From the NCBI RefSeq assembly GCF_036227605.1, contig NZ_CP109487.1:4290001-4354000 (forward strand): DNA of 64,000 bases, in the 5' to 3' direction. The notes beneath the pieces were generated by a model. The model had not been told where the DNA came from and did no database searches. It saw only the letters and a list, made by a program, of their open reading frames with translations. Positions within the stretch are counted from its first letter, which is position 1; each line of letters starts with the position of its first letter. Source of the stretch: Streptomyces sp. NBC_01439 (GTDB taxonomy: Bacteria > Actinomycetota > Actinomycetes > Streptomycetales > Streptomycetaceae). This document shows positions 1 through 64,000 of this stretch, in pieces. The position numbers and the translations under genes are program-made.

Positions 1-835
1 TCATGTTCTCGGGGGTGTAGCCCCAGTCCTCCGGCATGGAGGCGCACCAGGCCTTGAGGACCTCGCGCCAGTCCAGCTCCTTGAAGGCGGAGGAGGAATT
101 GAGGATGCCGAGGCCGACGTTGGAGGTGCCGTCGCCCATGCCGAAGATCCAGCCGTAGCCGGGCAGCAGCCGGTCCTGCGCGCCGCGCCGGTCCCACAGC
201 TCCAGCCAGGACTCCAGGTAGTCGTCGTCGTGCCGCGGCGAGGTGAAGTACGTCCGCACGGCCACGCCCATCGGGCGGTCCTCGCGCCGATGCAGGCCCA
301 TCGCGAGAGACAGCCGGGAGGAGTTGCCGTCGGCCGCGACGACCAGCGGGGCGTGGAAGGTGACCGGGGTCTTCTCCTCGCCCAGCTTCGCGTGCACGCC
401 CGTGATGTGACCGGTGCGCGCGTCGCGCACCGGCTCGCCGACCGTGCAGCGCTCGTACAGTCGGGCGCCGGCCTTCTGCGCCTGGCGGGCCAGGGTCTCG
501 TCGAAGTCGTCACGCTTGCGGACGAGTCCGTAGTCCGGGTAGGAGGCGAGTTCCGGCCAATCCAGCTGGAGCCGCTGCCCGCCGCCGATGATCCGAAGAC
601 CCTTGTTCCGCAGCCAGCCGGCCTCTTCGGAGATGTCGATGCCCATCGCCACCAGCTGCTTGGTGGCGCGCGGGGTCAGTCCGTCGCCGCAGACCTTCTC
701 GCGCGGGAACGCCGTCTTCTCCAGCAGCAGGACGTCCAATCCGGCCTTGGCGAGGTAGTAGGCGGTGGTCGAGCCGGCGGGCCCGGCCCCGACGACGATC
801 ACGTCCGCGGAGTGTTCGGAGAGGAGCTCGGTCAC
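1..835 (-). CDS. Geranylgeranyl reductase family FAD-dependent oxidoreductase (3' end beyond window)
   Basis: The protein reads from a GTG at 835, preceded by a GGGAG ribosome-binding site, and runs off the window edge. The N-terminus carries a Rossmann dinucleotide-binding motif GAGPAG at residues 16-21 and the family's conserved KVCGDGLTPRA block at about residues 47-57. These define the geranylgeranyl reductase / FAD monooxygenase-like family. In actinobacteria members next to menG are thought to saturate isoprene units of the menaquinone side chain (MenJ-like); that role here is inferred from the nearby menG and mqn genes. It is divergent from the GNAT gene at 933. About 278 residues are visible; a full-length member has roughly 400-430. 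Confidence 0.88.
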   Translation of the reverse strand, partial: MTELLSEHSADVIVVGAGPAGSTTAYYLAKAGLDVLLLEKTAFPREKVCGDGLTPRATKQLVAMGIDISEEAGWLRNKGLRIIGGGQRLQLDWPELASYPDYGLVRKRDDFDETLARQAQKAGARLYERCTVGEPVRDARTGHITGVHAKLGEEKTPVTFHAPLVVAADGNSSRLSLAMGLHRREDRPMGVAVRTYFTSPRHDDDYLESWLELWDRRGAQDRLLPGYGWIFGMGDGTSNVGLGILNSSSAFKELDWREVLKAWCASMPEDWGYTPENM

Positions 836-932
836 TGCGGGATCTCCCGAAGGCTCGATAAAGGGTGCCAGGCGGCACCGGACATGTGCAGTCTATGCAG
901 CAAGAGAGATCACGATCCGAAGGGTGCCTCCG

Positions 933-1466
933 ATGACCACCTCGCCGACCCGGCCGCTTCCGGCCGTACAGCTCCGCGTGCCCACCGACGAGGACGCGCA
1001 CGCCTGGCACACGGCCTTCGCCGACCCCGACGTCATGGAGTTCCTCGGAGGTCCCGCGGAACTGTCCGCGTACGAGGAGATCACCGCGCGCCAGCGCATG
1101 CACGACGCCCAGCTCGGCTACTGCCTGTGGACCCTGCTGGACGGACAGGGTGCGGTGATCGGCTTCACCGGCGCGCAGCCGTGGCCCCGGGAGAAGGGGT
1201 GGGGGCCGGTCGGCGAGATCGAGATCGGCTGGCGGCTAGGCCGCTCCGCGTGGGGCCGGGGCTACGCGTACGCCGCCGCGCTCGCCACGGTGGAGCGGGT
1301 CCGCGCGGCCGGTGTCCCGCACGTGGTGGCGATGATCGACGCCCGGAACGCACGTTCGGTGGCGGTGGCGGAGCGTCTGGGCATGACCCTGGCCGAGGAG
1401 TTCACCACGCCGGCGGGGAATCCGGGGCGCCGTTACGTGCTGGACCTGCAGAGCGGGGTGCACTAG
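933..1466 (+). CDS. GNAT family N-acetyltransferase
   Basis: A 177-residue protein of the RimJ/RimL-like GNAT type. Visible hallmarks are the acetyl-CoA pyrophosphate-binding segment WGRGYA (residues 107-112) and the NARSVAVAERLGM stretch (139-151) typical of this subfamily. The ATG at 933 is chosen because AAGGGTG lies 6 bases upstream and homologous sequence starts only at residue 11 onwards; the frame is open further upstream. The substrate (ribosomal protein N-terminus, small amine or antibiotic) cannot be told. It is followed after 3 bases by a small membrane protein gene, so the two are probably co-transcribed. Confidence 0.85.
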   Translation: MTTSPTRPLPAVQLRVPTDEDAHAWHTAFADPDVMEFLGGPAELSAYEEITARQRMHDAQLGYCLWTLLDGQGAVIGFTGAQPWPREKGWGPVGEIEIGWRLGRSAWGRGYAYAAALATVERVRAAGVPHVVAMIDARNARSVAVAERLGMTLAEEFTTPAGNPGRRYVLDLQSGVH

Positions 1467-1469
1467 CCG

Positions 1470-1844
1470 ATGTCCGACGACGGCAACGCTCCGCTGCGCG
1501 AACCGGCCGGCGGCCCCTCCACCACCGTCAGGCGACTGATCACCGGCCTTTCCCTGTGGTGGACGGCCGTGCCGGTGGTGTTCGTGGCGCAGGCGTACAT
1601 CTGGTCCGCGGGGGTCCGCGGCCCGCTGGGGGAGGGTGTCGTCTTCGTGCTGCTGTGGGCGTGCATCGGCGGGGTCGTGCTCGCGCCCGTCCTCGGCTTC
1701 GCGGTGGCACAGGTCGCCGGGCACACCGAGGCGCGAAGGCGGTTCGTCACCATGGGCGCACTGTCCCTGGGCTTCTGCGTCCTCGTCGCCCTCTTCTTCC
1801 AGTTCGCCATGGAATGCGCTCCGGGGGACGGCGCCTGCCGTTAG
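1470..1844 (+). CDS. Small hypothetical membrane protein
   Basis: A 124-residue protein with about three hydrophobic segments (residues 28-47, 55-80 and 95-115) and a short acidic, cysteine-containing tail. No recognisable domain. It starts 3 bases after the GNAT stop, which points to translational coupling. Its stop overlaps the convergent glutaminase stop by a few bases. Function unknown. Confidence 0.7.
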   Translation: MSDDGNAPLREPAGGPSTTVRRLITGLSLWWTAVPVVFVAQAYIWSAGVRGPLGEGVVFVLLWACIGGVVLAPVLGFAVAQVAGHTEARRRFVTMGALSLGFCVLVALFFQFAMECAPGDGACR

Positions 1845-2770
1845 AACACCGAAAGCCCCGTCAGGGTCGTGAACCGGTCGAGGGCGGCCACGCCCGCCAC
1901 CGAGTTGCCGCGGGCGTCCAGGCCCGGGCTCCACACCGCGAGGGTGCACTGGCCCGGGACGACCGCGACGATGCCGCCGCCCACCCCGCTCTTGCCGGGC
2001 AGCCCGACGCGGTAGGCGAACTCGCCCGCCGCGTCGTACGTCCCGCAGGTCATCATCACCGCGTTGATCTGCTTGGCCTCGCTGCGCGTCAGCAGCCGCG
2101 TGCCGTCCGCGCGGAGCCCGTGCCGGGCCAGGAAGCGTCCGGCGCGGGCCAGGTCGGCGCAGCTCATCTCGATGGAGCACTGCCAGAAGTAGTGCTCCAG
2201 CAGCGCGGGCACCGGGTTGTCGATGTTCCCGTACGAGGCCATGAAGTGGGCGACGGCCGCGTTGCGGTCGCCGTGCTCCTGCTCGGAGGCCGCGACGTCG
2301 GCATCGAACCCTATGTCCGGGTTCTGGCTCTCCTGCCGCAGAAACTCCAGCAGCTCGCTGCTCGCGTCGCCCGTCAGGGTCTGGAGCCGGTCGGTGACCA
2401 CGAGGGCGCCCGCGTTGATGAACGGGTTGCGCGGGATGCCGTTTTCGTACTCCAGCTGGACGAGCGAGTTGAACGGGTTGCCGGAGGGCTCCCGGCCCAC
2501 CCGCTCCCACAGGCTGTCGCCGCCCTCCGCCAGGGCCAGGGCGAGCGCGAAGACCTTGGTGATGGACTGGGCGGAGAAGGGGACCCGCCAGTCGCCCACC
2601 CCGAAGACGTTGCCGTCGAGGTCGGCGATGGCCATCCCGAACTGCCGCCGGTCCACGGCGGCGAGCGCCGGGATGTACTCGGCCGGAGTACCGCTGCCGA
2701 TCAGCGGAGCGATGTCGGCGGCGATCCGCTCCAGCAGGGGTCCGTAGTCCGTGGGCGCGACGTCTGGCAC
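1841..2770 (-). CDS. glsA: Glutaminase
   Basis: A 309-residue glutaminase that hydrolyses glutamine to glutamate and ammonia; the family has a serine beta-lactamase-like fold. The catalytic SxxK is seen as S69-ITK-72, and the substrate pocket block YENGIPRNPFINAGA spans residues 108-122. The start is taken as the GTG at 2770, because family homology begins at VPDVAPTDYG and the open frame upstream is only the antisense of menG. It begins 5 bases after the menG stop, with AAGGA upstream, so it may be read through from menG. Length matches the family (about 305-310). Confidence 0.9.
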   Translation of the reverse strand: MPDVAPTDYGPLLERIAADIAPLIGSGTPAEYIPALAAVDRRQFGMAIADLDGNVFGVGDWRVPFSAQSITKVFALALALAEGGDSLWERVGREPSGNPFNSLVQLEYENGIPRNPFINAGALVVTDRLQTLTGDASSELLEFLRQESQNPDIGFDADVAASEQEHGDRNAAVAHFMASYGNIDNPVPALLEHYFWQCSIEMSCADLARAGRFLARHGLRADGTRLLTRSEAKQINAVMMTCGTYDAAGEFAYRVGLPGKSGVGGGIVAVVPGQCTLAVWSPGLDARGNSVAGVAALDRFTTLTGLSVF

Positions 2771-2775
2771 GGCCG

Positions 2776-3468
2776 TCAGTCCTTGATGCCCCGGTGCAGC
2801 GCGACGATGCCGCCGCTGAGGTTGCGCCAGGCGACCTTGGACCAACCGGCCTTCTGCAGCAGGGCGGCCAGCGCCGGCTGGTCGGGCCATGCGCGGATGG
2901 ACTCGGCGAGGTACACGTACGGGTCGGGGTCGGACACCACCGTACGGGCCACCGGCGGCAGCGCCCGCATCAGGTACTCCGTGTAGACCGTGCGCAGCGG
3001 CGCCCAGGTGGGCTGCGAGAACTCGCAGATGACGACCTGCCCGCCGGGCTTCGTCACCCGGTACAGCTCGCGCAGCGCAGCGTCGGTGTCCTGGACGTTG
3101 CGCAGCCCGAAGGAGATCGTGACGGTGTCGAAGACGTCGTCCTTGAACGGCAGCTTCGTCGCGTCACCGGCGGTCAGGGGCAGCCAGGAGTGCTTCTTCT
3201 TGCCCTCCATGAGCATGCCCAGGGAGAAGTCGCAGGGGACGACGTACGCGCCGGTGGCGGCGAAGGGCAGCGAGGAGGTGGCGGTTCCGGCGGCCAGGTC
3301 GAGGACCACGTGCCCGGGGCGCGCGCCGACCGCCTTGGCGACCTCCTTGCGCCACAGCCGGGCCTGGCCCAGCGAGATGACGTCGTTGGTGAGGTCGTAT
3401 TTCGCCGCGATGCCGTCGAACATGGAGGCGACTTCGTGCGGCTGCTTGTCCAGGGAAGCCCTTGTCAC
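2776..3468 (-). CDS. menG: Demethylmenaquinone methyltransferase
   Basis: A 230-residue UbiE/MenG-type SAM-dependent methyltransferase, which carries out the last step of menaquinone synthesis (methylation of the naphthoquinone ring). The UbiE signature [17 protein letters not shown] lies at residues 24-40, SAM motif I DLAAGTA at 57-63, and the second UbiE signature FGLRNVQD at about 117. The start is GTG. It agrees with the futalosine-pathway genes mqnA, mqnC and mqnE elsewhere in the window and with the geranylgeranyl reductase 2 kb away. The 267-bp upstream gap to the divergent DUF3152 gene holds an imperfect palindrome at 3596-3615 that could be an operator. Confidence 0.94.
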
Positions 3469-3735
3469 TGGCGTTCGCCCCTCGGTGTGCGATGCGGATC
3501 GGCGGGTACGCGCCCCATCCTCTCAGGCCCCGCCCCCCGCGAGCCGCGCGGGCTCCGCCACCCCCGGCCCCCCTTCCCATCGGACAGGTGTCGGAAACTG
3601 TTCCGAAGGACAGTTACGCCGCGCCCCGGCGGACACGTTGACTGACACGGTGCGGCCCGGTGAGGGTCACCCCCCGGATCGGTGACCGAATCGTGGCCGA
3701 TCCGGTAGTGGCCGCCGCGAACAGGAAGCTTCACG

Positions 3736-4641
3736 ATGCCGCCAGGCCATTCCACCGGTCGCTCCAGCCGCACCAGCCCGCGCGCCCAGCGCCGGGCCGA
3801 GCGGCGCAAGCGGCTGCGGCGCACGGTCCTCCTCGGCTCGGCGGCACTGGCCGTGGTCTCGGCCACCGCGTACACGCTGCTGCCCCAGGACGACGACGCG
3901 AAGGCCGCCGCGGGCCGGGCGGCGGCCAAACCGGACCCGACGACCGGGGAATCCGGCGACGGTTCCGCGAACGCGCTCCCCCAGGGCGGCCAGAAGTCCA
4001 CCGCCCCCGAGCCGTCCACCTCACCCGCGGCGTCTCCCCCGGCCTCGCCCACGCCGTCGACCGACGCCGCGACACCCACCCAGCCGGGTGCCTTCAAGGC
4101 TTCCACCACCGCCGGCAAGGCGCAGGGCAAGGGGGCCGCGCGCCGCTGGCGGGTCGAGGTCGAGGAGGGCAGCGGGGTCGACCCGGAGTCGGCCGCCCGC
4201 TCGGTCGAGGCGATCCTCGGGGACCGGCGCGGCTGGACCCAGGACCCGAAGTACGGCTTCCAGCTCGTCGGGGCGGGCCAGCCGGTCGATTTCACCATCA
4301 AGATCGCTACGCCCAAGACCACCGACCGCCTGTGCAACGTGGAGACGCCCGAGCTCATCGGCGAGACCAACTGCAGCACGGCGGGGCACACCGTCGTGGT
4401 CAACCTCAAGCGCTGGAACGAGGGTTCGCCGCAGTTCGACGGCACGCCCGAGGAGTACCGGGCACTGATCGTCAACCACGAGGTCGGACACGAGCTCGGC
4501 CGCGGTCACGAGAGCTGCCCGGGCCCCGGAAAGCCCGCTCCCGCGATGATGCAGCAGATCAAGGGGCTCCTCGGCTGCAAGTCCAACGCCTGGCCGTACG
4601 ACGCGAAGGGAACCTACCTGTCCGGTCCGTCCGTCCTATAG
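3736..4641 (+). CDS. DUF3152 protein, putative membrane-anchored zinc metalloprotease
   Basis: A 301-residue protein with a basic N-terminus, a single membrane anchor at about residues 30-48, and a long Ala/Pro/Ser/Thr-rich linker (55-130). The C-terminal domain matches the DUF3152 family. Within it, HEVGHELGRGH (residues 248-258) is an HExxHxxGxxH zinc site of the metzincin type, so catalytic residues look intact. Cysteines at about 200, 213, 261 and nearby suggest disulfides in an extracellular domain. Substrate unknown. It is followed 50 bases later by a LuxR-type gene on the same strand. Confidence 0.85.
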   Translation: MPPGHSTGRSSRTSPRAQRRAERRKRLRRTVLLGSAALAVVSATAYTLLPQDDDAKAAAGRAAAKPDPTTGESGDGSANALPQGGQKSTAPEPSTSPAASPPASPTPSTDAATPTQPGAFKASTTAGKAQGKGAARRWRVEVEEGSGVDPESAARSVEAILGDRRGWTQDPKYGFQLVGAGQPVDFTIKIATPKTTDRLCNVETPELIGETNCSTAGHTVVVNLKRWNEGSPQFDGTPEEYRALIVNHEVGHELGRGHESCPGPGKPAPAMMQQIKGLLGCKSNAWPYDAKGTYLSGPSVL

Positions 4642-4691
4642 GGCGAGAGCCGACCACCAGGGCATGTCGGCCGGGGGCTAGGAGAAAACAC

Positions 4692-5114
4692 GTGCGCGTC
4701 GTCAGCTTCAGCGTCCCGGCGTGGTTCCCCTCCTACGAGGAGCCGGGCGCGGGGGAACGGGCGCCGCACGAGGAGGCACCCGACTGCTCCGTGCCAAGCA
4801 GCTCCGTACCGGACGGCTCCGTCCCGGACGGGGACCGGCCCGCCGACGCCCAGCTCACCGAGCAGGAATCGGCGGTGTTCCTCTGCCTGGCCACCGGCGC
4901 CTCCAACCGGGAACTGGCCGGCGAGCTCCAACTCTCCGTCAGCACGGTGAAGTTCCACGTGGTCAACATACGGGCCAAGCTGGGCGGCATCAGCCGCCTG
5001 CAGGCCTGTCTGCTGGCCGCCCTCGCCCGGGAGGACACCCGGCGCGCCGAGGACACCGCCCGCGGCGGACGGAGCGGGCTCAGCGACGACGGTGGAGCAG
5101 CCGCCCGCCGATGA
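4692..5114 (+). CDS. LuxR-type helix-turn-helix transcriptional regulator (no receiver domain)
   Basis: A 140-residue protein whose only domain is a GerE/LuxR-type HTH (about residues 54-112, core ASNRELAGELQLSVSTVKFHVVNI). There is no receiver or autoinducer domain; the N-terminus is low-complexity with repeated SVPDG units (about 33-47). The GTG at 4692 follows AGGAGA with a 7-base gap. As a stand-alone output domain it may need a partner, or act constitutively. Its last 35 bases overlap the convergent gene ending at 5080. Confidence 0.82.
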   Translation: MRVVSFSVPAWFPSYEEPGAGERAPHEEAPDCSVPSSSVPDGSVPDGDRPADAQLTEQESAVFLCLATGASNRELAGELQLSVSTVKFHVVNIRAKLGGISRLQACLLAALAREDTRRAEDTARGGRSGLSDDGGAAARR

Positions 5115-5724
5115 CCGTGGCCACGCACGTGGTCGCACCCTGCGCCAACAACTCGGCCTCGTCCGCCACCGCGAAGACCGCGAAGCGCGCCGGAACCCCC
5201 GCTTCCAGGATTCCGTGGAAAGCCTCCGCCGCAGCGCCCCGCCCGGCGAACGGGTCCAGCGCGGGCAGCCCCTCGTAGGCGGTGGGCGGCAGGATCGTAA
5301 GCCCGGACCGGGACACCGCCGTGCGCACCGCCGGGCTCGTGAAGCGGCCGCAGACCGCCACCACTCCACGGGCCAGCAACCGCTGCGTGCCGCGCCGGGC
5401 GCTGTGGCCCCACCGCGGCTCGGTCATCTTCAGCGCCTCCAGCGCGGCCGCCCCCCGGATCGGGTCGGCGCCGAGCTCGGCGACCTCGTACGGGTCGTCC
5501 GGGTAGTACGTGCGCTCCAGCAGCTCGTCCACCCCGCGCACCACCAGCCCCGGGGTGATCGTCCCGGGCCAGCGGCGGGTCCGGGCGTGCGGGTGGGCCG
5601 CGGCGACCTCCTCGTACGGTCCCGTGCGGGCGATCCGGTCGCCGTCGACGAGGACCGCGCCGCCCGGCAGCGGCGCGGATCCCGGCCCGGGTACCAGGAG
5701 TTCGGCGGTGTGCAGCGTCAGCAT
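5080..5724 (-). CDS. Amidohydrolase-fold (imidazolonepropionase-like composite domain) protein linked to mqnC
   Basis: A 214-residue protein resembling the composite beta-domain of aminodeoxyfutalosine deaminases and imidazolonepropionases (VLVDGDRIARTGPYEEV near the start, then TITPGLV). In true amidohydrolases PGLVD is followed by the metal-binding HxH; here the sequence continues VVRGVDELLE without histidines, and the protein is about half the usual length. It is therefore probably non-catalytic or a divergent partner. It begins 16 bases after the mqnC stop on the same strand, so a role in menaquinone synthesis is plausible but inferred. Confidence 0.72.
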   Translation of the reverse strand: MLTLHTAELLVPGPGSAPLPGGAVLVDGDRIARTGPYEEVAAAHPHARTRRWPGTITPGLVVRGVDELLERTYYPDDPYEVAELGADPIRGAAALEALKMTEPRWGHSARRGTQRLLARGVVAVCGRFTSPAVRTAVSRSGLTILPPTAYEGLPALDPFAGRGAAAEAFHGILEAGVPARFAVFAVADEAELLAQGATTCVATVIGGRLLHRRR

Positions 5725-5740
5725 CGGTCGGCGGGCGTCG

Positions 5741-6940
5741 TCAGTTCGTGGAGATGAGCTTCAGTTCGGGGTGCGCCGTTCCGCCCTCGATGGCGGTGGA
5801 GGAGATGTGCGAGACCACGCGCTCGTCGACCGGGTCGTTCGCCGGGTCGTCGTGCACGAGCAGGTGTTCGTAGGTCGTCGCGCGCTGCGCCGGGGTGCGG
5901 CCCGCCTTGCGGATCAGGTCGATGATCTCCTGGCGGTTGGAGCGGTGCTTGGCACCGGCCGAGGAGACGACGTTCTCCTCCAGCATGATCGACCCGAGGT
6001 CGTCGGCGCCGTAGTGCAGCGAGAGCTGGCCCGCTTCCTTGCCGACGGTCAGCCAGGAGCCCTGGATGTGGGCGATGTTGTCGAGGAAGAGGCGCGCGAT
6101 CGCGATCATGCGCAGGTACTCGAAGATCGTCGCCTGGGTGCGGCCCTTGAGGCGGTTGTTCTCGGGCTGGTAGGTGTACGGGATGAAGGCGCGGAAGCCG
6201 CCCGTACGGTCCTGCGTGTCGCGGATCATCGCGATGTGCTCGATGCGCTCGGCATTGGTCTCGCCGGTGCCCATCAGCATGGTGGAGGTGGACTCCACGC
6301 CCAGCTTGTGGGCGATCTCCATGATCTCCAGCCAGCGCTCGCCGGACTCCTTCAGCGGCGCGATCGCCGTGCGCGGCCGCTCCGGCAGCAGCTCGGCGCC
6401 GGCGCCCGCGAACGAGTCGAGGCCGGCCGCGTGGATGCGCTGGATGGCCTCCTCCGCCGAGACGCCCGAGATGCGGGCCATGTGCTCGACCTCGGACGCG
6501 CCGAGGGAGTGGATGACCAGCTGCGGGAAGGCCTGCTTGATGGCCGAGAAGTGGTGCTCGTAGTACTCGACGCCGTAGTCCGGGTGGTGTCCGCCCTGGA
6601 ACATGATCTGGGTGCCGCCGAGCTCGACGGTCTCCGCGCAGCGGCGCAGGATGTCGTCGAGGTCACGGGACCAGCCCTTCTTCGCGTCCTTGGGGGCCGC
6701 GTAGAAGGCGCAGAACTTGCACGCTGTGACGCACACGTTGGTGTAGTTGATGTTCCGCTCGATGATGTACGTCGCGATGTGCTCGGTACCGGCGTAGCGG
6801 CGGCGGCGCACGGCGTCGGCCGCCTGGCCCAGCGCGTGCAGCGGCGCATGGCGGTAGAGGTCGAGCGCCTCTTCCTTGGTGATCCGGCCCCCCGCGGCGG
6901 CGCGGTCGAGGACAGACTGGAGAACGGCCTGGTCGGTCAC
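5741..6940 (-). CDS. mqnC: Cyclic dehypoxanthinyl futalosine synthase (radical SAM)
   Basis: A 399-residue radical SAM enzyme. In the futalosine pathway MqnC cyclises dehypoxanthine futalosine to its spiro-cyclic form. The 4Fe-4S motif is CVTACKFC with cysteines 70, 74 and 77, preceded by the family's ERNINYTNVC. Further conserved blocks are MFQGGHHPDYGVEYY and STMLMGTGET. The GTG start at 6940 has GAAAGGTGA upstream. The protein is clearly MqnC rather than MqnE, whose copy lies at 34.9-36.0 kb. The small amidohydrolase-fold gene follows within 16 bases. Confidence 0.95.
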   Translation of the reverse strand: MTDQAVLQSVLDRAAAGGRITKEEALDLYRHAPLHALGQAADAVRRRRYAGTEHIATYIIERNINYTNVCVTACKFCAFYAAPKDAKKGWSRDLDDILRRCAETVELGGTQIMFQGGHHPDYGVEYYEHHFSAIKQAFPQLVIHSLGASEVEHMARISGVSAEEAIQRIHAAGLDSFAGAGAELLPERPRTAIAPLKESGERWLEIMEIAHKLGVESTSTMLMGTGETNAERIEHIAMIRDTQDRTGGFRAFIPYTYQPENNRLKGRTQATIFEYLRMIAIARLFLDNIAHIQGSWLTVGKEAGQLSLHYGADDLGSIMLEENVVSSAGAKHRSNRQEIIDLIRKAGRTPAQRATTYEHLLVHDDPANDPVDERVVSHISSTAIEGGTAHPELKLISTN

Positions 6941-7018
6941 CGGTGAGTCACCTTTCGGCGGTGTGTCTGTGTCAAGGTCCGGACCGATCCAGCCTACGCC
7001 AGGGTGTCGCGACGGGAT

Positions 7019-8911
7019 TCAGGGGCTTCGGGTGAGATCGCCTTCGGGGTTTCCGGCCGGGGCGTCGGCCGACTTGTAGTGCAGTGTTCCGTTCTCGTTG
7101 AGGGTGAAGCGCTCGTCGGCGGAGCCGTTGGAACACATGCCGGGGGCAGGGTTGGGTCCGGCGGAGGTGTCCAGGACGAGGGACCGGTCGGTCGCCGCGG
7201 CGAGCCTCCAGTCACCGCTGCAATCGGTGCCGAGGACGGGGACGACCGACTTGTCGCGGGCGACGACGTCACCGACCTTGCCGGCCTTGATGGTGATCTC
7301 GAACTCGGTGGCCAGGCGCGTGTGCGCGGTGGTGACGGTGCCCTTCCACGTGCCGATGAGCTCCTTGGGAACGTCGGTGCGGGTCCCCTTGGGGGCGGCG
7401 CTCCCGCTCCCGGTCGGGGCCGAGGAGGGCGTGGCCGCCGGGGCCGGCGCGGACGCCGAGACGGAGGGGTGCGCTCCGGCGTCGGCCAGGTCCCGCTGGT
7501 CGCCACCCTGGCCCGGCAGCAGGTCCAGGAAGTAGATCCCGCCGGACAGCACCGCGAGGACGGCCGCCGCGGCCAGTACGACGGTGCAGCTGAACCGGCG
7601 CCCGGCGGCCCTGACGGTGACCTGCCGCCCGTCGGAGGGGGTCCGCTGCCCGGGCAGCCCGCTGCCGGCGGTCTCGGTCGGCGAACCGTAGGGGCCGGCC
7701 GCCGGGCCGGAGCCGCCCGTGGGAGTGCTCGTGTAGGGACCAGCCGCCTGGCCGGAACCGCCGGTGGGCGCGGTCCCGTAGGGGCCGGCCGTCCCGGGCC
7801 GGGCGCCGGGCGAGCCGGGCGGGGCGTACGGGGCGTACGGGGCGTACGGGCCGGCGGCGCCACCGTAGGAGGGGTCCGGCGCCCCGAAGCCCGCACCGAC
7901 GGGGGTGTAGGACCCGGCGGTGAAGGGGACCGGGCCCGAAGCGGCCTCCGGTGCGGCCGCGCCCCCGGCTCCGGCCGGGGCCGGCCCGCCCCCTCCCGCA
8001 CCGCCCTCGGCGGAATCGGCGGAATCGGCGTCCAGGTCCAACAGGGCCACGGCGGCCCGACTGGCCTCCTCCACCAGCGGCCCGGGCAGCCAGCCGGGGG
8101 CGCCCAACGCCCCGCCGAGGGCCGCCGCGACCGCCTCGGGAGCCGGCCGCTCTGCAGCCGTCTTGGCCAGGCAGGCCTCGATCAGCCCGCGCAGTTCCCC
8201 GACCGGGATCGCGCTCAGCTAGGGCGGCTCGTGGACCACCTTGTAGAGGAGGGTGGCCGAGTTGTCCCCGGTGAAGGGCGGCTGCCCGGTCGCCGCGAAG
8301 GCCAGGACCGCGCCGAGCGAGAACACGTCGGCCGCCCCGGTGATCCCCTTGCCGAGGATCTGCTCGGGCGACATGTAGCCGGGCGAGCCGACGGACACTC
8401 CGGTGGAGGTCAGCGAGGCGGTGCCGTCCGTGGCCCGCGCGATCCCGAAGTCGATGAGCCGCGGCCCGTCGAGGGTGAGCATCACGTTCGACGGCTTCAC
8501 GTCCCGGTGGACCAGGCCCAGGCCGTGCACGGCCACCAGGGCGCGGGCCAGCCCCGCGCCGATGGCCCGTACCGACGCCTCGGGAAGCGGGCCGTGCGCG
8601 GCCAGCGCACGGTCCAGGGAGGGCCCCGCTACGTATCCGGTGGCCACCCACGGAACCGGGGCCCCGGGGTCCGCGTCCAGCACCGGCGCGGTCCACTCGC
8701 CGCCCACCCGGCGGGCCGCCTCAACCTCGCGGCGGAACCGGGCCCGGAACTCCTCGTCGGTGGCGAAATGCGGGTGCACGATCTTGACGGCGACGGTCCG
8801 GCCGCCCGCGCTGCGCCCCAGGTAGACGCGGCCCATGCCACCCGCGCCGAGCCGGCCGAGCAGCCGGTAGGCGCCGATGGTCCGCGGCTCACCGGCTTCG
8901 AGCGGCTGCAT
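7019..8911 (-). pseudogene. Serine/threonine protein kinase gene interrupted by an in-frame amber codon
   Basis: One reading frame runs from ATG 8911 to 7019 but contains a TAG at 8221-8219. The N-terminal 230 residues hold most of a Hanks kinase: GAGGMG loop (22-27), K43, HRDVKPSN (135-142), DFG (154-156) and SPEQ. After the TAG the same frame resumes with LSAIPVGELRGLIEACL, the expected end of the kinase domain, then a Gly/Pro/Ala/Tyr-rich linker, one membrane segment (CTVVLAAAAVLAVL...) and a secreted sensor-like domain with paired cysteines. Homologous kinases have Asp or Glu at the TAG position, so a single G-to-T change (GAG to TAG) explains it. Without readthrough, subdomain XI and the sensor are lost. 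A sequencing error is the main alternative. Confidence 0.85.
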
Positions 8912-9010
8912 CGCGTCCCCCAATTCCCCGTGATCCCGGGCGCCTTGTGCCGCCCGACCGAGCAGCAGCCTAGGCGGTGCCGGGGCGGGGCGGGGGAAGG
9001 AGCGCAGTCA

Positions 9011-9052
9011 CCCTTTTGCATTTCCACCCCAAGGCGAGAAATGCAAAAAGGG
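9011..9052 (-). terminator. Hairpin downstream of mqnA
   Basis: A 14-base inverted repeat (CCCTTTTGCATTTC with GAAATGCAAAAAGGG, one bulged A) lies 66 bases past the mqnA stop and upstream of the kinase gene. It is a plausible intrinsic terminator for mqnA, although no clear T-run follows on the minus strand, so an operator for the kinase gene is an alternative. A second small hairpin (ACCGCG / CGCGGT, 9100-9118) overlaps the mqnA stop. Confidence 0.4.
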
Positions 9053-9117
9053 CGAGAATTCCCGGTAAACCTCACATTCGCCCGTCCACCCTTTGGACTA
9101 CCGCGGGGTAAACGCGG

Positions 9118-9990
<873 letters not shown>

Positions 9991-10125
9991 CTAGCTGCCG
10001 GGTCTGCGTCAGCCTTGCGGCGGGTCTCAAACGTCCGGGTGACGTGATCTTTCCCTCTGGTCTCGGCCGCAGGGTGCGTGCTAGGCTCGACGCAAGTTGC
10101 AGTTTGGTTTCCCTTGCAGTACGAG

Positions 10126-10155
10126 GCCTGCGGAGAATGTGACCCGCAGGCTTTT
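10126..10155 (+). promoter_or_regulatory. Terminator-like hairpin in the cold-shock gene 5' leader
   Basis: GCCTGCGG (10126-10133) pairs perfectly with CCGCAGGC (10144-10151) across a 10-base loop, followed immediately by TTTT. It sits 64 bases before the ATG of the cold-shock gene. A -10-like TAGGCT at 10082-10087 would start transcription before the hairpin, so it would lie in the 5' untranslated leader. That arrangement suits attenuation or a temperature-dependent RNA switch; this role is inferred. Confidence 0.5.
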
Positions 10156-10218
10156 GTAGTTTTCAGACTTCTTAGCAGGTTCTGGAGCAGGGCGACCCTT
10201 TGGCCCATAGGAGGGCTC

Positions 10219-10422
10219 ATGGCTACCGGAACCGTGAAGTGGTTCAACGCTGAAAAGGGCTTCGGCTTCATCGCCCAGGACGGCGGCGGCCCGGATGTCT
10301 TCGTCCACTACTCCGCGATCAACGCCTCTGGCTTCCGCTCCCTCGAGGAGAACCAGACGGTGAACTTCGACGTCACGCAGGGTCCGAAGGGCCCGCAGGC
10401 GGAGAACGTCACCCCGGCCTAG
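10219..10422 (+). CDS. Cold-shock protein (CspA family)
   Basis: A 67-residue single OB-fold cold-shock domain with RNP-1 KGFGFI (13-18) and RNP-2 VFVHY (27-31) intact; it binds single-stranded RNA and DNA as a chaperone. The ATG at 10219 has a perfect AGGAGG just upstream, giving the family's standard length. It has a long leader with a hairpin (10126-10155) and is followed by two terminator hairpins. Which of the several Streptomyces paralogues it is cannot be decided from sequence alone. Confidence 0.95.
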
Positions 10423-10463
10423 TCGCCTGGGCCAACTCTCGCGGGTTGGAAAAGCAGTAACCA

Positions 10464-10514
10464 AGGAGCCCTGTCCCCTCTGCGCGAGCAGATCCGGCAG
10501 GGCTCCTGCCTTTG
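10464..10514 (+). terminator. Terminator of the cold-shock gene
   Basis: AGGAGCCCTG (10464-10473) pairs with CAGGGCTCCT (10498-10507), followed by GCCTTTG. It starts 42 bases after the cold-shock gene stop and fits an intrinsic terminator. Confidence 0.7.
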
Positions 10515-10548
10515 CGCCCCGGCCGCCCAGCGGCCAGGAGGGGCGACG

Positions 10549-10590
10549 CAGTGGCCCCCGGCACCGTTCGCACGGTGCCGGGGGCCACTG
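10549..10590. terminator. Strong bidirectional hairpin between convergent genes
   Basis: A perfect 19-bp stem (CAGTGGCCCCCGGCACCGT with its complement) closed by a TCGC loop lies between the cold-shock gene (+) and the transglycosylase gene (-). Its position just past both genes suggests a shared transcription stop. Confidence 0.75.
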
Positions 10591-10600
10591 GCGTACGGCC

Positions 10601-12343
10601 TCAGGGGCGGGCCGGCCCCTTCGCGGGAACCGGGACCGGGTCCGGGGTCGGGTCCGGGGTCTGAGTCGGGGCGGGGGTCGTCGCCGGAGCCGTGACCTTG
10701 AGCTCCAGGACCAGGGTCACGTTCTCCTTGGTGGTCAGGCGCACGAAGTACGTGCCCGGGGCCGCGTCCGTGGTGAACAGCTCCGGCAGGACGATCTTGC
10801 CGTCGGCGCCCGCCTTGGGCAGCAGCCGGCCGAAGACCGGCTTCCCGGTCTCGTCCTTGAAGAACGGGCCCTTCGCGGTCTTCGGGTCCACCGGGACCCA
10901 CTTGCCGTCCGCGTCCTTCACGACCAGGTCGGCGACGGCCTCCGTACCCGCGACGGCCTTGCCGCCGGCGGTGGCGAAGACCTCCACGCCGGTGAAGCTC
11001 TTGCCGGCGACGGCCTCCAGCGGCTTCGCGTCACCCGCACGGGCCAGCTTGTCCGCGACCGTCACCGTCACCTTGCCCTCGAACTTCACGGTGATCCTGC
11101 CCTGCGGGTCGTAGGCAGAGGCCCGCAGCGTGAAGGTGCCGGCCTTGGGGCCTGCCTTGAGTCCGGGCGCGGCGGCGATGCCGTCGGCGCCGGCCTTGAC
11201 CACCAGGGAGTCCGCCGTCCCGAAGAGGGTGCCACCGGTGGTGTCGCCTTCGACCGCGAAGACCACCTCCTGGTTGACGGCGGGCTTGCCGTCGCTGAGG
11301 AGCACCTTGACCCGCGGGACCTCCGCGAAGGCCGCACCGGCCTCGGCCGTGAGCCCGGGGCCGCCGAGGACCGTCAGCTCCGCCAGGCGCGGGGTGGCCG
11401 GCTTCGGCTGCTCCGGGGTGGGGGTCGGCTTCGGCTGCTCCGGCGTCGGGGTGGGGGTGGGAGTCGGCTTGGGGGTGGGGGTCGGCGTGGGCGTGGGCGT
11501 GACCGGGTTCGACGGCGTGACCGGCACGCGCGGGGTGGGTAGGGTGCCCGGCGGCTGCGTCGGGTAGTCCCCGACGGGCGGGTTCGGCACCTCGCCGGCG
11601 CCACCGGCCTGGTACTGGCGCATGTACCCGAGCACGGTGTTCACGTACTCGCGGGAATTGTTGTAGCTGAGGATCGCCTCGTCGAGCTTGGCCGCGTTCG
11701 ACAGGTCGCGGTCACCCGCGCACAGGTAGAGACCCGCGCCCAGGGCCGCGTCGTAGATGTTGTTCGGGTCCCGCTTGGAGTCACCGTTGCCGTCGGCACC
11801 CCAGGTGGCCCAGGTGGACGGAATGAACTGCATCGGGCCGACGGCACGGTCGTACACCGCGTCCGCGTCCCATTCGCCCTTGTCCGTGTCACGGATCTCG
11901 GCGAAGCCGTTGCCGTCGAGTCGGGGGCCGCGGATGGCCTTCTCGGTGTAGCCGTCCGCCTTCAACCCGTAGCCCGAGGCGTGGACGGACTCCACCCGGC
12001 CGATGCCCGCGAGCAGCTGCCAGGGCAGCTTGCAGCCGGGGAGGGCGGCGGCCACCGACAGCTCGGCGCGGTGATAGGCGTCGAGGGCGGTCGCGGGTAT
12101 CCCGCTGGCCCCTTCCGGAGCGCCCACCCCGGTGGGCGGCGGGTCGGCGATGATGTCGGGCAGATCCAGCCGGGCGTCACCGCGGTCGGCGGCCTGCGGA
12201 CTGTCCGGAGTGGGCTCGGACTCTCCCGCGTCGGCGGTCGACGGACTGGTCACGACCGCGGCGGTGGTCAGGCTGGCCGCGAGCGCGGCCGTGCACAGGA
12301 CCTTGCGCGAGGTGTTGACGAGGTGGCGGTGAAGCGGCTTCAC
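10601..12343 (-). CDS. Secreted lytic murein transglycosylase with Pro/Thr linker and Ig-like domains
   Basis: A 580-residue secreted protein. GTG 12343 is chosen because it gives a compact signal peptide (basic start, hydrophobic 15-35, AxA-type end near 39). The SLT domain covers about residues 100-250, with candidate catalytic Glu in GIGRVES (E118) and the family block AVGPMQFIPSTWATWGADGNGD. A Thr-Pro repeat linker with PKP and EQPKP units (DNA about 11400-11510) leads to C-terminal Ig-like/bacterial immunoglobulin-type domains rich in Gly-Lys. The likely role is peptidoglycan cleavage in cell-wall remodelling; the tail probably holds it in the wall. Confidence 0.88.
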   Translation of the reverse strand: MKPLHRHLVNTSRKVLCTAALAASLTTAAVVTSPSTADAGESEPTPDSPQAADRGDARLDLPDIIADPPPTGVGAPEGASGIPATALDAYHRAELSVAAALPGCKLPWQLLAGIGRVESVHASGYGLKADGYTEKAIRGPRLDGNGFAEIRDTDKGEWDADAVYDRAVGPMQFIPSTWATWGADGNGDSKRDPNNIYDAALGAGLYLCAGDRDLSNAAKLDEAILSYNNSREYVNTVLGYMRQYQAGGAGEVPNPPVGDYPTQPPGTLPTPRVPVTPSNPVTPTPTPTPTPKPTPTPTPTPEQPKPTPTPEQPKPATPRLAELTVLGGPGLTAEAGAAFAEVPRVKVLLSDGKPAVNQEVVFAVEGDTTGGTLFGTADSLVVKAGADGIAAAPGLKAGPKAGTFTLRASAYDPQGRITVKFEGKVTVTVADKLARAGDAKPLEAVAGKSFTGVEVFATAGGKAVAGTEAVADLVVKDADGKWVPVDPKTAKGPFFKDETGKPVFGRLLPKAGADGKIVLPELFTTDAAPGTYFVRLTTKENVTLVLELKVTAPATTPAPTQTPDPTPDPVPVPAKGPARP

Positions 12344-12671
12344 AGTGCGGCGATCCCCCCAAGGAGCCGTCGAACGTACATGGCTGGTCGAGCCGTGAAT
12401 ATCCACTGTCTATCAGGTATTCGCCCCCGACTCGCCGTCGCTCCGCGAGATGTGACGCACCATTCGTCTCGGCTTCACCCGGGTCTCATGACCGAATGGA
12501 CAGGCGCCCCGAACCCCCGCCCGAATCACCCCGAAGACAGATCATTTCTACCACCTCTCGTTGATGATGTGACCCAGCTCACTCAACAAGGTTCGGCCGG
12601 GTGCGATGAATTGTGGGGAGCGTGGCGGTCTCCCTTGCGTACACACCGGCCCGAGGCAGAGGAACAGACCC
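12344..12671. other. Divergent intergenic region, transglycosylase / reductase
   Basis: A 328-bp gene-free stretch between two divergent starts. On the minus side GGGGGGA lies about 11 bases before the transglycosylase GTG; on the plus side AGAGGAA precedes the reductase ATG. It must hold both promoters, but no consensus -35/-10 pair stands out. In other streptomycetes such cell-wall hydrolase genes can carry a c-di-AMP riboswitch; its conserved core was not recognisable here. Confidence 0.5.
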
Positions 12672-13268
12672 ATGCGCATCGTCATCGCCGAGTTCATCAG
12701 CCTGGACGGCGTCGTACAGGCTCCGGGCGGTCAGGGCGAGGACAACGACGGCGACTTCGCCCACGGCGGCTGGTCGCACCCGTTCTTCGACCCGGAGGTG
12801 GTCGGCGGCTCCTTCACCGAGGCGATGGAGAACGCCGAGGCCCTGCTGTTCGGGCGCCGTACGTGGCAGACGATGGCCGCTGCCTGGCCGGAGCGGGCGG
12901 GCGACCCGTTCGCCGACCGGATGAACTCCGTACCGAAGTACGTGGTGTCCCAGACCCTGGGCGAGGCCGATCTCACGTGGAACAACACCACGCTCATCAC
13001 CGGCGACAAGGCCGTCGACCACATCCGGGAGCTGCGCGGGGCCGAGGGCGGCGACCTGGTGGTCATGGGCAGCCCCACCCTCGTACGCACCCTGCTGGGC
13101 GAGGGCCTGGTCGACGAACTCCGGCTGATGGTCATGCCGGTGCTGCTCGGCGGCGGCAAGTCGATCTTCCCCAGCGACGGCGGGCTGCGCACGCTCGAAC
13201 TGGTCTCCACGGCGATCAGCCCGGCCGGCGTGCACGTGTGCACCTACCGCCCGGCCGCCCGGGCCTAG
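12672..13268 (+). CDS. Dihydrofolate reductase family protein (RibD C-terminal fold)
   Basis: A 198-residue protein of the RibD C-terminal/DHFR-like fold (start MRIVIAEFISLDGVVQAPGG; LLFGRRTWQTM at about 59-69; GDLVVMGSPTLVRTLL at about 133-148). These are NADPH-binding reductases of mostly unknown substrate. The ATG at 12672 is preceded by AGAGGAA. The last sense codon GCC is followed by TAG, whose bases belong to the CTAG target-site copy of an IS701-family element beginning at 13269, so the gene escaped disruption by a single base. Confidence 0.88.
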   Translation: MRIVIAEFISLDGVVQAPGGQGEDNDGDFAHGGWSHPFFDPEVVGGSFTEAMENAEALLFGRRTWQTMAAAWPERAGDPFADRMNSVPKYVVSQTLGEADLTWNNTTLITGDKAVDHIRELRGAEGGDLVVMGSPTLVRTLLGEGLVDELRLMVMPVLLGGGKSIFPSDGGLRTLELVSTAISPAGVHVCTYRPAARA

Positions 13269-14710
13269 TAGGGCTTGGTCAGGTTGGGGTTGGTGTGGGT
13301 ATGCCGCGGTGGCAGGTGGGGCATGCGCCGGTCCATGTCGCGAGGAGGGTTTGTAGCTCGCGGACGACTTGGTAGAGGCTCAGGCCGGCGCCATGTCTTT
13401 TGGGGCTCTGGCCAGTCGTTGCAGGGTGCAGAAGGCGTGGGCGACGGATACGAGGGTGACGTGGTGGTGCCATCCGTTCCAGGTGCGTCCCTCGAAGTGG
13501 GCAAGTCCCAGGGCCTGTTTCATCTCGCGGTAGTCGTGCTCGATGCGCCAGCGGAGCTTGGCCAGGCGGACCAGGGTGGTCAGCGGGGTGTCGGCGGGCA
13601 GGTCGGAGAGCCAGAACTGAACGGGTTCGCCCTGGTCGGCCGGCCACTCGGCCAGCAGCCAGCATGCGGGCAGTTCCGGGCCCTCGACCGTGTGGCGGAC
13701 CTCGCGACCGGCAGGCCGGATCCGCAAGGCCACGAACCGCGAGTACATCCGCTTGAAGCCGCTGCGGCCGGTGCCGGGCCGGGAGCCCTCACGCCATTGC
13801 ACTGGCTTCGCCGTCTTCCGGCCGGCCGCGATGACCAGCTGTTTCACCGACTGCGGCTTGTCCGGGTACTTCGCCACGGGTGGCCGTCCGTTCCCGGAGT
13901 AGGGCTCGGTCACCGGCACGGCTTCGCCGGGCTGGGCCGAGAGGGTGGTGGAGATCCCCACCATGTAGTTGAGGCCGCGGGCCTGCAGGCCGTGCCGGAA
14001 TGCCGCCGCGTCTCCGTATCCGGCGTCCGCGACGGCCAGCGGCACCTCGATGCCCCACGAGCGGGTCTCATCCAGCATGTCCAGGGCCAGCTGCCATTTC
14101 TCCACATGCCCGGTGTCGTCGGGAATGCCGCAGGCGGTGCGGCGGGCGACCTTGGCCGGGTCCGCCTTCGGCGAGGCGGGGTCCCAGGCCTCGGGCTGGA
14201 ACAGCCGCCAGTTGACCGCCACCGAGGCGTGGTCCGAGGCCAGGTGCAGGGAGACGCCCACCTGGCAGTTGGTGACCTTGCCCGCAGTGCCGGTGTACTG
14301 CCGCGAGACACACGCCGAGGCATTGCCGTCCTTGAGGAAGCCGGTGTCATCGAAGATCAGCACGGTGGGCCGGATCGCCTTCTCCATGCTCCAGGCCAGC
14401 CGGGCCCGCACATGCGCGGGGTCCCACGGGCTGGTGGTGATGAAGTGGGCCAGGGCCTGACGGTTCCCGTCCTCGCCCAGCCGGGCGGCCATCGGCTCGA
14501 CCGACTTGCGCTGCCCGTCCGTGAGCAGGCCCCGCAGGTAAACCCGCCCCCACCGACGCTGATCCTTACGCGCGAACGGCTCGAAAACCTCCGCCGCGAA
14601 GTCCTCCAACTCGCCACGTACAGCTGCAATTTCCTCCGGCGTCACACGTCTTGAACGACTCACCGAGCCCTTAGGACACGCAACACCAGCCCCAACCTGA
14701 CCAAGCCCTA
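13269..14710 (-). mobile_element. IS701-family insertion sequence with CTAG target duplication
   Basis: A complete 1442-bp element. Terminal inverted repeats of 28 bp begin TAGGGCTTGGTCAGGTTGGG at 13269 and read the same inward from 14710, with a single mismatch. It is flanked by CTAG on both sides (13265-13268 and 14711-14714), a 4-bp target duplication usual for this family. One transposase gene fills it. The intact ends, intact gene and near-identical repeats suggest recent, possibly active transposition. Confidence 0.92.
13380..14663 (-). CDS. IS701-family DDE transposase
   Basis: A 427-residue DDE transposase. Visible catalytic blocks are LIFDDTGFLKDG (first Asp), VADAGYGDAAAF (second Asp) and KLRWRIEHDYREMKQALGL (Glu). 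The frame is uninterrupted. The GTG at 14663 is chosen as the first plausible start inside the right terminal repeat; another GTG lies 5 codons in. It lies entirely within the 13269-14710 element. Confidence 0.9.
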   Translation of the reverse strand: MSRSRRVTPEEIAAVRGELEDFAAEVFEPFARKDQRRWGRVYLRGLLTDGQRKSVEPMAARLGEDGNRQALAHFITTSPWDPAHVRARLAWSMEKAIRPTVLIFDDTGFLKDGNASACVSRQYTGTAGKVTNCQVGVSLHLASDHASVAVNWRLFQPEAWDPASPKADPAKVARRTACGIPDDTGHVEKWQLALDMLDETRSWGIEVPLAVADAGYGDAAAFRHGLQARGLNYMVGISTTLSAQPGEAVPVTEPYSGNGRPPVAKYPDKPQSVKQLVIAAGRKTAKPVQWREGSRPGTGRSGFKRMYSRFVALRIRPAGREVRHTVEGPELPACWLLAEWPADQGEPVQFWLSDLPADTPLTTLVRLAKLRWRIEHDYREMKQALGLAHFEGRTWNGWHHHVTLVSVAHAFCTLQRLARAPKDMAPA

Positions 14711-14875
14711 CTAGTGCTGTGGCCGGAAAGGTTTGCCGGTTCGCGGCGTTCGGTGCGGTGCATCGCAAGGCGGAGGACCGCGGCTCGTACTGGACGTACT
14801 TGCGCGGTCCGACAACGCGGCGAGGTGCCGTACCGGGCGTCGTGAGCCGGTGAACCTTTCCAGTCACAGCACTAG
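14711..14875. mobile_element. Palindromic MITE flanked by CTAG
   Basis: A 157-bp non-coding element (14715-14871) with CTAG on each side. The left arm TGCTGTGGCCGGAAAGG and right arm CCTTTCCAGTCACAGCA are inverted copies, and similarity continues to the centre (about 14793), so the whole element folds into one long imperfect hairpin. It has no gene; it must have been moved in trans. Its left CTAG is shared with the IS701 element next door, showing two successive insertions at one site. It ends exactly before the stop codon of the next gene. Confidence 0.8.
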
Positions 14876-15427
14876 TCAGAAGATCAGCATGCCGATCTCG
14901 ACCAGGATTCCGGCGACGGCGGCCGGCACGATGGCGATCACCAGGCCGGCGAGGGCCACGAAGACGTAGCCCTCGCCGTCCGCCACCCGGCCCTGGCGCG
15001 CGCAGGCGAACAGCCAGGCCGCCAGGACCAGGAACGGCACGAGCAGCAGGCCGATGACGCTGCCGAAGCGGAACACGGCGCCGCCCGACAGTTCGTACGC
15101 CCGCCCCCGCGCCGTCCTGACCTCCACCCGGGTACCGGGCCGGTAGTCGTCGGCGGCCGTGTCCAGGACGATGTCGCGGGGCGGCCCGGCCGACCGCCGG
15201 GGGGTGTACCGGCCGGTGCAGTCGGTACCCGTCGCATAGCCCTCGGCGTCGCTCGCCTCGTAGCACTCCTGGATGGAGACGACCCCGTCGACGGGCCCGA
15301 ACCCGAGCACGGCGGCCATCTGTGGCCCGGGCAGCAGCCACGTCAACCACCCGGCGAGGGCAAGGGTCACCACGACCCCGACCCCGGCGGCCCCCCGCCC
15401 CACCACCCGCACACCCCGTCGCACCAC
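14876..15427 (-). CDS. Hypothetical membrane protein
   Basis: A protein of about 183 residues with an N-terminal membrane segment, a cysteine-containing extracytoplasmic region (CYEASDAEGYATGTDCTGRY) and two C-terminal membrane segments. No known domain recognised. GTG 15427 is preferred because GAGGGGG lies just upstream; the frame stays open to 15499 through a run of ten G (15484-15493). The stop codon directly abuts the right CTAG of the MITE. Function unknown. Confidence 0.6.
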   Translation of the reverse strand: MVRRGVRVVGRGAAGVGVVVTLALAGWLTWLLPGPQMAAVLGFGPVDGVVSIQECYEASDAEGYATGTDCTGRYTPRRSAGPPRDIVLDTAADDYRPGTRVEVRTARGRAYELSGGAVFRFGSVIGLLLVPFLVLAAWLFACARQGRVADGEGYVFVALAGLVIAIVPAAVAGILVEIGMLIF

Positions 15428-15656
15428 GCCCCGCCCCCTCGGTCCGTCGAATGGCGCATACCCACGCACGCGCGAGCCGACGCGGGGGGGGGGCTCCACC
15501 GGGCAGGACCCGGCCGGTCGGGGGCAACGGGCCCCGCGGACAGCGGCTCGGCAACGCTCGCAGAAAGAGAAGGAGTTGCTGCGCTGCGCGTTGGTGAGCG
15601 AGTCCTGCGGAAGGGCCCGCTGCTGCTACCGTCATCCGTTCGCCGAGGAGGTCATG

Positions 15657-16346
15657 ATGGCTTTTCCCCTGCCTTTCGCTACCCGAGTGGACCTGCGCCG
15701 TCAACCGGCCGACGACGTGCTGGCCCGTGTGGAGGAGGCGCTGCACACGCGGTTGGACCGGGAGACCCTGGTGCGCAAGCGCCGCTCCTTGGGAGGCCGT
15801 ACGGAGCGGGGTACGTGGGTGCGTATCGAGCGGCGGGGATTCGAGCGGATCGGCCCGCAGGGCTGGAACGGAACCGAGGCCGCTGCCGTGCTGCAAGGGG
15901 TCGCGATGCCCGAGTGGTACCAGGGTGTGGCGTGGCGTGAGCCTGGGCAACCGGTGATGTGGCGTGCGGATGAGCTGGAGCTGCTTGCGTCGCCGTCTGT
16001 GGCCAAGGGCGCCTTGGTGCTCGACGACCCGGGCCTGCCCGATGCGTGGTGGTCGGCCCTGAACTCCTCTTTGGACGCCCTCGCTGGACAGCAGACGCCG
16101 CGAATCGCGACGCCGGACACGGTGACGATCACCCAGGAGCAGGTGACGCAGACACTCGGCGAGGTCTTTCCCGGCATCACTGATACGCGGATCGAGCGGT
16201 GGGTTCCCGCTCATGCCGATCTGACCTGGGCCAACGTGATGGGGCCGGAGTTCTCCATCATCGACTGGGAGGACTGGTTGCGACACGAGGTCGCACAATA
16301 TGAGCGGATCACGGGAGAGGAGGGTGGGCGTATGCCTGCTCCGTGA
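15657..16346 (+). CDS. Phosphotransferase (APH-like) 5' exon, interrupted by a group II intron
   Basis: Residues 1-207 (to 16277) are the N-terminal part of an aminoglycoside-phosphotransferase-fold protein: catalytic block HADLTWANV (H186, D188, N193) and metal-binding IIDWEDW (D203). After 16277 the frame enters intron sequence and stops at 16346 after 22 unrelated residues. The missing end is found at 18779-19015, in frame after intron removal, giving a 285-residue protein. The ATG at 15657 sits 5 bases after GAGGAGG. The substrate is unknown; such genes are common beside regulators in Streptomyces and need not confer resistance. Confidence 0.8.
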   Translation: MAFPLPFATRVDLRRQPADDVLARVEEALHTRLDRETLVRKRRSLGGRTERGTWVRIERRGFERIGPQGWNGTEAAAVLQGVAMPEWYQGVAWREPGQPVMWRADELELLASPSVAKGALVLDDPGLPDAWWSALNSSLDALAGQQTPRIATPDTVTITQEQVTQTLGEVFPGITDTRIERWVPAHADLTWANVMGPEFSIIDWEDWLRHEVAQYERITGEEGGRMPAP

Positions 16347-16955
16347 TCTCGGGCTAGTACTCGATGCCCGTCCCCGCCCTGACGTGCGCTGGGAGTAATC
16401 CCGGGGTTCGAAGCTCAGGGAACATGCGAACCGTGCCTCGATCCATCCGCGGCGCGGAGTAGGGGAAGGCCGGGTGGGTGAACACCAGTGAACCCTCGAT
16501 GATGCCTCGTTACCCAGAAACCTCGGATGGATGGAAGTGATTCCGGGGTGCAGGGTCTATGCCGTGGAGGAGCGGCAGGCGGCGACCGGTGACCATTTGC
16601 CGGTTGCGAGAGTACCGCTGACCTCGGGGTACAGAGGGCACCCGAACCCGGTCGCATCTCATGTGTGCGGAACGTGGAAACCCCATCCGGGTCCGTCGCT
16701 GATGGCTAGCGGCGGTAGGCCGACCGCGAGGAGAGCTGAACTCCCGGGTGGGAACAGGATGTCCAAGAAGCGAATGCCGACTGCCGAAAGGAGACGGGAA
16801 ACTGCGGCAATAGAGTCGGTCCTCCGCCGGCTGCCGTGGATAACCGGTCGGATACCGGGCCTGGCGCCCGGACGTGAAAGCGGGCTGACGTGGACAGGTG
16901 AGCCTTTGATGATTTTGTGTCATGGCACTGGAACTGAGGGACAAGTTAGGCACCT

Positions 16956-18683
16956 ATGGTGAACGGACCCGAGGACGATGGGATCGACTGGGACGCGATG
17001 GATTGGCGTGCCTGCGAGCTCAAAGTACAGCGACTGCGGCAGAGGATCTTCAAGGCGACTCAGGAGCAGGACTGGGCGCGAGTCCGGAACCTGCAAAGGT
17101 TGATGCTGCGGAGTCGGTCGAACACGTTGTTGAGTGTGCGGCAGGCGACGCAGCGTAATGCTGGCCGCGTCACGGCCGGGGTGGACGGGGTGGTTGCTCT
17201 GACCTCCGAGGATCGGGCCAAGGTCGCGGTGCAGGTGCACCAAGGCCGTGGCACCTGGAAGCCCCTGCCTGTGAAGCGGGTGTATATCCCCAAGGCCAAC
17301 GGAAAGCAGCGCCCACTGGGAATTCCAGTCATTGTCGACCGGTGCCATCAGGGCCGGGTACGCAATGCCCTGGAGCCCGAGTGGGAGGCCAGGTTCGAAT
17401 CCCGTTCCTACGGGTTTCGTCCGGGCCGAGGCTGCCAGGACGCGATCGAGATGCTCTTCACCACGCTCCGCAAGGGCTCAACGCGGGTGTGGATTCTGGA
17501 TGCAGACCTGTCTGCGGCGTTCGACAGGATCGACCATGACCGGTTGCTCTCCGCGCTTGGGATGTTCCCGGGCCGGAGGCAGATCGGGCAATGGTTGAGG
17601 GCCGGGGTGTTCGAGCCCGGTATGGGGTTCTCTCCGACGAAGGAGGGCACCCCGCAGGGGGGTGTGATCAGTCCTCTGCTGTTGAACGTCGCGCTGAACG
17701 GCTTGGAGGAGGCGGCTGGAGTCCGACTCGCAACTGCCCCGTCCCACAAGGCGACGGGAAAGACGCGCCCGGATTCTGCGGTGCTGGTCAGATACGCAGA
17801 CGACTTCGTCGTGTGCTGCTTCACCGAGCAGCAGGTGCACGAGGTCAAGGCACAGCTTGCCGAGTGGCTGAAGCCGAGGGGCCTGGCCTTCAACGAGGAG
17901 AAGACGCGGGTTGTCCACCTCGAAGACGGCTTTGACTTTCTGGGCTTCAACATCCGCCGCTATCCGGTGGGCAAGCTGCTGATTAAGCCGAGCAAGGCCG
18001 CCGTCAAGCGGCATCGGGAACGGCTCTCGGAAGTGATGCGCGACTTGCGCGGATCCAACGAGAAGGCGGTCATCGTCAAACTCAACCCCATCATCCGGGG
18101 CTGGGCTGCCTACTACCGAGGGGTGGTGGCTGCCGAGGTCTTCAAGGACATCGACATCCACATGTGGAAGCTGACCTACAAGTGGGCCTGCTACCAGCAC
18201 CCCAAGAAGTCGAAGCACTGGATCTCCGGACGGTACTTCGGCAAGTACAACAAGTTCAGGAACGACCACTGGGTCTTCGGTGACCGCGACAGCGGCACCT
18301 TCCTGGTCAAGTCGTCCTGGACGCAGATCGTCCGACACACCCTGGTCAAGGGCGCGGCGTCACCAGACGACCCCGCCCTGACTGAGTACTGGGTCAAGCG
18401 TCGTCGCAGGGTCAAGCCCGCACTCGACAGCTACAACCTCCGCCTGCTCGACCGGCAGGAGGGACGCTGCCCGCTGTGCGGGGAAAATGTCCTGACTCCC
18501 CACCAGCCACCGCAATCCCCGTTGGAATGGGAACGCTGGTGGAAAGTGATCGCCCGCAAGGCGATCTCTGTCGATTACCTTCGGCACACGGGGAGGATGA
18601 CGCCGCAAGGCGATCAAACCCGCTTGGTACACGCTGAATGCGCACGGCGACACGCCGCTCGTATTCGGAACAGCACCACCTGA
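16956..18683 (+). CDS. ltrA: Group II intron reverse transcriptase/maturase
   Basis: A 575-residue LtrA-type protein. RT blocks run from about residue 60 to 330, with the active-site YADD in VRYADDFVVCC and the upstream TPQGGVISPLLLNVAL. The maturase (X) domain follows, including NPIIRGWAAYYRG. A C-terminal HNH-like zinc motif (CPLCG near 508, later CARRH) indicates a DNA endonuclease domain, so retrohoming is possible. All key residues are present and the frame is open, arguing for an active intron. Confidence 0.95.
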   Translation: MVNGPEDDGIDWDAMDWRACELKVQRLRQRIFKATQEQDWARVRNLQRLMLRSRSNTLLSVRQATQRNAGRVTAGVDGVVALTSEDRAKVAVQVHQGRGTWKPLPVKRVYIPKANGKQRPLGIPVIVDRCHQGRVRNALEPEWEARFESRSYGFRPGRGCQDAIEMLFTTLRKGSTRVWILDADLSAAFDRIDHDRLLSALGMFPGRRQIGQWLRAGVFEPGMGFSPTKEGTPQGGVISPLLLNVALNGLEEAAGVRLATAPSHKATGKTRPDSAVLVRYADDFVVCCFTEQQVHEVKAQLAEWLKPRGLAFNEEKTRVVHLEDGFDFLGFNIRRYPVGKLLIKPSKAAVKRHRERLSEVMRDLRGSNEKAVIVKLNPIIRGWAAYYRGVVAAEVFKDIDIHMWKLTYKWACYQHPKKSKHWISGRYFGKYNKFRNDHWVFGDRDSGTFLVKSSWTQIVRHTLVKGAASPDDPALTEYWVKRRRRVKPALDSYNLRLLDRQEGRCPLCGENVLTPHQPPQSPLEWERWWKVIARKAISVDYLRHTGRMTPQGDQTRLVHAECARRHAARIRNSTT

Positions 18684-18702
18684 ACGCCCTCGTGGCTTGC
18701 TT

Positions 18703-18775
18703 GAGCCGTGTGCATCGACGAGGTGCACGCACGGTTCTGAGGGGACCCCGGCGCAGCAATGCGCCGGGGTTACCC
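18703..18775 (+). ncRNA. Group II intron domains V and VI
   Basis: Domain V is the stem GAGCCGTG (18703-18710) paired with CACGGTTC (18730-18737), containing the catalytic AGC triad and an inner TGCA/TGCA stem. Domain VI follows as a GC-rich hairpin (CCCCGGCGCA with TGCGCCGGGG) and an A near 18772 that could be the lariat branch point. The 3' splice junction lies only a few bases further on. Confidence 0.8.
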
Positions 18776-18778
18776 GGC

Positions 18779-19015
18779 GGCATGGCACCCCGGGGCCTGG
18801 ACGCCGCCACCCTGTGGGGTAACGCGCTGGCCGTCCCGGCGCTCGCGGACCGCGTCCGCCATGAGCGACGTGCGGACTTGGACAGCCGGGACGGCAAGCT
18901 GATGTCGCTGTTCTTCCTGTCGAAGATCGTCGGGCCTCACGCGTACGAGGAGGATCCGCTGCTGGCGCCGGCCCGGAAGGACGCCGAGCGCTTGGTGGCC
19001 GACCTTCAGGTCTGA
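18779..19015 (+). pseudogene. Phosphotransferase 3' exon
   Basis: Encodes GMAPRGLDAATLWGNALAVP and onward to LVADLQV plus stop, 78 residues. It is the C-terminal part of the phosphotransferase begun at 15657; the DWEDW/GMAPRG junction matches the usual DWEDWG-APRG context of these proteins. The unspliced locus gives no full-length protein, but the reading frame is restored if the group II intron is removed from the mRNA. Listed as pseudogene only because it has no start of its own. Confidence 0.75.
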
Positions 19016-19018
19016 CGG

Positions 19019-19228
19019 TGTCCTTGGTACCTGTCGTGGCTGGCATCGGCGTACCTGGACGCGGGAGAGGTCGAGCACTCGACCGCGATCACGGCGCGGG
19101 TGTTCGACCTCTCCGAGGGACTGGCGTCGATCGGACCGATGGCGCGGGCCCGTCTGATGGCCGAGCGGTTGGAGCCGCACCGGTCCCTCGCCCCGGTCGG
19201 CGCGCTGCTGGAGCGTGCCAGGGGCTAG
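19019..19228 (+). pseudogene. C-terminal remnant of a TPR-type transcriptional regulator
   Basis: The frame ending at TAG 19226-19228 encodes YLSWLASAYLDAGEVEHSTA... LERARG, about 69 residues resembling the tail of Streptomyces XRE/TPR regulators that often sit beside such phosphotransferase genes. There is no HTH part and no plausible start. The rest was presumably lost by deletion. Its stop shares CTAG with the convergent cutA stop. Confidence 0.5.
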
Positions 19229-19542
19229 CGGGTGGCTCGGGTGATCCAGTCAAGGTACTCGGCACGGCCGGCGTCGATCGTGAACGCGATGACCTCAGGC
19301 GAGTCGTAGGGGTGGTTGTCGACCAGGTGCTTCTCCAGTGCCTCGCGCCGGTCACCGGTTGTACGGAACGTCACCTGATACTCGGTGCCCTCGGAGACCT
19401 CGCCGAGGTGTCGGTACGTCGTTTCGATGGGCCCGGTCACCTGCCCGGAAGCGGCTAGGCTCGCCTCCACCGCCGAGCGCGACAGCTTCCGCGCAGCGTC
19501 CTGATTGTCCACGGTCGTGATCACGATCAAGAAGTCAGCCAT
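19225..19542 (-). CDS. cutA: Divalent-cation tolerance protein CutA
   Basis: A 105-residue CutA1-type protein (MADFLIVITTVDNQDAARKL; later TYRHLGEVSEGTEYQVTFRTT; HPYDSPEVIAF with the family's YDxPE). CutA forms trimers and is named for copper tolerance, but its true role is unsettled. The ATG at 19542 matches the conserved N-terminus; there is no strong ribosome-binding site. The gene ends by overlapping the remnant regulator on the other strand. Confidence 0.9.
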   Translation of the reverse strand: MADFLIVITTVDNQDAARKLSRSAVEASLAASGQVTGPIETTYRHLGEVSEGTEYQVTFRTTGDRREALEKHLVDNHPYDSPEVIAFTIDAGRAEYLDWITRATR

Positions 19543-19715
19543 GGGGGCAACGTACCCGCCCAGGCGTCGCGCCCACATGGGTCCAGTGGACCAGGCGTGG
19601 ATCGCCGGAGGACCCGAGGGGCCGGGAGGGCGGGGAACGAGCAGGTCGGGCACACAGCGAACGCGCCTCCCGCAGCACTCTCTTGAAAGCCGTCGTGGCA
19701 GCGGATCGCGGCGGG

Positions 19716-21329
19716 TCAGTCTTCGGCGGGGCAGGAGCGGGTTCCGGACGGGAGGCGGCCGTGGAGGAGGAAGTCGTCGACGTACTCCTGGACGCAGCGC
19801 GAGCTGGAATAGCCGGTGTGGCCCTCGCCCTTGTGGTCCACGATCACCGCCGAGCCCAGCCGCTCGGCCGTCTCCTCCGTCCACTCGTACGGCGTCGCCG
19901 GGTCGCCGCGGGTGCCGACCAGGAGCATCGGCGGTGCTCCCGGGTGGTCGATCTTACGGATGAAGTCGGTGCCGGCGGGCCGCCCGTAGCACGTGAGTAC
20001 GGACAACAGCTGTGGCACCCCGAACACCTTCGAGACCTCGAAGAACTCCTGCGCCCGTTCGTCGAGCTCCTTCTCCAACGCGGCCGGGCTGAACTTTTCG
20101 ATCGACCGGTCCGGGTCGTCGGCGCAGTTCACGGTGGCGAGGGCGGCGGCGAGGTTGTCGGCGGGCACCGGGTCGGATCCGCCGGCCTCGGGTGGATCGG
20201 TCGGGTCGGTGGGATCCGTGGGGTCCGTGGGGTCCGTCGGCTCTGCCGCCAAGCCGAGTAGCGCCAGCAGCCCGGCCGGGTCGTGCTCGCGCTCCGCCTG
20301 CGCCAGCGCCTTGGCCAGCGCGGGCCACGTGCTCGTCGAGTACAGGGCCTGGCCTATCGCGAGGACGGTGACCAGGCCGCCCACCTCCGTGCCGTCGTCG
20401 CCGACCAGCGGCTCCGTGTCGGCCCGCTCCACCAGGGCGGCCACCTTCTCCTTGGCCGTACGGGTGTTCGTCCCGTAGACGCAGTCGCTCTGGTGGGCGC
20501 ACCAGGTCAGGAAGTTGTCCAGGGCCCGCTGCTGACCGCGGGCCGACACCAGGGCCTGCTCCATCAGCGGTTCGGTGAGCGTGTCGACGCCGTCCAGGAC
20601 CATGCGGCCGGTGTCCCGGGGAAACAGGGCCGCGTACACGGCCCCGAGCCGGCTCCCGTAGGAGAAGCCGAGGAAGTTGAGCTTCTCGTCCCCGAGGACT
20701 CGGCGCATCACGTCCATGTCGCGGGCGACGTCCACGGTTCCCATGTGGGCGAGGACCGGGCCGGAGTTGCGCTCGCAGCGCTTGACCTCGTCCCGCAGGG
20801 CGGCCATCGCCGTGGCGGTGTCGGCGTGCGGGTCTCCTACGGTTTCGCCGGCGCCGGCGCCGCAGGAAACGGGGTCGCTGTGGCCGACGCCGCGGGGGTC
20901 GAAGCCGATCAGGTCGTAGCGTTCGCCGAGGTCGGCGAACGCCTTGGGATCCATGGCGAGGCCGGCCAGGCCCGGGGCGCCGGGGCCGCCGAAGTTGATC
21001 AGGAGCGAGCCGATGCGTCGGTCCGGGTCGGTGGCGGGGAGCCGGCCGAGGGCCAGCTTGACCGTGCCCTTGCGCGGGGCCGCGTAGTCGAGCGGGACCT
21101 CCACGACGGCGCACCGCATCTCGGCGGGCACTGGCTTCTCCGGGCAGACGCCCCAGCGGACGCGCTGGGCGTGGAACCGGGCCAGGGGGTCGTCGCCCCC
21201 GGTGGGCGCAGGGCTCGACCCGGGCGCGGGGATAGGAGTGGGGGCCGGGGCCGCCCCCAGTGAGGCCAGGAGCATCGCACCGGCGGCCACGCCCGCGGCC
21301 ATGGCCCTACGGACTCGGGAACGGTGCAC
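19716..21329 (-). CDS. Secreted alpha/beta hydrolase, tripeptidyl aminopeptidase-like
   Basis: A 537-residue exported hydrolase of the TAP-like (SlpD/E, tripeptidyl aminopeptidase) family. It has a signal peptide at residues 1-28, an oxyanion-loop block NFGGPGAPG (112-120), DPRGVGHSD (144-152), nucleophile GFSYGS (S223), and a C-terminal TAP-like domain with GDPATPYEWT and the final His in GEGHTGY. A TDP tandem repeat (about residues 365-379) forms a linker unusual for the family. GTG 21329 has GAGGAGGG upstream. Probably releases peptides from proteins outside the cell. Confidence 0.88.
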   Translation of the reverse strand: MHRSRVRRAMAAGVAAGAMLLASLGAAPAPTPIPAPGSSPAPTGGDDPLARFHAQRVRWGVCPEKPVPAEMRCAVVEVPLDYAAPRKGTVKLALGRLPATDPDRRIGSLLINFGGPGAPGLAGLAMDPKAFADLGERYDLIGFDPRGVGHSDPVSCGAGAGETVGDPHADTATAMAALRDEVKRCERNSGPVLAHMGTVDVARDMDVMRRVLGDEKLNFLGFSYGSRLGAVYAALFPRDTGRMVLDGVDTLTEPLMEQALVSARGQQRALDNFLTWCAHQSDCVYGTNTRTAKEKVAALVERADTEPLVGDDGTEVGGLVTVLAIGQALYSTSTWPALAKALAQAEREHDPAGLLALLGLAAEPTDPTDPTDPTDPTDPPEAGGSDPVPADNLAAALATVNCADDPDRSIEKFSPAALEKELDERAQEFFEVSKVFGVPQLLSVLTCYGRPAGTDFIRKIDHPGAPPMLLVGTRGDPATPYEWTEETAERLGSAVIVDHKGEGHTGYSSSRCVQEYVDDFLLHGRLPSGTRSCPAED

Positions 21330-21397
21330 TGCGCCCTCCTCGGGCGGCCCCCCGGACCCATCTGTTCACCATAGACCTGCTCCTCGGTGGCCGCCCG

Positions 21398-23281
21398 TCA
21401 GGCTTCGCGCGGCCCCCGGTACAGCTCCTGGACCTGCTCCGCGTAGTCCCGGGCGATCGCGCCCCGCCTGAGTTTCAGCGACGGGGTCAGGTGGCCGCGC
21501 GCCTCGGTGAAATCGCCCGGCAGGACGGCGAAGCGGCGGATCGACTCGGCCCGCGAGACCAGCCGGTTCGCCTCGTCCACCGCCCGCTGGAGGTCCGCCC
21601 GCAGTTCCTCGTCCCGCACCAGCTCGCGCATCGGCACGTTCTGCTTCTTGTGCATCTGGCGCCAGTGCTGCAGACCGTCGGGTTCCAGGGTGATCAGGGC
21701 GGTGATGTAGGGCCGGTTGTCGCCGACCACCATGCACTGGCCGACCAGCGGGTGGGCCCGCAGCCAGTCCTCCAGCGGCGCCGGCGCCACGTTCTTGCCG
21801 CCGGAGGTGATGATCAGGTCCTTCTTGCGACCGGTGATGGTGAGGTACCCGTCGGCGTCGAGCTCCCCGATGTCGCCGGTGGCGAGCCAGCCCCCGTACG
21901 GGGCCGCCTGCGCGGCGTTCCAGTAGCCGGCGAAGACGTGGCCGCCGCCCAGCAGCACCTCCCCGTCGTCCGCGATCCGTACGGCCGTGCCCGGCAGCGG
22001 CCAGCCGACCGTGCCGAGGCGGGGCCGCAGCGGCGGGGTCACGGTGCTCGCGCCGGTGGTCTCCGTCAGCCCGTAGCCCTCGAAGACCTCGATGCCGGCG
22101 CCGGTGTAGAAGGCGGCGAGCCGCCGGCCCAGGGGCGAGCCGCCGCTCAGGACGTAGCGGACGCGGCCGCCGAGCGCCGCCCGGATGCGCCGGTAGACGA
22201 GCGGGTCGTAGAGGGACCGGGCGAGGCGCAGCACGAGCCTGGGGCCCCTGGCCTCGGTGGTCTCGGCGAAGCGCTGCGCGATGCGGGCGGCCCGGTCGAA
22301 GGAGGAGGCCCGGCCCATCTTCTCGGCGGTGGCCCGGGCGGTGTTGTAGACCTTCTCCAGTACGTAGGGGATGGCCAGGAGGAAGGTGGGCCGGAAGCCG
22401 GCGAGGTCGGCGAGGAGGTCCTCGGTACGGATGCTGGGCGCGTGCCCGAGCTTGACGCGGGCCCGCATGCAGCCGACGGCCACCATCCGCCCGAAGACGT
22501 GGCTGAGCGGCAGGAACAGCAGGGTGGAGGCGGGGTCCTTGCTGACGGACTTGAAGACGGGGTGCAGCAGCTCCACCGCATTGTCCACCTGGGCGAAGAA
22601 GTTGCCGTGGGTGATCACGCATCCCTTGGGCCGCCCGGTGGTGCCGGAGGTGTAGATGAGGGTGGCGACGGAGTCCGGGGTGCGGGCGGCCCGGCGGTGG
22701 TGGACCAGCGCGTCGGGGATGCGTTCCCCGGCCTTGATCAGGCGGGCCACCGCGCCGGTGTCGAATTCCCACAGGTGGGTCAGCCAGGGCAGGTTGCCGC
22801 GCTCGGCGCTGATCAGGCGGGCCTGCGCGGTGTCCTCGACGGCGCAGGCCGCGGCACCGGAGTCGTGGATGATCCAGCGTGCCTGGAGGGCGGAGGAGGT
22901 CGGGTAGATCGGTACGGTGACCAGGCCGGCGGCCCAGCCGGCGAAGTCGAGCAGGGTCCACTCGTAGGTCGTACGGGCCATGATGGCGAGCCGGTCGCCC
23001 TCCCGGAGCCCTTCGGCGATCAGTCCCTTGGCCACGGCGAGCACCTCGGCCGCGAACTGTTCGGCCGGGACGTCGTGCCAGACTCCGTCCTGGTCCTTGC
23101 GGGCGAGCACCGCCTCCCCGGGGGCCTCCCAGGCGTTCTGGAAGGGGATGTCCCCGAGGGATCCCCGGTCCGGAGGGCCCACCAGCGCGGGCACCCGTAC
23201 CTCGCGGACCACCCCGTCGATCATGGTCTTGACGGGTTCGACCGGTTCTACGGCCCGGACCGGCCTCAGCTCGGCTCCCAC
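21398..23281 (-). CDS. AMP-dependent long-chain acyl-CoA synthetase
   Basis: A 627-residue adenylate-forming enzyme of the FadD15/long-chain fatty-acid CoA ligase type. The ATP-binding P-loop is YTSGTTGRPKG (210-220), later GYGLTETTGAS and TGDIGELDADGYLTITGRKKD, with the catalytic Lys region ending VPMRELVRDE. It activates fatty acids as acyl-AMP and transfers them to CoA. The GTG at 23281 begins the conserved frame. It stands alone between two minus-strand genes; substrate range cannot be read. Confidence 0.9.
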   Translation of the reverse strand: MGAELRPVRAVEPVEPVKTMIDGVVREVRVPALVGPPDRGSLGDIPFQNAWEAPGEAVLARKDQDGVWHDVPAEQFAAEVLAVAKGLIAEGLREGDRLAIMARTTYEWTLLDFAGWAAGLVTVPIYPTSSALQARWIIHDSGAAACAVEDTAQARLISAERGNLPWLTHLWEFDTGAVARLIKAGERIPDALVHHRRAARTPDSVATLIYTSGTTGRPKGCVITHGNFFAQVDNAVELLHPVFKSVSKDPASTLLFLPLSHVFGRMVAVGCMRARVKLGHAPSIRTEDLLADLAGFRPTFLLAIPYVLEKVYNTARATAEKMGRASSFDRAARIAQRFAETTEARGPRLVLRLARSLYDPLVYRRIRAALGGRVRYVLSGGSPLGRRLAAFYTGAGIEVFEGYGLTETTGASTVTPPLRPRLGTVGWPLPGTAVRIADDGEVLLGGGHVFAGYWNAAQAAPYGGWLATGDIGELDADGYLTITGRKKDLIITSGGKNVAPAPLEDWLRAHPLVGQCMVVGDNRPYITALITLEPDGLQHWRQMHKKQNVPMRELVRDEELRADLQRAVDEANRLVSRAESIRRFAVLPGDFTEARGHLTPSLKLRRGAIARDYAEQVQELYRGPREA

Positions 23282-23365
23282 GGCGCACTCCTTGGCTCGG
23301 CACGAGGTTACCGCCGGTAATTTACGTAGCAGTAACCCGCTCCGACCAGCCCCTGGAGCCGTTCT

Positions 23366-24301
23366 TCACGGACGCTCCACGCCACCGCCACCGTCACTGA
23401 CACCGTCACCGCCACCGGCCCATACCCCGGATGCGGCAGCAGTCCGCACGTAGTCGTTGAAGTCACGGGGTTCCCGGCCGAGCACCCGCTGCACGCCGTC
23501 GGCGAGGGTGGCGAAGCGACCCTCCGCGATCCAGCCGTAGAGCAGGTTCAGCAGGCCGACGAACTCCTCCGGCACGTGCTGTCCCACGGCGTGGGCGGCG
23601 AACTCGTCCGGCGGGAGCGGACGGTAGGTAATGACCCGGCCGGTGGCCCGGGCGATCTCGTCGGCCACGGAGTCCAGGCTCAGTAGCCGCGGCCCGGACA
23701 GCTCGTAGGCCTGCCCGCCGTGCCCCTCTTCGGTGAGAGCGGCCACGGCGACCTCCGCGATGTCCTCAGCGTCGATGAACGGCTCGACGCCGTCCCCGGC
23801 CGACATCACGAGCTCGCCGCCCTGGACCTGCGCCCGGATGAACGGGTCCTCGCTGAAGTTCTGGAAGAACCAGGACGGCTTGAGGATGGTCCACTGCGCG
23901 CCGGACTCGCGAACCGCGCGCTCACAGGGGAGCTTCTCCTCGCCTTCCGGCACCACCCAGTCGCGGGCGGACAGCAGCACCAGCCGCTCGATACCGGAGG
24001 CCACGGCCAGCTTGCCGAAGGCGCGCATCGACTCGGCGGCGTCGGGGAGCTGCGAGTCGACCAGGTAGGCCGCGCCGACCCCTTCCAGCGTCCGCTCCCA
24101 GGTGTTCTCGTCGGTCCAGTCGAAGGCGACCGGCCCCTTGCGGGAGGCACCCCGGACCCGGTGGCCGCGCTGCCGCAGCTGCGCGGCCACCCGGCTCCCC
24201 GTCTTGCCGGTGCTGCCCAGGACCAGGATCGGCTTGGTCGTCGTGCCGGCCGTCGTGCCGGCCGTCGTGTTGGTCGTCGTCGTGTTCTTCGGCGTCGTCA
24301 T
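23366..24301 (-). CDS. NAD(P)-binding oxidoreductase (NmrA-like atypical SDR)
   Basis: A 311-residue Rossmann protein of the NmrA/ergot-alkaloid-type atypical SDR group. The nucleotide motif is VLGSTGKTGSRVA (about 27-39). A low-complexity Thr-rich start (MTTPKNTTTTNTTAGTTAG) precedes it and may be an artefact of start choice, although ATG 24301 is the only good start. It is divergent from an AraC-type gene that is now broken, its probable former regulator. The substrate is unknown. Confidence 0.82.
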   Translation of the reverse strand: MTTPKNTTTTNTTAGTTAGTTTKPILVLGSTGKTGSRVAAQLRQRGHRVRGASRKGPVAFDWTDENTWERTLEGVGAAYLVDSQLPDAAESMRAFGKLAVASGIERLVLLSARDWVVPEGEEKLPCERAVRESGAQWTILKPSWFFQNFSEDPFIRAQVQGGELVMSAGDGVEPFIDAEDIAEVAVAALTEEGHGGQAYELSGPRLLSLDSVADEIARATGRVITYRPLPPDEFAAHAVGQHVPEEFVGLLNLLYGWIAEGRFATLADGVQRVLGREPRDFNDYVRTAAASGVWAGGGDGVSDGGGGVERP

Positions 24302-24383
24302 GCGACCAGTCAATCCGGCGGCGCCCGGACGCGACATGGTCGTCCCGCTCAGTTGCATGTCCGAGCGTCTAGGCTCGGTCTTC

Positions 24384-25096
24384 ATGGATGCGCTGGCGAG
24401 CCTGCTGTACGAAGTGCGCTCCGACGGCGCCCTGTTCAGCCGCAACCTCCTGGCCCCGCCGTGGTCGATCCGCATCGCCGACCCGACGCCGATCACCCTG
24501 GCCACCATGCTGCACGGCACGGGCTGGATCGTTCCGGGCGGCGGCGAGGAGCCCGTCGCGCTCGGCGAGGGCGACGTGGCCATCGTGACGGGATCGCGCC
24601 CGTTCACCCTCACGGACACCGCCGACGGGGACCTGCGGACGCCGGCGCTGTGGGTGGTGCACGGGCCCGACCGCTGCACGACCGCCGACGGCGCGGAGAT
24701 CAGCGAAGGGGTCCTGCTGGGCCTGCGCACCTGCGGGAACAGCACGGACGGCCCGAACGGCCGTGGACGGTGGCGGCCCTGGCCGAGGAGGCCGGGGTCT
24801 CGCGGGCTACGTTCGCGCGCCGCTTCGGCGAGCTGGTCGGCAGGCCGCCGATGGCCTACCTGGCCCACTGGCGCCTGGTGTTGGCGGCTGACCTGCTGGT
24901 ACGCACCGAGGACACGGTGGAGTCGATCGCCCACCAGGTCGGCTACCGCAGTGCGTTCGGCCTGAGCGTGGCCTTCCACCGCGTCCACGGGACCCGCCCC
25001 GGCCATCACCGGGCGGCGGCCGCCGCCCGACGGGCCGGCCAGGAGGGCGGGACCACGGGGAAGGGCAGTCCGCGGACTGTCGGCGGCGGAAGGTAG
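24384..25096 (+). pseudogene. AraC-family regulator with internal deletion and frameshift
   Basis: From ATG 24384 the frame encodes an N-terminal cupin_6 domain (MDALASLLYEVRSDGALFSRN ... GLRTCGNSTDG). At about 24745-24765 it shifts: the AraC HTH (RPWTVAALAEEAGVSRATFARRFGEL ... GYRSAFGLSVAFHRV) continues in another frame to 25096. Full-length relatives have about 75 extra residues between these parts, so a segment was deleted and the frame broken. The original frame runs on to 24965 with non-homologous residues. DNA binding is lost in the encoded product. Confidence 0.8.
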
Positions 25097-25196
25097 CGTA
25101 GGGGCGACGTAAAGACCACGGGCAGGCATGCGTCGGTGCGTTGCGACTGCCGGGCCGTTGTTGCGTTCCACCCTCTGAGCAAGGAGCTCCACGCGC

Positions 25197-26057
25197 ATGT
25201 CCATACCACCGCAGCCCCCGTCGTCCCCCGGTCCGTACGGACAGCCCGGACAGCCCGGATCTTACGGATATCCGGGACAGCCCGGACAGCCGGGACAGCC
25301 CGGACAGCCGCCGAACGCCGGCGGGCCGCAGGGCTGGTACCCGCAGCAGCAGCAGAAGACCAACGCGCTGGCCATCGTCGCGTTCGTCATGGCGCTCGTC
25401 TGCGGGATCCCGCTGGTCCCGCTGATCCTCGGCATCGTCGCCCTCTCCCAGATCAAGTCCCGCGGTGAGAAGGGCAAGGGCTTCGCCATCGCGGCGATCG
25501 TCGTTCACAGCCTGAGCCTCGTGTTCATCATCATCGTGGTGGCCCTCGGCCTCACCGGATCGCTGGGCGACGACGACGCCCCGCTGAAGCGCGACACCAC
25601 CGGCCAGTTCACCGGCCCCGCCGCCACCGGACCGGCGACCACCGGACCGGCCACCAAGGGACCGGCCTCCGCCGGCGTGACCGAGATCCGCAAGGGCGAC
25701 TGCTTCAACACGAAGGACGATCTGGCCCAGTACGGCGACGAGGACGGCACCCAGGCCGCCCGCTCGGTGAGCATCGTGCCCTGCACCCAGCCGCACAAGG
25801 GCGAGGCGTACGCCGTCTTCAACCTGGACGCCGGAACGTACCCCGGCACGGAGAAGGTCACCGCGACCGCCGAGGAGAAGTGCAGCGGCACCGCGCTCAC
25901 CTCGTACGTGGGCAACGGCCCCAAGGTCTCGGACAAGCTGGAGATCTACTACTACTACCCGCAGGCGGCCAGCTGGCTCCTCGGCGACCGCGAGGTCACC
26001 TGCTTCGTGGGCGACCCCAGCGGTCCGACCACCGGCTCGATCCGCACCGCCGGCTGA
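25197..26057 (+). CDS. DUF4190 membrane protein with septum-formation-like C-terminal domain
   Basis: A 286-residue protein. The N-terminus is a Gly-Gln-Pro repeat (GQPGQPG units, residues 15-40), then a DUF4190 unit of two membrane helices (about 58-82 and 95-120). An extracytoplasmic domain follows, with cysteines at GDCFN, VPCTQPHKGE, EKCSG and TCFVG, matching the septum-formation (Septum_form) family pattern. AAGGAG precedes ATG 25197. Probably an envelope protein of unknown role. A 9-bp hairpin overlaps its stop. Confidence 0.82.
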   Translation: MSIPPQPPSSPGPYGQPGQPGSYGYPGQPGQPGQPGQPPNAGGPQGWYPQQQQKTNALAIVAFVMALVCGIPLVPLILGIVALSQIKSRGEKGKGFAIAAIVVHSLSLVFIIIVVALGLTGSLGDDDAPLKRDTTGQFTGPAATGPATTGPATKGPASAGVTEIRKGDCFNTKDDLAQYGDEDGTQAARSVSIVPCTQPHKGEAYAVFNLDAGTYPGTEKVTATAEEKCSGTALTSYVGNGPKVSDKLEIYYYYPQAASWLLGDREVTCFVGDPSGPTTGSIRTAG

Positions 26058-26069
26058 GGAAGCCGGCGG
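26047..26069. terminator. Hairpin between convergent genes
   Basis: CCGCCGGCT pairs perfectly with AGCCGGCGG over a 5-base loop that includes the stop codon of the DUF4190 gene. It lies just before the convergent HTH gene's end and can serve both directions. Confidence 0.5.
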
Positions 26070-26081
26070 GAGCGGACCCGC

Positions 26082-26993
26082 TCACGCCGCCGCGTCCTCC
26101 TCCGGCGGGCAGTCCCGGCAGCGGCCGGGGTGGGGGGCGCGGAAGGCGCGGTCGCAGCCGCTGCAGTTCTGCAACGGGTCGGGCCGTCTGTCGTCCCGAC
26201 CCACCCGGTCCGCCGGCGCCGCCGGGGCCGGGGGTAGGTGCGGTGGGAGCAGCTCGGCGAGGCGGTACGCGAGTACGGACGCGGGGCGCAGCATCCTTTC
26301 GGGGAGGTCCGCGGACAGCACCCTCGCGACCACCGCGGGGGTGACCCCGCGCTCCAGCCAGGTCGACACGTCCGGCGCGAGCCGGCGTACGTCGCGCTCG
26401 GAGAGCAGGAGCCGCGAGTCGTAGCGCCGCAGCCCGACGAGCAGTTCGACCGCATCGGGGTGCACGGGCCGGCCGGGCGGCGGGGCCACGGCTTCCGGCC
26501 CGGGTCCGCACCCGGGCGTCGGCTCGACTTCCGGCCCGGGCGCGGATTCCCCGGCCGGCAGCGGAGGCGGGGGCAGCGGAGCCAGGGGTGGCTGAGGTGC
26601 CGGGGGCGGGGTCGGCTCGACCCAGGTACTCCCCGGCTTGTTGTACGAATACGTCCGGGTCACCACCCGCCCGGTCGCCAGCCGCTCGCGCCGCCGCTCC
26701 AGGTATCCGTGGCGCTCCAGCTCCCGCAGGGCGGACCCGATCCGGATCTCCCCTTCCGGGAACCGTGCGGTCAGCGTCTTGATGCCGATCGGCGCCCCCT
26801 CCGGCAGCGACTGGATGTACGCCGCGACCCCGATCGCCGTTGCCGACAGCTCCCGGTGCTGGAGGAGGTGGTTGCCGACCACGGTGTAGTGACTCGCGTG
26901 CCGCGCGTTGACGTGGATGACACCGGATCGGGGGATCGCGGAGGGAACAGCGGACGAGGAGCGCGCGTGCGCGCTAGGGTTCTGGTGAGCCAT
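26082..26993 (-). CDS. Winged-helix DNA-binding protein with C-terminal zinc-ribbon-like motif
   Basis: A 303-residue protein. The N-terminal 120 residues look like a winged-helix DNA-binding fold of the kind annotated as helix-turn-helix domain proteins in Streptomyces (ELSATAIGVAAYIQSLPEGAPIGIKTL ... LRELERHGYLERRRERL). A proline-rich linker follows, then a second helical region, and at the end CSGCDRAF ... CRDC, a possible zinc-binding pair. Targets unknown. The ATG at 26993 faces a 538-bp gap. Confidence 0.7.
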   Translation of the reverse strand: MAHQNPSAHARSSSAVPSAIPRSGVIHVNARHASHYTVVGNHLLQHRELSATAIGVAAYIQSLPEGAPIGIKTLTARFPEGEIRIGSALRELERHGYLERRRERLATGRVVTRTYSYNKPGSTWVEPTPPPAPQPPLAPLPPPPLPAGESAPGPEVEPTPGCGPGPEAVAPPPGRPVHPDAVELLVGLRRYDSRLLLSERDVRRLAPDVSTWLERGVTPAVVARVLSADLPERMLRPASVLAYRLAELLPPHLPPAPAAPADRVGRDDRRPDPLQNCSGCDRAFRAPHPGRCRDCPPEEDAAA

Positions 26994-27531
26994 GGGGAAG
27001 TGGGTAGCTTCCTTCGTTGGTCAGGCCCTCGGCCGGGATTGCGAGTCCCGCCGGGGGCCGTCTCATGTCTGCGGTGGTCGAGGCGAGCATATGCCCGCCA
27101 ACCCGTATGAAATCCAGCCCAGTTGGCACGATTCACCCGACCGAGCGACACGCTCCCCGGCTGCCGGGGTGGGGTTGGGTCGGTTGGTTCTTTCCCCAGG
27201 TCCTTTGGATCCTTATGCGTCTAAGCACTCCGGATCGCGGTTTCCCGGGACCCGGTCCAGGGGCCGTCGTCCCCACATCGCCCGTGGGCCGCGTCGCGGA
27301 CTCCCACGACCCGGCCCGAGCAGCCGGAAGGTGCGAGCGGAACGGGAGTTGGGCGGGGAAGGCGGCGGCCACGGTGCGGCCAGCCACCAGCGAGGCGGAA
27401 CCGGACGATCGCCCACCGCGTCTCCGGTCCATATCGGCACCGCGAGGTTCCGTATGCGGAAATCCCCGTATTAGCATGCACATGACCAGCTGATTCTGGC
27501 CATGTCCAGTTATCAACTATTCAGGGGATAC
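26994..27531. other. 538-bp gene-free region upstream of the 27.5-kb operon
   Basis: No open frame here looks coding on either strand. It must hold the promoters of the winged-helix gene (-) and of the four-gene operon (+). An AT-rich patch CCCCGTATTAGCATGCACATG near 27463-27485 is the best candidate for the plus-strand promoter. Downstream AGGGGA (27523-27528) is the ribosome-binding site of the first operon gene. No tRNA or known RNA recognised. Confidence 0.45.
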
Positions 27532-27975
27532 ATGTCGTTCGACGCGGAATGGGCCGAACACAAGGCCGCCGTCCTCGCACAGCAGTCACCCGTCATGCGC
27601 CTCAACCACGCGCCGGCGAACGGCGGCGTTCCGGGGAGCCCCGCCGGGAGCCTGGTGGCCGGGGCCGCCTCCATCAACGGCAACGCCAACCTGCTGATCG
27701 AGATCGCCGCCCTCCTCCACGAGGGCCGGCCCGACGGCGACGCCGGCACGATGGCCCGCGCCCCGCGCGCGCACGCCGACGTCTCGGCGCAGGTCCTGCG
27801 CTTCGCCCAGTTCGCCGACGACCAGTTCAAGGACACGATCGGCCTGTTCGCCGCCCTGGCCACCCGTCTGAAGACGACCGGCACCGACTTCGCCCGGGTG
27901 GACGACGGCACCGCCCGGTCCTTCCTCGCGGGCCTCCTCGAATCGGGTCAGTACGTGAAACCGGAGGCCAAGTGA
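27532..27975 (+). CDS. Hypothetical helical protein, first gene of a coupled operon
   Basis: A 147-residue, mostly helical protein (MSFDAEWAEHKAAV...; FAQFADDQFKDTIGLFAALATRLKTTGTDFARVDD). No signal peptide. The spacing of an amphipathic helix, a polar loop and a second helix resembles small ESX/WXG100-related proteins, but the WxG turn is absent. The ATG at 27532 follows AGGGGA; an ATG 10 codons upstream has none. Its stop overlaps the next start as GTGA. Function unknown. Confidence 0.7.
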   Translation: MSFDAEWAEHKAAVLAQQSPVMRLNHAPANGGVPGSPAGSLVAGAASINGNANLLIEIAALLHEGRPDGDAGTMARAPRAHADVSAQVLRFAQFADDQFKDTIGLFAALATRLKTTGTDFARVDDGTARSFLAGLLESGQYVKPEAK

Positions 27976-29375
27976 GCGGGCTCAGCCACCGCAAGGACGT
28001 CCAGTTCCTGGAGGAGTGCAACCCGGCGCTGGTGGAACGCAACGCCGCCGAGTTCAAGCGCTTGCGCGATCTGCTCGTTCAGGTCGAGGAGCCCGCCCGG
28101 CGCGCCGAGACCGGTACGGAGTGGCACAGCGACGGCAGCCACGCCTTCACCGCGCGCCTGTCCGAGGCGCGGCAGCTCGTGCAGCACATCGCCGAGGGCT
28201 ACGACAAGGCCGCGAGCGCCCTGCACGCGTACGCGGCGGCCCTGACCACCGCCAAGTCCCACTACGCGAACGGCAAGGGCTCCGAACGCAAGCTCGCCGC
28301 CCTGATCGCCACGAAGGGCACCGCGATCACCCGCACGGCCCAGGAGGCGGAGCCGATGTGCCAGTGGGAGGACATGCGGGCGACGACCGGGTTCCTCGAC
28401 GGTCTCGCCGAGCTCACGATGGACGTGGACGACATCCGTGACGAGGCGAACCGCCTCCACGACGACGCGGGCGGCAACTTCCAGCTGGCGAAGACCACCG
28501 AGCAGGAGGCGCGCGCCTCCTGCGTCCACGCGCTGAAGCAGGCGTACGAACTGCTGCCCGAGTTCCGGCTGAAGGGCGGTGCGAGCGGGGTCGACCTCTA
28601 CGCGGCCATGGCAGACATGCGCCGCGAGGCGGCGCAGGCCCGCACCAACCCCCTGACCCGTCTACCGGGCAGCGGCCCGAAGAAGGACATGACCGGCCCC
28701 GTGGGGCCGGACACCCCGATCTCCCCGCAGCTGCGCGACATCCGGGTGCGGGTCGCCGGGCTGCCGGGGGACGCCGCCGACAACTATTGGATCCCGCTGG
28801 TCTCGGACGGCCAGCACGCCGACTGGATCTCCCAGAACAAGGAGGTCCTGCGGGCGGCGGCCAAGAACGCCGGGCTGCCGGAAGAGCTGGTCGCGGGCGT
28901 GGCCTGGCAGGAGATCGGCGGCTACCAGCCCGGGCTGCTGGACGACGTGACCGGCACGATCCGCGAACAGGCCGCGGCCCCGTGGGGGCTGAGCCCGGTC
29001 GCCCCCGAGAACCTTCCGTGGCGGCTCGGCGGGAAGCTGGACGAGACCTCGTACGGGCCGATCGCCATCCAGCTCCGGCGCGGCGCCGAAGTGCTCGGCT
29101 ACGACCCGGCGAACCTCACCGACCACCAGCGGACCCTGGTGGAAGAGGCGCTCCAGGACCCCAAGCAGAATGCCTTCATAGCGGCCGGTTTCCTGGCCCA
29201 GATCAAGGCGGAGAGCGGTCTCGCCGACGTGCCGGCCGATCAGATGACGGAGGCCCAGATGCGGGAGATCGCCGCCCGCTACAACGGAGGTCCCTACTGG
29301 GACCTCCCCAAGGCCCAGGGCTACGGTGACCGGTTCGTCGGGAACCTCGCCCAAGCGAAGGACGCAATGCGATGA
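27972..29375 (+). CDS. Helical N-terminus fused to lysozyme/transglycosylase-like C-terminal domain
   Basis: A 467-residue protein. Residues 1-210 are long helices similar in style to WXG100/LXG-type export domains. Residues about 260-467 resemble a lysozyme-like/lytic transglycosylase domain: AAKNAGLPEELVAGVAWQEIGGYQPGLLDD, with a candidate catalytic Glu in WQE, GPIAIQLRRG and AARYNGGPYWD. No signal peptide. If exported (for example by an ESX/type VII route) it could cut peptidoglycan; that is inferred. It begins by GTGA overlap and ends by ATGA overlap with its neighbours. Confidence 0.75.
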   Translation: MSGLSHRKDVQFLEECNPALVERNAAEFKRLRDLLVQVEEPARRAETGTEWHSDGSHAFTARLSEARQLVQHIAEGYDKAASALHAYAAALTTAKSHYANGKGSERKLAALIATKGTAITRTAQEAEPMCQWEDMRATTGFLDGLAELTMDVDDIRDEANRLHDDAGGNFQLAKTTEQEARASCVHALKQAYELLPEFRLKGGASGVDLYAAMADMRREAAQARTNPLTRLPGSGPKKDMTGPVGPDTPISPQLRDIRVRVAGLPGDAADNYWIPLVSDGQHADWISQNKEVLRAAAKNAGLPEELVAGVAWQEIGGYQPGLLDDVTGTIREQAAAPWGLSPVAPENLPWRLGGKLDETSYGPIAIQLRRGAEVLGYDPANLTDHQRTLVEEALQDPKQNAFIAAGFLAQIKAESGLADVPADQMTEAQMREIAARYNGGPYWDLPKAQGYGDRFVGNLAQAKDAMR

Positions 29376-29692
29376 CGTACCCCCGTGAGGGCATCGACCT
29401 GCCCGAGGACCAGGGCTGCCTGCGGTGGGTACTGGGCGTTCCGCTCGGGATCATCCACCTGCTCAACGGTGCTGCCGTGTTCGGGGCCCTGTTCGCCGGG
29501 CCCCGGGGCGACTGGGACGACCAGGGCTACGAGAACGTCGGCGCGCTGTGCCTCGTCTCCGTGTCCCTGAGCGTGCTCGGCCTGCTCATCACCGCCGTAC
29601 CGAGCGTGCGCCGGGCCATGGGTCCGTGGTGGTTCGCGCCGCCCCTCCTCCTCGGGCTGACCGCGTTCCTGCGCGGCTCGACGCTCGGGTGA
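29372..29692 (+). CDS. Small membrane protein, sister copy A
   Basis: A 106-residue protein with about three membrane segments, starting by ATGA overlap with the preceding stop. It shares DLPED-GCL-WVLG-PL near the N-terminus and LLIT..P..RR.MG.WWFA near the C-terminus with the next gene, so the two are tandem duplicates. No known domain. Its place suggests service to the lysozyme-like protein, such as export or anchoring. Confidence 0.7.
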   Translation: MTYPREGIDLPEDQGCLRWVLGVPLGIIHLLNGAAVFGALFAGPRGDWDDQGYENVGALCLVSVSLSVLGLLITAVPSVRRAMGPWWFAPPLLLGLTAFLRGSTLG

Positions 29693-29699
29693 GGTCCGG

Positions 29700-30014
29700 A
29701 TGAGGCTCCCGCGCGAGACCATCGACCTGCCCGAGGACCGCGGCTGCTTGCAGTGGGTCCTCGGCATACCGCTCGCCCTCTCCTACGTCCCCGCGGTGTT
29801 CACCTGCTACGCCGCGCTGACGCTGCGGCCGGAGCCCGGTGACGGCCTGCTGCGCGAGGACGTCCGCTTCCTGTCCGGCTGCTGCCTGGTGCTGTGCCTC
29901 GTAGGACTCCTGATCACCATCACCCCGCTGTACCGGCGGACCATGGGCCGGTGGTGGTTCGCCCTGCCGTTCCTGCTGGCGACGGTCGCCTACGTGCGCG
30001 CGCAGACGGTCTGA
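29700..30014 (+). CDS. Small membrane protein, sister copy B
   Basis: A 104-residue membrane protein beginning 7 bases after copy A. It keeps the shared blocks (TIDLPEDRGCLQWVLGIPL; LLITITPLYRRTMGRWWFALPFLL) but has a different middle, so the duplication is old. Probably the last gene of the four-gene operon; the convergent SMI1/KNR4 gene ends 44 bases away. Confidence 0.7.
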   Translation: MRLPRETIDLPEDRGCLQWVLGIPLALSYVPAVFTCYAALTLRPEPGDGLLREDVRFLSGCCLVLCLVGLLITITPLYRRTMGRWWFALPFLLATVAYVRAQTV

Positions 30015-30057
30015 CCGGAGGACGGTCGCAGCTCCGCGCCCGTCGGCGCACGGCATG

Positions 30058-31962
30058 TCATCCGATGCTGATCACGGCGTAGCCCTCCCCGTTCGCCGGC
30101 GGCCGCCGCCACGAGCGGGTGGTGAACGTGTGCAGCCGTCCGACCGTCAGGGCGTGGCGCGGCAGTCGGACACCGAACTCGCCGGCCAAGGCCTCCATCA
30201 GCGACCGTCCCGCCCGGGCGCGGTCCTCCCGGGAGCCGAAGAACCGGTCCGGGTCCAGTGCCCCCGGTATCTCCCCGGTCCGGTGGACCTCGCCGTCCGT
30301 GTACGTGAACGCGTACTGCTCGGCTCCGTCCTGTGCCACGGACAGGTGGAAGAACGGGTCCCCGCGCCAGTCCCGCAGACCGTTCCACACGACCACCGCG
30401 CGCGTGTCCGCGCCGGTGGCCGCGGCAGCAGCCGGGGAGACGAACCGCTGCGGGTCGAAGTACGGAGGGTTGCCGTCGAAGGCGAAGCTCCACCGGGTAC
30501 CGGCCCGGCCGACCGCGACGTGGGCCTCGTCGTCGTAGGACGAGAACTCCCGCTGTCCGTTGATCTGCCGCAGGCGCGCTTCGTCGTTGGTCACGGGAGC
30601 GCCGAGGACTGCCCCGTCGCCGTCCGCGAGGCGTCCGGGAAGTTCCTCCGGCTCCACGCCTTCGACCAGGACGAACCGGTAGGACGTGAGGCTGCCGTGG
30701 GGGTCCAGGTCCGCGAGCCACGCCAGGCCGTCCGGGTCGAGGCCGGCGCTCGGGCTCGGCGCCGCACCCGACTGCCCGCCCCTGGGGGTCGACAGCAGCT
30801 CGCGGCCCCGCTCCGGGGTCAGCAGGGCGCCGAGCAGGGGGTCGGCCACCCACCCCAGCGGCGCCAGGAGGTCGGGGCCCGGCGGCTGCCACACCGGCAG
30901 GGCGTCCAGCAGCGTCCGCCACGCCCCGTCGGTGTCGCCCCACCGCGCCAGCTCCCGGGCCCGCTCGACCGCTTCCCCGAACGGTCCGGCCGCCGTGTAC
31001 CGGTACGTGCCGCCGCGCACCTGCTCCAGCGTCGCGTGCGCCTGCGCCAGGACGTCGTCGCCGGCTCCCCGCAGGTGGTACTCCAGCGTGGCGTCGTCCC
31101 TGTACGACTGGGCCGCGTGGTCGGCGACCAGTACCGGCAGCAGCTCGGGCGCGTACCGCGGGTCGATCACCACGTCCTCGAAGTACACCATGTAGTTCTG
31201 TCCCAGCAGGCGGCGCATCTGGTCACCCAGTCCACGGGCCCGCGGTCGGCCGTACTCCTTCGCCTCGGCCAGCTGACGCCCGGCGCGCTCCCACTCGCCG
31301 CGCAGCGCCTCCAGTCGGGCCTGCTCCATCAGGGCGTCCAGCTCGCGCGTCGTGTCGTTGGCGAACTCCGGCTCCCCGTTGACCGGACGGGCGTGCAGGC
31401 TGTGGAACTCCCGGTACATGTCCCGCATGAACTCGGCGAAGTTCGCGTGCCGCTCGGGTGCCTCGCCCCGCCAGCTCGCCCACGTGTAGACGGCCCACTC
31501 GCCGTCCTCGTCCACGTCCTCGGGGTCCAGGAGGACGTGGGTGATGTCGGACTCGACGTCGAGCTGGAGCCCGCGCCGCCAGATGTCCGCGTTCCGCCGC
31601 TCGTCGGGTCCGGCATCGTCGTCCAGGTACTCCTCGAACAAGTCCGCGAGCCCTGACTCGTTGTCGTGCCGACGCACGTCCGCGGTCCCCGCCAGCAGCC
31701 AGACGAACCCGCCGGCGTGCCGCCACCCGTCGCTGACTTCGAGGAACTCCCGGTACGACGGGGGCATCCGTCGGCCGAGGCGCTCCTCCAGGGCCGCGAT
31801 CCGCTCTTCGGACGCGGGCGGGAACCCCAGCCACCGATCCTGCCGGGCGGCTTCGTCCTCCTTGCTGAGTCCGGCGTCGTCGGGCAGGGAATCCGCCCAC
31901 TCCCCGCTCCAACGGAGCAGGAACGGGCGCCAGTCGAACGGTGTCGCATCCGTCTTGGTCAT
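30058..31962 (-). CDS. SMI1/KNR4 family protein, large
   Basis: A 634-residue protein. Residues about 45-190 fit a SMI1/KNR4 (SUKH) domain: IAALEERLGRRMPPSYREFLEVSDGWR, then FVWLLAGTADVRRHD. The rest includes helical segments and a C-terminal part with VVWNGLRDWRGDPFFHLSVAQDGAEQYAFTYTDGEVH. SUKH proteins often act as immunity proteins against polymorphic toxins. It is convergent with the lysozyme-like operon, so a protective or regulatory role there is possible but unproven. The length is far above the typical 150 residues. Confidence 0.78.
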   Translation of the reverse strand: MTKTDATPFDWRPFLLRWSGEWADSLPDDAGLSKEDEAARQDRWLGFPPASEERIAALEERLGRRMPPSYREFLEVSDGWRHAGGFVWLLAGTADVRRHDNESGLADLFEEYLDDDAGPDERRNADIWRRGLQLDVESDITHVLLDPEDVDEDGEWAVYTWASWRGEAPERHANFAEFMRDMYREFHSLHARPVNGEPEFANDTTRELDALMEQARLEALRGEWERAGRQLAEAKEYGRPRARGLGDQMRRLLGQNYMVYFEDVVIDPRYAPELLPVLVADHAAQSYRDDATLEYHLRGAGDDVLAQAHATLEQVRGGTYRYTAAGPFGEAVERARELARWGDTDGAWRTLLDALPVWQPPGPDLLAPLGWVADPLLGALLTPERGRELLSTPRGGQSGAAPSPSAGLDPDGLAWLADLDPHGSLTSYRFVLVEGVEPEELPGRLADGDGAVLGAPVTNDEARLRQINGQREFSSYDDEAHVAVGRAGTRWSFAFDGNPPYFDPQRFVSPAAAAATGADTRAVVVWNGLRDWRGDPFFHLSVAQDGAEQYAFTYTDGEVHRTGEIPGALDPDRFFGSREDRARAGRSLMEALAGEFGVRLPRHALTVGRLHTFTTRSWRRPPANGEGYAVISIG

Positions 31963-32010
31963 GCTCCCGATGCTGCCATCCGCCGCTGACAGTGCCCCCG
32001 AGCTGGCCGT

Positions 32011-32042
32011 CGCGGGAACGCGGGAACGCGGGAACGCGGGAA
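32011..32042. repeat. Four tandem copies of CGCGGGAA
   Basis: An exact 8-bp unit repeated four times immediately upstream of the SMI1/KNR4 gene and directly next to the symporter terminator. Likely slippage; no known iteron or binding function. Confidence 0.8.
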
Positions 32043-32043
32043 C

Positions 32044-32080
32044 GCCGCAGCCCCCGCCCGGTCGGGGCGGGGGCTGCGGC
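32044..32080 (-). terminator. Terminator of the symporter gene
   Basis: GCCGCAGCCCCCGCCC (32044-32059) pairs perfectly with GGGCGGGGGCTGCGGC (32065-32080), a 16-bp stem, 46 bases beyond the symporter stop. Strong intrinsic-type hairpin without an evident T-run. Confidence 0.7.
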
Positions 32081-32125
32081 AGGCGGTGTGCGGTGTGCGT
32101 GCGCGGTGTGCGTGTGCGGTGCGGG

Positions 32126-33439
32126 TCAGGCAGCGACCGCGACCGGCTCGGCGGCCGGGGCGGGCTCGTCCAGCGGGGAGGCCGAGGCGGAGGCGTAGGC
32201 CTCCTTGTCCAGGATCCCCTCGCGGGCCGCGACGATGACCGGGACCAGGGCCTGGCCGGCCACGTTGGTGGCGGTGCGCATCATGTCCAGGATCGGGTCG
32301 ATGGCCAGCAGCAGGCCGACGCCGGCGAGCGGCAAGCCCAGGGTGGACAGGGTCAGCGTCAGCATGACGGTGGCGCCCGTCAGACCGGCCGTGGCGGCGG
32401 AGCCGATGACCGAGACGAAGACGATGAGCAGGTACTCCTTGATGCCCAGCTGCACGTCGAAGATCTGCGCGATGAAGATGGCGGCGAGGGCCGGGTAGAT
32501 CGCGGCGCAGCCGTCCATCTTGGTGGTGGCGCCGAACGGGACGGCGAACGAGGCATATTCCTTCGGGACGCCGAGGCGCTCGGTGACCTTCTGGGTGACC
32601 GGCATGGTGCCGACCGAGGAGCGGGAGACGAAGGCCAGCTGGATGGCGGGCCAGGCGCCCTTGAAGAACTGGAGCGGACTGACCTTGGCGACCGTGGCGA
32701 GGAGCAGCGGGTAGACGCCGAACATCACGAGGGCGCAGCCGATGTAGATGTCGGCGGTGAAGGTCGCGTACTTGCCGATCAGGTCCCAGCCGTACGTGGC
32801 GATCGCGGTGCCGATGAGGCCGACGGTGCCGATCGGGGCGAGGCGGATGACCCACCACAGGGCCTTCTGGAGCAGTTCCAGGGCGGACTCGGCGAGGTCG
32901 AGGACCGGCTTCGCCTTGCCGCCCAGCTGGAGGGCGGCGATACCGGCGACGACGGCCAGGAAGACGATCTGAAGGACCTTCAGCTCGGTGAACGGCGTGA
33001 CGATGTCCGTCGGCACGATCCCGGTGAGGAAGTCGATCCAGGAGCCGGTCTTCTTCGGGTCTTTGCCGTCGGCCGCGGTGAGGCCGGTGCCGGAACCGGG
33101 GTCGGTCAGCAGGCCGATGGCGATGCCGATGCCGACCGCAATCAGCGAGGTGATCATGAACCAGAGGAGGGTGCGGGAGGCGAGGCGCGCCGCGTTGTTC
33201 ACCTTCCGCAGGTTGGTGATCGACACCAGGATCGCGAAGAAGACGAGCGGGGCGATGGCCAGCTTCAGCAGCTGGACGAAGAGGTCGCCGGTCTTCTCCA
33301 GCGTGGTGGCGAGCCAGCTGACGTCGTAGCTGCGGGCTATCCAGCCGAAGAGGACACCGAGGGCGAGACCGGCGACGATCTGGGCCCAGAAGGGGAATTT
33401 GAACGAGGCCTTGGCAGGGGCCTGGGGGGTCGCGGACAC
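32126..33439 (-). CDS. Dicarboxylate/amino acid:cation symporter (DAACS family)
   Basis: A 437-residue transporter with about eight membrane helices and the two family hairpins. Diagnostic blocks are SRSSVGTMPVTQKV (serine-rich HP1), FAVPFGATTKMDGCA (the normally NMDGT site, here KMDGC), and IDPILDMMRTATNVAG. GTG 33439 is preferred, as GGAGAG lies 6 bases upstream. The family takes up dicarboxylates, glutamate/aspartate, serine or cystine (TcyP type). A Cys-rich leader peptide gene lies upstream, which points towards a sulfur amino acid; this is inference. Confidence 0.87.
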   Translation of the reverse strand: MSATPQAPAKASFKFPFWAQIVAGLALGVLFGWIARSYDVSWLATTLEKTGDLFVQLLKLAIAPLVFFAILVSITNLRKVNNAARLASRTLLWFMITSLIAVGIGIAIGLLTDPGSGTGLTAADGKDPKKTGSWIDFLTGIVPTDIVTPFTELKVLQIVFLAVVAGIAALQLGGKAKPVLDLAESALELLQKALWWVIRLAPIGTVGLIGTAIATYGWDLIGKYATFTADIYIGCALVMFGVYPLLLATVAKVSPLQFFKGAWPAIQLAFVSRSSVGTMPVTQKVTERLGVPKEYASFAVPFGATTKMDGCAAIYPALAAIFIAQIFDVQLGIKEYLLIVFVSVIGSAATAGLTGATVMLTLTLSTLGLPLAGVGLLLAIDPILDMMRTATNVAGQALVPVIVAAREGILDKEAYASASASPLDEPAPAAEPVAVAA

Positions 33440-33501
33440 GGACACTCTCCGGAGGTGGCGCACGAAGACAGGGGGGGAAGTACTGCGGTGAAGCGGTGCG
33501 G

Positions 33502-33535
33502 CAGCAGCCAGAAGGGCCGGCCGGGACGGCTGCTG
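33502..33535 (-). promoter_or_regulatory. Hairpin between leader peptide and symporter (candidate attenuator)
   Basis: On the minus strand CAGCAGCC and GGCTGCTG form an 8-bp stem enclosing a GGCCGGCC palindrome, starting 13 bases after the leader-peptide stop and ending about 63 bases before the symporter start. The symporter ribosome-binding region itself (CTCCGGAG) is self-complementary. The arrangement suits coupling of leader translation to symporter expression. Confidence 0.5.
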
Positions 33536-33547
33536 TATCGATTCAGC

Positions 33548-33625
33548 TCAACAGCAACGGGCCGCGGGCGCGCGGCGGCAGAGGTCGACGTGCAGGCGCA
33601 TCGCGAGCGGAACGCTCGTGATCAT
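33548..33625 (-). CDS. Putative cysteine-responsive leader peptide
   Basis: A 25-codon frame, ATG 33625 to TGA 33548, encoding MITSVPLAMRLHVDLCRRAP followed by AARCC. It matches the actinobacterial leader-peptide style (MRLHVDLCRR core, terminal Cys-Cys) annotated upstream of sulfur-assimilation genes, where ribosome stalling at Cys codons is thought to control downstream expression. An upstream in-frame ATG at 33649 adds 8 codons. It lies 108 bases before the symporter start on the same strand, with a hairpin between. Confidence 0.65.
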   Translation of the reverse strand: MITSVPLAMRLHVDLCRRAPAARCC

Positions 33626-33642
33626 GGGGTGCGCAACTGTGG

Positions 33643-33654
33643 TCAACATGTTGA
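33643..33654. promoter_or_regulatory. Perfect 12-bp palindrome TCAACATGTTGA upstream of the leader gene
   Basis: A perfect palindrome located 18 bases before the leader ATG at 33625. The spot and symmetry suggest a repressor site for the leader-symporter transcript. The regulator is not known. It also contains the upstream candidate ATG. Confidence 0.4.
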
Positions 33655-33668
33655 ACACGCTAACACTC

Positions 33669-33691
33669 CCCCTTTGGGAATCTCAAAGGGG
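33669..33691. other. Inverted repeat CCCCTTTG / CAAAGGGG
   Basis: A perfect 8-bp inverted repeat with a 7-base loop in the gap between the DUF4229 gene and the leader. It could be a second operator or a weak hairpin; no T-run follows. Confidence 0.35.
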
Positions 33692-33744
33692 TGCTTTGAG
33701 ACAACGGCGCACGAGGCCCTCTTGCGCCGACCCGAAAAACACCA

Positions 33745-33786
33745 CCGCCCCAGCGGTTACGGGCGGTATACCCGGTGCTGGGGCGG
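33745..33786 (-). terminator. Terminator of the DUF4229 gene
   Basis: CCGCCCCAGC (33745-33754) pairs perfectly with GCTGGGGCGG (33777-33786) 30 bases beyond the DUF4229 stop. It separates that gene from the leader-symporter unit. Confidence 0.6.
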
Positions 33787-33815
33787 TTCGATGTGTGATG
33801 AAGCCAACTGCGGCG

Positions 33816-34127
33816 TTATGAGGTGACGCGCGCCGCGTCGTCAGCCTGGTCCTCCTGGCTGCGGTTCGCGGCGAGCCGCTCCTTCGCACCCGCGACGCGC
33901 CCGGAGATCTGCGTGGACATCTCGTCGCGCTGCTTGCGCAGGAGGACGAAGGAGAGCGGGGCGGAGATCACGATGGCGAGCAGCACGACCCAGGCGACGT
34001 TGGCCTCCCCGAGCCCTGCGGGCACCCAGCCGAGCCGGACGAGGCCCGCGACGGCCACGAGGCATCCGACGAAGATGCCCAGGCGCATCGCGGTGTAGCG
34101 GATCGTTGCGCTCGGCTTGAGGGACAC
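33816..34127 (-). CDS. DUF4229 membrane protein
   Basis: A 103-residue protein with two membrane helices (about residues 13-32 and 43-60) and a charged tail typical of DUF4229 (SFVLLRKQRDEMSTQISGRV; RLAANRSQEDQADD). GTG 34127 follows GAAGGGG. Conserved in streptomycetes near menaquinone genes; function unknown. Confidence 0.85.
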   Translation of the reverse strand: MSLKPSATIRYTAMRLGIFVGCLVAVAGLVRLGWVPAGLGEANVAWVVLLAIVISAPLSFVLLRKQRDEMSTQISGRVAGAKERLAANRSQEDQADDAARVTS

Positions 34128-34249
34128 GGTGACCCCTTCTCTCTCGTCGTGGTCTGCGGCGGCTGGTGCCCGTCCAGTGAAGCACGCCGGAACCCGCCCC
34201 CCGCCCTCCGGGGTCCGGCGGCGGGCCCGACGGCGGGCCCGGCCGCACG

Positions 34250-34774
34250 TCAGTGCAGCGGCAGCAGCATCGTGATGTCGTCGCGGTCGTCGCCCGGGGC
34301 CACCCGGACAGCGCCGGGGACGCGGCCGACCTCCTTGTAGCCGCAGGAGGCGTAGAAGTGCTCCAGGCCGAGACCGCCGCGGCAGCCGAGGCGGATCGCG
34401 TCGATGCCCTCGATGGAGCGGGCCGCGGCTTCGGTCCGGGCCATCAGCTCGCGCCCGCACCCCTTGCCCTGGTGCCGCGGATGGACCATCACCGTGTAGG
34501 CCCACAGCCAGTGGAGCTGGAGCCGGTGCGCGTTGAGGGCGAGGAACGCGGTCGCGGCGACCGCCCCGTCCCCGTCGTGCCCGACCAGCAGGCGGCAGCT
34601 CCCGTCGGCGACGCCGGCGAGGTGCCGGTCGAGCGAGGGGCGGATGTCGTCGGGGGTGACCGGGGGCACGAAGCCGACGGCGCCCCCCGCGTTGGAGACG
34701 TCGGCCCACAGCGTCAGGATCCCCTCGCGCAGGGAGGGGTCGACCACCGGATCCAGGGTGAAGGTAAGGGCCAT
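34250..34774 (-). CDS. GNAT family N-acetyltransferase
   Basis: A 174-residue GNAT protein. The acetyl-CoA motif HPRHQGKGCGRELM at about residues 98-111 fits the QxxGxG/A rule, followed by YASCGYKEVGRVPGA. Close relatives act on small molecules or antibiotics, but nothing here fixes a substrate. It lies between DUF4229 and mqnE on the same strand, after the mqnE terminator, so probably has its own promoter. Confidence 0.85.
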   Translation of the reverse strand: MALTFTLDPVVDPSLREGILTLWADVSNAGGAVGFVPPVTPDDIRPSLDRHLAGVADGSCRLLVGHDGDGAVAATAFLALNAHRLQLHWLWAYTVMVHPRHQGKGCGRELMARTEAAARSIEGIDAIRLGCRGGLGLEHFYASCGYKEVGRVPGAVRVAPGDDRDDITMLLPLH

Positions 34775-34807
34775 CGAGGAAGTTTATCTATTACTCGATC
34801 GGCTCGT

Positions 34808-34845
34808 CCAGAAAAAGCCGAACCCCGGCCCACGGGCCGGGGTTC
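34808..34845 (-). terminator. Intrinsic terminator of mqnE
   Basis: On the minus strand GAACCCCGGCC pairs with GGCCGGGGTTC over a CGTG loop, followed by GGCTTTTTCTGG. A textbook GC stem with a T-run, 30 bases past the mqnE stop. Confidence 0.85.
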
Positions 34846-34874
34846 CACTCACCTGGTACGGGTCGGACGAGGCG

Positions 34875-36038
34875 TCAGACGCGCATAGCCTGCGGGGTCT
34901 CGCGCAGGTTCGCGTCCGGGCCGGGGTACTCGCGGATGATCTCGTAGCGCGTGTTGCGCTCGACCGGGCGGAAGCCCGCTTCCCGGATCAGGTCCAGAAG
35001 ATCGTCACGGCCCAGCTTGTTGGGGGTGCCGTAGTTGTCCGCGTCGTGCGTGATCTTGTACTCGACGACCGAGCCGTCCATGTCGTCCGCGCCGTGCTGC
35101 AGCGCGAGCTGGGCGGTCTGCACGCCGTGCATCACCCAGAAGACCTTGACGTGCGGCACGTTGTCGAAGAGCAGTCGCGAGACGGCGAAGGTCTTCAGCG
35201 CCTCGGCGCCGGTCGCCATCGTCGTGCGCGCCTGGAGCTTGTTTCGCACCTTGCCGTCCTGCATGTCCACGAAGTCGTGCTGGTACCGCAGCGGGATGAA
35301 GACCTGGAAGCCGCCGGTCTCGTCCTGGAGCTCGCGCAGCCGCAGCACGTGGTCCACGCGGTGGCGCGGCTCCTCGATGTGCCCGTACAGCATGGTCGAG
35401 GGGGTCTTGAGACCCTTCTCGTGCGCGAGCCGGTGGATGCGCGACCAGTCCTCCCAGTGGGTGCGGTGGTCGACGATGTGCTGCCGGACCTCCCAGTCGA
35501 AGATCTCCGCGCCACCACCGGTGAGCGACTCCAGGCCGGCCTCGATCAGCTCGTCGAGGATGTCGGAGGCCGACATCCCCGAGATCGTCTCGAAGTGGTG
35601 GATCTCGGTCGCTGTGAACGCCTTCAGCGAGACGTTCGGCAGCGCCTTCTTCAGCTCGGAGAGCGAGCGCGGGTAGTAGCGCCACGGCAGGTTCGGGTGC
35701 AGACCGTTGACGATGTGCAGCTCGGTGAGGTTGTCGTTCTCCATGGCCTTGGCCAGGCGCACGGCCTCCTCGATGCGCATCGTGTACGCGTCCTTCTCGC
35801 CCGGCTTGCGCTGGAACGAGCAGTACGCGCACGAGGCGGTGCACACGTTCGTCATGTTGAGGTGCCGGTTGACGTTGAAGTGGACGACGTCACCGTTCTT
35901 GCGCGTGCGCACCTCGTGGGCGAGGCCACCGAGCCAGGCCAGGTCGTCCGACTCGTAGAGGGCGATGCCGTCCTCACGGGTCAGCCGCTCGCCGGAGCGG
36001 ACCTTCTCCTCCAGCTCACGCTTGAGCCCAGCGTCCAT
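34875..36038 (-). CDS. mqnE: Aminofutalosine synthase (radical SAM)
   Basis: A 387-residue radical SAM enzyme that joins the MqnA product to the adenosyl group of SAM, giving aminofutalosine. The cluster motif is CTASCAYC with cysteines 66, 70 and 73. Other blocks are HIVNGLHPNLPWRYYP, TEIHHFETISG and STMLYGHIEE. It differs clearly from the MqnC copy at 5.7-6.9 kb. ATG 36038 gives the family length. A terminator follows, and it lies directly downstream of the AsnC-type regulator on the same strand. Confidence 0.94.
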   Translation of the reverse strand: MDAGLKRELEEKVRSGERLTREDGIALYESDDLAWLGGLAHEVRTRKNGDVVHFNVNRHLNMTNVCTASCAYCSFQRKPGEKDAYTMRIEEAVRLAKAMENDNLTELHIVNGLHPNLPWRYYPRSLSELKKALPNVSLKAFTATEIHHFETISGMSASDILDELIEAGLESLTGGGAEIFDWEVRQHIVDHRTHWEDWSRIHRLAHEKGLKTPSTMLYGHIEEPRHRVDHVLRLRELQDETGGFQVFIPLRYQHDFVDMQDGKVRNKLQARTTMATGAEALKTFAVSRLLFDNVPHVKVFWVMHGVQTAQLALQHGADDMDGSVVEYKITHDADNYGTPNKLGRDDLLDLIREAGFRPVERNTRYEIIREYPGPDANLRETPQAMRV

Positions 36039-36098
36039 GTGCCGGTCGCCTCCTCTAGATGCCTCTGCCTGTCCTGCGAACCCTGGTCAACCGTACTC

Positions 36099-36554
36099 TC
36101 AGGCTTCCTCGGGAAGTTCCCCGACCCGGTTCTCCCACTTGGTGGAGAGCACGATGGTGGTCCGGGTGCGCGAGACGCCCTTGGTACCGGAGAGCCTGCG
36201 AATGATCTTCTCCAGGCCGTCCACGTCGTTGGCGCGCACCTTCAGCATGAAGGAGTCGTCGCCCGCGATGAACCAGCAGTCCTCGATCTCCGCGAGGTCG
36301 CGCAGCCGCCGGGCCACGTCCTCGTGGTCCGCGGCATCGGACATGGAGAGTCCGATCAGCGCCGTGACACCGAGGCCGAGCGAACGCGAGTCCACCGTCG
36401 CGCGGTAGCCGGTGATGACGCCGGCCGTCTCCAGCCGGTTGATGCGGTCGGTGACGCTGGGGCCGGAGAGGCCCACGAGACGGCCCAGCTCCGCGTACGA
36501 GGCACGACCGTTTTCCCGGAGTGCCTGGATGAGCTGCCTGTCCACCGTGTCCAT
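36099..36554 (-). CDS. Lrp/AsnC family transcriptional regulator
   Basis: A 151-residue regulator with an N-terminal HTH (about 20-45: SYAELGRLVGLSGPSVTDRINRLETAGVI) and a C-terminal RAM ligand-binding domain (from about 65). It has its own strong promoter with an overlapping palindrome, consistent with autoregulation. Its place between mqnE and the UbiX-type gene suggests it could adjust menaquinone genes, though the ligand is unknown. Confidence 0.92.
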   Translation of the reverse strand: MDTVDRQLIQALRENGRASYAELGRLVGLSGPSVTDRINRLETAGVITGYRATVDSRSLGLGVTALIGLSMSDAADHEDVARRLRDLAEIEDCWFIAGDDSFMLKVRANDVDGLEKIIRRLSGTKGVSRTRTTIVLSTKWENRVGELPEEA

Positions 36555-36595
36555 TTACGTGGAGCCTTCCATTATTCGGCGATCCTGCAAGTCTA

Positions 36596-36624
36596 GGTAT
36601 AGAATCTAAGGCACACAGGGTCAA
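36596..36624 (-). promoter_or_regulatory. Promoter of the Lrp/AsnC gene
   Basis: On the minus strand TTGACC (36624-36619), a 17-base spacer and TATACC (36601-36596) form a near-consensus housekeeping promoter 42 bases before the regulator's ATG. Confidence 0.75.
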
Positions 36625-36633
36625 CACCCTGTG
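36614..36633. promoter_or_regulatory. Operator-like palindrome CACAGGGT-CAAC-ACCCTGTG
   Basis: A perfect 8-bp inverted repeat overlapping the -35 element of the Lrp/AsnC promoter. It fits binding by the regulator itself and also lies upstream of the divergent small gene at 36677. Confidence 0.55.
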
Positions 36634-36676
36634 AAATCTTATCGCTGATCAATGACGATCTTTGGAGTGGTTCACC

Positions 36677-36814
36677 GTGTTCACGATCGAGATGGCCTAC
36701 GCACACATGCGGGAGCTCCAGGAGCTGGCCAACCGATCCCGTGCCCACCAGCCCGCCGCCGCCCTCCGCGTCGACAAGGCCCGCAAGCCGCTCGGCCGCA
36801 AGAAGAAGGCCTAG
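36677..36814 (+). CDS. Small basic conserved protein
   Basis: A 45-residue protein (MFTIEMAYAHMRELQELANR ... RKPLGRKKKA) with an acidic-hydrophobic helix and a very basic tail. GTG 36677 is preceded by GGAG 10 bases upstream. Short proteins of this type are common in Streptomyces between regulators and core genes. It is divergent from the AsnC gene and its TAG shares CTAG with the convergent UbiX-type stop. Function unknown. Confidence 0.6.
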   Translation: MFTIEMAYAHMRELQELANRSRAHQPAAALRVDKARKPLGRKKKA

Positions 36815-37500
36815 TCACCGGCGCTTGCCTCCCGGGGAGTACGGGAGCCTCCCAGCTCCCCCTCCCAGCGGCGGTACAGCTGGTGCGGCACCCCTGCCGC
36901 GTCCAGCACCCGCCCCGCGACGAAGTCCACCAGATCCTGGATGTGCGTCGCACCCGCATAGAACGCCGGAGAGGCGGGCAGCACGATCGCGCCCGCCTCG
37001 TCCAGCGCCACCAGATGCCGCAGCGTCTGCCCGTTCAGCGGGGTCTCCCGCACCGCGACCACCAGCCGGCGCCGCTCCTTGAGCGTCACGCTCGCCACGC
37101 GCTGGAGCAGGTCCTTCGACAGTCCGAGCGCCACCCCCGCCACACAGGCCGTGGACGCGGGGACGACGAGCATTCCCTTGACCGGATACGAGCCCGAACT
37201 CGGGCCCGCCGCCAGGTCCCCCGCACCCCAGTACCGGACGTCGTCCAGTTCCGGCCGCGCGAAGGTCCCCGGCTTCCCGTCGGCTCCGCGCCCCAGCCAC
37301 TCCCCCAGGTCCTCGCGCCAGTGGGCGTCACGGAAGGCGATCCCCGTCTCGTCCAGCAGGGTGAGGCGCGAGGCGCGGCTCACCACCAGGTCGACACTCT
37401 CCCCCGCGGCCAGCAGCCCGCGGAGCACCGCCGCCGCGTACGGCGTCCCGGACGCCCCGGAAACCCCGACCACCCACGGGGTGCGCTTGCGCTCAGTCAT
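36811..37500 (-). CDS. ubiX: UbiX family flavin prenyltransferase (menaquinone pathway)
   Basis: A 229-residue UbiX/Pad1-type enzyme that prenylates FMN to make the cofactor of UbiD-like decarboxylases. The flavin motif is VVGVSGASGTPYAA (about 9-22), with SRAS, VPASTACVAGVALGLS and ETPLNGQTLRHL also typical. A UbiD-like decarboxylase, its natural partner, is at 39.7-41.2 kb. ATG 37500 is chosen because GGAGG directly precedes it and homology starts there. This gene is sometimes called mqnM. Confidence 0.92.
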   Translation of the reverse strand: MTERKRTPWVVGVSGASGTPYAAAVLRGLLAAGESVDLVVSRASRLTLLDETGIAFRDAHWREDLGEWLGRGADGKPGTFARPELDDVRYWGAGDLAAGPSSGSYPVKGMLVVPASTACVAGVALGLSKDLLQRVASVTLKERRRLVVAVRETPLNGQTLRHLVALDEAGAIVLPASPAFYAGATHIQDLVDFVAGRVLDAAGVPHQLYRRWEGELGGSRTPREASAGD

Positions 37501-37586
37501 ACCTCCGAGACTATCCGGCCACCACCGATGGGCACTCAGTAAGGTGTCGGGACGTTCCCCTGACGGGACGCGGCGAGGGGGCAAAG

Positions 37587-38195
37587 ATGAGCACGACGGT
37601 GGAACAGAGCTGGACGCAGGCCGACCGGGCCGGGGCGGCGGCCAAGCTGATGCTGGGCTGGGTGGCCCTGCTGTGGGCCCTGGAGGCCGTCGACCACGCC
37701 ACCGGCCACGCCCTCGACCAGTACGGGATCGTCGCCCGCGACCCCGACCGGCTGGTCGGCATCGTCGCCCACCCCTTCCTGCACTTCGGCTTCGACCACG
37801 TCGCGTCCAACAGCCTGCCGCTGCTCGTCCTCGGCTTCATCGCCGCCCTCAGCGGCATCCGCCGCTTCCTGGCCGTGAGCGCCCTGAACATAGCCGCCGT
37901 CGGGATCGGTTGCTGGCTGATCGCCCCGCCGCACACCGTCGGGGCCGGCGCCTCGGGCCTGGTCTTCGGCCTCTTCGGCTACGTGGTCGTCCGCGGCTTC
38001 GTCGAGCGCAAGCCGCTGAACGCGGCGGTGGGCCTGGTCGTCGGCGGTCTTTGGGGCAGCACGGCCCTCCTGGGCATCCTCCCCACGGACCCCGGCATCG
38101 CCTGGTACGCCCACCTCATCGGCCTCGTCGCGGGCGTCGTCACCGCCCTGTACTACCGCCGCCCGGCCCGCCGGCAGCCGGCCCTCACGGGCTGA
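37587..38195 (+). CDS. Rhomboid family intramembrane serine protease
   Basis: A 202-residue six-helix membrane protein. The catalytic dyad is visible as S123 in GASG and H176 in WYAHLIGL; the family HFGFDHVASN lies at about 66-75. It cuts transmembrane segments of other proteins; the target is unknown. ATG 37587 begins the frame. Divergent from the UbiX-type gene. Confidence 0.9.
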   Translation: MSTTVEQSWTQADRAGAAAKLMLGWVALLWALEAVDHATGHALDQYGIVARDPDRLVGIVAHPFLHFGFDHVASNSLPLLVLGFIAALSGIRRFLAVSALNIAAVGIGCWLIAPPHTVGAGASGLVFGLFGYVVVRGFVERKPLNAAVGLVVGGLWGSTALLGILPTDPGIAWYAHLIGLVAGVVTALYYRRPARRQPALTG

Positions 38196-38292
38196 CGACG
38201 GCGCCCTCAACCAGCTCCGTCCGGTGCCCCGGGAACATGTCCTCGAAGCGGCTGAGCCGGGAGGGCGGGCCGTCGGCGTCCGGGTCGTGCAT
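38185..38292 (-). pseudogene. N-terminal remnant of a Uma2 family endonuclease
   Basis: A 35-codon frame (ATG 38292 to TGA 38185) containing FEDMFPGHRTELVEGAVVSP, which resembles the start of Uma2 (DUF820) endonuclease-fold proteins. The expected 150 further residues, including the catalytic core, are absent. It overlaps the rhomboid gene's end by 11 bases. Probably the stub left by a deletion; a chance short frame is the alternative. Confidence 0.45.
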
Positions 38293-38336
38293 GCCGGCCT
38301 CCCTGTTCACGCACGTGATGGTGGGCCGGACGATAC

Positions 38337-39260
38337 CTACACGGTCAGACCGCGGACCACCAGATCGGCCAGGGCGCACACGAACAGGGCGATGCCGATG
38401 AAGCCGTTGACCGTGAAGAAGGCCCGGTTCAGGCGGGACAGGTCGTGCGGCTTGACGATCGTGTGCTCGTAGAGGAAGGCGGCGACGACGACCGCCAGAC
38501 CGGTCCAGAACAGCACGCCCGCGTCGGTCGCCAGCGCGTACCAGGCCAGCAGGGCCGTGGTCACGACGTGCGCGGCGCGCGCGCCCCAGAGGGCGGCCGG
38601 GACCCCGAAGCGGGCCGGGACGGACTTGACGCCCTCCGCACGGTCGGCGGCCACGTCCTGGCAGGCGAAGATCAGGTCGAAGCCGCCGATCCACACGCCC
38701 ACCGCCAGGCCCAGGAGGACCGCGTCCCAGGACCACTCGCCGGTGACCGCGAGCCAGGCCCCGACCGGGCCCATCGCCTGGGCCAGCCCGAGGATGGCGT
38801 GCGGGAAGTTCGTGAACCGCTTGCCGTACGGATAGACCACCATCGGGATCACGGCGACCGGCGCGAGCGCCAGGCACAGCGGGTTCAGCAGCGCCGCCGA
38901 GCCGAGGAAGACCAGGAGCGCGATCCCGGCCCCGGTCCAGGCCGCGCGGACCGACACCGCGCCGGTGACCAGTTCACGGCCGGCCGTCCGCGGGTTACGG
39001 GCGTCGATCTCGCGGTCGATGATCCGGTTGGCGGCCATCGCGAAGGTCCGCAGCCCCACCATGCAGATGGTGACGAGCAGCAGGACGCCCCAGTGGACGC
39101 GCCGGTCGAGCTGGAACATGGCGGTGAACGCCGCGATGTAGGCGAAGGGCAGCGCGAAGACCGAGTGCTCAATCAGTACGAGTCTCAGGAACGCCTTGAC
39201 CTTGCCGGTCGGCTGTGGCGCCGGGTCCCGCCCGATCACCTCGTCGGCGGTCGTCATCAT
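38337..39260 (-). CDS. mqnP: Menaquinone biosynthesis prenyltransferase
   Basis: A 307-residue UbiA-fold membrane prenyltransferase that attaches the polyprenyl chain in the futalosine pathway. It has about eight membrane helices and the first Asp-rich motif NRIIDREIDARNPRTAGR, with a second in FACQDVAADRAEGVKSVP. The ATG overlaps the preceding stop as ATGA, so translation is coupled to the upstream hypothetical gene and mqnL. Confidence 0.92.
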   Translation of the reverse strand: MMTTADEVIGRDPAPQPTGKVKAFLRLVLIEHSVFALPFAYIAAFTAMFQLDRRVHWGVLLLVTICMVGLRTFAMAANRIIDREIDARNPRTAGRELVTGAVSVRAAWTGAGIALLVFLGSAALLNPLCLALAPVAVIPMVVYPYGKRFTNFPHAILGLAQAMGPVGAWLAVTGEWSWDAVLLGLAVGVWIGGFDLIFACQDVAADRAEGVKSVPARFGVPAALWGARAAHVVTTALLAWYALATDAGVLFWTGLAVVVAAFLYEHTIVKPHDLSRLNRAFFTVNGFIGIALFVCALADLVVRGLTV

Positions 39261-39724
39261 GCGAGGGCTCTCCGGAAGTCTTCGAGGTCGGCCAGCAGTT
39301 CCGCGGCGGGGAGCGGGCCCAGGTCGAGGGTGTGCGGGGCGCCGTCGCTGTCCTCGGGCGGGGTGACGTGCACGGTCAGCCGCCAGGCGTCGGCCGCCGG
39401 GCCGGCGTCGATGCGCAGGAAGTCCCCGGCCTCGACCGCGAACGGCTCACCCGATGCCAAGGCGGCCTGGAGCTGCTCCGCGAAGCCGTCCGCCTCGACG
39501 TCCCGGGCACCGGGGAGCTCGAACTCGCCGTAGCCGGAGCCGTCCTCGTACATCAGCGCCCAGACGTCGCCGGGTCCGGCGAACTCCTCGGGCGAGACGC
39601 CCGCCTGCTCGGCGGCCTGCCGCACGCCCGGGTCAGCCGGGTCAATCTCCGGGCGCAGCAGGGCCACGTAGACGCCGCCGGTGCCGAGGAAGAGCTCGGG
39701 ACCTCCGACCACGATGGGGCTCAC
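39257..39724 (-). CDS. Hypothetical protein between mqnL and mqnP
   Basis: A 155-residue acidic, soluble protein (VSPIVVGGPELFLGTGGVYVALL ... EFELPGARDVEADGFAEQLQAALASG). No known domain. GTG overlaps the mqnL stop (GTGA), and its stop overlaps the mqnP start (ATGA). This double coupling suggests it is made in ratio with the two enzymes, perhaps as a partner. Function unproven. Confidence 0.78.
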   Translation of the reverse strand: MSPIVVGGPELFLGTGGVYVALLRPEIDPADPGVRQAAEQAGVSPEEFAGPGDVWALMYEDGSGYGEFELPGARDVEADGFAEQLQAALASGEPFAVEAGDFLRIDAGPAADAWRLTVHVTPPEDSDGAPHTLDLGPLPAAELLADLEDFRRALA

Positions 39725-41178
39725 AGGCCGTACTCCTTCCAGCGTCGGTCCACCAGGGCGGCGGTGTCCGGGTCGGACTCGACCATGTCGGGCCAGCCGC
39801 CGTCGCGGGTGTAGCCCTCCTCGGGCAGCTTCTTGGTGGCGTCGATGCCCGCCTTGCCGCCCCAGAACTGCTGGTACGAGGCGTGGTCCAGGTGGTCGAC
39901 CGGCCCCTCGACGACGGTGAGGTCGCGGGAGTAGTCGGTGTTGCCCAGCGCCCGCCAGGAAACCTCGTGCAGGTCGTGGACGTCGCAGTCCTTGTCGACC
40001 ACGATGATCAGCTTGGTCAGCGACATCATGTGCGCGCCCCAGATGGCGTGCATGACCTTCTGGGCGTGCTTCGGGTACTTCTTGTCGATCGAGACGATCG
40101 CGCAGTTGTGGAAGCCGCCCGATTCCGGGAGGTGGTAGTCCACGATGTCCGGCACGATGATCTTGAGCAGGGGCAGGAAGAACCGCTCCGTCGCGCGGCC
40201 GAGGGGGCCGTCCTCGGTCGGCGGCCGGCCGACGACGATCGACTGGATGAGCGGACGCTTGCGCATCGTCACGCAGTCGATCTTCAGGGCCGGGAAGGGC
40301 TCCTGCGGGGTGTAGAAGCCGGTGTGGTCGCCGAAGGGACCCTCCGGGAGCATCTCGCCGGGCTCCAGCCAGCCCTCGATCACGACCTCCGCGTTGGCCG
40401 GGACCTGGAGCGGGACCGTCTTGCAGTCGACCATCTCGATCCGCTTGCCCGCGACGAAGCCGGCGAAGAGGTACTCGTCGATGTCGCCCGGCAGCGGCGC
40501 GGTGGACGCGTACGTCACCGCGGGCGGGCAGCCGAAGGCGATCGCGACCGGCAGCCGCTCGCCCTTCGCCGCGGCGACGGCGTAGTGGTTGCGGCTGTCC
40601 TTGTGGATCTGCCAGTGCATGCCGATGGTGCGCTTGTCGTGGCGCTGGAGCCGGTAGAGGCCGAGGTTGCGCACGCCGGTCTCGGGGTGCTTGGTGTGGG
40701 TCAGGCCGAGGTTGAAGAAGTCGCCGCCGTCCTTGGGCCAGGTGAAGAGGGCCGGGAGCTGGTCGAGGTCCACGTCGTCGCCGGTGAGGACGACCTCCTG
40801 GACGGGCGCGGAGTCGCCCTTCACCTTCTTCGGCGGCACGTGCACCATCGAGCCGAGCTTGCCGAAGGCCTCGCGGACGCCGATGAAGCCCTGCGGGAGC
40901 TCCGGCTTCAGCAGGCCGCCGATCTTCTCGCTGATCTCGCCGTACGACTTGAGGCCGAGGGCCTTCAGAAGGCGGCGGTCGGTGCCGAAGACGTTCATGG
41001 CCAGCGGCATCGCCGAGCCCCTGACGTTCTCGAAGAGGAGCGCCGGACCCCCCGCCTTGTTCACTCTGTCGACGATCTCCCCGACCTCCAGGTACGGGTC
41101 GACTTCGGCCTTGATGCGCTTGAGGTCGCCCTCTCGCTCCAGAGCCCGGAGCAGCGAGCGGAGATCGTCGTAAGCCAT
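39721..41178 (-). CDS. mqnL: UbiD-like menaquinone biosynthesis decarboxylase
   Basis: A 485-residue UbiD-family protein that removes the carboxyl group from the prenylated naphthoate. Blocks include EVGEIVDRVNKAGGPALLFENV near the N-terminus, TIGMHWQIHKDSRNHY, GEMLPEGPFGDHTGFY (active-site Glu region), and AIWGAHMMSLTKLIIVVDKDCDV. It depends on prenyl-FMN from the UbiX-type gene at 36.8-37.5 kb. ATG 41178; first gene of the mqnL-hypothetical-mqnP unit. Confidence 0.93.
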   Translation of the reverse strand: MAYDDLRSLLRALEREGDLKRIKAEVDPYLEVGEIVDRVNKAGGPALLFENVRGSAMPLAMNVFGTDRRLLKALGLKSYGEISEKIGGLLKPELPQGFIGVREAFGKLGSMVHVPPKKVKGDSAPVQEVVLTGDDVDLDQLPALFTWPKDGGDFFNLGLTHTKHPETGVRNLGLYRLQRHDKRTIGMHWQIHKDSRNHYAVAAAKGERLPVAIAFGCPPAVTYASTAPLPGDIDEYLFAGFVAGKRIEMVDCKTVPLQVPANAEVVIEGWLEPGEMLPEGPFGDHTGFYTPQEPFPALKIDCVTMRKRPLIQSIVVGRPPTEDGPLGRATERFFLPLLKIIVPDIVDYHLPESGGFHNCAIVSIDKKYPKHAQKVMHAIWGAHMMSLTKLIIVVDKDCDVHDLHEVSWRALGNTDYSRDLTVVEGPVDHLDHASYQQFWGGKAGIDATKKLPEEGYTRDGGWPDMVESDPDTAALVDRRWKEYGL

Positions 41179-41270
41179 AGGGGTCAGTATCCGTCACCAA
41201 CTACCCTGGAGGCGTCACCGGGGCCCTGACGCGGGCCCCCCGTCACTGACCTGGGAGTCGGTCCCACACC

Positions 41271-41582
41271 GTGCTGCGCTATCTGCCGTTCCTGCTGATC
41301 CTCGCGCTGACCATCTACGCCTTCATCGACTGCCTGAACACTCCGGAGCCGGAGGTCAAGCACCTCCCCAAGGTGGTCTGGGTGATCATCATCCTGCTCT
41401 TCTCCATCGTGGGGCCGGTCGTGTGGCTGTTCGCGGGCAAGGACCGGGTGGCCGCGGGCGGGAACCGGACGCGCCGGGCGCAGTGGGTGGCGCCCGACGA
41501 CAACCCGGAGTTCCTGAAGTCGCTGCGCGACGATCAGGAGAAGAAGGACAAGGACCAGGACAAGGACCAGGGCCAGGGCTAG
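41271..41582 (+). CDS. PLD nuclease N-terminal domain (PLDc_N) membrane protein
   Basis: A 103-residue protein with two membrane helices (about 4-20 and 36-55) and a PLDc_N-like pattern, ending in a Lys-Asp-Gln repeat tail (DQEKKDKDQDKDQGQG). No nuclease domain. GTG 41271; divergent from mqnL. Function unknown. Confidence 0.82.
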   Translation: MLRYLPFLLILALTIYAFIDCLNTPEPEVKHLPKVVWVIIILLFSIVGPVVWLFAGKDRVAAGGNRTRRAQWVAPDDNPEFLKSLRDDQEKKDKDQDKDQGQG

Positions 41583-41614
41583 GCCCTCCCCTCCGGGTCC
41601 GCGAGGTGGGCGGC

Positions 41615-41986
41615 CTAGCGGGCCCACGGCAGTACGCGGGTGCCCTCCTCCCCCGGGACCGAGGCCACGCCGTCCGCGCGCATCACGACGTGGGCCTCGA
41701 AGGCCTCGGCGGCGTGGATGCGGCGCAGTGCGTCCGGGGGCAGGACGAGGGTCTGGCCGGCGGCCACCTTCTCGATGCGGCCGGCGCAGGTGACCTCCAG
41801 GGAGCCGGCGGTCAGGGTCCACACCTGCTCGCGGCTGACGGAGTGCTCGGGGCCGGTGCTGCCGGCGGGCATGGCCACGTGCCAGCTGCTGAGCTCGGAG
41901 CTGCCGCGGCTGGGGGCGGCGAAGCCGGTCATGGTGGCGTTGGGGGTGGCGGTGACATTCTCGGGGGAAGCGCTGATCACGTGCAA
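41615..41986 (-). CDS. Cupin domain protein
   Basis: A 123-residue single cupin (VSREQVWTLTAGSLEVTCAGRIEKVAAGQTLVLPPDALRRIHA). Ligand and activity unknown. The start is uncertain: TTG 41986 has GAGGA 6 bases upstream, while GTG 41980 is also in frame. It is divergent from a MarR-type regulator, with two operator-like palindromes between, so it is probably the regulator's target. Confidence 0.82.
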   Translation of the reverse strand: MHVISASPENVTATPNATMTGFAAPSRGSSELSSWHVAMPAGSTGPEHSVSREQVWTLTAGSLEVTCAGRIEKVAAGQTLVLPPDALRRIHAAEAFEAHVVMRADGVASVPGEEGTRVLPWAR

Positions 41987-42015
41987 GGCGGGTCCTCGTC
42001 TTCTCGTGGCATGCG

Positions 42016-42056
42016 AGTAAAGCTGCTTTACTTCTAGCGAGTAAAGCAGCTTGACC
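42016..42056. promoter_or_regulatory. Two operator-like repeats between cupin and MarR genes
   Basis: AGTAAAGC-T-GCTTTACT (42016-42032) is a perfect 8-bp palindrome. A second copy, AGTAAAGC-A-GCTTGACC (42040-42056), is imperfect and 24 bp further along, on the same helical face within one turn. This is the classic arrangement of a MarR-type dimer controlling both divergent genes. Confidence 0.7.
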
Positions 42057-42077
42057 CAGCCGTGTCACCATGTTTGC

Positions 42078-42542
42078 GTGACGAGAGACGAGAACGAGGG
42101 CGTCGAGCTGCTGTTCCTGCTCGGCCTGGGCTTCCAGACGCTGCTGGGCGAATTCACCCGGCGCGTCGCCGAGGCCGGCTATCCGGACCTGCGGCCGGTG
42201 CACGGCATGGCCTTCCAGGCCCTCCAGGGCGACGGCGCCACCGCCACCGAGCTCGCCGAGCGGCTCGGGGTGACCAAACAGGCCGCCGGACAGATCGTGG
42301 ACGACCTGGAGAAGCGCGGCTACGTCCGCCGGGAGCCGCACCCCGGGGGCGGCCGCCGCAAGCTGGTGGTCCTGACCCGGGCGGCCCGTGACCATCTCGC
42401 CGTCGCGGGCCGGATCCTGCACGAACTGGAAGCCGAACTGGGCCGTGGCACCGACCTCACCGCCCTGCGCGAGGGCCTCGGGGAGGTCGTGCGCACCTTC
42501 CACGGGGAGGGCCCGCTCCCGCCGCTGCGCCCGGTGTGGTGA
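42078..42542 (+). CDS. MarR family transcriptional regulator
   Basis: A 154-residue winged-helix regulator (ATATELAERLGVTKQAAGQIVDDLEKRGYVRREPHPGGGRRKLVVLT). GTG 42078 is chosen because the upstream extension lies in the operator region and lacks homology. It most likely represses itself and the divergent cupin gene through the 42016-42056 palindromes. The inducer is unknown. Confidence 0.88.
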   Translation: MTRDENEGVELLFLLGLGFQTLLGEFTRRVAEAGYPDLRPVHGMAFQALQGDGATATELAERLGVTKQAAGQIVDDLEKRGYVRREPHPGGGRRKLVVLTRAARDHLAVAGRILHELEAELGRGTDLTALREGLGEVVRTFHGEGPLPPLRPVW

Positions 42543-42546
42543 GGGT

Positions 42547-43050
42547 CTAGGCCCGGGCGAGGGAGGCGTAGGCCTCGCGGAGGGTCGCCCAGCGGATGTC
42601 CGTCCAGGTGGACCAGTCCGCCGGCCGGCCGGCCAGGGCCGCGTCCAACAGCTCGAAGTGCTCGTGCCAGCCCGCCAGGCAGTCCAGGCGCTCGTCCTCG
42701 GTCCCGCCGCGCTCGTTCACGAACCGGATCACGGTCGAATCGGTCCCGACCGGCTCCAGGTGGAAGCGGATCCGCCCGTGCTCGGTGACCGTGTACTCGG
42801 CGACCCGCTCCACGTCCCAGGCGGTGACCCGCCCGGCCGCCACGGTGCCGGTGTTCAGCCAGCGCAGCGTGACCGCCCCGCCGAGCCTGCGCTCCAGGAC
42901 GTCCGCCGCCGCCAGCCAACCGCGCAGCCCGTCGGGTGTGGTCACGGCGGGCCACAGGCCGGCGTAGGCGTGCGGCAGGTGCAGTTCGAAGCGGAGCAGC
43001 CAGTGGTCCTCGCCGCGCTGCTCGCTGGTGGCATGACTCACGAGGGACAT
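42547..43050 (-). CDS. SRPBCC (AHSA1-like) domain protein
   Basis: A 167-residue START-like/AHSA1-type protein (FELHLPHAYAGLWPAVTTPDGLRGWLAAAD; RIRFHLEPVGTDSTVIRFVNE; LAGWHEHFELLDAALAG). These bind hydrophobic ligands or chaperones. Convergent with the MarR gene, 4 bases apart, and downstream of ccsB by 25 bases on the same strand. Confidence 0.84.
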   Translation of the reverse strand: MSLVSHATSEQRGEDHWLLRFELHLPHAYAGLWPAVTTPDGLRGWLAAADVLERRLGGAVTLRWLNTGTVAAGRVTAWDVERVAEYTVTEHGRIRFHLEPVGTDSTVIRFVNERGGTEDERLDCLAGWHEHFELLDAALAGRPADWSTWTDIRWATLREAYASLARA

Positions 43051-43075
43051 GCCACCAGCGTCCCACTCCCGCCGG

Positions 43076-44164
43076 TCAGACGCCCGCGTACGAGTGCTTG
43101 CCGCTGAGCAGGATGTTCACGCCGTAGTAGTTCCAGATCCAGCAGGCGAAGGCGAAGAGCGCCAGGTAGGCGGCCTTGCGGCCCTTCCAGCCGGCGGTGG
43201 CGCGGGCGTGCAGGTAGCAGGCGTAGGCCACCCAGGTGACGAAGGACCAGACCTCCTTGGGGTCCCAGCCCCAGTAGCGGCCCCAGGCGTCGCCGGCCCA
43301 GATCGCGCCCGCGATGATCGTGAAGGTCCACAGCGGGAAGACGGCCGCGTTGATGCGGTACGAGAACTTGTCGAGGGAGGCCGCCGAGGGCAGCCGCTCC
43401 AGCACCGAGGTGCGGAACTTGCCCGGTGTGCGGCCGGCCTCCAGCTGGCTCTCGTAGGAGTCCCGGAAGAGGTAGAGGACCGCGCCCGCGGCGCCGATGT
43501 AGAAGACGGCGCCGCAGAAGATCGCGGTGGAGACGTGGATCCACAGCCAGTACGAGTGCAGGGCCGGGACCAGCTGGTCGCTGTCGGTGTAGAGCCAGGT
43601 GACGGCGATGCCGAGGTCCAGCAGGACCGTGGTGACGAGGATCAGGCCGAGCCAGCGGACGTTCTTCTTCAGGGCGAGCAGCACCAGGTACGCGCCGACG
43701 GCCACCGTGGAGAAGGTGATCGAGAACTCGTACATGTTGCCCCAGGGGGCACGCTGCACCGACAGGGCGCGGGCGACCACCCCGGCCGCCTCCACGAGGA
43801 AGGCGAGCGCGGTCAGCGAAACCGCGATCCGCCCGTACAGGTCGCCCTGCACGGTGCCGCCGGCGGCGCCGGGGCCGTCCGGGACGTCGCGGGTGCCGGC
43901 GGCGGAACGGGTGGTGACCTTGGGCCGATCCAGTACGGCGGTGGCGCCGCCCTTGCCGCGCACCTGCACGGCCGGGGCCGCGGCCGCGTCGGCGCCGGCG
44001 CCGGTCAGCGCGGCGGCCGTGCGCCCCACCTTGCTGCGGCTGCCGAAGGTCCACTCGGCGATGTGCGCGAAGAAGGCGAGCATGTAGACCGCCATCGACG
44101 AATAGATCAGGTAGTTGCTGATCTCAGCCAGGCTCTCGTTGGCTGCGGCTGCGAGCGGCGTCAT
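43076..44164 (-). CDS. ccsB: Cytochrome c biogenesis protein, heme handling (CcsA/CcsB)
   Basis: A 362-residue integral membrane protein of the CcsA/ResC type. The tryptophan-rich WWD heme-binding domain is seen in WGRYWGWDPKEVWSF, with conserved histidines in nearby helices. With ResB it moves heme across the membrane and attaches it to apocytochrome c. Its ATG overlaps the resB stop (ATGA). The N-terminal third has extra Ala/Pro-rich sequence before the core domain. Confidence 0.92.
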   Translation of the reverse strand: MTPLAAAANESLAEISNYLIYSSMAVYMLAFFAHIAEWTFGSRSKVGRTAAALTGAGADAAAAPAVQVRGKGGATAVLDRPKVTTRSAAGTRDVPDGPGAAGGTVQGDLYGRIAVSLTALAFLVEAAGVVARALSVQRAPWGNMYEFSITFSTVAVGAYLVLLALKKNVRWLGLILVTTVLLDLGIAVTWLYTDSDQLVPALHSYWLWIHVSTAIFCGAVFYIGAAGAVLYLFRDSYESQLEAGRTPGKFRTSVLERLPSAASLDKFSYRINAAVFPLWTFTIIAGAIWAGDAWGRYWGWDPKEVWSFVTWVAYACYLHARATAGWKGRKAAYLALFAFACWIWNYYGVNILLSGKHSYAGV

Positions 44165-45858
44165 TCGCGCTCTCCTTCAAGGGTTTCTTCAACAGGATCA
44201 GACGCCGTGGGCGCCTGCTGGTGCAGCGTGGCGGCGAGGTCCGCCAACTCCTCCGGGAGCTTGGCGGACTCGCTGCGGCCCAGGCCCGCCATCTCCACGA
44301 CGGTCACGCCGTCCTTGCCCGCCACCGCGCGCACCCAGATCCGGCGGCGCTGGATGAACAGCGATCCGGCCAGGCCCGCGATGGCGGCGATCGCACCCGC
44401 GAGGGCCAGGCCGCTGCCGGGCTGGTGGGTGACGGAGAAGGTGGCCCAGCGCTCGATGCCCTCGAACTTCACGGTGCCCGCGCCGTTCGGCAGGGTCATC
44501 GTGTCGCCGGGCGCCAGCTTCTGCTTGAACTGCTGGCCCGACTCGTCCTTGAACATCTCCATCTTGGAGGTGTCGAGCCGGTAGACGTTCTGCGGCAGAC
44601 CCGAGTCCACGCCGAGGCTGCCGTGCCAGGCGTTGAGCATCAGCTGCGGGTTCAGGAGGGCGGGGAACTGCGAGAACATCGTCCCCATGCCCTCGCCGGC
44701 GAAGCTCGGCACGAAGACCGCGTTGAAGCCGAGCTGCTCCTTCTTGCCGTCCTTGTCCTTGTATCCGTCGGTGACCTTGACGGCTCCGGTGGAGGTGAGG
44801 TTGGCGTCCTGCGGGAGCACCGGGACGGCGTCCTTGAAGATCACCTTCCCGGTGGGGTCGGTCACCGAGAGGATCGGCGCGTAGCCGTGGCCGAGCAGGT
44901 AGACCTTGGACCCCTCGATCTCCAGGGGCTTGTTGACCTGGATCTCGCGCTTCTGCGGCGTTCCGTGGGCGCCCTCGCTGAGGGTGACGTACGCCTTGAA
45001 GTCGCGCGGGGTGCCCCGCTGCGGCCCGGTCATCTCGTAGGTGGCGTCGAAGCGGTCCAGCGTGAAGCTGAACGGCGGCAGGTCGTCCGGGTGGAAGAGC
45101 GTGCCGGGCTTGAAGTCGTCGTACTGGGTGAGCGTGTTCGAGAAGCCGGTGCCGCGCAGGACCAGCTTGCCGCCCTCGGACTTGAAGTACTGGCCCCAGG
45201 CGAAGGCCACCAGCATCACGATCAGCGCGACGTGGAAGATCAGGTTCCCGGCCTCGCGGAGGTAGCCCTTCTCCGCGGCAACGTGGCCGTTGCCCGCCTC
45301 GATGCGGAAGCGCTTCCCGCCGAGCAGCGTCCTCGCGTACGAGAGGACCTCGTCGGGGGTCCTGTCGGTGCGCCAGGTGGTGTGGGCCGGCAGCCGGTCG
45401 AGCCGCTTGGGGGCGGCCGGCGGGCGGCCGCGGAGCTGGCCGACGAACTGCCAGGCGCGCGGGACGATGCAGCCGATCAGCGAGATGAACAGCAGCAGGT
45501 AGATCGCGGAGAACCACACCGAGCTGTAGACGTCGAAGAGCTGGAACGCCTCCGCGACGCCGACGTAGGACGGGTTGTCCCGCTTCCATTCGGCGACCTT
45601 CATCGCGTCGACGTTGGTCTGCGGGACGAGGGAGCCGGGGATGGCGCCCAGGGACAGCAGGAAGAGCAGGATCAGCGCCACCCGCATGGAGGTGAGCTGC
45701 CGCCAGAACCAGCGGGCCCAGCCGATCACGCCGATGCCGACGGGACCGCTGTCCTCGACGGGTGCGGTGGAGAGCTGGGAGCCGGCCGCGGTCTCGGCGG
45801 GGTCCGCCGGTGCGGGCTCGGGCGATGCCTCGGTGGGCGCTTTGTCTGTCGTACTCAT
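44161..45858 (-). CDS. resB: Cytochrome c biogenesis protein ResB
   Basis: A 565-residue ResB/Ccs1-type protein: acidic Ala/Pro-rich N-terminus, membrane helices at about 55-75 and 105-130, a third near 195-215, a large extracytoplasmic domain (FDATYEMTGPQRGTPRDFKAYVTL ... GVDSGLPQNVYRLDTSKM), and a final helix. ATG 45858 is preferred over upstream in-frame starts. It is the partner of CcsB in system II maturation and lies 13 bases after ccdA. Confidence 0.9.
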   Translation of the reverse strand: MSTTDKAPTEASPEPAPADPAETAAGSQLSTAPVEDSGPVGIGVIGWARWFWRQLTSMRVALILLFLLSLGAIPGSLVPQTNVDAMKVAEWKRDNPSYVGVAEAFQLFDVYSSVWFSAIYLLLFISLIGCIVPRAWQFVGQLRGRPPAAPKRLDRLPAHTTWRTDRTPDEVLSYARTLLGGKRFRIEAGNGHVAAEKGYLREAGNLIFHVALIVMLVAFAWGQYFKSEGGKLVLRGTGFSNTLTQYDDFKPGTLFHPDDLPPFSFTLDRFDATYEMTGPQRGTPRDFKAYVTLSEGAHGTPQKREIQVNKPLEIEGSKVYLLGHGYAPILSVTDPTGKVIFKDAVPVLPQDANLTSTGAVKVTDGYKDKDGKKEQLGFNAVFVPSFAGEGMGTMFSQFPALLNPQLMLNAWHGSLGVDSGLPQNVYRLDTSKMEMFKDESGQQFKQKLAPGDTMTLPNGAGTVKFEGIERWATFSVTHQPGSGLALAGAIAAIAGLAGSLFIQRRRIWVRAVAGKDGVTVVEMAGLGRSESAKLPEELADLAATLHQQAPTASDPVEETLEGERE

Positions 45859-45871
45859 GTCCGTCGGTTCC

Positions 45872-46645
45872 TCAGATCCCCACCGTGAAGCCTTGGGTCC
45901 AGCTCCGCATGTCACCGACGATGCTGTCCCACAAACCTGTGACGAGCAGCAGGCCGGTGAGGACCAGCATGCCTCCGCCGATGCGCATCACCCATGCATA
46001 GTGCTGCTTCACCCAGCCGAATGCACCGAGCGCCTTGCGGAAGGCGATCGCGGCGATGATGAAGGGCACGCCGAGGCCCAGGCAGTAGACGACCGTCAGC
46101 AGGGCGCCGCGGCCGGCGCTCGCCTGATCGAGGGAGAGCGTGCTGACGGCGGCGAGGGTCGGGCCCATGCAGGGGGTCCAGCCGACGCCGAAGAGCACGC
46201 CGAGCAGCGGAGCGCCGAGCAGGCCCGCCGTCGGCTTCCGGTGGAAGCGGAACTCCCGCATCGTCAGGCCGGGGATCGCTCCCATGAAGAAGAGGCCCAT
46301 GAGGATCACCACGCCGCCCAGGACGCGGGAGATGATGTCGGTGTTCTCCCGGAGGGTCTGGCCGAAGTAGCCGAAGAGCGCGCCGGTGGAGACGAAGACG
46401 GCGGTGAAGCCGGCGATGAACAGCAGCGCACCCGCCAGCATCCGCCCGCGGCGGGCCTCGGCGAGGTCGGCGCCGCTGACGCCGGTCACGTAGGAGAGGT
46501 AGCCGGGGACCAGCGGCAGGACGCAGGGCGAGAAGAAGGAGACGAGTCCCGCGAGGAGCGCGATCGGCATCGCCAGCAGCAGTGCGCCGTTCAGGACCGT
46601 CTCGTTCACACCCGTGGCCTCGGCGGCGAGGACGTACTCGACCAC
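45872..46645 (-). CDS. ccdA: Thiol-disulfide interchange membrane protein CcdA
   Basis: A 257-residue six-helix membrane protein that carries electrons to extracytoplasmic thioredoxins. The two redox cysteines are in [13 protein letters not shown] (C41) and WTPCMGPTL. It reduces the ResA-like protein encoded just upstream. GTG 46645 lies 4 bases after the upstream stop, so the two are coupled. Confidence 0.92.
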
Positions 46646-46649
46646 GAGG

Positions 46650-47276
46650 TCACTGCTCCGCGAGGACGGGGTCGATCATCGAACGCAGATTGTCCTCGCC
46701 GAGGGGGGCCAGGGTGCGTGCCGCGATCTTGCCCTCCCGGTCCAGGACGAGCGTGGAGGGGATGGCGTTCGGGTTGAGGCTGCCCTTGGGGAAGCGGAGC
46801 AGCAGCTTGCCGTCCGGGTCGTAGAGGCTCGGGTAGGTGATCCCGAAGGTCTCCTCGAAGGAGGCGGCGTTCTGCTTGCTGTTGTCGCGGACGTTGACGC
46901 CCACGAAGACGACGTCCTTGCCGGCGTCCGCGAGCTCCTTGGACACCTTCGCGAAGGCCGGGGCCTCGCCACGGCACGGCGGGCACCAGGAGCCCCACAC
47001 ATTGAGGACGACGACCTTGCCCTTGAGGGTCGTCGTGTCGAGGCTCTTGCCCTCGACGGTCTCGCCGTCGAGCTTGGGGGCCTCGGTGCGCTCGCCCTTG
47101 GCGGAGGTGGAGATGCCGCTCGCGCCCGTGACGTAGTTGCCGCCGGAACCGGTCGGCTTGCCGCTGTCCGAACCGCTGCACGCCGTGAGCGTGAGGGCGC
47201 CGGCGACGGTCACCGCGGTCAGCAGGAGGGTGCGGCCGCTGGGTGAGCGGCGTCGGGGGGCGCGGCTAAGGCTCAT
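46650..47276 (-). CDS. resA: ResA-like TlpA family thioredoxin lipoprotein
   Basis: A 208-residue lipoprotein: signal peptide to lipobox LTAC (C33), then a thioredoxin-fold domain with active site WCPPC (C98, C101). It keeps apocytochrome c haem-binding cysteines reduced. Followed by ccdA, resB and ccsB in one run, the complete system II set. ATG 47276. Confidence 0.92.
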
Positions 47277-47354
47277 GTGAAAAGTTTCGCATGAGCAATT
47301 CGCGGATTTTCCGCACCCCCCGGCCGGGAGTCAATGCCCTGGTCAGGCGATGGT

Positions 47355-48599
47355 TCAGGCGGCGGTCATGTACGCGCTCCAGCCGCCGGCCGGTGGCTGG
47401 CCGGGGCCCAGGCCCCGGAGCCTGGCGAGCACCTTGGGGTCCTGGACCTCCAGCCAGTCGGTGAACTGCCGGAACGATACGAGCCGTACATCCCTTTTGT
47501 CCGCCATACCCTTGAGCGCCTCCTCGACGGCGTCCATGTAGATGCCGCCGTTCCACTCCTCGAAGTGGTTGCCGATGAACAGGGGTGCTCGGTTGGTCTC
47601 GTAGGCCCGCCGGAAGCCGCCCAGGTAGGTGGCCGTGGCCTGGGTGCGCCACCCCGGGTAGTGGGCGGGCACGCCCCTCGTCGTGCTCTTCGACTGGTTG
47701 GCCAAGATGTTGTAGTCCATCGAGAGGACCTCGAAGGAGTGCCCGGGGAACGGCAGGGACTGCAGCGGCAGGTCCCAGACGCCGGACCTGCGCACCGGCC
47801 AGACCTGGAGGCCGCCGGGAGAGCTGGAGTCGTAGCGCCAGCCCAGCCGCTGGGCCATCGGCAGCAGGGCGTCCCGGCCGAGGAGGCAGGGGGTGCGGGC
47901 GCCCTTCAGCTCCTTGCCGTAGTCGAAGGGCAGGGGTTCGAGGTCTGTGAATCCGGTGTTCGTGCGCCAGTTGGTGACGAACGACACGGCCTGGTCGATC
48001 TCGCTCTGCCAGTCGTCCGGCGTCCACCTGCCGACCGAGCCGGAGCCGGCGCAGAAGTGGCCGTTGAAGTGGGTGCCCACCTCGTGCCCGTCGAGCCAGG
48101 CCTGACGGACGCAGCCGAGGGTGGAGCGGACGTTCTCGTCCTTGAGGTAGCCGATGTCCGAGGCCCCGACGGGGTTGTTCGGCGGCCGGTAGAGGTGCCG
48201 CTTCGACTCGGGCAGCAGATAGATGCCGGAGAGGAAGAAGGTCATGGACGCGCCGTGGTCCTTGGCGAGCTTGAGGAAGCGCGGGAAGAGACCGTTGCCG
48301 ATCTCCCCCGCGCCGTCCCAGCTGAAGACGACGAACTGGGGCGGGGTCTCGCCCGGCTGGAGCGGCACGGGCGCGTCCGGCTGGTTCGGCTGCGGGCCGG
48401 TGTCGGCGGTGGAGCCGTCACCGATGGGCCTGGCCGCCGGCTTCTCGCCGGGCTTCGGGTTCTTCGGGTTCCTGGCGGGTCCGGGAGCGCCGGGACCGGA
48501 CGTGTCCGGTGCGCCGCAGCCCGCGGTTCCCACCGCGGCGGCCGCACCGAGCCCCAGTCCCAGCAACCCCCTCCGACTGACTCCCCTGATGTCGCGCAT
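47355..48599 (-). CDS. Tat-exported polysaccharide deacetylase-like lipoprotein
   Basis: A 414-residue protein. The N-terminus has a twin-arginine signal SRRGLLGLGLG and possible lipobox TAGC. The mature part looks like a NodB-type deacetylase fold: FVVFSWDGAGEIGNG (catalytic Asp), HEVGTHFNGHFC (metal-binding His pair) and LGWRYDSSSPGG. ATG 48599 is preferred, as the upstream extension lacks signal features. It lies within the hemL-resA run; its role there is unknown. Confidence 0.8.
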   Translation of the reverse strand: MRDIRGVSRRGLLGLGLGAAAAVGTAGCGAPDTSGPGAPGPARNPKNPKPGEKPAARPIGDGSTADTGPQPNQPDAPVPLQPGETPPQFVVFSWDGAGEIGNGLFPRFLKLAKDHGASMTFFLSGIYLLPESKRHLYRPPNNPVGASDIGYLKDENVRSTLGCVRQAWLDGHEVGTHFNGHFCAGSGSVGRWTPDDWQSEIDQAVSFVTNWRTNTGFTDLEPLPFDYGKELKGARTPCLLGRDALLPMAQRLGWRYDSSSPGGLQVWPVRRSGVWDLPLQSLPFPGHSFEVLSMDYNILANQSKSTTRGVPAHYPGWRTQATATYLGGFRRAYETNRAPLFIGNHFEEWNGGIYMDAVEEALKGMADKRDVRLVSFRQFTDWLEVQDPKVLARLRGLGPGQPPAGGWSAYMTAA

Positions 48600-48776
48600 G
48601 TCACCGTCCCCACTGTCGATCACCCATACCGACCTGAAGCCCATATAAACGGACAATCAGATGAGATATGCGAGCTGACACGGTGATTCCCGCGCGACCC
48701 CTCTTTAGTTGGGCAGAAACGTAACGCCCCGTAACAGTCGGTCGATCAAGACCCGATCAGGGAGCCGCGCCTCCGA

Positions 48777-49475
48777 TCAGGCGCCGAACGCCTTGGACGC
48801 ACCCTTCACCGGCTTGGCCCCGGCCAGCAGATGGGCCGGGACCAGGTCCCGGGCCGGCTCGCTGTAGCCCACCGACACCAGCTTGTCGCCCTGGAAGGTG
48901 AAGGAGGTCATCGAGGCCAACGTGCACTGCCGGCGCCGCGGGTCGTGCCACAGCCGGCGCTTCTCCGCGAAGCTGCGCACGATCCAGATCGGCAGCTGGT
49001 GGCTGACCGCCACCGCCTCACGACCGCGGGCCGCGTCGCGCGCCGCCTCCAGCGCGCTCATCATCCGGACCACCTGCTCGACGTACGGCTCGCCCCAGGA
49101 CGGCTTGAACGGGTTCGTCAGGTGCTTCCAGTTGCCGGGCTTGCGCAGCGCGCCGTCACCGACACCGAAGGTCTTGCCCTCGAAGACGTTCTCCGCCTCC
49201 AGCAACCGCGCGTCGGTCGCCAGGTCCAGGCCGTGGACCTTGGCGATCGGCTCCGCCGTCTCCTGCGCGCGCTCCAACGGGGAGGACACCACGTAGGCGA
49301 TGTCCCGGCCCTTCAGGTGCTCGGCGACCCGGTCCGCCATCTGCCGGCCCAGCTCGGACAGGTGGTAGCCGTCACGGCGCCCGTAGAGCACGCCCTCGGG
49401 GTTGTGCACCTCCCCGTGGCGCACCAGGTGCACGACGGTGAGCTCGGGCGTGGCGGGCGTGGCGCTGTTGCTCAT
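48777..49475 (-). CDS. Histidine phosphatase family protein
   Basis: A 232-residue phosphoglycerate-mutase-like phosphatase. The catalytic RHG is R19-H20-G21, with a second conserved His in VSHQLPIW (about 164). Substrate unknown. Its ATG overlaps the hemL stop (ATGA), so it is translated with hemL. Confidence 0.9.
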
Positions 49476-50794
49476 GCGGTGGCCTCCGCGGCGGCTCGGG
49501 CGGCGGCCGGCAGCGCCGCCGCGATGCGCTCGATCGCCTTCTCGTCGTGGGCGGTGGAGACGAACCAGGACTCGAAGGCGGACGGCGGCAGGTAGACGCC
49601 CTGCGCCAGCATCGAGTGGAAGAACCCGTTGAAGCGGAAGCTCTCCTGCTTCTTGGCGTCATCGTAGTTGCGCACCTCGTCCTCGGTGAAGAAGACGGAG
49701 AACATGTTGGACGCGGTCTGCAGCCGGTGCGCCACGCCCTCCTTGGCGAGCGCGCCGGTGACCAGGCCCTGGATCTCCTTCGAGACCGCGTCGACCTTCT
49801 CGTACGCGGCCGCGTCCAGCAGCCGCAGCTGCGCGAGACCGGCGGCGGTGGCGATCGGGTTACCGGAGAGCGTACCGGCCTGGTAGACGGGGCCGGCGGG
49901 GGCCAGGTGGCCCATCACGTCGGCGCGGCCGCCGAAGGCCGCGGCGGGGAAGCCGCCGCCCATGACCTTGCCGAAGGTCATCAGGTCGGGCTTGACCCCG
50001 TCGACGCCGAACCAGCCGGCGCGGCTCGTGCGGAAGCCCGTCATGACCTCGTCGGAGATGTAGAGCGCGCCGTTCTCCCGGCACAGGTCGGCGAGCCCCT
50101 GGTTGAAGCCCTCGGCGGGGGTCACCACGCCCATGTTGCCGGGCGCGGCCTCAGTGATCACACAGGCGATCTCGCCCGGGTGCGCTGCGAAGGCCGCCCG
50201 TACCGCTTCGAGGTCGTTGTAGGGCAGGACGATCGTGTCGCCGGCCTGCGCACCCGTCACACCGGGGGTGTCCGGAAGCGCGAAAGTCGCCAAACCGGAA
50301 CCGGCGGCGGCCAGCAGAGCGTCCACGTGACCGTGGTAGCAGCCGGCGAACTTCACGACCTTGGCGCGACCGGTGAACCCACGGGCCAGCCGGATCGCCG
50401 ACATGGTCGCCTCCGTCCCGGAGGAGACCAGGCGGACCTGCTCCACGGGCTCGATGCGCGCGACGATCTCCTCGGCGAGCGCCACCTCTCCCTCACCGGG
50501 CGTACCGAAGGAGGTACCGCGGGCGACGGCCGCCTGGACGGCCTCAATCACCTCGGGGTGCGAATGACCGAGGATCATCGGCCCCCACGAGCACACGAGG
50601 TCGACGTACTCACGCCCGTCGGCATCGGTGAGGTACGGACCGGTCCCGGACACCATGAACCGGGGCGTACCGCCCACGGCGCGGAAGGCGCGCACGGGGG
50701 AGTTCACGCCGCCGGGGGTCACGAGGGAGGCGCGCTCGAAGAGCGTCTGCGAAACTGGGGCTTCATACGGGTACGGGTAGCTCACACCAGCCAT
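49472..50794 (-). CDS. hemL: Glutamate-1-semialdehyde 2,1-aminomutase
   Basis: A 440-residue PLP enzyme making 5-aminolevulinate, the first dedicated tetrapyrrole precursor. Hallmarks are [33 protein letters not shown], and the PLP lysine in [18 protein letters not shown] 50794. It heads a minus-strand run that continues with a phosphatase and, after a gap, the cytochrome c maturation genes. Confidence 0.95.
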
Positions 50795-50927
50795 GGTCTC
50801 AGAGGCCGCGACAGACTTGCGGGCGGGCGTTTCACCGCGTCGCCGCGGGGGAGGTCACTGCCATGATGATCAGGCTGCGTGGCGGGGGCCGCGGGGCCGG
50901 GGCGAGCAAGACCAGTCGGGTGGAGAT

Positions 50928-51527
50928 ATGCAACGCGGTGGTGGACCGGGCGAGGGTACGGACGGCCTCGATCCGCAGCGCGCCCGCGAGGCCCGCCGCC
51001 GGGGCAAGCACCGCCGCCACGGCATGGAGGCGGCCGACGCCGCCCCCGGACCTGCGACCCCGCCCGAAGACCTGCCCAAAGGCCGCGGCATGGGAGTGAC
51101 GTACAAGTACTTCGGCGCCCCCGACGGCGCCACGGCGGCCCGGGTCCCGGTCACGATGCGGCCGGAGGAGCTCGGCGGCGACGAGCTCGGCATGGGCGGC
51201 CTCTTCACCAAGATCAAGCCGGAAACGGTGGCCGCGATGGTCCTGACCGGCATCGAAGGCATACCCCTCCACAAGGTGCCCCCGCTGGAGCTGGTCGTCC
51301 TCCACCCCGACTACGCGGTGGTCAAGCTCCCGATGACCGTGGTCGACCCGCTGCGCGGGATCGGCGAGGAATCGGTGGGCGCGGCGGCCTTCATCTGGTC
51401 CACGGTCCCGGACCGCGGCGGCCCGAGCGACGCCTTCAACGTCTACCAGCTGCTCCACGAGTGGCAGGATTTCAGCCACCGCCTCCACGAGGCCGGCCAC
51501 CAGCCGTACTGCCTGGTCTGGCCCTGA
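50928..51527 (+). CDS. Conserved hypothetical protein; 3' end duplicated at 57.9 kb
   Basis: A 199-residue soluble protein with a conserved core from MGVTYKYFGAPDGATAARVPVTMRPEELGG to HEWQDFSHRLHEAGHQPYCLVWP. No known fold recognised. The start is uncertain: ATG 50928 has GGAG close by, but ATG 51024 or 51090 would also keep the conserved core. The final 24 codons and stop recur almost exactly at 57857-57930, marking the left boundary of a 6.4-kb segment. Divergent from hemL. Confidence 0.72.
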   Translation: MQRGGGPGEGTDGLDPQRAREARRRGKHRRHGMEAADAAPGPATPPEDLPKGRGMGVTYKYFGAPDGATAARVPVTMRPEELGGDELGMGGLFTKIKPETVAAMVLTGIEGIPLHKVPPLELVVLHPDYAVVKLPMTVVDPLRGIGEESVGAAAFIWSTVPDRGGPSDAFNVYQLLHEWQDFSHRLHEAGHQPYCLVWP

Positions 51528-51529
51528 CC
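51456..51529 (+). repeat. 74-bp direct repeat, left copy (gene 3' end)
   Basis: CACGAGTGGCAGGATTTCAG through the stop codon and two more bases matches 57857-57930 at 72 of 74 positions, same orientation. Here it is the true end of the gene at 50928. Confidence 0.88.
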
Positions 51530-52440
51530 TGGCCTTTCGTCAGCCGCGGGCGGCCCTCTGAGAGGCCTTCCCGGCCGCGCGGGCCTGGACCAGCGGGCCC
51601 CGCCCGTCGAGGGCGAGCGCGATCGGGCGGACCATGACGAGGCTGACCGGCTGCTGGACGGCGCCGGGTGGTGTTCACCCGATCCGGCGGCCTCCTTGGC
51701 CAGGCCGAGGAGTTCGGCGAAGGCCCACTCACGCCCGGCGCCGGAGAACGTCACCGTCTCGGCGTCTTGGTCCACCCGAGCGCGGGGCACGGTGACCCGA
51801 TGAACTGGACGATGCCCCGCCGGTTCTCCAGCGGGTCAACTGCCGTACGCGTTTGGACGGATGGGCCAGAAGGCATGGCCATTCCGGGAACACGGCCAGG
51901 TTTATGGCCACGCTGGGATCCGGGCTCTGCGAACGGTCGAGGGATGGTGATGATGACCACGAACGAGGGCGACGGCGTGGAACCGATCGGGCCGTTGCTG
52001 CGGCGCATGCGGATGGCCGGCGGGCGCACGCACGAGGGGCTGGCGACCGATCTCCCGCCCGGACCACGCCGCGCAGGACGGCGCGCTGGAAGTGCCAGGT
52101 CAGCCCGAAACCGATGCGACGTTCATCGATCGATTGGTATGCACCCAGCAGCACGGCCACAGCGGCGACCACCAAGACGACCTTGAGCGGACCTGGCAGC
52201 AGGCGGATCTTTCGGTCTGACCTTGCGATTCCTCCGGCACCTTGCTGGACCGGATACTCGTCGCGAACCCGTCAAGCCTCGGCCCTTAAAGGGGTGGCCC
52301 GCCTTCCGACGCTGACACACAGGGGCGGGGCGTCATCCGTGTGCCTCGCTTCGCGGTCGACATGATGCAGACCGTCGCGGCGCGTGTCAGCGTGAACGAA
52401 GGGGGAATCCGTACCCCACGCATGAAGAGGAGTCACCGTC
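51528..52440. other. Gene debris region at the left of the 6.4-kb segment
   Basis: Apart from the frameshifted gene, it contains the start of an XRE-type regulator (51944-52050, GPLLRRMRMAGGRTHEGLA) cut off near 52050, and on the minus strand a piece of a membrane protein (about 52052-52271, KVVLVVAAVAVLLGAYQSIDE) with neither start nor stop. These three pieces meet without intact genes, so the region has undergone several deletions. Confidence 0.5.
51540..51790 (-). pseudogene. Frameshifted small gene, unknown family
   Basis: From GTG 51790 the frame reads MPRARVDQDAETVTFSGAGR and on through EWAFAELLGLAKEAAGSGEHHP, then loses sense. A second frame a base off continues VQQPVSLVMVRPIALALDGR and ends ARAAGKASQRAARG plus TGA at 51540. 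Joined, they form a plausible 83-residue protein, so one frameshift near 51665 probably broke it. No family recognised. Confidence 0.4.
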
Positions 52441-52641
52441 ATGGACGGTAGGCAGGACAAGCGCCAGGAACCGGGCAAGGGACGCGAGGCGCAGGAACAC
52501 CGTCGTCCCGGCGACCCTGCGCAGCCCCAGCCGGGCAAGGCATCCCGCGAGAAGGGACAGAAGTCCGGCCCGAAGGAGACCTCGCGCCGCCGCGAGGACG
52601 ACCTGTTGCGCGAAGAGGACCTGCACGACGAGGGGCTCTGA
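52441..52641 (+). CDS. Small, highly charged hydrophilic protein
   Basis: A 66-residue protein, over half Lys/Arg/Glu/Asp/Gln, with no hydrophobic core (MDGRQDKRQEPGKGREAQEH ... REEDLHDEGL); likely disordered. AAGAGGAG precedes ATG 52441 at good spacing, which supports it as real. Such stress-related hydrophilic proteins are frequent in Streptomyces; function unknown. Confidence 0.6.
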   Translation: MDGRQDKRQEPGKGREAQEHRRPGDPAQPQPGKASREKGQKSGPKETSRRREDDLLREEDLHDEGL

Positions 52642-52673
52642 CCGGCGCACCGCTCGGCCACTCGGGACTCCGG

Positions 52674-53171
52674 TCAGCCCGCCGCCTCGGCGGCGCCGTC
52701 CTCAGGTTCGGGTGTGGTGGCGATGAGGATCTGAGTGGCCTGCGTGATGTTGTCGGCGCGGACAGCGCGGGCCATCGCTTCGCGGGCGGCGTCGGCGGTG
52801 GTGTCCGGGGGGACCACCAGTAGGGCGAAGTGGTCGTTGTGGCCGCGAGTGACGAGGACCGTGTCGTCGCCGACGGGGTCGGCGTCGAGGTGCACGACCT
52901 GGCCGTCGATGACCAGACGGGTCGGGACGTCCTGCCAGGCGGAGGTGTCCAGGCCGACCCGCGTGATGGGCCCGAGGTGCGCGGTCAGTGCCGTGATCAG
53001 TGCGGGCAGCTCGATCGTGACGTCCCTGGAGCGCGGCCACCAGGCGCCGTCCAGGAGCCCTTGGCGGGACCGTGTGGTTTCCAGCCGGAGCAGGGCGGCG
53101 CCCGGCTTGACCGCTTGGTGGATGGCGTCCGGGAGGAGCTTCAAAGGGTCGGGGTTGTCGGATGCGGCCAT
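52674..53171 (-). CDS. DUF5994 family protein, copy 1
   Basis: A 165-residue protein with the DUF5994 pattern LDGAWWPRSRDVTIELPALITAL (about 40-62) and TRVGLDTSAWQDVPTRLVIDGQVVHL. ATG 53171. It is divergent from a second DUF5994 gene and shares DGAWWP.SRD and the ITRV...W..VP core with it. Function unknown. Confidence 0.78.
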   Translation of the reverse strand: MAASDNPDPLKLLPDAIHQAVKPGAALLRLETTRSRQGLLDGAWWPRSRDVTIELPALITALTAHLGPITRVGLDTSAWQDVPTRLVIDGQVVHLDADPVGDDTVLVTRGHNDHFALLVVPPDTTADAAREAMARAVRADNITQATQILIATTPEPEDGAAEAAG

Positions 53172-53490
53172 GGTGATTCCGCCTGTCTCGTGGTGCGGCG
53201 GCACCCCGTTCGATGGCCGGCAGCGGCGTCGAAAAGGCTGTTGAGCTGTGGAACGTCTCCGTCGTTTCACGGTACTCCGCCCACCCGCACGGTGCGGCGC
53301 GGGGAACCGACTGCGCCGCGCTCTCCGTCTGCGCCGGAAAAATACCTGGTCAGAAGCGGCTTCCTGGATCGCGAACCGGAGTACGGTGAAGGGACCGGGA
53401 GTATTTCGCACACCCGCTCCCACGCGGACGTCGTTTCCGGCGATCACTGCACCGGGCCGTTCGCGAACGGTCCGGGGACGGGTCCGCGAC
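53172..53490. other. Divergent intergenic region of the DUF5994 pair
   Basis: A 319-bp region between the two divergent DUF5994 starts, holding both promoters. No firm -35/-10 pair or repeat found. The plus-strand gene has only a weak ribosome-binding site. Confidence 0.4.
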
Positions 53491-54063
53491 ATGACCAAGA
53501 CCCTCGACCGCGCTGCGCAGCCGGCTGTTGTCCTGCGCCCGGCCCGCCTGTCCCTCACCCCGAAGACCACCCTCGCAGGTCAGCTGGACGGCGCCTGGTG
53601 GCCGTACTCACGTGACCTCGAAGCCGAGCTCCCCGCTCTCGCCGCCGCTCTGGACGAGACCTGGGGGCGCATCACCCGCGTCAGCGTGAACCCCAGCCGC
53701 TGGCCGGTCGTCCCGCGCACGGTTGCCGTGGCCGGGCACCTGTTGCACGTGGGCTGGTTCACCGAACAGGACCCCGACAAGCTGATCCTGCTCTCCTACA
53801 CCGTCGGCCGCTGGGACCTCCTGGTCATCCCGCCCGAGACCGAGCCCGCGGCCGCGGCCCGGCTGATGGCCGCCGCCGCGATCCCGGGCAGCGTCCTGGC
53901 CGCAGACGTCCTGATGGCCAACGAGACCGTCATCGGGCGCGGCATCCGCGACGCCCGCCGCCGGGAAGCCACCTGGGAGGGCGAAGGCGGGGCCTGCATG
54001 TCCCCCTTCGGGGAGCCGATGGAACGAAGCGCCCTGCCGCTGCCGGGAAACGGCTGGAGGTGA
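53491..54063 (+). CDS. DUF5994 family protein, copy 2
   Basis: A 190-residue paralogue of copy 1 (LDGAWWPYSRDLEAELPALAAAL; ITRVSVNPSRWPVVPRTVAVAGHLLHVGWF), with a longer C-terminal tail. ATG 53491. The stop overlaps the next GTG (GTGA), starting a run of four small genes on this strand. Confidence 0.78.
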   Translation: MTKTLDRAAQPAVVLRPARLSLTPKTTLAGQLDGAWWPYSRDLEAELPALAAALDETWGRITRVSVNPSRWPVVPRTVAVAGHLLHVGWFTEQDPDKLILLSYTVGRWDLLVIPPETEPAAAARLMAAAAIPGSVLAADVLMANETVIGRGIRDARRREATWEGEGGACMSPFGEPMERSALPLPGNGWR

Positions 54064-54257
54064 GCTCCGTGGAGACCATCGTCCTCATCACGGTAATCAT
54101 CCTCATGATCGGCATCGGAATGCGCTGGATCCACCTGCTGAACGCCCAGCACGACGCACGGATCGAGGCCTACCGCTTCAGCGACCCCCTGCCGAGGCCT
54201 CCGGGCCTGCCGGACGACACCGGTCGTCGAGCCCACCACACGGGTGCCGACCGGTGA
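54060..54257 (+). CDS. Small single-span membrane protein
   Basis: A 65-residue protein: one membrane helix (about 5-25, TIVLITVIILMIGIGMRWI) and a polar tail with His and Pro. GTG 54060 overlaps the preceding stop, supporting translational coupling with DUF5994 copy 2. No known domain. Confidence 0.6.
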   Translation: MSSVETIVLITVIILMIGIGMRWIHLLNAQHDARIEAYRFSDPLPRPPGLPDDTGRRAHHTGADR

Positions 54258-54352
54258 GGAACAGACCGTCCTCCGACCGGGGGCAGCGGGCGGGACGCCT
54301 CGGCGCCCCGCTCCGCCGGCCTCTCACCCACTCAGAAAGGGAACACGCCTAC

Positions 54353-54619
54353 GTGAAGTACATCGAGCCCCAGACACTGCCCTCGCTCGGGCACGCCGAG
54401 GTCCGGATCATCGCGCGCACTCCGGAAGCCGCCCGTGCGGTCGCGGAGGCGCTCCGCCGCTGTTTCGCAGGCGCGGAACAGCGAAGTTATCCCGCCCTCG
54501 ACGGCGACACCCGCCTCCACCTCACCGTGGACACGGCGACACCCGCCGGCCCCGCCCGCTCGTGGCTGGCCGCCAGCAGGACCCCCGCCGGCACCGGCGC
54601 GCACTCCGACGAGATCTGA
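54353..54619 (+). CDS. Small hypothetical protein
   Basis: An 88-residue protein (VKYIEPQTLPSLGHAEVRII; AVAEALRRCFAGAEQRSYPA). GTG 54353 is preferred because AAAGGGA sits 8 bases upstream; a GTG at 54254 overlapping the previous stop would add 33 low-complexity residues. No domain recognised. Confidence 0.6.
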   Translation: MKYIEPQTLPSLGHAEVRIIARTPEAARAVAEALRRCFAGAEQRSYPALDGDTRLHLTVDTATPAGPARSWLAASRTPAGTGAHSDEI

Positions 54620-54673
54620 GAACCCCGACCGGCCCCGGAGCCCACGCCACCCCACACACGAAAGGACGCGGTC

Positions 54674-54955
54674 ATGGCCACACTGCGCGAACGCAAGACC
54701 TACCGCGACCAGGTGCTCCGGGTCCTGTACGAAGCCGTCGAGGGCAACCGCCTCCTCGGCATCATCGGAGCACAGCTGCGGCGCGACCTCCACGTACCGG
54801 AACAGGACCTGGCCGCCGCCTGCACCTACCTGGCGGGCGAAGGACTGATCACCGTCGACTGGGACCCCGGCAACACCCCCGCGATGGTCACCCTCACCCA
54901 CGAGGGAATCCGGCGCATGGAGGCAGAGGAGGAGACGGCCACGGGCCCGGCCTGA
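54674..54955 (+). CDS. Small winged-helix-like protein
   Basis: A 93-residue protein with a helix-turn-helix-like pattern (DQVLRVLYEAVEGNRLLGII ... LAAACTYLAGEGLITVDWDPGNTPAMVTLTHEG), suggesting a winged helix. GAAAGGA precedes ATG 54674. Probably a DNA-binding or protein-binding accessory; targets unknown. Confidence 0.65.
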   Translation: MATLRERKTYRDQVLRVLYEAVEGNRLLGIIGAQLRRDLHVPEQDLAAACTYLAGEGLITVDWDPGNTPAMVTLTHEGIRRMEAEEETATGPA

Positions 54956-54969
54956 TCCGTACGGCACAC

Positions 54970-56238
54970 CTAGATGCGGGCGAACTTCTCGGTCTGCTGG
55001 GCGAACTCCTGGGCCATGGCCGAGCTGACCGTGGGCCTGGTTTCGCCGATCGTGCGCAGGTAGTCCTCGGTGGTGGGGCGGGCCCGGGTTCCGGTGTCGA
55101 AGGTGTGCTCGAACTGGACCTGGGAGACGGTGCGCGCCACATGGGCGATGTCGGCGGGGGTGAACCCCTCGCTGGCGTCCGCCAGCGCCGCGCTGTCGGC
55201 CCGCGCGCCCGCCCGGGCCAGGTAGCTCTCCCACAGCGCGGTCCTGGCGCGGTGGTCCGGGGGGCCGATCGGCAGTACGTAGTCGAAACGGCCGTGCCGC
55301 AGGAACGCGGAGTCGAGCGTGGTCACGTCGTTCGTGGCGCAGACGAGCAGCCGCCCGTCCTGGCCCCGGAACCGGACGATCGCCTTGAGCAGTTCGTTGA
55401 CGACGCCGACCGCGGTCGCGTCCGCGCCGCTGCGGGTCCCGGCGATCTCCTCGACCTCGTCGATGAAGACCAGGACGTGGTCGAGCCCGGCGATCTCGTC
55501 GAAGCGCCGGTTCAGCCCGCTCGCCAGTCCGTACTCGGCGGCCAGCCGGGCGGGGAACAGTTCGAGGAAGGGCCATTGCAGGCGGCTGGCGATGGCGTGC
55601 GCGAACGTGCTCTTGCCGGTTCCGGGCGGCCCGAACAGCATCACGGCCCGCGGCAGCTCCACGCCGTGCTGGGCGGCCATTTCGGGATGGGCCAGTGGCA
55701 GGACCAGACGCCGCTCGATGAGCTCCTTCTCCCGCTGCATGCCCGCGACCTTCTGCCACAGCCCCCCGGGCGGCAGCTCCGCTCCCAGCGACGCGAGCGT
55801 GCTGACCGCCTGAGGGGTCACTCGCCCGCGCTTCTCGAAGAAGACCAGGCCCGGACGGGCGCCGAAGCCGCAGTTGTACAGGGCGGCGGCACCGGTCTCG
55901 CCGTCGGGCAGGACCGCGTGCACCGTTCGGACGCCACCGGCGAACAGCCGGTGCTCCAAGGCCGTGATCAGGCCACTGCCCAGCCCCTTGTGCCTCCAGG
56001 CGGGCGCCATGCTGATGCGCAAGATCCACGCCCGGTCACCGTCCACCCTGCTCACCGCGGCACCGACCACCACGTCGTCCGCCGTGGCCACCACCGCCGG
56101 ATGGAGGGCCTGGAGGGCCGCCACGGCGTCCGAGAGCGGAAAGAGCGGTGGCTCTTCGGTCGTGCCGCTCTCGGCGTCGACTCGGAGCACCGATTCGAGA
56201 TCGTCCTGGGTGTAGTCCCTGACACGCCACCCCGTCAT
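54970..56238 (-). CDS. GNAT domain fused to AAA ATPase
   Basis: A 422-residue fusion. Residues 1-135 are a GNAT domain (RHKGLGSG at 82-89, YNCGF at 121-125). Residues about 165-415 are an AAA ATPase: Walker A GPPGTGKST (203-211), Walker B VLVFIDEVEE, sensor 1 LVCATND, arginine-finger-like HGRFD, and a C-terminal lid. ATG 56238 has GGAG 6 bases upstream. Such fusions may remodel and acetylate a protein partner; the target is unknown. Convergent with the small gene at 54674. Confidence 0.85.
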   Translation of the reverse strand: MTGWRVRDYTQDDLESVLRVDAESGTTEEPPLFPLSDAVAALQALHPAVVATADDVVVGAAVSRVDGDRAWILRISMAPAWRHKGLGSGLITALEHRLFAGGVRTVHAVLPDGETGAAALYNCGFGARPGLVFFEKRGRVTPQAVSTLASLGAELPPGGLWQKVAGMQREKELIERRLVLPLAHPEMAAQHGVELPRAVMLFGPPGTGKSTFAHAIASRLQWPFLELFPARLAAEYGLASGLNRRFDEIAGLDHVLVFIDEVEEIAGTRSGADATAVGVVNELLKAIVRFRGQDGRLLVCATNDVTTLDSAFLRHGRFDYVLPIGPPDHRARTALWESYLARAGARADSAALADASEGFTPADIAHVARTVSQVQFEHTFDTGTRARPTTEDYLRTIGETRPTVSSAMAQEFAQQTEKFARI

Positions 56239-56442
56239 GGTCAGCTCCGCGTGTTCGGCCGTACTCCCATCATCAGCCGATGCGAGCCGGGGCGCGCGCG
56301 GCAGCGACGGCGCGCGCCCCGGCAGTGCCGTTGAGGACGGAGCATCGAAGCCGTGTGGCGTGCCCGGTCGCCGGGGAGCATCCTGGAAGCCACGCCGCCC
56401 GCGCAGCCGGACGCCGCCCGCCGCCTGGTTGGAGGCAACAGG

Positions 56443-57642
56443 ATGACCGCTGGAGGCCGCGCGTATCCGGACCGCTCGGAGAGCTTCGGGGAGGAACTGC
56501 TCGGGGTGCTCCTGGACGGGGCGCACGAGCTGCCACCCCATCTGGTCGGCCCGCTCGTCGCCGAGACGGTGGCCCGGATGGGGGGACGTGACCCGCAGAT
56601 CCTGCTTCAGGACTACGGACAGCAACAGCTGGTCCCCCTGCCCGCCGACGGCGTGGCCGCCGGTGATCCGCTGCCCATCGACCGGTCCGAAGCCGGCCGG
56701 TGCTTCCTGGAGTCACGCCCCGTCGAAGTCCTGACGCCCGATGGCGTACGGGTCCACCTGCCCCTGCTGGACGGCGGCGACCAGGTGGGGGTGCTCGCGG
56801 TCACCCTGGACGGGGTCGACGACGACACCCGCCGCCTCCTGTGCAGGATCGCGGGCCTGGCGGCCGACCTGCTGCAGACCAAGAACGGCTACACAGACCT
56901 CTTCTTCCGGACCCGCCGCGGTGAACCGATGAGCGTGGCTGCGGAGATCCAGTGGTCCCTGTTGCCACCGCTGTCGATGGTGATGCCGCACGTCGCGGTC
57001 GCCGGAGTTCTGGAGCCCGCCTACGCCGTGGCGGGGGACAGCTTCGACTACGCCCTGAACGGCGACGTCCTGCACCTCGCCATGGTCGATGCCATGGGGC
57101 ACGGCCTGGACGCGGCCACGATGGCCACGGTGGCCATCGGCGCGTACCGCCACGCCCGCCGGATCAGCATCGAACTGTCCGAGATCTACCTCTTCATGGA
57201 CCGGGCCGTCGCGGAGCAGTTCGACCCGGACCACTTCGTGACCGCCCAGATGATGCGCCTGGACACGGACACGGGGCGTCTCCAGTGGGTCAACGCGGGG
57301 CATCCCGCACCGATGCTGATCCGCGCACACCGCGTCGTACGCCGCCTGGACAGCCCCACGACCCTCCCCGTCGGCTTCGGAGGGGCCCAGCCGCAGGTCA
57401 GCGCGGTGGCGCTGGAGCCTGGCGATCGCGTCCTCTGCTTCACCGACGGCCTGATCGAAGAACACGAAACCGGGCAGGAACAGTTCGGCGAGAAGCAGCT
57501 GATCGACTGGGTGAACCAGCTGGAGCAGGCCGACCACGGGATCCGCGCGGTGGCCCGGGACCTGTCCCACACCCTCAAGAGGGCACGCGGCGAAACCACC
57601 TCGGACGACGCGTCGCTCGTCCTGTTCGAATGGCGTGGATGA
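56443..57642 (+). CDS. SpoIIE-type PP2C serine phosphatase
   Basis: A 399-residue protein: N-terminal regulatory region (about 1-160, GAF-like in part), then a PP2C/SpoIIE domain with AGDSFDYALNGDVLHLAMVDAMGHGLDAA (metal Asp and DAMGHG), WVNAGHPAPMLI, and DRVLCFTDGLIEEHE. These phosphatases commonly act on anti-anti-sigma factors in stress responses. GGAGG precedes ATG 56443. Divergent from the GNAT-AAA gene. Confidence 0.9.
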   Translation: MTAGGRAYPDRSESFGEELLGVLLDGAHELPPHLVGPLVAETVARMGGRDPQILLQDYGQQQLVPLPADGVAAGDPLPIDRSEAGRCFLESRPVEVLTPDGVRVHLPLLDGGDQVGVLAVTLDGVDDDTRRLLCRIAGLAADLLQTKNGYTDLFFRTRRGEPMSVAAEIQWSLLPPLSMVMPHVAVAGVLEPAYAVAGDSFDYALNGDVLHLAMVDAMGHGLDAATMATVAIGAYRHARRISIELSEIYLFMDRAVAEQFDPDHFVTAQMMRLDTDTGRLQWVNAGHPAPMLIRAHRVVRRLDSPTTLPVGFGGAQPQVSAVALEPGDRVLCFTDGLIEEHETGQEQFGEKQLIDWVNQLEQADHGIRAVARDLSHTLKRARGETTSDDASLVLFEWRG

Positions 57643-57958
57643 CGGAAGGCCGTGCCACAACATGCCAGCAGGAGCGGCGAACGGTGGGCAACCTCGATGA
57701 CCACAGCCGGCGCCCAGAGCCCGGCACCTTCACCTACGACCAGGCCCCGGCAGCTTGCGCCTCACCCGCAGAGCCGACGCTCTCCTGAGCACCGGCGAAT
57801 GGGCGCAGGCCAGATCGTGCCAGAGGGCGCACCGGTCTGCTGCCCCGTCCCCTCCGCACGAGTGGCAGGATTTCAGCCATCGCCTGCACGAGGCCGGCCA
57901 CCAGCCGTACTGCCTGGTCTGGCCCTGACCGTCGAAGGCGTCCGACCGCGGGCATCCC
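57643..57958. other. Intergenic region containing the right direct repeat
   Basis: Between the SpoIIE-type gene and the ABC permease end. Only the repeat at 57857-57930 is recognisable; the rest shows no gene. The 29 bases after the repeat also resemble the bases after the left copy (CCGCGGGC..CCCTC.GA), so homology may run a little further. Confidence 0.5.
57857..57930 (+). repeat. 74-bp direct repeat, right copy (orphan gene 3' end)
   Basis: Encodes HEWQDFSHRLHEAGHQPYCL then VWP and stop, without the rest of the gene; 72 of 74 bases match 51456-51529. It is a non-functional copy of the 50928-51527 gene's tail and bounds a 6.4-kb segment. Confidence 0.88.
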
Positions 57959-59197
57959 TCAGACACCCGCGCGCAGGGTTTCGGCGGGCAGGATGCGGGC
58001 GGCCGCCAGGGCCGGGTAGAGGCCTGCCGCCAGGCCCACCACCAGGCCGACCAGCGGTCCCGCGGTGGTGAGGGCGGGGTCGAGGACCACCAGCCAGTTC
58101 TTGGCCAGGCAGGTCACCGCGGTGATCTGGATGCCGAGCACCGTGCCCACCACGCCGCCGGCCAGCCCGACCAGACCGCTCTCGATGCAGAACTGTCCGG
58201 CGACCGCCCGCCGCGAGGCGCCGAGCGCCCGGCGCAGGCCGATCTCGGAACGCCGCTCCAGCACGGACACGTAGGCGGTGTTGCTGACACCGAGCGCACC
58301 CACGCCGAGGGAGACGGCGGCCAGGCCCAGGAACAGGGCCCGGGTCTGCGACTCGACCCCCTGGCGCAGCGACCGGGGGTCCGGCGGCACCAGCGCGACG
58401 AGCTTGTCCGGGGCGCCCGGGGCCAGGGCGAAGGGGGCCTCGTCGCCGATCTGGTCGGCGGCCCCCAGATCCGTACGAATGATCATTTCGGCGGGGGCGA
58501 AGCCCAGCCCCGCCGGGTCCTGCAGGGCGGCCCAGTAGGGGATGACCACCGAACCGGTGAGGTTCGTGTCGCCGGTGGGGGCCCGGAAGACGCCGAGCAC
58601 GCTGAAGGCCACCCCGTTCACGTGGATCACGGAGTTGCCGGCCCCGCCGTCCACGGTCAACCGGGAGGCGGCGGCCGTGTCGATCAGGGCCACCCGTTCG
58701 CGCCGGGCGTCGTGCCCCGTGTCGAACCAGCGGCCCTGCGTGAGCTCGGCCGACATGGCGAGCAGCGCTTCGGGCTGCGCGGCCATGACCGTGCCCTCGG
58801 GCAGGTCGTTCTCCTTGCCGCCGGGCAGCCGCGAGAGCGCCGGCTGCTCGCCGGCCCTGCTGACCAGACCGGCGCTGCGGACGCCGTTGAGGTCGCGCAC
58901 CCGCTGGGTGTCGGCGCCGTCGGGCCGCGGCCGGACCCCGGCCACGGCCTCCGACGGGTACTTGACCGTCACCCGCGTCGCCTTGAGGGCGTCGAACTGG
59001 TCGGAGACGGCGCCGGCCGCACTGGCCGTGATGCCGAGCGTGGCGAGGGCGGCGGCCAACCCCACGGAGATGCCCACCATGGTGAGCAGCGTGCGGAACC
59101 GGCGGCCGAACAGCGCGAGGAACGCCTGGACGAGCAGGTCCGCCGCCGACGTACGGGGGTGCCCGGGCGGCCGGCCCTCGGCGCGTCTACGCAACAC
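57959..59197 (-). CDS. ABC transporter permease (FtsX/MacB type)
   Basis: A 412-residue MacB-like permease: an N-terminal helix (TLLTMVGISVGLAAALATLGITAS), a large extracytoplasmic domain, then three membrane segments at the C-terminal end (ALGVSNTAYVSVLERRSEIGLRRALGASRRAV). GTG 59197 starts inside the ATPase gene's end, 11-bp overlap. It works with the ATPase and the adaptor upstream, as a MacAB-like tripartite export or sensing system. Confidence 0.88.
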   Translation of the reverse strand: MLRRRAEGRPPGHPRTSAADLLVQAFLALFGRRFRTLLTMVGISVGLAAALATLGITASAAGAVSDQFDALKATRVTVKYPSEAVAGVRPRPDGADTQRVRDLNGVRSAGLVSRAGEQPALSRLPGGKENDLPEGTVMAAQPEALLAMSAELTQGRWFDTGHDARRERVALIDTAAASRLTVDGGAGNSVIHVNGVAFSVLGVFRAPTGDTNLTGSVVIPYWAALQDPAGLGFAPAEMIIRTDLGAADQIGDEAPFALAPGAPDKLVALVPPDPRSLRQGVESQTRALFLGLAAVSLGVGALGVSNTAYVSVLERRSEIGLRRALGASRRAVAGQFCIESGLVGLAGGVVGTVLGIQITAVTCLAKNWLVVLDPALTTAGPLVGLVVGLAAGLYPALAAARILPAETLRAGV

Positions 59198-59885
59198 GGC
59201 CGTCCACCACCTTGAAGACGCGGTCGGCCCTCGCCGCGACATCGGGTTCGTGCGTGACCACGACCACGGCCCGGTCCTGCGCGACCAGTCCGGTCAGCAG
59301 GTCCATGACGCGGGCCGAGTTGGCGGTGTCCAGGTTGCCGGTCGGCTCGTCGCACAGGACGACCGCGGGCCGGTGGACGATGGCCCGCGCGACCGCGACC
59401 CGCTGGCGTTCTCCGCCGGAGAGGGTGGTGGGCTTCACGTCGAGCCGGTGCCCGAGCCCCACGGACTCCAGCGCCCGTACGGCCTGCGGCCGCCGCTGGG
59501 CGCGCGGCACGCCCAGGTGCACCAGTGGCAGGGCCACGTTCTGCACGCAGGTCAGGTGCGGGACCAGGTGGAACGCCTGGAAGACGAAGCCGAGCGTCTG
59601 GGCCCGCAAGGCGGTGCGGGCCCGTTCGGACAGGGCGATGGTGTCGTTGCCCTGGAGCAGGTACCGGCCGCGGGTCGGGACGTCGAGCAGCCCGAGCACG
59701 CTCAGCAGCGTGGACTTCCCGGAGCCCGAGGGGCCCACGATGGCCGCGAGCCGGCCGGGCCGGATGTCGAGCGTGACGTCGGCCAGCGCGTGCACGGGAG
59801 GCGGCCCCGGATACGTCTTCGCGATGCCGGTCATCTCGATGACCGGGGGCGGAGCGTCTCCGGTCGGCGGAGCGTCCTCAGCCAT
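59187..59885 (-). CDS. ABC transporter ATP-binding protein (MacB/LolD type)
   Basis: A 232-residue ATPase: Walker A GPSGSGKST, Q-loop FVFQAFHLVPHL, signature LSGGERQRVAVARA, Walker B VVLCDEPTGNLD, His in VVVTHEP. ATG 59885 overlaps the adaptor's stop (ATGGCTGA), so the three genes are translationally coupled. Confidence 0.92.
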   Translation of the reverse strand: MAEDAPPTGDAPPPVIEMTGIAKTYPGPPPVHALADVTLDIRPGRLAAIVGPSGSGKSTLLSVLGLLDVPTRGRYLLQGNDTIALSERARTALRAQTLGFVFQAFHLVPHLTCVQNVALPLVHLGVPRAQRRPQAVRALESVGLGHRLDVKPTTLSGGERQRVAVARAIVHRPAVVLCDEPTGNLDTANSARVMDLLTGLVAQDRAVVVVTHEPDVAARADRVFKVVDGRVA

Positions 59886-61449
59886 CGGTACCGCCGGAGG
59901 CGCCGTCGGAGGTGCCGTCCGAGCCGCCCGCCGGGTTTCCGCGGCGGACGAGGACGAGCGTCTGGCCGACGGCGAGGTTCTCGTCGAGCGCGCGAACCGC
60001 ACTGAGGCCCTCGTGGGTGAACAGCACCTCGACCGGAATGTTCCGCTCCTTGCTGCCCTCGGCGACGGTGACCGTGGACGAGCCGCCGAGGTCGGTCCAG
60101 ACGGCCGACACCGGAACGGTCAGCGCCCCCTTGGGGCTGCGCCGCAGTTCGACGCTGATCTGCTGGGTCGAGCCCTCCTTGGCCTCCGCGCCGGTGGGCA
60201 CGAACAGCGCCTCGTGCTGGCCGCCGGAGCCGCCCGCGCCACCGCCGCTGCCGCCGGCACCCGCTCCCGTGCCCGCCGTACCCGCCGTGCCCGCCGTGGC
60301 CGCGCCGTCCTGGCCCCCGCTCTTGCCCTGCTGGTCGCCGCTCTTGCCGTCCGAGGGGCTGGTGAGGGAGCCCAGGGTGCCCTCCCGGCCCTCGTACGGG
60401 CCGGTGCCGAAGCGGATGACCGCGTCGGCCGGCAGATCGCGCAGCTGCGTGCGCTGGTCCGCGCTGACGGCGGCCCGCACCTGACGGCCGCCGCTGCCGA
60501 GCACGACGAGCGGCTTGTCCGCCGCGTCGCCGACCGCCGCGGTGACCTGCACCACCGCGGCCGGCAGGGCGCTGACGTACGCGACCTCCGCAGCCGGCAG
60601 CAGCTCGCCGGGCTTGGCCGGACCGGTCCCGGCGGGCGGCGCGTCCGGACCGCGGGCGGGCGGCGCGCTCGTGCCGTTGCCGCCGCTCGTGCCGTTCGTA
60701 CCGCTCGCACCGGGGGCCGCCCCGGTGCCGCCGTCGGTCTCTGCGCCGCCCCGGGGAGCCGTGCCGCCTCCCGGGGACGCCCCGCCCCCGCGGGCCGTAC
60801 CGGAGGTGGAACCGCCACCCCCGGGGGTGCTCTGCCCCTGCCCTGCGGGCGCCTCGTACCCGGCCGCCGCGTACAGCTTGCGCACCGCCTCGACGGTGGC
60901 CGGGCCGTACGTGCCGTTCACCGCCGTCCCGTACAACGGCTGCAGCGCGCGCTGCAGTTGCTGCACGTCCGGCCCCTTGTCGCCCGCCTTCAGGTCCCGG
61001 TAGGCGGGGAAGCGCCCCGGGAGCAGCAGGACCGGGCGGCCCGACACCTCCGCGACGACCGCCCCGGCCTTGAGGCTCTTGCCCGCGGCCGCGGGCAGGG
61101 CCGTGACGACCGCACGACTGGTGCCCTGCGGCTGGACGCCGGTGATGGTGGTGCGGGAGGCCGTCTCGACCTTCCCGGTCAGTTCCATCTTCTCGACAAG
61201 CTGCTGGTCGGAAACCTTCCCCGTGATCTGGGAGGGCGGGGGCGCGGCGGCGTTCGAGGCACGCTGCTCCGGGGTCCTGGCCTGGGAGGCGATCCACCAG
61301 ACGGAACCGGAACTGCCGAACAGCACGACGGCGACGGCGGCGACGACCAGGCCCCGCCTGGACCTCTGCCGCGCACTCGTCGCCCGCCCGCCGGACGGCC
61401 GGGCCACCTGTGTCTCCACCTGTGTCTCATCGGGGTGTTCGAGGCTCAT
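59878..61449 (-). CDS. Membrane fusion/adaptor-like protein with peptidoglycan-binding domain
   Basis: A 523-residue protein: cytoplasmic N-terminus, one membrane helix (about 33-52), an adaptor-like beta domain (KVETASRTTITGVQPQG; VTALPAAAGKSLKAGAVVAEVSGRPVLLL), a PG_binding_1 domain (AGDKGPDVQQLQRALQPLYG ... VNGTYGPATVEAV), then Gly/Ala/Ser/Thr-rich low-complexity stretches around a beta-rich C-terminal part. It likely links the ABC permease to the cell wall. ATG 61449. First gene of the three-gene unit. Confidence 0.82.
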   Translation of the reverse strand: MSLEHPDETQVETQVARPSGGRATSARQRSRRGLVVAAVAVVLFGSSGSVWWIASQARTPEQRASNAAAPPPSQITGKVSDQQLVEKMELTGKVETASRTTITGVQPQGTSRAVVTALPAAAGKSLKAGAVVAEVSGRPVLLLPGRFPAYRDLKAGDKGPDVQQLQRALQPLYGTAVNGTYGPATVEAVRKLYAAAGYEAPAGQGQSTPGGGGSTSGTARGGGASPGGGTAPRGGAETDGGTGAAPGASGTNGTSGGNGTSAPPARGPDAPPAGTGPAKPGELLPAAEVAYVSALPAAVVQVTAAVGDAADKPLVVLGSGGRQVRAAVSADQRTQLRDLPADAVIRFGTGPYEGREGTLGSLTSPSDGKSGDQQGKSGGQDGAATAGTAGTAGTGAGAGGSGGGAGGSGGQHEALFVPTGAEAKEGSTQQISVELRRSPKGALTVPVSAVWTDLGGSSTVTVAEGSKERNIPVEVLFTHEGLSAVRALDENLAVGQTLVLVRRGNPAGGSDGTSDGASGGTDG

Positions 61450-61456
61450 GACAGTA

Positions 61457-62401
61457 TTAGGACGTCTCTCGCAGTAGATCCTGGGCCTTGCCCTTGGCCT
61501 TCGTGATCAGTTCCAGCCACGCCGTGATCTCCGCTTCGTGCTTCACCAGCGAAGCCGCCGAGGCCTTGCTCTTGGCCTCCCGCGCCTTCGTGTTGAGACC
61601 GACCTTCGTCGCGCACTCGGCATCGGTGGTGGCCTGCTTGATCTCGGCACGCTGGGCATTGTCGAGCGCCGCGGTGTCAGCGCCGGGAATGTTCGCGTAA
61701 TGCGAGAGCGCCGATTCCCTGGCCTTCTCCGGCGTCTTTATTTCCGGATAGCCGCCGGACTTCATGCAAGAGGCCCATTCGGAAAGCGACTTCTGATATC
61801 CGTCGTCATCGGCGAGGATGTGCGCGCTGTTCTGCTTGACGCTGTTGTAGACCGTCCAGTTGAGCCGGAGGTATTCCTTCACGTCCCCGTACACGGCCTT
61901 GAGCGTTTCACCGCGACAGCCCTTCGACGGCACCATGACCTTGCCACCGCCGAAGTCGAACTCCACACCGCCCTCGGGCTTGTCGACGTACCCGTCCATG
62001 GCCATGCTGTGGGCCCGCTTGACGTCCTCGGGCAGCGCGTCGAAGTCGTCCGGGCCCTCCTGGGCCTTCTGGTTGTCCGACCTGCGCGGGTCCGCCCCGT
62101 AACCCACGGTGCGCGCGGTCTCGGCCGACGGGGAGAGGTCCTCGCTCCGCTTCTTGCCGCTGTTGGTACCGGAGCCGCCCGCCGGGAAGACCTTGAAGCC
62201 CTTGTCGTTCATGCACTTGCGGATCAGTTTGAACTCCGCGTCGCGCTCCTGGTCCAACGCCGCGTTGGCGCTGTCGAGGGCCGTCTGCGCCCTGCGGGCC
62301 GTCTCCAGGTCCTGCGGGGCTTCCTCCGAACAGGCAGCGGAGGCGGCGCCCAGCAGCACCGTCACCGCGATGGCCGTCATGCCCCGGGTGCGCTTATTCA
62401 A
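61457..62401 (-). CDS. Hypothetical lipoprotein
   Basis: A 314-residue exported lipoprotein (signal peptide to lipobox SAAC). The mature part is helical and Asp/Lys-rich with conserved-looking cysteines (KCMNDKGFKVFPAG, GCRGET, SCMKSGGYPEI, ECATKVG), resembling no family I recognise. TTG 62401 is in frame; ATG 62380 is the alternative. It starts 7 bases before the adaptor gene, so it may belong to the same unit. Confidence 0.7.
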   Translation of the reverse strand: MNKRTRGMTAIAVTVLLGAASAACSEEAPQDLETARRAQTALDSANAALDQERDAEFKLIRKCMNDKGFKVFPAGGSGTNSGKKRSEDLSPSAETARTVGYGADPRRSDNQKAQEGPDDFDALPEDVKRAHSMAMDGYVDKPEGGVEFDFGGGKVMVPSKGCRGETLKAVYGDVKEYLRLNWTVYNSVKQNSAHILADDDGYQKSLSEWASCMKSGGYPEIKTPEKARESALSHYANIPGADTAALDNAQRAEIKQATTDAECATKVGLNTKAREAKSKASAASLVKHEAEITAWLELITKAKGKAQDLLRETS

Positions 62402-62478
62402 TGTCCGTGTCCGTGTCCTCTTGAAGGTGCGGCCGGGCCGCCTCCGCGACGCGGGGCGACCCGGCCTTCAGGCGTTGA

Positions 62479-62862
62479 TCAGCAGCCGTTGCCGTCGTTC
62501 AGGGTGTTGCTCGCTCCGTCGTCATTGGCGTCCCAGTAGTAGTTCACGGAACCGCCGGGGATGAGGCAGATCTCCACGCCCCACGACATCCAACGACCGC
62601 CGTAGGTCTTGGAGGACTGGCTGCGGCGGTTCCACCAGGAGCTGTCGTTCTCGTAGACGGCCGGCATGTCGATGTCCCAGCGGGCGGACTCGTACTTCGT
62701 CCGGTACATCGAGTTGTTGGTGCTGTAGTTGCTGTCCTTGTAGATGCAGAAGTTGCCGTCGTAACACGTGCGGTCCACGGCCGCTGCGGACGGCGCCGCG
62801 GCGATGACGCCGGCCACGGCCGCCATCGCGATGAATCCGGCCGAAATCCTCTTACTGAGCAC
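62479..62862 (-). CDS. Peptidase inhibitor family I36-like secreted protein
   Basis: A 127-residue secreted protein: signal peptide to AAA (about residue 27), then CYDGNFCIYKDSNYSTNNSM, the beta-gamma-crystallin-like pattern of I36 (SMI-type) inhibitors, with cysteines throughout. GTG 62862 follows GGGGGAG. Family members inhibit metalloproteases; the target here is unknown. It is 77 bases upstream of the lipoprotein gene. Confidence 0.85.
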   Translation of the reverse strand: MLSKRISAGFIAMAAVAGVIAAAPSAAAVDRTCYDGNFCIYKDSNYSTNNSMYRTKYESARWDIDMPAVYENDSSWWNRRSQSSKTYGGRWMSWGVEICLIPGGSVNYYWDANDDGASNTLNDGNGC

Positions 62863-63275
62863 TCGTGACTCCCCCTTGTCGGGTGGTGACTGATGCTGTG
62901 AGAGGGCAGGGCAGCCGAAGCCCTTCCCCCCGGTCGGCTGAGATCAGGCTAGGCCACGCCCACCGGAAACAAAAGGTCAATTCCCTTTAAGCAAAGGGCT
63001 GTTGGCGATTGGAAGTGATCATTCAGTGGCCAATTCCCGATGCGTGAATCCATCATTCCGGCGCACCGCCACCTCACTGGAAAGGCGGTCGGTGCAGGTC
63101 AGCCCGGCGGACGCCGGGACGGGGTGGCTGAGCGGTGCCGGAGCCGCGCCGCCCGGACCCCCACGGTCCGGATGAACCCCGAACACGGCCTGAAAATCGA
63201 CGCGTTCGCGACCGCGCCACGCCCTGGAGGCCGAAACCCGTGGGCCGGCCGCGCCCGCCTCCGTAGGGTGGCCCG
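62863..63275. other. Divergent intergenic region
   Basis: 413 bp between the I36-type gene (-) and the GNAT gene (+). Features: an inverted repeat CCCTTT-AAGC-AAAGGG at 62983-62998, next to a minus-strand TTGACC at 62980-62975 that could be a -35 element. A short plus-strand frame near 63040 has no supported start. Nothing else recognised. Confidence 0.45.
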
Positions 63276-63878
63276 ATGGAGACCCACGTACGGCTGGAGC
63301 CCTGGTCCGCCGGCGACTTCTGGCTGCTGGAGCGCAAGAACGAGCCGGCCATGACCCGGTTCCTGGGCGGCCCCGAGCCGGCCGCGAAGCTCGTCGACCG
63401 CCAGCGCCGCTACGAGGCCCTGAGCGCGCGGGAGCCGGCCGCCGGCCGGATGTTCCGCGTCGTGTGGACCCCGGCCGGAGCGGGCCCCGGCGACAACGGA
63501 CGCACCGGAAGCGGCGGACGCACCGGAAGTGTCGGACGCCCCGAGAGCGTCGGATCCGTCGGCTTCTGGGAGCGGGAGTGGCGGGGCGAGCCGGTCTACG
63601 AGGCCGGCTGGGGCGTCCTGCCCGAGTTCCAGGGCCACGGTCTGGCCGTGGCAGCGCTCACGGAACTCCTGGCGTACGTCAGGGCCCACGGCTCCCGCAA
63701 CAGCGTCCACGCCTTCCCCGGCACCGACCACCCGGCGTCCAACGCGGTGTGCCGGCGGGCCGGTTTCGAGTACCTGGGCGACGTCGACTTCGAGTACCCG
63801 CCCGGCGTGCCCCACCCGAGCTGCGACTGGCGCTACCGGGTGGGCCGTCCGCAGGACGGCCTCACGCCGTCAGGATGA
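63276..63878 (+). CDS. GNAT family N-acetyltransferase
   Basis: A 200-residue GNAT protein (YEAGWGVLPEFQGHGLAVAALTELLAY with QGHG as the acetyl-CoA loop; then HPASNAVCRRAGFEYLG). A Gly/Ser/Arg/Thr-rich insert (GRTGSGGRTGSVGRPESVG) sits at about residues 75-93, which is unusual. Substrate unknown. ATG 63276 is the first start of the conserved region. Confidence 0.85.
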   Translation: METHVRLEPWSAGDFWLLERKNEPAMTRFLGGPEPAAKLVDRQRRYEALSAREPAAGRMFRVVWTPAGAGPGDNGRTGSGGRTGSVGRPESVGSVGFWEREWRGEPVYEAGWGVLPEFQGHGLAVAALTELLAYVRAHGSRNSVHAFPGTDHPASNAVCRRAGFEYLGDVDFEYPPGVPHPSCDWRYRVGRPQDGLTPSG

Positions 63879-64000
63879 TGCGGCCGCGGACCCCGGACGC
63901 CCCGAGGTGGGCGTGGGCCTCGGCGGCCTCGCCGAGCGGGAAGGTGTCCGCGACCCGGAGGGTCAGCGCGCCCGCGTCGACCAGGGCCACCAGACGGGCC
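63862..64000 (-). CDS. Zinc-type alcohol dehydrogenase / quinone oxidoreductase family, C-terminal end (5' part beyond window)
   Basis: Only the last 45 residues are visible: LVALVDAGALTLRVADTFPL, then GEAAEAHAHL and RGRIILTA plus stop. This is the characteristic end of NADP-dependent MDR-type oxidoreductases. Overlaps the GNAT gene's end by 17 bases. The rest lies past position 64000. Confidence 0.75.
   Translation of the reverse strand, partial: ARLVALVDAGALTLRVADTFPLGEAAEAHAHLGASGVRGRIILTA

Follow-up and report, generated by a model that had tools for sequence, protein, structure and literature searches.

Cysteine leader peptides are known already, and cysteine-responsive ones have been described in mycobacteria. 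There, according to the accessible parts of the reports, leaderless polycysteine short open reading frames lie before cysteine genes and respond to cysteine (PMC4633059; Canestrari 2020, as cited in PMC9094748 and PMC13236596). The accessible part of Seliverstov et al. (2005; PMC1262725) deals with actinobacterial cys leaders from Mycobacterium, P. acnes and B. longum; Rho was considered there for the mycobacterial leaders, and the prediction was called weak.

The leader analyzed here lies in front of a DAACS symporter in a window of 64,000 nucleotides from Streptomyces sp. NBC_01439, which has a single-contig genome of 9.58 Mb. It belongs to a group of leaders with an HVDL motif. Both these and the mycobacterial frames are short Cys-containing frames before cysteine genes, with the leaderless start reported there and predicted here. 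The Cys residues of the mycobacterial frames, as far as those reports are accessible, cluster at the C-terminus, whereas the HVDL leaders often have one UGU-encoded Cys within a fixed core. At its C-terminus the window leader has two adjacent Cys codons, while close relatives have CCC or CCCC and many paralogues a single Cys. The leaders of Seliverstov et al. and the window leader share Cys codons near the stop, the lack of a conserved terminator and a proposed role for Rho, but the accessible part of that study covers neither Streptomyces sulfur genes nor a symporter of the window type. We propose, with a probability of roughly 0.55, that the symporter is a sulfur-starvation gene under translated-leader control, with pausing at a UGU codon and Rho-dependent attenuation. 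The leader would then point to a likely importer of sulfur amino acids in an antibiotic-producing genus.

The locus, its leader and its promoter

The order on the minus strand is DUF4229 gene, terminator, CTCAAAG element, -35, -10, leader, a spacer of 108 bases and symporter, with the following features:

33816-34127, minus strand: DUF4229 gene, the 5' neighbour of the symporter unit
33741..33757, minus strand: intrinsic-terminator-like hairpin and T run 3' of the DUF4229 gene (two overlapping matches; shuffle mean 0.3)
33672..33700, minus strand: conserved DNA element CYCAAAG-N5-CTTTGRG-N3-CYCAAAG, overlapping the -35 and seen in orthologues
33681..33686, minus strand: -35-like TTGAGA, 18 nt 5' of the -10, read from the window sequence
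33657..33662, minus strand: -10 TAGCGT, conserved as TAGCGT/TAACGT
33654-33643, minus strand: palindrome TCAACATGTTGA in the window sequence
33548..33649, minus strand: leader ORF of 33 aa, probably leaderless, MLTTVAHPMITSVPLAMRLHVDLCRRAPAARCC (sequence and orthologue comparison)
33551..33598, minus strand: conserved core RLHVDLCRRAPAARCC, with the family consensus R-[RLV]-H-V-D-L-x-R-x-x-S-A-x-C
33557..33559, minus strand: position of the conserved Cys codon, CGT (Arg) in the window
33445..33547, minus strand: C-rich, G-poor stretch from the leader stop to the symporter ribosome-binding site, a candidate Rho loading site
33502..33535, minus strand: hairpin proposed earlier, with arms CAGCAGCCG (33535-33527) and TGGCTGCTG (33510-33502), varying between clades
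33445..33450, minus strand: symporter ribosome-binding site GGAGAG, of which GGAG is invariant in 38 aligned loci
32126..33439, minus strand: SDF/DAACS symporter of 437 aa, start GTG 33439, with a TcyP-like DGCA..YPA (PF00375, 355.5 bits)

The leader frame, the inverted arms, the palindrome and the symporter start described in an earlier note on this DNA are all present where it had placed them. As the terminator-like hairpin lies behind the DUF4229 gene, the symporter is probably a transcription unit of its own. At gathering thresholds Rfam gave no family in the leader and spacer region. Elsewhere in the window it matched the scr4677 small RNA (26994-27227, minus strand, 99.2 bits) and a group II intron (18701-18778, plus strand, 43.9 bits, cut-off 40).

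The 80 best relatives of the symporter carry the label Streptomyces in 79 cases and Streptosporangium in one; 78 of the 80 loci have an H.D.xR leader upstream. A stricter leader test was passed by 93 of 110 loci, comprising the window, these 80 and 29 further orthologous loci taken from 55 other orthologues listed, which supports a conserved Cys leader. All 60 distinct cores have the same R, H, D, L and R, and 58 retain the Cys that follows L. Mean entropy in these cores is 0.35 bits at the first codon position, 0.28 at the second and 0.66 at the third; since third positions vary most while the core residues are invariant, selection acts on the peptide. The leader is real, and its conservation exceeds chance.

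The leader has been lost at L034, continues beyond the core at L039 and has diverged at L103. At L094-L097, L099 and L101 the ATG of the symporter lies directly 3' of the same promoter element with no leader between them, and at L098 and L108 neither promoter element nor leader was seen. L109-L114 have a different Cys leader between a similar promoter and the orthologous symporter, the Cys codons of which are TGT nine times and TGC five times in L110, L111, L113 and L114. The leader-less loci L094-L097, L099, L101 and L034 are useful natural controls.

The earlier note had read a leader of 25 codons. The frame from ATG 33625 to the TGA at 33550-33548 is indeed present, carries MRLHVDLCRR and ends with Arg-Cys-Cys, but a start at 33625 is not supported, as the spacing of the -10 favours ATG 33649. 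This ATG lies inside the palindrome, and the -10 TAGCGT ends 7 nt 5' of it. The pattern TGTTA[AG][ACG][GT]T, composed after inspection of the sequences, recognised a -10 in 83 of the 93 orthologous loci and failed to match in 10. An in-frame ATG or GTG follows at 7 nt in 75 of the 83, at 6 nt in seven and at neither distance in one, and the distance from -10 to core is 61 nt in 66. Because this -10-to-start spacing is that of a leaderless mRNA, the leader transcript is probably leaderless, with its start at ATG 33649 and a peptide of 33 residues. In the wider family only 37 of 111 leaders have such spacing, and leaderless translation may therefore be confined to some of its members. A stricter E. 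coli-type promoter scan gave nothing at the TTGAGA/TAGCGT region. The palindrome, described earlier upstream of the frame, occurs as an exact copy in only 9 of the 93 loci, all of them close relatives, and was rejected as an operator.

The window version of the conserved DNA element is CTCAAAG-N5-CTTTGAG-N3-CCCAAAG (33700-33672). A pattern search allowing up to two mismatches found a single copy in the genome of the window. Across 31 genomes, including this one and not sorted by presence of the symporter, there were 16 matches in 15 genomes and none in the other 16; a reversed control pattern gave three matches. The symporter is present in the fetched locus for the 12 matches with 0-1 mismatches and absent there for the four with two mismatches. 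We regard the element as a probable operator, likely for a regulator dedicated to the symporter. It is kept even at loci that have no leader.

The leader family and its UGU codon

As a short ORF that has an R.HVDL.R core and precedes a gene, the window leader resembles the leaders described by NF042934, an NCBIfam cis_reg_atten model named 'putative leader peptide', with which it shares the HVDL.R core, the length and the pre-gene position. NF042934 is a protein model and says nothing on the UGU codon or on mechanism. The window leader scores 19.9 bits against it (18.0 in the genome search), under the cut-off of 27. Four other Streptomyces symporter leaders reach 24.8, 24.8, 26.2 and 26.4 bits, and one of the four passes with 27.4 bits when its neighbours in the frame are included.

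Searching the genome of the window with NF042934 gave 23 matches at E ≤10. Of the 13 that were read, the window copy and nine others were taken as leaders, and three (L126-L128) fall within long frames. The nine other leaders precede genes for a sulfatase, a CysO-like carrier with CysM, cysteine dioxygenase, sulfite/nitrite reductase, 3-mercaptopyruvate sulfurtransferase, flavin reductase and a carbon-nitrogen hydrolase, and, for two weak matches (E 0.06-0.07), O-acetylhomoserine sulfhydrylase (L124) and a 2OG-Fe oxygenase (L125). The genes after 112 leaders in 13 genomes were picked by a simple rule of length and GC3, with some wrong picks, and counted in overlapping families, the first 25 of 38 being listed. 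They include Rhodanese (11), sulfite reductase (10), ABC permease (10), PALP/CysM (9), luciferase-type monooxygenase (9), cysteine dioxygenase (8), NMT1/SsuA-like (8), SDF symporter (6), flavin reductase (6), sulfatase (4) and TauD (3). Sulfonate uptake genes are also among those preceded by the family, and two of the six SDF symporters (L166 and L258) fall outside the family of the window symporter. That Cys leaders precede sulfur-assimilation genes, as the earlier note had stated for actinobacteria, is borne out in this genome and 12 others. Because the family precedes sulfur genes, the leader would mark a sulfur regulon that includes the symporter, and the predicted link of the symporter to sulfur is well supported. 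A subfamily of the approximate form L[TL][TS]RR[HL][HI]DLLRV[CS]SA (L122, L205, L213, L221, L244 and L246) has Ser or Gly where the other leaders have the putative sensor Cys.

This Cys, nine residues after the Asp (D+9), is encoded by UGU in 107 of the 108 family leaders that have Cys there. The count started from 116 places (114 of the 118 listed rows, all but the last four, together with L124 and L125) and left out the window copy, L170 and L264, which are not leaders, and the six leader-like frames of the above subfamily, without Cys at this position. It includes the long frames L261 and L263, which are absent from the sets of 111 leaders used for -10 spacing, other Cys codons and wobble bases. 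The sole TGC case, L238, has an internally duplicated core, the second copy of which has TGT. The other Cys codons of the same leaders are UGC 85 times and UGU 22 times (22/107), and those in 110 symporter genes are UGC 211 times and UGU seven times, a background of 7/218. TGT at the conserved Cys is represented in all 12 peptide clusters. For the orthologous leaders it is found in 92 of 93, or 59 of 60 distinct cores, the exception being the window copy.

Wobble T has a frequency of 0.96 at the conserved Cys, and none of the other 19 aligned codons exceeds 0.21. The Fisher values for UGU enrichment are too small to be literal, as the leaders are related. The wobble bases next to UGU vary in the same leaders, and no continuous nucleotide motif was seen around it in the aligned family, which argues for selection on the UGU codon itself. 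The gap from UGU to the stop is three or four codons in 67 of 106 leaders. In the orthologous cores, His and Asp codons also lean to U (CAT 27/60 and GAT 36/60, compared to CAT 2/165 and GAT 39/1869 in symporter genes), less so in the wider family, and the core may more generally favour codons ending in U. A synonymous choice kept this strictly offers a sharp and cheap test of ribosomal cysteine sensing.

The terminal Cys-Cys codons had been proposed as the sensor, but the conserved codon immediately precedes them. This codon 31 is CGT in the window and TGT in the five close relatives compared with it. The window leader also differs from close relatives in having Pro for Ser three codons before codon 31 and Ala for Val twelve codons before that; the terminal TGC-TGT is still present. 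Control may be impaired in this strain, the last UGU may now do the work of the lost one, or the CGT may be an assembly error. With the key UGU changed to CGU, the switch in the window is expected to be weaker or to have moved to the UGC-UGU that is left.

Under the proposed translated-leader control, low Cys-tRNA would slow the decoding of UGU, and the ribosome would pause while UGU occupies the A site and the exit tunnel holds the core. The R.HVDL.R..SA.C peptide might instead arrest the ribosome as a nascent chain, with cysteine or Cys-tRNA(UGU) as effector, in the manner of TnaC, where nascent-chain arrest occurs with tryptophan. This is a real, if tentative, possibility. The residues 5' of the Cys are conserved before unrelated genes while their wobble bases vary, and four of the nine own-genome paralogues (L119, L121, L124 and L125) have a single Cys codon, which would be a poor counter of starvation. 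The remaining paralogues, however, have two or three Cys codons, and the conserved residues could also serve initiation or peptide stability.

A further idea concerns the codon choice. UGU is read by tRNA-Cys with anticodon GCA through a G-U wobble, and tRNA-Cys carries the sulfur modification ms2i6A37. A non-exhaustive pattern search of the genome of the window found one tRNA-Cys with anticodon GCA, and both MiaA and MiaB are encoded there. As UGU needs wobble by the expected ms2i6A37 tRNA-Cys, the leaders would sense sulfur through charging and thiolation. It seems improbable on present evidence that the HVDL leaders are such codon-specific sulfur sensors, combining a fixed nascent chain with an obligatory UGU to read both states of tRNA-Cys. 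If they were, a single synonymous change from UGU to UGC would break control of the whole sulfur regulon, and the window copy would have lost the UGU codon by natural mutation.

The symporter and the spacer before it

The symporter is a DAACS member with likeness to TcyP, as had been suggested. It has a full SDF domain, scores 216.1 bits against the NCBIfam DctA model, far below the cut-off of 513, and is also far under the cut-offs of the GltP and SstT models. Its identity to E. coli TcyP is 30-31%, and the two share the DAACS/SDF family, SRSS and a GCA..YPA insertion. The accessible part of the literature describes TcyP as importing cystine and being induced at cysteine shortage (PMC7373191). 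The only other SDF match in the genome (L002, 536049-537221) has DctA-like motifs and no insertion. In a tree the symporter forms a separate branch, and TcyP is placed relative to SstT and the GltP/DctA group with a support of 0.545. Our best guess for the substrate is cystine or a related sulfur amino acid. Transport of glutamate/aspartate or C4-dicarboxylates, with an indirect link to sulfur, appears somewhat unlikely. It would agree with the binding-site motif DxxxDMxRTxxNVxG, which is as in GltP, and with the similar E. coli BLAST scores (150, 160 and 159 bits for TcyP, GltP and DctA, giving no discrimination). Yet the DGCA..YPA insertion, with its extra Cys, is common to TcyP only and absent from GltP, DctA, SstT and the own DctA-like paralogue, and the leader is of the kind found before sulfur genes.

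The stem-loop that had been proposed between leader and symporter is present at its place in the window but is not supported as a general switch. A search limited to a chosen 5' arm motif found the hairpin in 54 of 90 distinct spacers and not in the other 36; in some clades its arms show compensated variation, and in the others they are absent. Folding of 88 spacers compared with dinucleotide shuffles gave a mean z of -0.38, with five spacers below -2 and the window at +1.3, and a conserved stable fold of the spacer was rejected on this basis. A classical terminator attenuator was likewise rejected, as a terminator hairpin with a U run between leader and symporter was not found; within 33380-33850 only the terminator of the upstream gene was detected.

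Counted from the leader stop up to 15 nt short of the symporter, the orthologue spacers have C.46 and G.254, with C above G in 92 of 92 (92 of 93 orthologues counted, one spacer being too short). The 70 nt after the stop of 112 family leaders have C.448 and G.273, with C above G in 107. The skew declines with distance from the leader, C and G are about equal upstream of leaders, and a control region 5' of the DUF4229 gene has C.326 and G.341. The 70 nt past the symporter stop are also somewhat C-rich (C.418, G.351; C above G in 84, G above C in 22), and the skew is only suggestive as a sign of Rho. Given the C-over-G spacer, the lack of a U-run terminator and the lack of excess folding, Rho-dependent attenuation fits best. 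The ribosome paused near the stop would cover the start of the spacer and block Rho, and transcription would continue into the symporter, which would bring in cystine or a similar sulfur amino acid. With ample cysteine the ribosome would finish and depart, and Rho would load and terminate. We count in favour of this reading, from comparison, the promoter element, the start spacing of a leaderless mRNA, the conserved core, the sulfur genes that follow other leaders of the family, the UGU, the spacer composition and the TcyP-like insertion. Leader-less loci with promoter and symporter, and the six family frames without the sensor Cys, count against it.

We consider it unlikely that the leader works by translational attenuation, where pausing would alter pairing and free or hide the symporter ribosome-binding site. 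The post-UGU codons might pair with the spacer, or a spacer arm with the 3' arm of the above hairpin. In the RNAalifold prediction, columns 114-118, which directly follow UGU, pair with 183-187, and 9 of 38 rows have U-A in place of C-G; the alignment holds 38 of 77 sequences and misses the hairpin-less L038, L063 and L066, so pair counts are not valid for the whole set. RNAalifold also predicts a stem just 5' of UGU. Because of this stem and the post-UGU pairing, some clades may have a structural switch, and the compensated variants of the hairpin arms favour it, as does the control of M. smegmatis cysteine genes in this way, as cited in the accessible part of PMC13236596. However, the U-A rows are almost all close relatives of the window, which leaves few independent pairing events. 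The patchy presence of the hairpin arm motif, folding at the level of shuffles and spacer lengths that range from 34 to 210 nt also speak against it. Control by the promoter alone, with a regulator acting on the CTCAAAG repeats and the leader as a by-product, is very improbable: the element is kept without the leader at L034, L094, L095, L096, L097, L099 and L101, but leader frame, length to core and sensor codon are kept in tens of orthologues, and the same peptide family stands before unrelated genes.

Comparison with other amino acid leaders

We found no description of a Streptomyces sulfur-leader regulon or of the UGU rule in the accessible parts of the open-licence literature, which is not proof of absence. 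The re-annotation of S. lividans TK24, in its accessible part, lists eight leaders, none of them for cysteine (PMC8079986). One of these, metL, is like the window leader in preceding an uptake system and in having no clear terminator; it is leaderless, as is predicted for the window leader, and contains RCMCRRMC; it differs in its peptide, and the accessible text reads it as methionine-dependent (PMC8079986). The cysS uORFC-8-2 motif of Rhodobacterales has likewise been proposed to mediate ribosome-dependent cysteine attenuation, but, as far as that source is accessible, it has an intrinsic terminator and tandem Cys codons, among which UGC is dominant (PMC8632094).
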